DNA of 21,093 nucleotides from a virus. Both the position numbers and the translations under genes were made by a program. Shown here piece by piece: positions 1 to 21,093 of the stretch. The notes below the pieces were generated by a model. It had not been told where the DNA came from and did no database searches. It worked only from the letters and a program-made list of their open reading frames with translations. How positions within the stretch are numbered: position 1 is the stretch's first letter; each line of letters begins with the position of its first letter. The stretch lies in IMG/VR virus record IMGVR_UViG_3300044823_000376, positions 1 to 21,093 of that record; one strand, 5' to 3'.

Positions 1-1
1 C

Positions 2-187
2 ATATTATTCATGGAAGATACGACTGAAGGAAAATATAATAAAAGAATTACAAATAAATTTGCGAAAAATAAGATATTATTATTTTTAAAAGAGCAGACT
101 GGTTTATCAACAAAAGAGATACGAATTGCAATTAAACCGTTTAAAGAAATCTACTTTATAGAAAAAATGGACTACCTTGATGATTAA
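2..187 (+). CDS. C-terminal part of an unknown protein (5' end outside window)
   Basis: An open frame runs from the left edge to a TAA at 185-187 and gives about 61 residues that are charged and lysine-rich, ending KMDYLDD. An ATG at 11 lies in this frame, but no leader is visible, so I treat the gene as the 3' end of a longer one. Its last 8 bases overlap the start of the next gene (ATGATTAA), typical of translationally coupled phage genes and support for the frame being real. I do not recognise the family. From its position at the head of a baseplate/tail operon it may be structural or an assembly factor; that is inference only. Confidence 0.5.
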   Translation: MLFMEDTTEGKYNKRITNKFAKNKILLFLKEQTGLSTKEIRIAIKPFKEIYFIEKMDYLDD

Positions 188-380
188 AAAAGAAGATATT
201 AATGAATTAGAAAAAAGACTTGAAAGAATTAAAGAATCATGGAAATATTTTGATAAATATTTTCATATTCTATCAGGTAAAGTAGTATATACAAATGATG
301 ATATAAATGAACTGTTAGCCTATTATACAAAAAAAGAAAAGTATGAGGCATGTGAACGATTGATTAAATTAAGAAAATAA
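180..380 (+). CDS. Small charged helical protein, unknown function
   Basis: 66 residues, starting at the ATG at 180; an in-frame TTG at 177 is the only alternative. The start overlaps the stop of the upstream frame by 8 bases, implying coupling. The sequence is rich in Lys, Glu and Ile and predicted by eye to be mostly helical (residues 4-25 and 40-64), with aromatic residues WKYFDKYFH in the middle. There is no signal peptide or membrane segment. I do not recognise it. It precedes a promoter-like element at 388-397, so it probably ends one transcription unit or is co-transcribed with the tail genes that follow. Confidence 0.6.
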   Translation: MIKKEDINELEKRLERIKESWKYFDKYFHILSGKVVYTNDDINELLAYYTKKEKYEACERLIKLRK

Positions 381-387
381 AATAACC

Positions 388-397
388 TGTATTTATA
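388..397 (+). promoter_or_regulatory. GTATTTAT element (candidate phage promoter) upstream of 419
   Basis: TGTATTTATA, 21 bases before the ATG at 419, in the 38-base gap between two genes. One of nine copies of the same element in the window. Confidence 0.5.
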
Positions 398-418
398 TGT
401 ACTAAAACTATAAAAAGA

Positions 419-835
419 ATGAGACCAATAAGAAAAGTGATAACGTTTGATGAAGAAAGTGCGAATAAACTTCTTCAGGAAATCTACAATGATAGTTATA
501 ATCAGAAAGCAAAAATTACCAGACTTTTTACAAAATGGGAATTAAAAGTAAAAGAAGGTGGCGAAATTCAAGCAATCGGTGATCAAATTATTAAAGTAAT
601 TGCTTTAGAAGCAAAAAATGTTGATCAAAAAATTATGCTTCTTAAATTTTTAAAAGAAGTAGTTTTTGATAATAATGTTAAAGCAGGTAATACTCCGAAT
701 GGTAATTCTAATACCAATTTCTCAAAATCTTCTTCTGAAGAAGATGGCGATATTACCGCAGAAAGAAGACTTGAATTACTTACTATGGTTCAAGAACATT
801 TTGAAAAAGAGGAAGAAAGTAAAAAGAAAAAATAA
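419..835 (+). CDS. Unknown protein with acidic/lysine-rich C-terminus, first gene of the baseplate operon
   Basis: 138 residues. Residues 1-90 look like a compact helical domain (ITFDEESANKLLQEIYNDSY, then amphipathic helices). Residues 91-110 are an Asn/Ser/Gly linker, and 111-138 form a highly charged helix ending in a Lys run. It is preceded by the GTATTTAT element and followed after 3 bases by the 440-aa gene, so the two are co-expressed. The fold suggests a small soluble scaffold or chaperone rather than a surface protein. I do not recognise the family and assign no function. Confidence 0.65.
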   Translation: MRPIRKVITFDEESANKLLQEIYNDSYNQKAKITRLFTKWELKVKEGGEIQAIGDQIIKVIALEAKNVDQKIMLLKFLKEVVFDNNVKAGNTPNGNSNTNFSKSSSEEDGDITAERRLELLTMVQEHFEKEEESKKKK

Positions 836-838
836 AGA

Positions 839-2161
839 ATGAGTTTAAGTGACGACAAAAAAAATATTTTTACAACCATTGGTTCATACACTTCAGTAAT
901 TCAAGCAACGAATATACCTGATACTACTAATCTATTTCCTTCAGTTAACAATAAAAACGATATTGTACCGTTATTGCTCGACATTTTAAAAGTTGTTGCT
1001 GGTACTGATGCTTTACAATCATTAACAGGTGAATTATTTACTAAATTTGTTGACAAAATTGAACCTGAAATGAAAGCTGCTTTAAAAAATCAAGTAACAC
1101 AATATAATGCTGGCGACAATCTTCCAAGTTATTTTGTTTCAGGAGGTACTGGCGTAAGAGTAAAAGTAAAAGATATTGACATTTCAGGTAAATTCAAAAC
1201 AAATCCAACCTCTCAGGCAGGTCAATTATTATACGATAATTCAAAACCTAATTTCGATAGTTCAGTATATGATGCAATAAAAAATGGCAATGCTGATTTT
1301 GGGGTTTTACACATGTCTCATGATGCAATAACTGATGAATTAGTGCTGAAAGGAAATATTACTCCCAACACTGCAACTATTGGCACTTGGCTAAATAAAC
1401 ATATTGATAATCTTACAATTATTGATAAAAAAGAATTTTTAAGTAAGGTTATGAACAAAATATATGGTACAATTACAAAAGATCAAGGCAGAACAATTAA
1501 TGATACACACAATGAATTGGTAGTTAATCAATTAATCGACCAATTAGTTAATGGCGATGATAGTTTTGAAATTTCACCTGAAGATAATGCAGCATTGCTT
1601 CTACGTGCAGAAGAAATTATAAATGGTATTGTTAATTATGATTTAGGTTGTGGAGTTATGGCAGCGAGTTTGCCATTAAGTGGTTTAACCAGCTTAATTG
1701 GAAACATATCTGGCACTACTGGACAAGCAACTGACCCAAATTATGTCGGTAATCAAGTAAATAATACGATTGCTCAGAGTGTAGCTGATAAAGATGTTGC
1801 AAATACTAATAAAGAAACGATTAAAGATGGTTTTTTTCAAAAATTAATTAAATTAATTACGCAAGTATTGGCAGAGGCATTAACGACTAATCCCCAAATA
1901 CGTGTAATACTGGCAATTGTAAGTGCATTTCAGAATCAAGGCAACGTAAAAATTGGTCAGGCAAAGGATGATTTAATAAACTTTAAAATATTTTTGAAAT
2001 GTAGTGCCAATACCGCAATGAAATTAATAAACGAATTTATATTTAATTTAATTAAAAAGTTTTTAGTGGCTCTTTTAAAACCACTAATATTAAAAATAAT
2101 AAAAGAAAAAATAAATCAATTTACAGATATTATTAAAAGTTTAATACCAGCAAAAACATGA
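839..2161 (+). CDS. Probable virion structural protein, unknown (440 aa)
   Basis: 440 residues starting MSLSDDKKN. The N-terminal and central parts (1-280) are mixed and rich in Asn/Asp/Thr, as in phage structural proteins. Residues 330-440 form a long predicted helical tail that becomes strongly hydrophobic and lysine-rich (for example KKFLVALLKPLILKIIKEK), suggesting an oligomerisation stalk or a membrane-interacting helix. It lies 3 bases after the 138-aa gene and overlaps the 72-aa gene by 4 bases (ATGA). Two genes later comes the gp5-like hub, so a baseplate or tail-tip role is plausible. I see no known enzymatic motif and cannot name the family. It is too short for a typical tape measure protein, and coiled-coil repeats are lacking. 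Confidence 0.7.
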   Translation: MSLSDDKKNIFTTIGSYTSVIQATNIPDTTNLFPSVNNKNDIVPLLLDILKVVAGTDALQSLTGELFTKFVDKIEPEMKAALKNQVTQYNAGDNLPSYFVSGGTGVRVKVKDIDISGKFKTNPTSQAGQLLYDNSKPNFDSSVYDAIKNGNADFGVLHMSHDAITDELVLKGNITPNTATIGTWLNKHIDNLTIIDKKEFLSKVMNKIYGTITKDQGRTINDTHNELVVNQLIDQLVNGDDSFEISPEDNAALLLRAEEIINGIVNYDLGCGVMAASLPLSGLTSLIGNISGTTGQATDPNYVGNQVNNTIAQSVADKDVANTNKETIKDGFFQKLIKLITQVLAEALTTNPQIRVILAIVSAFQNQGNVKIGQAKDDLINFKIFLKCSANTAMKLINEFIFNLIKKFLVALLKPLILKIIKEKINQFTDIIKSLIPAKT

Positions 2162-2376
2162 TAGTAGATCAAAAATTAAACAAACAGTTTCTTGGCGTAT
2201 ATCTCATTGATAATGGTGACTTAAACGGCACACAACTCGCAACAACAGTTAAACCAAATTGGTTCAGGATACTGATGACCAGATGGCTTTTAGGTTGGAA
2301 ATGGATAAACATTAAAGAATTAAAAACAACTCAAGCAGCAACAAAAATCGTTCTTGAAGAAGTAAAAGTAAAATAA
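2158..2376 (+). CDS. Small protein of the baseplate operon, unknown
   Basis: 72 residues. The start codon overlaps the previous stop as ATGA, a classic coupling junction. It contains a Trp-rich central stretch (WFRILMTRWLLGWKWINIK) that could be a short amphipathic or membrane-seeking helix, and a lysine/valine-rich C-terminus. No recognised motif. Three bases separate it from the next gene. Function unknown; co-expression with structural genes is the only clue. Confidence 0.6.
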   Translation: MIVDQKLNKQFLGVYLIDNGDLNGTQLATTVKPNWFRILMTRWLLGWKWINIKELKTTQAATKIVLEEVKVK

Positions 2377-2379
2377 AAA

Positions 2380-2787
2380 ATGGCAACCGATTTCAATAAT
2401 GTTGATTCAATTATTGGTGCGTTTAATAAAATATTAAACCTATCCTCAATTGGCGGACCGCCCGTAGTGCCAACTCCATTAATATTAATTGGGGTAGCAC
2501 AACGCTCTGGATTATCACCAATAAAAATTGCATCACGCATTATTGCTCGCAAAAGCGAAGCTGGCTTACCTGTAGGTGTATTACCTTCTGGCGGTGTTGC
2601 TCCAGATGAAATTATGGAAAGAATTAGAGCCGAAGAATATATTAAAGCATTTCAACAAGATGCGGTAATAACAGTGGCAATACCACCGGGGATTACGCTT
2701 TCGGCTGCAGGCATATCACCAACGGGACCCGTTACGGTGTTTGGTTCAACTATTTATTATGCAAAAGGTTATGGAATTATACAATAA
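2380..2787 (+). CDS. Gly/Pro-rich probable tail or baseplate component
   Basis: 135 residues. The protein is rich in Gly, Pro, Ile and Ala with repeated turn motifs (GGPPVVPTP, GVLPSGGVAP, IPPGITLSAAG, SPTGPVTVFG). A more helical middle (DEIMERIRAEEYIKAFQQ) is followed by beta-like C-terminal strands ending YGIIQ. The composition resembles phage tail-tip or baseplate proteins, but I do not see a PAAR motif or any enzyme signature. Its stop codon shares one base with the next ATG (TAATGG), showing tight coupling to the coiled-coil and hub genes. Structural role is inferred from position and composition. Confidence 0.6.
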   Translation: MATDFNNVDSIIGAFNKILNLSSIGGPPVVPTPLILIGVAQRSGLSPIKIASRIIARKSEAGLPVGVLPSGGVAPDEIMERIRAEEYIKAFQQDAVITVAIPPGITLSAAGISPTGPVTVFGSTIYYAKGYGIIQ

Positions 2788-2993
2788 TGGAAAATTTAAA
2801 TAAATGTACACCAATTGAATTAAATAAAATGCTTAATGATATCAAAGTAAAACATGATACATTAAAACAGGAGATTATTAATTATACTTACGAAGCTGAA
2901 GAACTTGAAAAAAAAATTAACGAAAAAATTAAAGTATTAACTGAGACAGAAAATTCTTATGTTTTATTAATCGAAGAAATGGAGAAAAGATAA
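2787..2993 (+). CDS. Short coiled-coil protein upstream of baseplate hub
   Basis: 68 residues, almost entirely one predicted coiled coil. After NKCTPIELNKMLNDIKVKHD the sequence runs in heptad-like spacing of Leu/Ile/Val with many Lys and Glu up to the C-terminal EEMEKR. It overlaps both neighbours by a single base (TAATG on each side), so the three genes 2380-3892 form a translationally coupled set. It could be an assembly chaperone or a structural stalk for the hub. No family recognised. Confidence 0.65.
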   Translation: MENLNKCTPIELNKMLNDIKVKHDTLKQEIINYTYEAEELEKKINEKIKVLTETENSYVLLIEEMEKR

Positions 2994-3892
2994 TGTCAGG
3001 ATTTGATAAACCAATAATACAAACAAGTAATCCTTTTAAGAAATTAGGTACTTACGAAGTCACCAGAACAATTTATTATGGTGAGGTGATATCTATTGAC
3101 GACCCGACAGATGGTGGCAGAATTCAAGTTAAAATACCCGATTTGGATAATCAGACAGGGAATGCTGATTTACCTTATTGCTATCCTATGTTACCAAAAT
3201 TCTTCTTCCTTATTCCGCAAGTGGGCGAAATTGTTAGAATTTTTCTTGAAGACATAAAATATCCTCAAAGAAGTAGGTTTTGGATGGGCAGTATTATATC
3301 GCAACCACATAAAATTGGTTTTGATACGATTTATACAGCATTATCAACAACAAATATGGGATTAACTCTCCCAGAAACAGCACCTTCAACTCTTCCTGAT
3401 GCGATAGGAGTATATCCTTTACCAAGCGATGTTGCAATAGTAGGTAAGGTCAATGCTGACGTTATTTTACGAACAAATGAAGTTCATATAAGGGCAGGCA
3501 AACATGAAAATGGCAATGTGTTAAAATTAAATACAAAAAATCCAGCATCAATTAATCTTGTTTTTGAACCAGAAAATTTGATCGCAACAACTCCTACTTA
3601 TCAAAGCAGTACAGTTATATTGAGCGACAAAATTGCATTAATATCACATACTGGCAAACCACAATTTAAAGCAGCAGAATTAACAGCAGATGATAGAGTA
3701 AGAATATTTTCTGAAGGTCATCCAGTTGCAAGAGGTGATGTATTGGTGGTAGCATTAAAAATAATTATAAACGCACTTATTAATCATATTCATGGATATT
3801 CAGGTTTGCCAGCAGATAAAAATGCATTAATAAATGACTTAGAAAAAATTAATCTTGATAATATTTTACAAAAAAATATTGTTATTAATTAA
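2993..3892 (+). CDS. Baseplate hub / spike protein with gp5-type OB-fold, no lysozyme domain
   Basis: 299 residues. Residues 25-110 match the OB-fold at the N-terminus of T4 gp5-like baseplate hub proteins: YYGEVISIDDPTDGGRIQVK, then the DLP..YPMLP...F..PQVGE.VRI pattern and RFWMGSI. The middle (155-250) is beta-rich (VILRTNEVHIRAGKH). In this family such repeats form the needle-like spike that pierces the outer membrane. The C-terminus (254-299) is helical and contains an H-x-H pair, His265 and His267. The lysozyme domain of T4 gp5 is absent, so peptidoglycan cutting must come from another protein. It closes a coupled gene set, and tnpB follows on the other strand. The OB-fold call is strong; the spike role is inference from the family. 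Confidence 0.75.
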   Translation: MSGFDKPIIQTSNPFKKLGTYEVTRTIYYGEVISIDDPTDGGRIQVKIPDLDNQTGNADLPYCYPMLPKFFFLIPQVGEIVRIFLEDIKYPQRSRFWMGSIISQPHKIGFDTIYTALSTTNMGLTLPETAPSTLPDAIGVYPLPSDVAIVGKVNADVILRTNEVHIRAGKHENGNVLKLNTKNPASINLVFEPENLIATTPTYQSSTVILSDKIALISHTGKPQFKAAELTADDRVRIFSEGHPVARGDVLVVALKIIINALINHIHGYSGLPADKNALINDLEKINLDNILQKNIVIN

Positions 3893-4060
3893 AAATTAAT
3901 TACTTTTGCACTCTGTAAACTACCCACAAACTAAAGACTTGTTGGCTTTAAACCTCACTAATTATGCAAAGAGCAGAACATAGCGGATTTTTCAGGAGTA
4001 TTTACACTAACTCCCCATGCAGCAATATTCTTAGCAGCATTATAATCTGCATCCATAACA
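3893..4060 (-). ncRNA. Possible omega (guide) RNA at the tnpB 3' end
   Basis: In IS605-type elements the guide RNA of TnpB overlaps the end of the tnpB gene, runs to the right end of the element and carries a guide from the adjacent flank. Here the matching zone is the last coding bases plus 65 non-coding bases (3893-3957). It contains a small potential hairpin (TAAAG 3932-3936 with CTTTA 3946-3950). Boundaries cannot be fixed from sequence alone. If the right end is near 3903, the guide would match the 3' end of the hub gene region. Confidence 0.3.
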
Positions 4061-5132
4061 TTACCACAATTTTTACATCTAAAGCGTTTACTATTTCTAA
4101 TGCCAATATGATTACAAATATTGCAAGTTTGACTGGTATAGGCAGGTGGTACAGCAATCAATTTAACACCAGAAAGCAAGGATTTATAAGTGAGAAAACT
4201 GCGAAGTTGATAAAAACTCCAACGATTCAATTCAGTTTTTTGTGCTTTACTCTTTGTTTTTGCTGTTTTACGAATATTAGTCAAATCTTCAATAGCAATA
4301 CCTTTATGTTCTTCTTTGGCTTTTGCTACAATCTGCTTGCTTATTGTATGATTATTAATCATAACAAAACGTTTTTCTCTCCCACTAAGCCGTTTCAAAA
4401 GTTTCTTACAATTCTTTTTAGTAGAATTAGAAGATTCCTTTTTTGTGCCTTTGGATTGAACAGACGCTCTTACTTTAGAATATTTTTTACGAACTTTTTT
4501 AAGTTGTTCGGAATTATAATTAGTGCCATCAGAAAGTACTGCAATATCAGTTTGACCAAAATCAACACCAATAAATTCTTCAATGTCTTCGATTTCCGTA
4601 TCAGGTACTTCAACAGTTTGAAACAAATAAAATTTGTCTTTCTTAAATACCAAATCTGCTTCACCTTTAATATAAGGAAGATAATTTCGATTATGACAAA
4701 TAAAGGATATTTTCAATCTACCACCAATAGACCAAATATTAACAATATCATTTATTTTATAGGTAAGTATTCGACTATCATAAGTAATACTACCAAAAAG
4801 TTTAAAAGTTCTTTTAATTTTTTTATCAGATTTATAACTGTCAGAAACTTTGCTAATACATCTTACAATAATTTGACTGCTAAGATTAAACTTATTTTTA
4901 ATCCGATAATAGCATTCATTGTGAAGTTTAAACTGATTAAAACATTTGGTTTGCCAAGCAATATTAGAAATATCATTACAAGCATTATTAGCTTCCTTAA
5001 TTGTATTAAAAAGGTATTCTGCTTGTTCAGCACTTGGCAAAAGTTTAATTTTAAGAATAAGTTTCATATAATATATATTACAAATATTATGCCAATAATT
5101 CAAATAATTGAAAATAATTATAATTTAATTAC
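3896..5132 (-). mobile_element. Candidate solitary IS605-type tnpB insertion in a structural operon
   Basis: The tnpB gene opposes both neighbours and interrupts what otherwise reads as one operon. The 8-mer TTAATTAC occurs at 3896-3903 and at 5125-5132. Collapsing the two copies would leave the nuclease ATG (5145) only a few tens of bases after the hub stop, a normal operon gap. The family does not make ordinary target duplications, so these repeats are only tentative boundaries. No tnpA is present, so mobility would need help in trans. Confidence 0.4.
3958..5067 (-). CDS. tnpB: TnpB RNA-guided nuclease (IS200/IS605 accessory protein)
   Basis: 369 residues from the ATG at 5067. A longer frame begins at 5103, but MKLILKIKLLPSAEQ is the usual TnpB-type beginning. 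The N-terminal part (1-160) is the helix-turn-helix/WED region. The RuvC residues are all present: Asp169 in IGVDFGQTD, Glu260 in IAIEDLTNI and Asp341 in DADYNAAKNI. A zinc finger (Cys315, Cys318, Cys331, Cys334) lies between the last two, preceded by the typical VPPAYTSQTC. Family members are RNA-guided double-strand DNA nucleases that help transposon retention; activity here is inferred from intact residues. No tnpA transposase accompanies it. It lies opposite to the surrounding structural genes, indicating a later insertion. The tail after Asp341 (about 28 residues) probably overlaps a guide RNA. Confidence 0.9.
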   Translation of the reverse strand: MKLILKIKLLPSAEQAEYLFNTIKEANNACNDISNIAWQTKCFNQFKLHNECYYRIKNKFNLSSQIIVRCISKVSDSYKSDKKIKRTFKLFGSITYDSRILTYKINDIVNIWSIGGRLKISFICHNRNYLPYIKGEADLVFKKDKFYLFQTVEVPDTEIEDIEEFIGVDFGQTDIAVLSDGTNYNSEQLKKVRKKYSKVRASVQSKGTKKESSNSTKKNCKKLLKRLSGREKRFVMINNHTISKQIVAKAKEEHKGIAIEDLTNIRKTAKTKSKAQKTELNRWSFYQLRSFLTYKSLLSGVKLIAVPPAYTSQTCNICNHIGIRNSKRFRCKNCGNVMDADYNAAKNIAAWGVSVNTPEKSAMFCSLHN

Positions 5133-5144
5133 GGAACAACAATT

Positions 5145-5936
5145 ATGAATACTGATTTTCCTATATCTAATGAATTGTTTACAGCATTTAATGACGTAAC
5201 CTTTTATGATGAACCACATAAATATTATCTTGATGGTAAAGAACTAATATCAGTAACCACATTAATACATAAATATCAAGAAGAATTTAATGAAAAATAC
5301 TGGTCTGAATATAAAGGAAACCAATTTGATATAACTCCTAAAGAAATAATCAGAGCATGGAAATTTATCAACAAAAAAGGTACAATCAGAGGTTCAGCAA
5401 TACATGATTATGCTGAAAATTTATTTCAGAATAAAAAATTTGAATATCCAAAACAATTAATATTAAATGAATTTGGATTTGACCCCGTACTATATACATA
5501 TAATATTTGTAAAAAACATGTAGATAAATTTTATGGTGATGTTCAAGGTAAATTAATTCCAATTCGAACAGAATTAGTAGTATATGATAGAGAAACATTA
5601 ATTGGTGGTATGCTTGATATTTTATTCTGGAATGTAAAGGCAAAAGAATTTCAAATCTGGGACTATAAAACCAATAAAGAATTTACTTATGAAATGAAAG
5701 ACAGACATTTAATTAATGATTTATATTTACTTGAAGATTGTGATCTTGAATTATATTCATTACAACTTGGTTTATATAAATATATTATTGAAAAAAACAT
5801 ACCAATTAAACTTGGTAAATCATATCTTGTTTGGTTTTCTCATAATAATGATAATTATAAAATAATTGAAACAAAAAACATGTCATATTATATTGATATT
5901 ATTGTAAAAAACAGAATTCAGGAATTAGCTGCATAG
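5145..5936 (+). CDS. PD-(D/E)XK nuclease, Cas4/RecB-like
   Basis: 263 residues. The core of the PD-(D/E)XK exonuclease family is visible in order: SVTTLI (36-41), RGSAIHDYAE with His87, TELVVYD with Glu143, GGMLD with Asp158, IWDYKTNKE with Asp173 and Lys175, and the QLGLYKY box with Gln207 and Tyr211. This pattern (H...D...D-x-K...Q-x3-Y) is that of Cas4/AddB/RecB nucleases. There are no four cysteines for an iron-sulphur cluster as in Cas4. It would act on phage or host DNA ends in replication, recombination or packaging; the exact role is unknown. It sits at the end of the hub operon and is followed by a two-way terminator. Catalytic residues look intact. Confidence 0.8.
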   Translation: MNTDFPISNELFTAFNDVTFYDEPHKYYLDGKELISVTTLIHKYQEEFNEKYWSEYKGNQFDITPKEIIRAWKFINKKGTIRGSAIHDYAENLFQNKKFEYPKQLILNEFGFDPVLYTYNICKKHVDKFYGDVQGKLIPIRTELVVYDRETLIGGMLDILFWNVKAKEFQIWDYKTNKEFTYEMKDRHLINDLYLLEDCDLELYSLQLGLYKYIIEKNIPIKLGKSYLVWFSHNNDNYKIIETKNMSYYIDIIVKNRIQELAA

Positions 5937-5976
5937 TGCATGAAATTTTCAGAAAAATCATGCAGTTATAATACAT

Positions 5977-6004
5977 AAAAAAGTCACAATTAAGTGACTT
6001 TTTT
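5977..6004. terminator. Bidirectional rho-independent terminator
   Basis: A perfect 11-bp stem, AAAAAAGTCAC (5977-5987) with GTGACTTTTTT (5994-6004), and a 6-base loop. The A and T runs serve both directions. It separates the converging nuclease gene (+) and tail tube gene (-). Confidence 0.85.
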
Positions 6005-6039
6005 AAATTTTTTATAATATGTAACTTTTTGATTATTAA

Positions 6040-6528
6040 CTACATATTTAGGATGCAACGCCACGGTTGGATAGTTAGTTGGACCGTAGTCAACCCATCT
6101 TCCTCATAACTGTTTTCACCAAAGTCGATTGCTGTAATCATACATTGTTCCAAAGTCCATTTTTCAACCTCAACCCCTGTTGGGTCAACAGCTTTTAAAA
6201 GAACGTTTTTCTTATAACCTGCTGCATAACCCATACGACCTGTAAGTGATTCTGCATGTAAACGTACCCACTCCATCAATTGTTGTGATGTAGACGGTCC
6301 GATTGGGTCATAGAATGTTAATTGCATTTCTTCCCAACTATATCTGCCAGCAACATAGTCCTGTTCGTTCATAAATTGAATCTGAACTGAATTAATTTTC
6401 ATTGAAGGTCTTTTGAATTTTTGGATTTTCCAAACTTCAATACCTAAATCGTCACTAAATTCTGCGAAGAATCTATTTATCCTCTTGGGTTCATATTGGA
6501 AGGGGATACTTCTTATCATTTCTGCCAT
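6040..6528 (-). CDS. Tail tube protein (T4 gp19-like)
   Basis: 162 residues. It matches the gp19-type inner tail tube family in size and layout: an N-terminal RFFAEFSDDLGIEVWKIQ strand region, then a central segment with DYVAGRYSWEEMQLTFYDPI and QQLMEWVRLHAESLTG, and a C-terminal set KWTLEQCMITAIDFGENSY ending VQLTIQPWRCIL. These are typical of tube monomers that stack in hexamer rings inside the sheath. It lies 65 bases after the sheath gene on the same strand, the conserved sheath-tube order of contractile tails. A GTATTTAT element 38 bases upstream could boost its expression independently of the sheath, as expected for a very abundant protein. No oddities seen. Confidence 0.9.
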   Translation of the reverse strand: MAEMIRSIPFQYEPKRINRFFAEFSDDLGIEVWKIQKFKRPSMKINSVQIQFMNEQDYVAGRYSWEEMQLTFYDPIGPSTSQQLMEWVRLHAESLTGRMGYAAGYKKNVLLKAVDPTGVEVEKWTLEQCMITAIDFGENSYEEDGLTTVQLTIQPWRCILNM

Positions 6529-6566
6529 ATCATTGTCTGTTTTAAATTATATATGCTTATTTTTAT

Positions 6567-6576
6567 TATAAATACT
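6567..6576 (-). promoter_or_regulatory. GTATTTAT element upstream of tail tube
   Basis: Reads AGTATTTATA on the minus strand, 38 bases before the tube start codon, in the sheath-tube gap. Suggests the tube has its own promoter. Confidence 0.55.
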
Positions 6577-6593
6577 TACGTCTTAAAAATCTA

Positions 6594-9374
6594 TTATGCA
6601 CCAATATCAGCAAAAGATGCTCCAGAAGGAGTAATTGTAAATGTGATACCTATGAATTCAACAGCACGTGTTGGTTTCAAGTATAAATCACCATACAATT
6701 CATTTCTGTCCATACTTTCTTGACTGTTATTGCTATTATCCATCTTGATTTTGTAGTCATTCAAACCTCTTTCTCTCTTAATTGTATCAAGAACTGGAGT
6801 AGATTTAGTTATGAACTGATCAATTGTTGTTTGATCACCTTGTTCAAATACAAGTCTGATTGCAATATTTGCAATAAGAACCTTGATCTGAAGTAATAAT
6901 CTACGAACATTGATTCTGTCAAGAGCACTTTCTTTAACTTGTAATGTTTTTTGTCCAAATATTGCTGTACCTGCATCTGCAAAATCAGCCAATGGATTAA
7001 TTCTACCTTTATATAAAACATCACGAGCATCCTGTGATAATTTGAACATTGATTTTCTTGCATCAGTTACACCACGATTCAAACCAGCAGGTGCGAACCA
7101 AGGGAATGCAGTATTGTCAGTAAATGCCATTGCTTTTACAACTTCACCTGTTGGTGGAAGATAAACATTAACATTATTCTGAGTATCTGCTATCTGTATC
7201 CAAGGGAAGTATGTGCATGAATAACTTGAATCAATGCCAGTATCATTAAGCAATCCAGCAACATCTGTTGCAAATTGAACATCTTGTTTTGGTTGACCAA
7301 CTAATTGTGGATTTCCAATAAGTGGAGCATCAATAACATATAATGTATCTGCTCTATCCTGTTCAATTACATCGATTGTGTCTTCAACCAAAATAGTATT
7401 ATTTGACCAGTCAATACCCGGAGTTGCAAAAAGGTTAATTGTAACTTCTTCAGGATTTGAGAAAGTGTTAATTGCAGTCTGCCATGCTTGGAAGTCATTT
7501 AATGCTGTTTTTTGTTTTTCATTAATAAGATTTCCATCATAAATAGCTCCCTGATTGTAGAAATCACCATATGAACGGTAACCTCTGTTCACGTCCCAAC
7601 CATCAAAACCGCCAGCAGGAACAAGAGTGAATTTTCTTGAATTAATATCAAAATAAGGACTATTTGGGTCTACAACATCATTAACAGTCTGGAAATTACC
7701 AGCACCTGTTTCAAATGTACCAATAACAATAGTTCCTTCAGTATAACCAGTTCCAGTTGCGCCAGAGTCCATATGAAAACCTTTAGTTTTTGTAAAGCCA
7801 GATATTGCATTACTTCCATCATTTCTCAAACTATTAAAATTAAAGAAATTTTGATTAATACCACTTCCAATTGAAGTTAGAGTTGAATATCCGTTTTCAG
7901 ATATACCTAAATATACTTTTCTAAGTTTATCAGTACCAGTATAACCAGTTTTATAGAAAATTTTAGGTGGAATACCATTTACACCAGATGTTGTTTTTGT
8001 TATGGCTGAAGTATAGTTATTAAATTCATAACCTTCAAAACCAGCAGGAAATAAATCAGGAGAAAGATTATCTGCAAGTTGAATCATAACATAATCACTT
8101 ATAATATCGTATACTCCATCTGTTGTACCAATACGCTGTCCAATGAAGGTTGTTAATCCTTGAATCAATGAACATCTTGTATATGATTCTAATACAATTG
8201 GATTTGCATCAGTATCATTAAAATCACGAATCAATACGTCAAATTCCAAAGTTATTGGATTAATGTTTGCAATGCTGATTTTAATTTCTTGATTAGCAGC
8301 ATCACCGTCTGAAATACTGACAAATTTAAATAATCTGTCAATTTCGCTACCTTTTAATTGAGATACAACCCAAGGAGTTTCTGGTGTTTGAAAAATTGTT
8401 TTATAATTTGTATAAACATCAGATTTACAATCAATCAATTTAGTATTAATACCATATCCATATCCGTTAGCATCTAACAATTCGATCAAGTCTGGATATA
8501 TTGCCTGAACCCAAATCTTTGTGTTTTTATCTTTTGGCAAAGAACCAACTACATTTGGTAAAAAACTACTTGAATTTGGATTTAAAGTAGCTGTATATTT
8601 TGTGTCATCTGATGTTTGTAATGTAAATTGTGCAAACAAATCGCCAGTTCCAACAATTGTTGAGTTTGCTGGCATTGTAAGACCAGTTGTATAAAATGTT
8701 GTTGTTGATGGAGCATTTACATTATCAGTCACATTACCTCTACTTCTAATAACTGCAAGTACCATATTTTCATATTGAGTATATGATGTACCAGTATGTA
8801 GTGTTTTAGTATAATGTGTTGTACCGCTACCAACAGTACTGTTAAATGTTGTTACTCTAAAAACATATGAATAACCAGCAAAATTTGTTGTACCACTTAC
8901 TTTAGTAAAACCAGTAAATGTTGTACCAGTTTGACCACTATAACTAATTACAACACCTAAATAAGTAAAATTAGTAAATGTTGTGTTACCAGTTGTACCA
9001 CTTCCAGAAGTATGTTCTGTTGCTGGATTAAGACCAGCACTTAATGTAATTGCCCACGCTTTACCAGCATCATATCCAGATAATCCCAATACTCTTGTTA
9101 CATATAATTGATTGGTTTCTTCCAAATATGCATTTGCCACATATGGTAATTGATATTTAAGACCTTTATCACCACTTGCAAATCTTTCAATGCTTTGAGC
9201 ACCGAATCTTGTTTGAAATTGACCCTTATCCTGAATAAAGATATGTTCAAATGCAGGTCCTTTTAATGTTTCACCAACTAAACCTAAAGTGGTGATACCC
9301 ACGTTACGTGTAACGAATGTTATGTCACGTTCTCTAAATTTTGCTCCCGGAGAGACAAATACAAATTCTGCCAT
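6594..9374 (-). CDS. Contractile tail sheath protein (T4 gp18-like)
   Basis: 926 residues, considerably longer than T4 gp18 (659). The N-terminus (MAEFVFVSPGAKFRERDIT, residues 1-110) and the C-terminal domain (about 640-926) carry the sheath hallmarks: DARDVLYKGRINPLADF near residue 792, IFGQKTLQ, then RINVRRLLLQI around 820, and the closing YLKPTRAVEFIGITFTI strand. Residues from about 115 to 260 are a Thr/Gly/Ser-rich beta insertion, likely a surface-exposed decoration, and further inserted material fills the middle. The protein forms the contracting outer tube that drives the tube through the host envelope. The start is the first ATG after a 299-base divergent promoter region. The tube gene follows directly. 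Confidence 0.92.
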   Translation of the reverse strand: MAEFVFVSPGAKFRERDITFVTRNVGITTLGLVGETLKGPAFEHIFIQDKGQFQTRFGAQSIERFASGDKGLKYQLPYVANAYLEETNQLYVTRVLGLSGYDAGKAWAITLSAGLNPATEHTSGSGTTGNTTFTNFTYLGVVISYSGQTGTTFTGFTKVSGTTNFAGYSYVFRVTTFNSTVGSGTTHYTKTLHTGTSYTQYENMVLAVIRSRGNVTDNVNAPSTTTFYTTGLTMPANSTIVGTGDLFAQFTLQTSDDTKYTATLNPNSSSFLPNVVGSLPKDKNTKIWVQAIYPDLIELLDANGYGYGINTKLIDCKSDVYTNYKTIFQTPETPWVVSQLKGSEIDRLFKFVSISDGDAANQEIKISIANINPITLEFDVLIRDFNDTDANPIVLESYTRCSLIQGLTTFIGQRIGTTDGVYDIISDYVMIQLADNLSPDLFPAGFEGYEFNNYTSAITKTTSGVNGIPPKIFYKTGYTGTDKLRKVYLGISENGYSTLTSIGSGINQNFFNFNSLRNDGSNAISGFTKTKGFHMDSGATGTGYTEGTIVIGTFETGAGNFQTVNDVVDPNSPYFDINSRKFTLVPAGGFDGWDVNRGYRSYGDFYNQGAIYDGNLINEKQKTALNDFQAWQTAINTFSNPEEVTINLFATPGIDWSNNTILVEDTIDVIEQDRADTLYVIDAPLIGNPQLVGQPKQDVQFATDVAGLLNDTGIDSSYSCTYFPWIQIADTQNNVNVYLPPTGEVVKAMAFTDNTAFPWFAPAGLNRGVTDARKSMFKLSQDARDVLYKGRINPLADFADAGTAIFGQKTLQVKESALDRINVRRLLLQIKVLIANIAIRLVFEQGDQTTIDQFITKSTPVLDTIKRERGLNDYKIKMDNSNNSQESMDRNELYGDLYLKPTRAVEFIGITFTITPSGASFADIGA

Positions 9375-9436
9375 GTTTATTAATTATTAATGTTTATATT
9401 TATTATTTTATATTATAAGCCTTGTGTTACTTTTCA

Positions 9437-9446
9437 AATAAATACT
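9437..9446 (-). promoter_or_regulatory. GTATTTAT element upstream of tail sheath
   Basis: Reads AGTATTTATT on the minus strand, 62 bases before the sheath ATG, giving a long AT-rich leader. One of nine copies. Confidence 0.5.
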
Positions 9447-9533
9447 AAAAAATACTCGAAAAGGTATTATCTTTAAATTATTATGATACTGTAGTTCTTA
9501 TGTATAAAATCAAATTTGAAACTTTTTAAACTT

Positions 9534-9555
9534 TTTTGGGTCAGATTTCCCAAAA
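9534..9555. other. Hairpin in sheath/711-aa divergent intergenic region
   Basis: TTTTGGG (9534-9540) pairs with CCCAAAA (9549-9555) across an 8-base loop and is followed by a T-rich stretch on the plus strand. It resembles a terminator, but no gene lies upstream of it on that strand. It may end an unseen short transcript or be part of a leader. Confidence 0.4.
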
Positions 9556-9573
9556 TTTCTATTTTTTTGTCTT

Positions 9574-9589
9574 GAATTTCTTGAAATTC
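9574..9589. promoter_or_regulatory. Perfect palindrome, possible operator
   Basis: GAATTTCTTGAAATTC: two 7-bp arms separated by TT. The spacing is too tight for a good RNA hairpin, so a DNA-binding dyad is more likely. It lies between the two divergent promoter-like elements of the sheath and 711-aa genes. Chance occurrence in AT-rich DNA cannot be excluded. Confidence 0.3.
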
Positions 9590-9648
9590 CCTGAAAAAAA
9601 TATTTCATTTTTTTGAAAATATTTTATAAAATAGAAAATTTTAGTAAT

Positions 9649-9658
9649 AGTATTTATT
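9649..9658 (+). promoter_or_regulatory. GTATTTAT element upstream of 9674
   Basis: AGTATTTATT, 15 bases before the ATG at 9674. It forms a divergent pair with the minus-strand copy at 9437-9446. Confidence 0.55.
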
Positions 9659-9673
9659 GAAAATGGTTAATTT

Positions 9674-11809
9674 ATGAATAAATCACAACGCATTCAATTA
9701 AACAGCAATACAATAAATTCAGATAATTATGTGATACTAAAACTTGATCAGGATGTTGATACTCTTGAATTTCTTTCTATGAATCTCAGCACTAAAGATG
9801 TTTATCAGAATTTTAACGCAGATTATGGTGTATTGGTAGGAAGAGTTATTGCAAATGGTGGTATAGGTGTACCAAATGCTAAAATAAGTATTTTCATTCC
9901 ATTAGATAGCACCGATGCAAACGATAGTGAAATATCCAGCATTTATCCTTATACAACTCCAAGAGATAAAAACAGTGATGGAAAAAGATATAATCTGTTG
10001 CCACGTGTTGCAGTAATTGACCCAAATACTGGAATTTCTTCACCAAAACAACCATTTGGCTCATTTCCAATCAAACCAGAATTAGTAACCAATCAAACAT
10101 TTTTAAATGTATATAAAAAATATTATAAATATACTGCATTAACAAACAATAGTGGTGATTATATGATATTTGGCGTACCAATAGGTACACAAACAATTCA
10201 CTTAAGTGTAGATATTACTGATATCGGTAAATATAGCATGACACCTGCTGCTATGGTAACAAATTTAGGGTATTCGCCAAATTTATTTACGGATAATAAT
10301 TCTAAAATTAAACCAAGCACTGATCTGAGTGATTTACCCAATATTGAAACACAGGAAATCAGTGTTGAAATTATGCCATTCTGGGGTGATACCACAAATT
10401 TCACAATTGGCATTACCCGACAAGATTTTAGAATTCGTGCAACTTTATTAAATACTTTTACAATTTTTGGAAGTGCATTTACAGATGGTGCTGATTCAAT
10501 GTGGGGTGAAAATGTTGATAGTAGCGAAAAAAATATACGAGAATTATATGCAATAAAAGTTGATGCTAATACTAATGATGCTAATACCAATGTTGGTTTA
10601 ATGTCAAAAAGAATTGGAAAAATAACAGAAAAAATATATTATTATCCTGCAAATATAACTGATGGTGATATTAATAATAGTAATATAGATATTTCTAATA
10701 AAATGATATTATTAGACCCATCAGAATATTCTGTATATAAAAGAGATGGCGATTTTGCTTTTATTATAAGTTGTAATCGTAATAAAATTATTACCGATGA
10801 ATTTGGTGCTGAAACTCCAATATCAGATTCGTCACCAAACGGTGTTTTTACAAAATTTAGAGGATTTATTACTGTTGAAATGACATCAGATGATATACCA
10901 ATGAATTTTACTGGTAGTATTGGTGCAAATACAACAGTTATACCATATCGATTTAAATTAAAAATACCTCAATATGCAGACATTACAAAATCATTTGCAC
11001 CACCAATAAATTCAATAGATAGTGTTGCAACAAAAAATTGGAGAAAACAAAGTTATACTTTTAGTGGTGGAACAATATATAGTATTGCAACTTTTCATGG
11101 AACAGTGGTTAATACAGAAGAAACTAATGATTATCAACATTGGGATATCAGTACAAATTTTTTACAAGCAGATAGAATTAATTCGCCATATAATACTGGA
11201 AGTCCTAATAATGATTATCATTTCAACACTGGAATTATACAAACAAATGATGGTACATTTGAAGGAGATGAAATTAGTGGTAATGCCAAATATGAAATGA
11301 TTAGTAATTCAAATGATCATAATAATAGACAATTTTTTGGTGCAAACTGGTTAAATTTTACAGTATATTTACCACAATTTGGTTATATAAATAAAGGATT
11401 TAGCAGTGTTGATCACCTGAGAACAGCAACAAATTTTGCAAACCAACTTCTTTCTGCTACTCCTAGTGATAGTGATAAACCCGATAATTATTATTTTTTA
11501 GAGGATAACACACAAGCAATTGCAGCAGGACAAGTTAATACTAAATGGTTTGCTCGTTCAGATTTACATTGGACAGATTTTATTAAAGTACCTAAAGAAG
11601 ATATTTTAAAGATTAATAATTACTCTCAAAAAGGATTTAATAATAGTGGTTTAACAGGTACATATCGTAATGGTACAACACCATGTCCATTTAATGGTGG
11701 TAAACTTAATGGTAATCCATCTGCTGCTGCTGACCCTAAAACATATTTTTATAAAGGATTTAATACTGCAGACTGTATCGATTTTATTATATCATTAGGA
11801 CTTGTATAA
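9674..11809 (+). CDS. Large probable virion protein with carboxypeptidase-regulatory-like domain
   Basis: 711 residues. Residues 49-185 hold a beta-sandwich-like segment resembling carboxypeptidase regulatory (CnaB-like) domains: YGVLVGRVIANGGIGVPNAK opens it, and NNSGDYMIFGVPIGTQTIHL closes it with the usual G-D-Y...G-V-P...T pattern. The rest is Asn/Thr/Asp-rich and beta-like, as in phage fibre or baseplate proteins, ending with a Gly/Asn-rich region and a short Cys-containing tail (FNTADCIDFI). A small in-frame 15-bp duplication at 10562-10591 encodes DANTN twice. It is transcribed divergently from the sheath and followed by two similar-looking proteins. A role in baseplate, tail fibre or receptor contact is inferred; the family is not recognised. 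Confidence 0.6.
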   Translation: MNKSQRIQLNSNTINSDNYVILKLDQDVDTLEFLSMNLSTKDVYQNFNADYGVLVGRVIANGGIGVPNAKISIFIPLDSTDANDSEISSIYPYTTPRDKNSDGKRYNLLPRVAVIDPNTGISSPKQPFGSFPIKPELVTNQTFLNVYKKYYKYTALTNNSGDYMIFGVPIGTQTIHLSVDITDIGKYSMTPAAMVTNLGYSPNLFTDNNSKIKPSTDLSDLPNIETQEISVEIMPFWGDTTNFTIGITRQDFRIRATLLNTFTIFGSAFTDGADSMWGENVDSSEKNIRELYAIKVDANTNDANTNVGLMSKRIGKITEKIYYYPANITDGDINNSNIDISNKMILLDPSEYSVYKRDGDFAFIISCNRNKIITDEFGAETPISDSSPNGVFTKFRGFITVEMTSDDIPMNFTGSIGANTTVIPYRFKLKIPQYADITKSFAPPINSIDSVATKNWRKQSYTFSGGTIYSIATFHGTVVNTEETNDYQHWDISTNFLQADRINSPYNTGSPNNDYHFNTGIIQTNDGTFEGDEISGNAKYEMISNSNDHNNRQFFGANWLNFTVYLPQFGYINKGFSSVDHLRTATNFANQLLSATPSDSDKPDNYYFLEDNTQAIAAGQVNTKWFARSDLHWTDFIKVPKEDILKINNYSQKGFNNSGLTGTYRNGTTPCPFNGGKLNGNPSAAADPKTYFYKGFNTADCIDFIISLGLV

Positions 11810-11824
11810 GATAAAAATTTTGAA

Positions 11825-11834
11825 GGTATTTATA
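11825..11834 (+). promoter_or_regulatory. GTATTTAT element upstream of 11850
   Basis: GGTATTTATA in the 40-base gap after the 711-aa gene, 15 bases before the GTG start at 11850. Confidence 0.45.
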
Positions 11835-11849
11835 GTAAAGTCATAAAAA

Positions 11850-13034
11850 GTGAAGATATTACTCAATAGCCTAAAAAATGTTGCTTCTGTTAATGTTGAT
11901 AATTATGAAAAAATTAAATTATCAAACAAATTATCGTTAATTAATGAATATGATATTAGAAACATACTTAGTGCTACAGACATATTTGATAGTGAGAGAG
12001 AAGCAAGTGAAGTTTATAGAATTTACGGCAAAGTTGAGTACATGTCATTATTAAACGGATTAAATATAGCTTATACACAATTTTCTGATTTTTTTAATCC
12101 TCAATTAACTAACTGTAAAAATATTCTTAATTCTTTTGACTTTTATCTTGTTAAACCAGCAAGTAGCGGTTATACAAAAATTCTTAGTGGAGGAAGTACT
12201 ATATTATGGACAAGATATTTTCAGATAATTGCAACACCAAAAGAATTTGAAATATTTCCTGCTGGTTTTTCAAATAACGTATATGGGGAGCAAGCATATG
12301 CATTTACTTTTAACAAAGATTTTGATGTTTCACAATATCTTGATCGATTTGGATTTCCATTAACTGAATTATTTTTATATGCACAATATAAACCAACTGC
12401 TAATGGCTTAAGCGCACCAGAAATATTATCAGGCACGGTCTGGTCAGCAAGTGGTAATTCAAGTAGTTTTGCATTTGCACCAATAGCATTAAATAGCGGA
12501 GATACTGTTCAATCATTTTTTGGTGCTAAAATTGGTGACTTATTAGAATATTCTGATATAGACTTTCTTCAGGTACAATTATCGCCACAAACATTTTATA
12601 TTCAAACACCTTATAAAGATACTAACAATAACAATAACAATAAACGTTTAATCTGGAAATACAATCCATTTATTTCATTTCGATTAAGATATTTTGCAGA
12701 TGAATTAAATCAGGTAAATACTGGCAGTACCTCATATGATCAAACAACAGCAATACCATATTATGCAACAAAAATAGATAATTTTGGAAATTATGTATGG
12801 AGAGATATATTATCACAAGGATATACTGACCCAACAACCAATTTAGGAGTTAATTATCCTTTTATGAATAAAAAAAGATATTTATTTTCAAATTTTATAT
12901 TAGATATAACACCAGATTTGAATGATGCAGACACTTTAGCTGCATTTGCAGAAGTATGGTATAGCAGATATGCTACAAAAATAACAACAGTACCGATTAC
13001 TGATATTAGTGATATTGGAAAACCATGTCTATGA
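11850..13034 (+). CDS. Probable virion protein, unknown (394 aa, GTG start)
   Basis: 394 residues. The start is a GTG at 11850; an in-frame TAA lies two codons upstream, and the first in-frame ATG would remove about 45 conserved-looking residues, so GTG is favoured. The sequence is Asn/Ser/Tyr/Phe-rich with beta character, for example TRYFQIIATPKEFEIFPAGF and FISFRLRYFADEL. A run of seven Asn/Thr-type residues at 258-264 comes from a TAACAA simple repeat. It lies between two other large unknown proteins in the same operon and overlaps the next gene. A tail or baseplate role is inferred from context only. Confidence 0.6.
   Translation: MKILLNSLKNVASVNVDNYEKIKLSNKLSLINEYDIRNILSATDIFDSEREASEVYRIYGKVEYMSLLNGLNIAYTQFSDFFNPQLTNCKNILNSFDFYLVKPASSGYTKILSGGSTILWTRYFQIIATPKEFEIFPAGFSNNVYGEQAYAFTFNKDFDVSQYLDRFGFPLTELFLYAQYKPTANGLSAPEILSGTVWSASGNSSSFAFAPIALNSGDTVQSFFGAKIGDLLEYSDIDFLQVQLSPQTFYIQTPYKDTNNNNNNKRLIWKYNPFISFRLRYFADELNQVNTGSTSYDQTTAIPYYATKIDNFGNYVWRDILSQGYTDPTTNLGVNYPFMNKKRYLFSNFILDITPDLNDADTLAAFAEVWYSRYATKITTVPITDISDIGKPCL
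12623..12645 (+). repeat. TAACAA simple-sequence repeat inside a coding region
   Basis: About four units of TAACAA/AACAAT in a row, coding for an Asn run. Changes of one unit would keep the frame and only lengthen the run. Confidence 0.6.
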
Positions 13035-13897
13035 TTAGAGAAAAAATAAGATTTAATGCCAGTTTGGTTGGTATTAGCGGTAACACAGGCAATACATTTA
13101 CTGGTAATACAATGAATTTAATAATTTCATTAGGTTCAAATGAAAATTTTATTGAATATGGAGAAGACATTGATAATTTAACACAATTTACTGCTCTTGA
13201 TTTAGTAAATCCAGTAATTGATGGAGAAGTAAGAAGATTTACATTAATTCCTGCACCAACAAATGATGTTTTACTTCAATTTTTCTTTTATAATGTAACT
13301 GCAAGCACATATCAGACAACATTTAATGCTGCTGGCTTTACAAATGATGAAATAGCTAACAATAACAACAACTTACTTAACAGCTTCTTTATTTTAGATT
13401 TTTATGATACAGCCGATCTTAATAGTCAAACCAAAATATTCACAACATATTTAACAAAAATTTTACAACCATATCATATTTCATTATCAACATACACTCC
13501 AGAATATCTCATTGGAACACTTATAAGTAATCAATTATATCGTTGGTATGTTCCACTATCATATATAAAAGCACAAACTGGTTCAACAGTTATCGGATAT
13601 GTTAAATTCAGTTTTTATAATGCCAAAACTGGTAACATAACACCATTTTATAATCAGGATAATGAAAGTCTGACAACACCTGAAAGAATATTTTTTAAAG
13701 CACAATTGGATTTAACTAATATGACTTGGAAAATATTAACTACTGTATATTCATATATTAAGGCAAAAGAAATTGCTAACAATAATTTATATGTTAATAA
13801 GGTTAATAATACTGTAGATAATATGGATAATTTACAACAAAATCCACCAAGCGGTAATACATATAATTATAAGACAAACACTTATGTTATTACATAA
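13025..13897 (+). CDS. Probable virion protein, unknown (290 aa)
   Basis: 290 residues, beginning at ATG 13025 or at 13031; the latter gives an ATGA overlap with the upstream stop. The N-terminus has a Gly/Asn/Thr-rich turn region (ISGNTGNTFTGNTMN), then beta-rich sequence with many aromatics, and the C-terminus is Asn-rich (NNNLYVNKVNNTVDNMDN). No known domain is apparent. It is coupled to the 394-aa gene, suggesting joint assembly. The last 16 bases overlap the end of the convergent gp15-like gene, and both proteins end in YVIT because the overlap is nearly palindromic. No terminator lies between them. Confidence 0.6.
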   Translation: MSMIREKIRFNASLVGISGNTGNTFTGNTMNLIISLGSNENFIEYGEDIDNLTQFTALDLVNPVIDGEVRRFTLIPAPTNDVLLQFFFYNVTASTYQTTFNAAGFTNDEIANNNNNLLNSFFILDFYDTADLNSQTKIFTTYLTKILQPYHISLSTYTPEYLIGTLISNQLYRWYVPLSYIKAQTGSTVIGYVKFSFYNAKTGNITPFYNQDNESLTTPERIFFKAQLDLTNMTWKILTTVYSYIKAKEIANNNLYVNKVNNTVDNMDNLQQNPPSGNTYNYKTNTYVIT

Positions 13898-14646
13898 CCT
13901 ATTTTTGGTTTCCTTGATGTTTTTACAATTTCAAATTCTTTTTCGTCTTGAATAAAACCTAATATTTTTAAAGCATACTTGCTGACAAAGAATCTATCAC
14001 CATCAATATTTTCAATTGGATTAGCTTCTGCAAAACCTTCGAAAAGCAATGGCAAAGGATTACCTTTAATAAAAAGATATTCCTGACGTGAAGCAAAGTT
14101 TTTTAAAACCTGTTCATCATATGTATTAACATCAATTCTATATTTGGTAAATAACGCAACTTCATAAATCATGTCAACATTTGTGGGTTCTGGCATTTTA
14201 AACCTTAAATAAATAACTTCACCATTGTCCAATATTGGCACATCCATATATCTGAATTTACGTGGCTGTGGTATACGATATTTTGTGCCAAGACGTGTAC
14301 CTTTTTGTTTATCGATACGTCTGACTGTAATATAAGGAGTTGGTACGTTTTTATCATTATCCATGAATTTCCAAGTCTTACTGAATTCACCCCAACGATC
14401 ATTATCAAGATAAAAAGGTGGCACTATTTTATTATCAATAACTAATTTCATACCATCAGCGTTGATATAATCAAAAAGTCCCTGATCTAAATCTTCAAGT
14501 AGTATTGTTCTTGGAAGATATTTAGTGTTAACATCAGTTAAGCGCATAAGCTCTTCAATTCTATCCATACCATACTTTAGAAATTCAGTGCCTACTTTCG
14601 GTGGATTAATATCAAGTGTTAATTTTACTTTCTTTGGTAATGACAT
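13882..14646 (-). CDS. Tail terminator / sheath-stabilising protein (T4 gp15-like)
   Basis: 254 residues. The central part resembles T4 gp15: VDMIYEVALFTKYRIDVN (157-174) corresponds to the gp15 MIYELSIFTRYEDD region. It is followed by a helix with DEQVLKNF, a segment with GNPLPLLFEG, and AEANPIENIDGDRFF before the last strand (SKYALKILGFI), again in the gp15 order. In T4 this protein caps the finished tube and sheath and joins the head. Position supports the call, because sheath and tube follow on the same strand and a gp14-like gene precedes it. The assignment rests on motif recall, not on a search. It overlaps the plus-strand neighbour tail to tail by 16 bases. Confidence 0.6.
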   Translation of the reverse strand: MSLPKKVKLTLDINPPKVGTEFLKYGMDRIEELMRLTDVNTKYLPRTILLEDLDQGLFDYINADGMKLVIDNKIVPPFYLDNDRWGEFSKTWKFMDNDKNVPTPYITVRRIDKQKGTRLGTKYRIPQPRKFRYMDVPILDNGEVIYLRFKMPEPTNVDMIYEVALFTKYRIDVNTYDEQVLKNFASRQEYLFIKGNPLPLLFEGFAEANPIENIDGDRFFVSKYALKILGFIQDEKEFEIVKTSRKPKIGYVIT

Positions 14647-14658
14647 ATAAACTTTTTA

Positions 14659-14668
14659 TATAAATACT
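14659..14668 (-). promoter_or_regulatory. GTATTTAT element upstream of gp15-like gene
   Basis: Reads AGTATTTATA on the minus strand, 12 bases before the start at 14646. It lies directly beside the host-type promoter of the divergent small-gene operon. Confidence 0.55.
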
Positions 14669-14669
14669 C

Positions 14670-14700
14670 TTGCTATTTAATTATTAATTCAGTACATTTG
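14670..14700 (+). promoter_or_regulatory. Bacteroidota host-type promoter for the small-gene operon
   Basis: TTG (14670-14672), 20 bases, then TACATTTG (14693-14700), fitting the -33 TTG / -7 TAnnTTTG pattern of the primary sigma factor of this phylum. The ATG follows 18 bases later. No GTATTTAT element faces this operon. Confidence 0.6.
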
Positions 14701-14718
14701 CGTACTTAAAATACAAGT

Positions 14719-15105
14719 ATGTTAGCAGAACACAAAGAAATTCGTGAAAAAGATGGTAGTTTAGGATACATAGAATCGGTGTTTGTATCAGATAATGTAT
14801 TAAAAACCACATACTTTCCTAATAACCAAAGACTCTACATTGCGTTCAATCGTGGTGAGACCTATTCGTATAGTAATGTCACACCGGAAATGTATAAAGA
14901 ATTCGAAGAAGCTGAATCACAAGGTAAATGGTTCTTTAAACGTATAAACAAAAATCCAAGACATCCATACCGTAAAGAATTTACTTTATATCCAAATGAA
15001 GTAAAAGATTTAAAAGAAATTGTGGAAGCAGTAAAATTATCTCAAATTGAGAAAGATCAGATAGATCAAATAATAGAAAATGAAAATAAAGAAGAAGATG
15101 AATGA
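14719..15105 (+). CDS. KTSC-domain protein
   Basis: 128 residues. Residues 24-85 fit the KTSC domain: DNVLKTTYFPNNQRLYIAF, then GETYSYSNVTPEMYKEFEEA and a SQGKWFFKRINKNPRHPYRK ending. KTSC proteins are small and are found alone or beside nucleic-acid enzymes in bacteria and phages; their activity is poorly defined. Residues 95-128 are an added acidic, lysine-rich helix ending EDE. It is the first gene of the small-gene operon, 18 bases after a host-type promoter, and its stop overlaps the next start by 8 bases. A role in early nucleic-acid metabolism is inferred, not shown. Confidence 0.75.
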   Translation: MLAEHKEIREKDGSLGYIESVFVSDNVLKTTYFPNNQRLYIAFNRGETYSYSNVTPEMYKEFEEAESQGKWFFKRINKNPRHPYRKEFTLYPNEVKDLKEIVEAVKLSQIEKDQIDQIIENENKEEDE

Positions 15106-15286
15106 ACATTATGATTTAAACGGAACTCCCGAACAACAAATACCACTTAAAAAAGGTCAGGAGTATCTTGCAAGTAGTGGTTATACCTCAACATTTAAAT
15201 TTAATTTTGTTGACGCAAATGAATGTGAATGTAAAAAACCAACATTACTCCAAAGATTTTTAAATTTATTTAGACGAGATGAATAG
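15098..15286 (+). CDS. Small unknown protein with amphipathic C-terminus
   Basis: 62 residues from the ATG at 15098; an in-frame ATG at 15080 would overlap the upstream gene more deeply and is less likely. The N-terminus is polar, the middle has a C-E-C pair (ANECECKK), and the end (LLQRFLNLFRRDE) forms a basic amphipathic helix that could bind a membrane or a protein partner. Both ends overlap neighbours by 8 bases (ATGAATGA and ATGAATAG). Not recognised. Confidence 0.6.
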   Translation: MNEHYDLNGTPEQQIPLKKGQEYLASSGYTSTFKFNFVDANECECKKPTLLQRFLNLFRRDE

Positions 15287-15524
15287 TACAATAGAAGTTA
15301 CTGGTGACACAGGAACATATTATGGTAAGGAATTACCTGAAGATGCTTGTTTTATAGTTAAACCCGATTATGAAGCAAACGATATTGTTTTTTATGTGGG
15401 ACAGAATAATGAAATGATGCGAATTAATAAAGAAGGTTTTTTCTGGAAAGGCAAATTAGTTGAAAATGATAAAGAAATTTATCAAAAATTTAAAGAATTT
15501 TTAAATAAAGCAATTTATGAATAG
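15279..15524 (+). CDS. Small unknown phage protein
   Basis: 81 residues. It starts with an 8-base overlap (ATGAATAG) on the upstream gene and ends with an identical 8-base overlap on the next. The N-terminal half is Gly/Thr/Asp-rich and beta-like. The C-terminal half (EMMRINKEGFFWKGKLVEND, then KEIYQKFKEFLNKA) looks like a beta hairpin followed by a helix. No catalytic motif is visible. Membership in a coupled early-type operon is the only functional clue. Confidence 0.6.
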   Translation: MNSTIEVTGDTGTYYGKELPEDACFIVKPDYEANDIVFYVGQNNEMMRINKEGFFWKGKLVENDKEIYQKFKEFLNKAIYE

Positions 15525-15837
15525 TATTGAAGAATATCAGAATTTAGTTGGCTTACTTCAAGAAGCATTAAAGTTTTATGCTAATAAGGAAAATTATAAA
15601 GCAAGTCGTCCTGTTAATGGTGAAATATATTCATCTATTGAAATGGATGAAGGTTCTCAAGCACGTTTTGCACTTTCAAAGTCAAAAGAAATGATTGAAA
15701 ATGCACGTAAAATGCAGGAAGATTATGACAAACTTATGGCTGCAGGTGAAATACTTATGGCAACAGAAGACAAAGCTAATCCAGAAAAATTAATAGAAGT
15801 TTTTAAAGTACTTGGTAATGAAGATAAAAACATTTAA
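15517..15837 (+). CDS. Small helical unknown protein
   Basis: 106 residues, largely helical. The first helix is EEYQNLVGLLQEALKFYANK, a central polar loop contains YSSIEMDEGSQARFAL, and a long lysine/glutamate-rich helix follows. The start overlaps upstream by 8 bases, and its end overlaps the MazG-like gene by 20 bases. No Cys or His cluster or enzyme signature is seen. Not recognised. Confidence 0.6.
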   Translation: MNSIEEYQNLVGLLQEALKFYANKENYKASRPVNGEIYSSIEMDEGSQARFALSKSKEMIENARKMQEDYDKLMAAGEILMATEDKANPEKLIEVFKVLGNEDKNI

Positions 15838-16195
15838 AGAATATCAAGCCAGTGCTGTTGGTATGAGAGTATCATTACAAAGATTTTTAGTTGAACATCC
15901 TAATTTACCAGAAGATGTTATCGAATTAATAGGACTTACTTATGATGGATTGGGTCTGGGCGAAGCTGGTGAAGTACAAGGTAAAATTAAAAAGATTATT
16001 AGAGACGATAGCGGTATTATAACAGAAAAAGCAAAAGATGAAATAGCAAAAGAATTAGGGGACCTGTTATGGTACATTGCTTCAATGTGTCAAAATCTTG
16101 GCATTACAATGGAGAGTGTTGCAACTGGCAATATTGAAAAATTACAATCAAGACATACAAGAGGAACTGTGCATGGAAGTGGAGATAACAGATAA
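15818..16195 (+). CDS. MazG-like nucleoside triphosphate pyrophosphohydrolase
   Basis: 125 residues from the ATG at 15818, with a 20-base overlap on the upstream gene; a TTG two codons earlier is less likely. It shows the all-alpha MazG layout: a first helix with GLGEAGEVQGKIKK (Glu49, Glu52) and a second with DEIAKELGDLLWYIASM (Glu75, Glu79, Asp82), supplying the acidic residues that bind magnesium. MazG-like enzymes cleave (d)NTPs to monophosphates. In phages they are thought to adjust nucleotide pools or lower host alarmone signals; which applies here is unknown. The C-terminus (SRHTRGTVHGSGDNR) is the usual basic tail. A thymidylate synthase remnant lies 1 kb downstream in the same operon. 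Confidence 0.85.
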   Translation: MKIKTFKEYQASAVGMRVSLQRFLVEHPNLPEDVIELIGLTYDGLGLGEAGEVQGKIKKIIRDDSGIITEKAKDEIAKELGDLLWYIASMCQNLGITMESVATGNIEKLQSRHTRGTVHGSGDNR

Positions 16196-16308
16196 AATAA
16201 AAAAAAAGAATACCAGCACATTTATGGTATAAACATTTTCATGTGATTGAAACATTACCAAAATTTAACATTGTTCAATTACCCAAAATAAAAAGAGAAT
16301 TTAAATAA
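16173..16308 (+). pseudogene. Small frameshifted ORF at a nine-A run, or sequencing error
   Basis: An ATG at 16173, overlapping the MazG end by 23 bases, reads MEVEITDKIKKK and then stops soon after in its own frame. At the A-run (16199-16207) another frame continues without a start codon as RIPAHLWYKHFHVIETLPKF and on to a TAA at 16306-16308. Removing one A (eight instead of nine) joins them into one basic protein of about 45 residues. The deep overlap resembles the preceding gene junction, supporting a real gene. It could be a recent frameshift, a programmed slip on the A-run, or a homopolymer error in the read. Confidence 0.4.
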
Positions 16309-16336
16309 AAATAAATTAACATAAAAATAAGTAACT

Positions 16337-16690
16337 ATGGAAAAATTTAGAGAATATACAAAAGAAGAATGGGAAGATTTTGGATTGTTAGCACAACTTC
16401 CTGAAGACAGAAAAGAAATGGTAGTAAATTGCTATAATATTGTGATGGACTGGCTTACAAAAGACGACACACATGAAGAAGAAATTGAACCTCTTTTATT
16501 TCCTTTATTATATAGAATTGCAAAAATTGTCGATTTAACTGAAACAGAAGTCTTAGAAACTTGTAAGGAATTTCAACAGTCATGGTTAATGGAAAAGGTT
16601 AAAGTAGATGAATATAATATGATAATTGATTTTGAAATGATGTTAATTGCTAAATTCGCTGAAATGAAAATAAATCAACATAAAATATAA
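16337..16690 (+). CDS. Acidic helical unknown protein
   Basis: 117 residues. It is rich in Glu, Asp, Met, Leu and Trp, and predicted all-helical: FREYTKEEWEDFGLLAQL, RKEMVVNCYNIVMDWL, PLLFPLLYRIAKIV and a long last helix. The start ATGG follows the context AAGTAACT with no Shine-Dalgarno site. The acidic helical character would suit a protein that binds a host protein, but there is no specific evidence. Not recognised. Confidence 0.65.
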   Translation: MEKFREYTKEEWEDFGLLAQLPEDRKEMVVNCYNIVMDWLTKDDTHEEEIEPLLFPLLYRIAKIVDLTETEVLETCKEFQQSWLMEKVKVDEYNMIIDFEMMLIAKFAEMKINQHKI

Positions 16691-16696
16691 TTAATT

Positions 16697-16885
16697 ATGA
16701 GAGGCACAACTGGAAACAAAATGAGAAGAGAGAATGCCAAGAAAGTTCTTGAAGCACAACTCGTAAGGGGTACAAAACCTGAAAAAATTAACGGTAAAAC
16801 AACTACAAACATTATACCACTAACAACTGGTGATATCACCCGCATCAATCGTGAGATTGAAGCAATAAATAATAAGAAGAAATAA
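16697..16885 (+). CDS. Small basic unknown protein
   Basis: 62 residues, strongly basic. It opens with RGTTGNKMRRENAKKVLEAQ and ends in a helix with EIEAINNKKK, separated by a Thr/Ile-rich middle. The charge pattern would suit nucleic-acid binding, but no known fold is evident. It lies 6 bases after the previous gene with the ATTAATT-ATG context. Not recognised. Confidence 0.55.
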   Translation: MRGTTGNKMRRENAKKVLEAQLVRGTKPEKINGKTTTNIIPLTTGDITRINREIEAINNKKK

Positions 16886-16898
16886 AAAATAATTAATC

Positions 16899-17153
16899 AT
16901 GGAATACTATAAAGTAAATTCATACGATTCTGATATGTTGAATTCAACAGAGATTGAAACCAGTGCACCCAAAGATATTGTTGAAGACATATTGGATTTA
17001 TTCGATCATATTGATAAAACAAAATGGTCTGTTTGTCCCACAATGATTGACCCTAACAACTTAAGTGTCATATTTACTTTAATCGAAAGATACGATAATA
17101 AATTAGGTGATATCTACAGAATCACAATATCAAAAGACGATAAAAAGAAATAA
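16899..17153 (+). CDS. Small acidic alpha/beta unknown protein
   Basis: 84 residues: MEYYKVNSYDSDM strand, an acidic helix (PKDIVEDILDLFDHIDK), a WSVCPTMIDPNNL loop, two strands (SVIFTLIERY and YRITISKD), and a Lys-rich end. It has the order beta-alpha-beta-beta. It could be a small regulatory or host-binding protein; there is no motif to decide. Thirteen bases separate it from the previous gene and 12 from the thymidylate synthase remnant. Confidence 0.6.
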   Translation: MEYYKVNSYDSDMLNSTEIETSAPKDIVEDILDLFDHIDKTKWSVCPTMIDPNNLSVIFTLIERYDNKLGDIYRITISKDDKKK

Positions 17154-17165
17154 TTTTAATTAAAA

Positions 17166-17222
17166 ATGAAGCAGTATTTGGATTTACTTCAGAACATCAT
17201 TAATACAGGATTAAAAAAATAA
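17166..17222 (+). pseudogene. thyA: Remnant of thymidylate synthase N-terminus
   Basis: ATG at 17166 and TAA at 17220-17222 encode just MKQYLDLLQNIINTGLKK. This closely matches the beginning of thymidylate synthase ThyA, where E. coli reads MKQYLELMQKVLDEGTQK and many others have GxKK in the same place. The next expected stretch, DRTGTGT, is absent in all three frames because TAA and then the next gene follow. It is best explained as the surviving 5' end of a lost or replaced thyA, kept in an operon that also has a MazG-like enzyme. It may still be translated as an 18-residue peptide. A chance match is possible but unlikely at this length. Confidence 0.6.
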
Positions 17223-17228
17223 ATTACT

Positions 17229-17468
17229 ATGGAAGAATATTTTATTATTAGAAATTTGGATGGTGATACACATGTTGAAAATATATCAAAAAAAGCATTA
17301 CTTGAACGTTTGAATGAAGAAGATTACGGTAGTGATGTAAAATTTCTTGATGAAATACCTAATGATGATAGCGATACTAATTATTGGGGTGAAGGTATTT
17401 TAATAATTAAAGGCGAAATAGTAACACCAAAAGAAAAACATGTTGTTACTGAATTTGATATTGAATAA
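17229..17468 (+). CDS. Small very acidic unknown protein
   Basis: 79 residues with many Asp and Glu and few Lys/Arg. Layout: EEYFIIRNLDGDTHVENISK strand-turn-strand, a short helix (KALLERLNEEDY), an acidic loop (DEIPNDDSDTNYWGEG) and a strand pair (ILIIKGEIVTP). The high negative charge on a small beta-containing fold is reminiscent of phage DNA-mimic or inhibitor proteins, but that is only a suggestion. It starts 6 bases after the thyA remnant. Confidence 0.65.
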   Translation: MEEYFIIRNLDGDTHVENISKKALLERLNEEDYGSDVKFLDEIPNDDSDTNYWGEGILIIKGEIVTPKEKHVVTEFDIE

Positions 17469-17470
17469 CA

Positions 17471-17764
17471 ATGGGCGAAAGAAACTTTAAGCAAATCGGG
17501 AAGTATCAATTTTCATTTGATATTCCAATTGATTCAGACTTATTACTGGCTATCAAACTTGCTATGGAAAAACGTGATAGAACATTTGATGATTTGGCTA
17601 CATTAATTAAAGGTGGTGTACTTAAAGAATATAGAGATGAAATATTATCTAAAATTGATATTATTTTAGAACAGAACGAAAGCATTAAATTAATGGAAGA
17701 TGCTTTAATTGCAGTAAGAACATATAAACTTGAACTTAAAAATAATGAAGAAAATAAAAAATAA
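17471..17764 (+). CDS. Small helical protein, paralogue of the next gene
   Basis: 97 residues. A short beta-like N-terminus (FKQIGKYQFSFDIPID) leads into helices LLLAIKLAMEKRDRTFDDLA and a C-terminal helix with LMEDALIAVRTYKLELK followed by a charged end. The C-terminal helix and the ...AI...EKRD start of the first helix line up with the next protein (LEECLIAFRVINAQAKENKK; IEYITEKRDD), so the two genes are probably an ancient tandem duplication. Function unknown. Confidence 0.6.
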   Translation: MGERNFKQIGKYQFSFDIPIDSDLLLAIKLAMEKRDRTFDDLATLIKGGVLKEYRDEILSKIDIILEQNESIKLMEDALIAVRTYKLELKNNEENKK

Positions 17765-17768
17765 AAAA

Positions 17769-18029
17769 ATGGCAGAAGAAATTAAACCTGAAGAACTAAA
17801 CTTTGATATAATGACAGCAATAGAATATATCACTGAAAAACGCGATGATATTCTCGAACACTTTAATGACAGGATTAAAGCAAATAATTATAAACACGAT
17901 GTAGAAATGCATGATGCTCTTGCACCAGTGCTGAGAGTTAATCTGCAACTTAGAACATTAGAAGAATGTTTAATAGCATTTAGAGTTATAAATGCACAAG
18001 CAAAAGAAAATAAAAAAAGAATTCATTAA
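17769..18029 (+). CDS. Small helical protein, paralogue of the previous gene
   Basis: 86 residues from the ATG at 17769 (MAEEIKPEELNFD). A longer frame from a TTG at 17730 would overlap the upstream gene and is rejected. It shares the helical layout and the C-terminal LEECLIAFR helix with the 97-aa neighbour. The middle has several His residues (NYKHDVEMHD), absent from the paralogue. Ends in a Lys/Arg cluster. Function unknown. Confidence 0.6.
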   Translation: MAEEIKPEELNFDIMTAIEYITEKRDDILEHFNDRIKANNYKHDVEMHDALAPVLRVNLQLRTLEECLIAFRVINAQAKENKKRIH

Positions 18030-18039
18030 TTAATTAATT

Positions 18040-18105
18040 ATGGACGAAAGATTAAAAAATATCAAATTACTTATGGACAAAAGATTAGAAAATATCAAAT
18101 TACTT
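18040..18105 (+). repeat. 33-bp tandem duplication across a start codon
   Basis: Unit one 18040-18072 and unit two 18073-18105 differ at only two positions (GAA/AAA and AAA/GAA). Both begin with ATGGAC, so either ATG could start the protein. Confidence 0.9.
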
Positions 18106-18348
18106 GATGAATTGGATGAAACATTTATTGATGTTGAAAATCAACTCATAAATGATGAAATTCGTTATGGTGATACTTGGAAAGAAAGAGGTTTGGTCTA
18201 TAACGGACAATCACAAGAAGAACGATTTTTTTCAAAGATACAACGATACATTGATGATTATCGTGAAAATGGTACTTCAATGCCTTGGCTAAAAGTTATT
18301 GGAGAAGCACATATTGCTTTAGTAAGAAAAAAGAAATTATCAAAATAA
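18040..18348 (+). CDS. Unknown phage protein with duplicated N-terminus
   Basis: 102 residues. The first 22 residues are two copies of an 11-residue unit (MDERLKNIKLL, MDKRLENIKLL) that come from a 33-bp tandem duplication including the start codon, so translation could begin at 18040 or 18073. The rest is helical with a well-defined segment: NDEIRYGDTWKERGLVYNG, then EERFFSKIQRYIDDY, then a MPWLKVIGEAHIALVRKKK ending. That segment has the look of a conserved all-alpha phage family, perhaps a nucleotide-handling one given the charged residues and the MazG-like gene nearby. I cannot name it. Confidence 0.65.
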   Translation: MDERLKNIKLLMDKRLENIKLLDELDETFIDVENQLINDEIRYGDTWKERGLVYNGQSQEERFFSKIQRYIDDYRENGTSMPWLKVIGEAHIALVRKKKLSK

Positions 18349-18357
18349 TTACGTTGA

Positions 18358-18609
18358 ATGATAATATTATACATATTGCTCATATTATTAGCATTAGCAG
18401 TACTTTTTCTTTCTCTGGCGATATATTATTTCTTAAAGAAAGGAATATTTTTTTCTGATAAGGAAAAAGAATTTATTGTATTTGTTATTGACATATTTGA
18501 GCAATACGGGTCAGATTTAGGCATTCAATCAAAAGAACAACATAAGAAACTGGTTGATGAACTTGAAAAGATAAGAAATAAATATTTTAATATAAAAAAA
18601 GGAGTCTAA
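18358..18609 (+). CDS. Small membrane protein with cytoplasmic coiled tail
   Basis: 83 residues. Residues 2-27 (IILYILLILLALAVLFLSLA and following YYFL) form one strong membrane helix at the very N-terminus, followed by a Lys pair, which predicts the tail inside the cell. Residues 34-83 form a charged helix with EKEFIVFVIDIFEQY and a coiled KKLVDELEKIRNKYF end. It is the last gene of the small-gene operon, and its stop codon lies inside the terminator hairpin. Such one-helix phage proteins can be holin- or spanin-like or act in superinfection exclusion; nothing decides between these. Confidence 0.7.
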   Translation: MIILYILLILLALAVLFLSLAIYYFLKKGIFFSDKEKEFIVFVIDIFEQYGSDLGIQSKEQHKKLVDELEKIRNKYFNIKKGV

Positions 18610-18620
18610 TTGACTCCTTT
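18598..18620. terminator. Terminator shared by converging operons
   Basis: Stem AAAGGAGTC (18598-18606) with GACTCCTTT (18612-18620) and a 5-base loop. On the minus strand it is followed by a T run, a strong terminator for the 18650-19638 genes. On the plus strand it covers the stop codon of the membrane-protein gene. Confidence 0.85.
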
Positions 18621-18649
18621 AATATTATTATAAATAAAATATAATTTTT

Positions 18650-18910
18650 TTATGGTGCAGGAATTGGAGTATTTCCAACATTAAAATCATTACTTTGATC
18701 ATAGGAAGCTATTGTATCTCCTGAAGTAACAAAATCTGCATCAAGTGCAATCTTTGCTTGATTATCTACGTTCAATTTATCAATTGTTGCAATTTCAGTA
18801 TTAAAATCTGTTTGTGCCTGTACAGGATTAGTTTCAAAATCAGCAGCATTTCCCGAATAAATACCTGTTCTGAGAAAAAATCTATCTGTTATTATTGTTA
18901 ATGCTTCCAT
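18650..18910 (-). CDS. Small virion-associated protein, unknown
   Basis: 86 residues, Asp/Asn/Ala/Thr-rich with few charges of the basic type: MEALTIITDRFFLRTGIYSG, then a helix-forming QAQTDFNTEIATIDKL and a closing NVGNTPIPAP tail. It starts 2 bases after the FN3-like gene stop (TAATTATGG), so the two are coupled, and a terminator follows. The composition resembles small capsid or tail decoration proteins. Not recognised. Confidence 0.6.
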   Translation of the reverse strand: MEALTIITDRFFLRTGIYSGNAADFETNPVQAQTDFNTEIATIDKLNVDNQAKIALDADFVTSGDTIASYDQSNDFNVGNTPIPAP

Positions 18911-18912
18911 AA

Positions 18913-19638
18913 TTATTTAATGTTTCCCAGCACAATTTCTTCAGGAGTATAAGTTACCTCAACAAATATTGTATGAGCAATTTCAGCAAAAGCTGCATCG
19001 AAAGCTGCTCCATCACCAATACCATTCCTTTCATATAATTTATAACCAGTTGAATTAATTTCAGTTGGCACATTCTCAGTTGCTTTAATTGTAACAGTTG
19101 TTGCTGGAGAATAATATGGACTTAAATCAGTTTTAATTGAAAACAAATAAGTTCCCACAGTTAAACCAGTTACGGTAACACCAGTAGTAAAACCACCAGT
19201 TGAACCAGTTGCAGTGCCAGACCAACGAAGAGTATTTGCATGATTTGGTAAATTAATAAACGATATACTTCCTGTTTCATTTGGACTTATAGGTTGTGTT
19301 ATTTTTCCGACTTGTGGTGCATTTGGTGCTGTTGTAAATGTTACAGCAGAATCTAAATTAGTTGTTGTTCCAGTTCCTCCGGTTGTAGTAACAGCATATG
19401 CTACAATACTATAAAATGTTTCAGGTAATAATCCAGTTATTGGAATTACAAAAGGTACGTTTATGCCACCATATGAATGAGTGATTGTTGTACGTCCAGT
19501 TTCAGAACCTTTTTGTATTTGAATACCTACAGAAGTAACTGTTCCACCTGTAATATCAGTAACTTTACCACCAGATGTTGCAGTAGTATTACTAACCCCT
19601 GATAATGGTAATGTTGTTAAATGTATTACTGTTGCCAT
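18913..19638 (-). CDS. FN3/Ig-like surface protein with Y-LYER C-terminal module
   Basis: 241 residues. Residues 15-105 have the pattern of fibronectin-III/Ig-like domains common in Bacteroidota: TTATSGGKVTDITGGTVTSVG, followed by the PITGLLPETFYSIVAYAVTT strand pair. Residues 110-190 look like a second beta domain (LRWSGTATGSTGGFTTGVTV and TVGTYLFSIKTD). Residues 197-241 start with GYKLYERNGIGDGAAFDAAF, a module also found as the separate 50-aa protein encoded just upstream. Such Ig-like proteins usually decorate phage heads or tails and bind surface glycans; that is the likely role. No signal peptide is visible, as expected for a virion protein. Confidence 0.65.
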   Translation of the reverse strand: MATVIHLTTLPLSGVSNTTATSGGKVTDITGGTVTSVGIQIQKGSETGRTTITHSYGGINVPFVIPITGLLPETFYSIVAYAVTTTGGTGTTTNLDSAVTFTTAPNAPQVGKITQPISPNETGSISFINLPNHANTLRWSGTATGSTGGFTTGVTVTGLTVGTYLFSIKTDLSPYYSPATTVTIKATENVPTEINSTGYKLYERNGIGDGAAFDAAFAEIAHTIFVEVTYTPEEIVLGNIK

Positions 19639-19661
19639 AATATTAATTTTTTATTAATAAC

Positions 19662-19695
19662 AAATGATACCTATCTTATTAGATAGATATCATTT
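19662..19695. other. Long hairpin between the 50-aa and FN3-like genes
   Basis: AAATGATA-C-CTATCT pairs with AGATAG-A-TATCATTT across a TATT loop, 14 pairs with one mismatch. No clear T run follows on the minus strand, so it may attenuate, protect or process the message rather than fully terminate it. The FN3-like gene has no GTATTTAT element of its own. Confidence 0.55.
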
Positions 19696-19713
19696 GACTA
19701 TATTTTAAAATAA

Positions 19714-19866
19714 TTAGTCTTGAGTGTCAAGTTTGTTTGGAGTTACGGGGATTACGTTTGCTACAAGTGCATTAAGTGCTGCTGTAATTGCTGCATCATC
19801 TGTATATCCAGTCTGATTAATACCAGTTCTTTCATAAAGTCTGTAAGTTGTCTGAGTTAATTTCAT
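19714..19866 (-). CDS. 50-aa Y-LYER module protein, homologous to the FN3-like protein C-terminus
   Basis: An open frame of 50 residues from the ATG complement at 19866 to the stop at 19714. It begins MKLTQTTYRLYERTGINQTG and continues with an Ala-rich part (DDAAITAALNAL) and PVTPNKLDTQD. The YRLYERTGI stretch and the DDAA..AA pattern match YKLYERNGI and AAFDAAFAE in the 241-aa neighbour, so the same module exists both alone and as a C-terminal fusion. A GTATTTAT element lies 35 bases upstream and a hairpin follows. It is probably a small virion protein that packs with its larger relative. Function not known. Confidence 0.65.
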   Translation of the reverse strand: MKLTQTTYRLYERTGINQTGYTDDAAITAALNALVANVIPVTPNKLDTQD

Positions 19867-19901
19867 TGTCGTAAATTTTAATTATTTAAAGTTATTTTTA
19901 A

Positions 19902-19911
19902 TATAAATACT
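19902..19911 (-). promoter_or_regulatory. GTATTTAT element upstream of the 50-aa gene
   Basis: Reads AGTATTTATA on the minus strand, 35 bases before the start at 19866. Likely drives the 50-aa, FN3-like and 86-aa genes. Confidence 0.55.
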
Positions 19912-19951
19912 GAAGAATTTCAAGAATATCCTTATTCTTAAAATTATTTCA

Positions 19952-20503
19952 TTAATTTCCTTTGGTTTCGCTCAAAAAAGGAGTAACGTCTTCCTTGAAT
20001 GGTACACCCGTTACACGCTTAAAATATGGTTTGAACCCGCCAATAGTTTTTTTAGTTTCATCAGTAACATTATTGGCACTTTCAACTTCATAATATCTAC
20101 TTTTTTCACCACTCATATTATATTCAATAATGTCACCACGATTAATTTCTAAATTCTTTTCTTCCAGTTCTTTAAGATATACTCCAAACCTAATAAGACC
20201 AGTATCATCACGGACAATACCCCCGGGATTTGTACCATAGTTTTCCTGTTTGCCTTCTTCAACGTTAACCATTACAGATATCCTGACAGGTGTCATATAT
20301 TTTTTGTCCCTTGCTTTTGTTTGACCGTATAAATTATGCGATTTAGTTTCAATAATATTGATTCTATGTATAGTAACTTCTTGTGCATTATCAGTTTGTA
20401 AAAAATTTCTACCGTACATAACATCCAGATCAAAAGAATTTTGAGTCATAAACATTCCAAATCTGTTATCTTCTAAGTCAATTATTTGTTTTTTCTTTTT
20501 CAT
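19952..20503 (-). CDS. Probable neck / head-tail connector protein (T4 gp14-like)
   Basis: 183 residues. A lysine-rich start is followed by DLDVMYGRNFLQTDNAQEVT and HRINIIETKSHNLYGQTKAR. Then come a beta-rich middle (TPVRISVMVNVEE, TGLIRFGVYL) and the RGDIIEYN...RYYEVESANN unit at 122-144, ending FKPYFKRVTGVPF. The order of these elements resembles T4 gp14, which has VAESIQMRGVECYYVPRE, then [20 protein letters not shown], and a closing aromatic strand. T4 gp14 forms part of the neck ring joining head and tail. Position before the gp15-like gene on the same strand supports this. Identity over the whole length is low, so I call it probable only. Other connector proteins remain possible. Confidence 0.5.
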   Translation of the reverse strand: MKKKKQIIDLEDNRFGMFMTQNSFDLDVMYGRNFLQTDNAQEVTIHRINIIETKSHNLYGQTKARDKKYMTPVRISVMVNVEEGKQENYGTNPGGIVRDDTGLIRFGVYLKELEEKNLEINRGDIIEYNMSGEKSRYYEVESANNVTDETKKTIGGFKPYFKRVTGVPFKEDVTPFLSETKGN

Positions 20504-20531
20504 CGTTAAATTTGAACTTAAATTATTTATT

Positions 20532-20541
20532 TATAAATACT
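20532..20541 (-). promoter_or_regulatory. GTATTTAT element upstream of gp14-like gene
   Basis: Reads AGTATTTATA on the minus strand, 28 bases before the start at 20503. It forms an exact inverted pair with 20560-20569. Confidence 0.55.
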
Positions 20542-20542
20542 C

Positions 20543-20573
20543 TTGTTTTATAACTTTAAAGTATTTATATTTG
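20543..20573 (+). promoter_or_regulatory. Host-type promoter upstream of the RHH-like gene
   Basis: TTG (20543-20545), 20 bases, then TATATTTG (20566-20573): the same spacing as the promoter at 14670-14700. It overlaps the GTATTTAT element at 20560-20569, so the site could serve either polymerase form. Confidence 0.5.
20560..20569 (+). promoter_or_regulatory. GTATTTAT element upstream of 20592
   Basis: AGTATTTATA, 22 bases before the ATG at 20592, overlapping a TAnnTTTG site. Divergent partner of 20532-20541. Confidence 0.45.
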
Positions 20574-20591
20574 TATATAAAATATAATACA

Positions 20592-20744
20592 ATGAAAAAT
20601 ATTAAAAATAAAGAAGCCGTTATTATTTTAAGATTAGAACAAAATCTTAAAACAGATTATTTAAGGTTTTGCAAAGAAAACGGATATTCATTATCTAAAA
20701 GAATAAGAGTATTATTAGAAAATGACATGAAAAATGGAAAATAA
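20592..20744 (+). CDS. Ribbon-helix-helix-like small regulator
   Basis: 50 residues. The pattern EAVIILRLEQNLKTDYLRFC, then KENGYSLSKRIRVLLENDM, fits a ribbon-helix-helix DNA-binding protein: a short strand (VIILRL), helix A (LKTDYLRFCKEN), a GYS turn, and helix B (LSKRIRVLLEND). RHH proteins bind DNA as dimers and often regulate their own operon; the palindromic promoter region just upstream is a natural candidate site, though this is inference. It overlaps the next gene by 11 bases, so both are made together. Too short for automatic callers but well supported by frame, promoter and coupling. Confidence 0.65.
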   Translation: MKNIKNKEAVIILRLEQNLKTDYLRFCKENGYSLSKRIRVLLENDMKNGK

Positions 20745-21093
20745 TATATTATTATATAATAAAAACGAATTATTAAATTGGTTTACAACTGATAATAAGT
20801 CAGGTTATAAGTCAACAGAAAAATGGTTAAAGAAACATCAATTAGAGTTATATAATTTAATTATTTTGAATTCAAATAATGATTCAATTTTATTTATTGA
20901 AAAAATATTATTATATTTAAAGGACATAAAAGAAATTCCATGTTGTCCAATATGTGGAAATAAATGTAATTTTAATGGTAGCATTAAACATGGTTTTGCA
21001 TCTTATTGTAGTAATACCTGTTCAAATAAATCACCACTAACTACTATGAAAAAAATTACAGCGACAAAAACCGAAAAATACATAAATAATTTA
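20734..21093 (+). CDS. N-terminus of zinc-finger protein, probable phage homing-type endonuclease (cut by window)
   Basis: 120 residues are visible and the frame is still open at the right edge. Residues 1-70 are helical and lysine/leucine-rich. A zinc-binding region follows: IPCCPICGNKC (paired Cys), then HGFASYCSNTCSNKSP, and TTMKKITATKTEKYI. This order, a C-x2-C knuckle followed by a YCSxxC unit and a K-T-x-E-K-Y helix, is typical of the N-terminal part of free-standing endonucleases spread through large phages; the catalytic part would lie beyond the window. It is coupled to the RHH-like gene (11-base overlap). Which nuclease fold it carries cannot be told from here. Confidence 0.6.
   Translation, partial: MENNILLYNKNELLNWFTTDNKSGYKSTEKWLKKHQLELYNLIILNSNNDSILFIEKILLYLKDIKEIPCCPICGNKCNFNGSIKHGFASYCSNTCSNKSPLTTMKKITATKTEKYINNL

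What the first reader, a model, noticed from the sequence alone, without database searches (positions are those of the whole stretch)
3958..5067. Intact solitary TnpB inside a phage structural operon
All three RuvC acidic residues and four zinc cysteines are present, no tnpA accompanies the gene, and its orientation opposes the operon. A guide-RNA nuclease kept by a phage could help the element home into phages lacking it, exclude competing phages, or simply be a passenger.
Basis: partly seen in the sequence, partly recalled or inferred. Interest (0 to 1): 0.6.

Follow-up and report, generated by a model that had tools for sequence, protein, structure and literature searches.

The report
Phage TnpB element with readable antisense
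A small RNA-guided DNA-cutting element sits exactly in front of the start codon of a phage gene, and its opposite strand is kept free of stop codons right up to that start codon, which suggests that the element spreads without silencing the gene it lands on.

Summary
In detail: window 5067..3958 (-) encodes an intact 369-aa TnpB (RuvC D-E-D, two CxxC) with no tnpA. The whole element is 3915..5144, placed by comparison with about 30 uninserted relatives: no target duplication, TAM TTCAT, conserved right-end hairpin ending GTAGTTTAC, then the guide. TTCAT is the reverse complement of ATGAA, the start codon of a phage exonuclease gene, and the guide copies that gene's conserved promoter. Uninserted relatives carry TAM plus target with 2-3 mismatches, so homing/retention is plausible but unproven. 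This copy has lost the left-end hairpin, while tnpB stays under purifying selection. The unexpected result is on the other strand. Across 47 relatives the antisense strand of tnpB is a ~400-codon ORF in the codon-aligned frame: 55 antisense-stop codons against 885 expected, and 0 against 26.5 in the window. It continues open through the left end, and in most copies stops at the TGA of ATGA, overlapping the downstream start codon. Its amino-acid sequence is not clearly conserved; only its openness is. Best reading: an RNA-guided homing-like element built for non-polar insertion by translational coupling. I found no report of this in the papers searched. New variant of a known kind.

The parts
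3958..5067 (-). tnpB, 369 aa, intact RuvC D-E-D and zinc-binding CxxC...CxxC
   Evidence: dN/dS 0.09-0.26
3915..5144 (-). whole mobile element, 1230 bp, inserted without target duplication
   Evidence: comparison with uninserted relatives and conserved ends in about 50 relatives
3923..3945 (-). right-end hairpin (omega-RNA scaffold end), followed by TAGTTTAC at 3922-3915
   Evidence: 5 of 6 pairs with compensatory changes in 39 sequences
3895..3914 (-). guide segment AGAGTGCAAAAGTAATTAAT taken from the flank
3901..3908 (+). Bacteroidetes-type promoter box TACTTTTG of the exonuclease gene, now separated from its gene by the element
   Evidence: 28 of 32 distinct uninserted sites against 1.2% background
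5145..5149 (-). TAM TTCAT, which is the reverse complement of ATGAA, the exonuclease start codon
5068..5144 (-). left end, 77 nt, lacking the long hairpin that most relatives have; length 2 mod 3, so the antisense frame stays open
3964..5148 (+). antisense ORF, 394 codons, codon-aligned with tnpB; its TGA (5146-5148) overlaps the exonuclease ATG (5145-5147)
5145..5936 (+). exonuclease gene (phrog_298) whose start codon is the target site; 263 aa, intact, dN/dS 0.09-0.15
2993..3892 (+). left neighbour, baseplate-spike/gp5-like gene
   Evidence: weak, phrog_430 E 9e-4

Best explanation
A solitary TnpB/omega-RNA element of the IS200/IS605 (IS1341-like) kind has inserted precisely between the promoter and the start codon of a phage exonuclease gene. 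Shown by sequence: intact nuclease, ends, TAM, guide, empty sites in relatives, and an antisense ORF that spans the element and ends on the target gene's ATGA. Inferred: (1) TnpB with the guide cuts uninserted copies of the site in co-infecting or sister phage genomes, and repair from the inserted copy spreads or keeps the element, as a homing endonuclease does. (2) The insertion is made tolerable because the stop-free antisense strand is transcribed from the displaced promoter, is translated through the element, and terminates on the TGA that overlaps the exonuclease ATG. Ribosomes then re-initiate on the exonuclease, so the insertion is non-polar. The core target motif TCAT/ATGA, a stop-start overlap, fits this design.
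For: Element anatomy: empty site, TAM and left end, right end and guides, covariation. Target in relatives with 2-3 mismatches against a best of 8 in the window itself. Insertion exactly at an antisense ORF start in 24 of 36 elements against 24% of background TTCATs, p 7e-8. Antisense ORF: 55 against 885 expected antisense-stop codons, 0 of 213 control genes stop-free. Other A-ending codons are only mildly reduced, and almost all of the 55 lie in the last 9% of the gene. 10 stops in 16,580 codons inside the ORF against 54 in 559 just outside; window P(0) about 6e-17. The left end is open in the aligned frame in 26 of 37 copies against 1 and 1 in the other frames, and its length is 2 mod 3 in 26 of 37, p 5e-6. 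The ORF stop is the TGA of ATGA at the element boundary in 19 of 32 and further copies, including a Chloroflexota one. Other TnpB families with AT-rich genes mostly carry 6-26 such stops. The seven loci added last all have 0 in the body. The exonuclease ORF stays under strong constraint. No terminator-like site in the element.
Against: No transcript, ribosome or cleavage data. All sampled close relatives differ from the guide at position 4, which lies in the seed of the related TldR (nt 1-6, PMC13418256), so cutting of those phages is uncertain. No co-conversion dip beside the insertion. Only one copy of this exact insertion was seen. The antisense ORF needs a translation start within the right end that is not demonstrated, and its 5' leader carries the hairpin. 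Some relatives insert where no obvious downstream gene follows.
Confidence: 0.62

Rival explanations
1. The antisense ORF is a true overprinted gene whose protein product has a function (for example a regulator of TnpB or a phage protein), and openness follows from that.
For: Start (CAT/CAC sense codon = ATG/GTG in 46 scored genes), frame and stop are conserved. Antisense overprinted genes exist (laoB, PMC5810103).
Against: No Pfam or PHROG match. Sense synonymous sites, which are antisense first positions, diverge to dS about 0.8-2.3. Antisense identity in divergent pairs is 33.6% against 30.2% for synonymous shuffles, an excess close to that of plain codon identity.
Confidence: 0.15
2. The element is an ordinary immobile IS remnant, a passenger in this phage, with no current activity.
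For: No tnpA in the record; left-end hairpin lost; guide differs from sampled relatives at 2-3 positions.
Against: dN/dS 0.09-0.26 and full active site; zero antisense stops kept in the window copy although the left end was remodelled; right-end stem largely kept, with one mismatch.
Confidence: 0.15
3. The TnpB serves mainly as an exclusion weapon against related phages rather than as a homing device.
For: Same data as homing: guide targets a conserved site of related phages.
Against: The target is a single site in near relatives, which would also be repaired by copying the element; nothing separates killing from homing in sequence data.
Confidence: 0.12
4. Avoidance of TTA, CTA and TCA in tnpB is a codon-preference artefact of a foreign gene.
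For: A-ending codons as a class are somewhat reduced in tnpB.
Against: Near-total and specific to the three antisense stops; it ends at the antisense start codon; it extends through the non-coding left end in one frame only.
Confidence: 0.02

Closest known systems
IS200/IS605-family TnpB, ISDra2 type (Karvelis 2021, PMC8612924)
   Same: RuvC nuclease with zinc ribbon; insertion 3' of a short TAM without target duplication; guide taken from the flank at the right end
   Different: TAM TTCAT (core TCAT) against TTGAT; no tnpA; left-end hairpin missing in this copy; stop-free antisense strand ending on ATGA
IS1341-like solitary tnpB elements (own knowledge)
   Same: tnpB without tnpA, own ends
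   Different: phage-rich clade with a start-codon insertion habit and a conserved antisense ORF; I know of no report of this for IS1341-like elements
TnpB plasmid gene drive (Mears 2025 preprint, PMC11870625)
   Same: nuclease acting on copies that lack the insert
   Different: shown for plasmids; here inferred for phage genomes
TldR, nuclease-dead TnpB in phages (PMC13418256)
   Same: phage-borne TnpB relative whose guide matches a promoter region
   Different: RuvC intact here; the guide targets the element's own empty site, not a host gene
Phage homing endonucleases (GIY-YIG, HNH)
   Same: free-standing nuclease gene at an intergenic site of phages; the same interval holds GIY-YIG and HNH-type genes in L034 and L050
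   Different: RNA-guided rather than protein-guided recognition

Membership tests
IS200/IS605-type TnpB (IS1341-like) | RuvC D-E-D and TNB zinc ribbon | tested here: met
IS200/IS605-type TnpB (IS1341-like) | insertion 3' of a fixed TAM without target duplication | tested here: met
IS200/IS605-type TnpB (IS1341-like) | right-end structured RNA with guide in the flank | tested here: met
   conserved ends and covariation; transcript itself not testable
IS200/IS605-type TnpB (IS1341-like) | left-end hairpin for TnpA | tested here: not met
   absent in this copy, present in most relatives
IS200/IS605-type TnpB (IS1341-like) | Y1 tnpA in cis (complete IS605, not required for IS1341-like) | tested here: not met
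IS200/IS605-type TnpB (IS1341-like) | RNA-guided DNA cleavage | not testable with these tools
   residues intact only
TldR (nuclease-dead repressor) | mutated RuvC active site | tested here: not met
Homing element | recognition site present in uninserted relatives and destroyed by insertion | tested here: met
   TAM + target with 2-3 mismatches in relatives, best 8 mismatches in the window
Homing element | transfer into the cleaved site with co-conversion | tested here: inconclusive
   no identity dip at the junction; no direct test possible

The most novel reading that the evidence does not exclude
A clade of RNA-guided transposon nucleases has evolved a 'transparent' insertion: its target motif ATGA is a stop-start overlap, and its antisense strand is selected to be an open reading frame ending exactly there, so the gene it lands on stays expressed by translational coupling.
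Probability: 0.55. Interest if true: 0.86.

Novelty: new variant of a known kind. Interest (0 to 1): 0.74.

Why it matters
Insertion sequences are usually seen as gene-breaking. A family that keeps both strands readable, so that insertion in front of a gene does not silence it, would be a new way for a mobile element to lower its cost. That could help explain why solitary TnpB elements persist in compact phage genomes. It also makes the question of why TnpBs spread in phages directly testable, because the guide, TAM and empty sites are all known here.

Tried and rejected
Rfam gathering scan and tRNA scan of the window found nothing. Exact 18-mer search for TAM + seed in IMG/VR gave three unrelated sites, not the orthologous empty site. 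Co-conversion profile was flat at the junction. Folding of the last 150 nt of the window alone was not more stable than shuffles; the signal is in covariation. A search for uninserted relatives of the L002 insertion returned only L002 itself. Nuclease-dead repressor rejected on active-site residues. Codon-bias artefact rejected by the left-end and position tests. Conserved antisense protein considered and judged unlikely.

Full report
Observation. The reported gene is real: 369 aa, ATG at 5067, stop at 3958, minus strand, matching Cas12f1-like_TNB and OrfB_IS605 over their cut-offs and phrog_506. The RuvC residues (GVDFG, IAIED, DADYNA) and the four cysteines are present and shared with relatives. 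The closest solved structures are Cas12f and TnpB chains. The window is a complete 21,093-base IMG/VR fragment of a contractile-tailed phage (sheath and tube). The nearest named phages by sheath protein include Microcystis and Flavobacterium myoviruses at low identity.

Ends and target. Searches with both neighbours returned many related phages, and the empty site could be read in them. In L003-L009 the gp5-like gene is followed by about 20 nt and then the exonuclease ATG. In the window those nucleotides are split by a 1230-bp element, 3915..5144, with no target duplication. On the minus strand the order is TTCAT, left end, tnpB, right end GTAGTTTAC, then AGAGTGCAAAAGTAATTAAT. About 50 relatives of the TnpB show the same layout at unrelated sites: TTCAT or a close variant before the left end and a hairpin plus TAGTTTAC at the right end, followed by diverse flanks. 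In 39 right ends five of six predicted pairs show compensatory changes, as expected of a functional hairpin.

Guide and empty sites. The TAM is the reverse complement of ATGAA, the first bases of the exonuclease gene, and the guide region covers the promoter box TACTTTTG. Of 32 distinct empty sites, 28 have TAnnTTTG within 14 nt of the ATG, against 1.2% of background positions, and 27 have ATGAA. The target is thus functionally constrained, as homing endonuclease targets often are. The closest relatives carry TAM + target with two or three mismatches (positions 4, 15, 20); the best site in the window itself has eight. The mismatch at position 4 is a real caveat, because seed mismatches at nt 1-6 matter in TldR (PMC13418256). 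Other nucleases use the same interval: L050 has a GIY-YIG homing endonuclease and an HNH-type one, and L034 likewise.

Mobility. Only 2 of 46 viral records with relatives hold a Y1 transposase, and the window holds none; bacterial genomes with relatives do hold such genes, so help in trans is possible. Most relatives have a strong left-end hairpin; the window copy does not. The nearest relatives by tree are L002, L131 and a Paludibacter copy. tnpB shows dN/dS 0.09-0.26. Loss of a transposition signal with retention of the nuclease points to selection on the nuclease. TnpB retention and gene-drive roles are published for chromosomes and plasmids (PMC8612924, PMC11870625).

The antisense strand. 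The window's ORF list shows a 394-codon ORF opposite tnpB, 3964..5148. All 47 relatives examined have a near full-length open antisense stretch. It is the codon-aligned frame, so it requires sense tnpB to avoid TTA, CTA and TCA. Against codon usage of neighbouring genes, 885 such codons are expected and 55 are seen; in the window 26.5 and 0. None of 213 control genes is stop-free, and the other two antisense frames are not depleted. All 55 lie near the two gene ends, nearly all in the last 9%; other A-ending codons fall only mildly. Split at the last His codon, the antisense start, the density is 0.06 per 100 codons inside and 9.7 outside; for the window alone the chance of zero is about 6e-17. 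The left end, which codes for nothing in sense, is open in the aligned frame in 26 of 37 copies against one each in the other frames, and its length is 2 mod 3 in 26 of 37 although it varies from 41 to 140 nt. In 19 of 32 copies, the window included, the ORF ends at the TGA of ATGA at the boundary, overlapping the next ATG. Further copies do the same: L002, L142, L001, L161, L187, and L191 from Candidatus Chloroploca before a 259-aa ORF. Seven loci fetched later all have zero body stops. Other TnpB families of similar base composition mostly have many, with one exception at two (L213). Insertion exactly at an antisense ORF start occurs in 24 of 36 copies against 24% of background TTCATs; this alone could reflect loss of gene-breaking insertions, but the ORF cannot be explained so.

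Mechanism. Antisense amino acids are barely more similar than synonymous shuffles give, by about as much as codons are, and no family matches. Openness rather than sequence is therefore what is kept. The simplest purpose is to let transcription and translation pass from the displaced promoter through the element and hand over at ATGA to the interrupted gene. The exonuclease remains constrained, which fits but does not prove continued expression. No terminator-like site lies in the element.

Limits. All of this is comparative; no expression or cleavage was measured. Element boundaries in relatives were assigned from TTCAT next to the conserved left end, without regard to ORFs, but a few are ambiguous. 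The 47 sequences are related, though synonymous sites are near saturation, so the depletion must be maintained. The literature searches cover open-access papers only and found no description of such an antisense ORF.

Noticed in passing
window 20734-21093 (+): Start of a homing endonuclease gene (phrog_3339, E 4e-7), cut by the contig end.
   Followed up: no
L050 5894-6520 and 7253-9403; L034 6524-8740: GIY-YIG and HNH-type homing endonucleases occupy the same inter-gene interval in related phages; the listed ORFs there show no exonuclease gene at that place.
   Followed up: partly
uninserted relatives, for example L003 after 5897: The exonuclease promoter box sits only about 4-8 nt from the ATG, suggesting leaderless or very short-leader transcripts in this phage group.
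   Followed up: partly
L191 1928-2962: A Chloroflexota relative (41% identity) also has a 423-codon antisense ORF ending on ATGA of a 259-aa ORF, so the feature is not limited to Bacteroidota.
   Followed up: partly
L001, L161, L186, L187: These copies have ATCAT, CTCAT or GTCAT instead of TTCAT, so the core target may be TCAT = reverse complement of ATGA.
   Followed up: partly
G033:C1 72806-74758: A tnpA next to a divergent tnpB in the same viral record as L165: a possible complete IS605 that could mobilise solitary copies.
   Followed up: no
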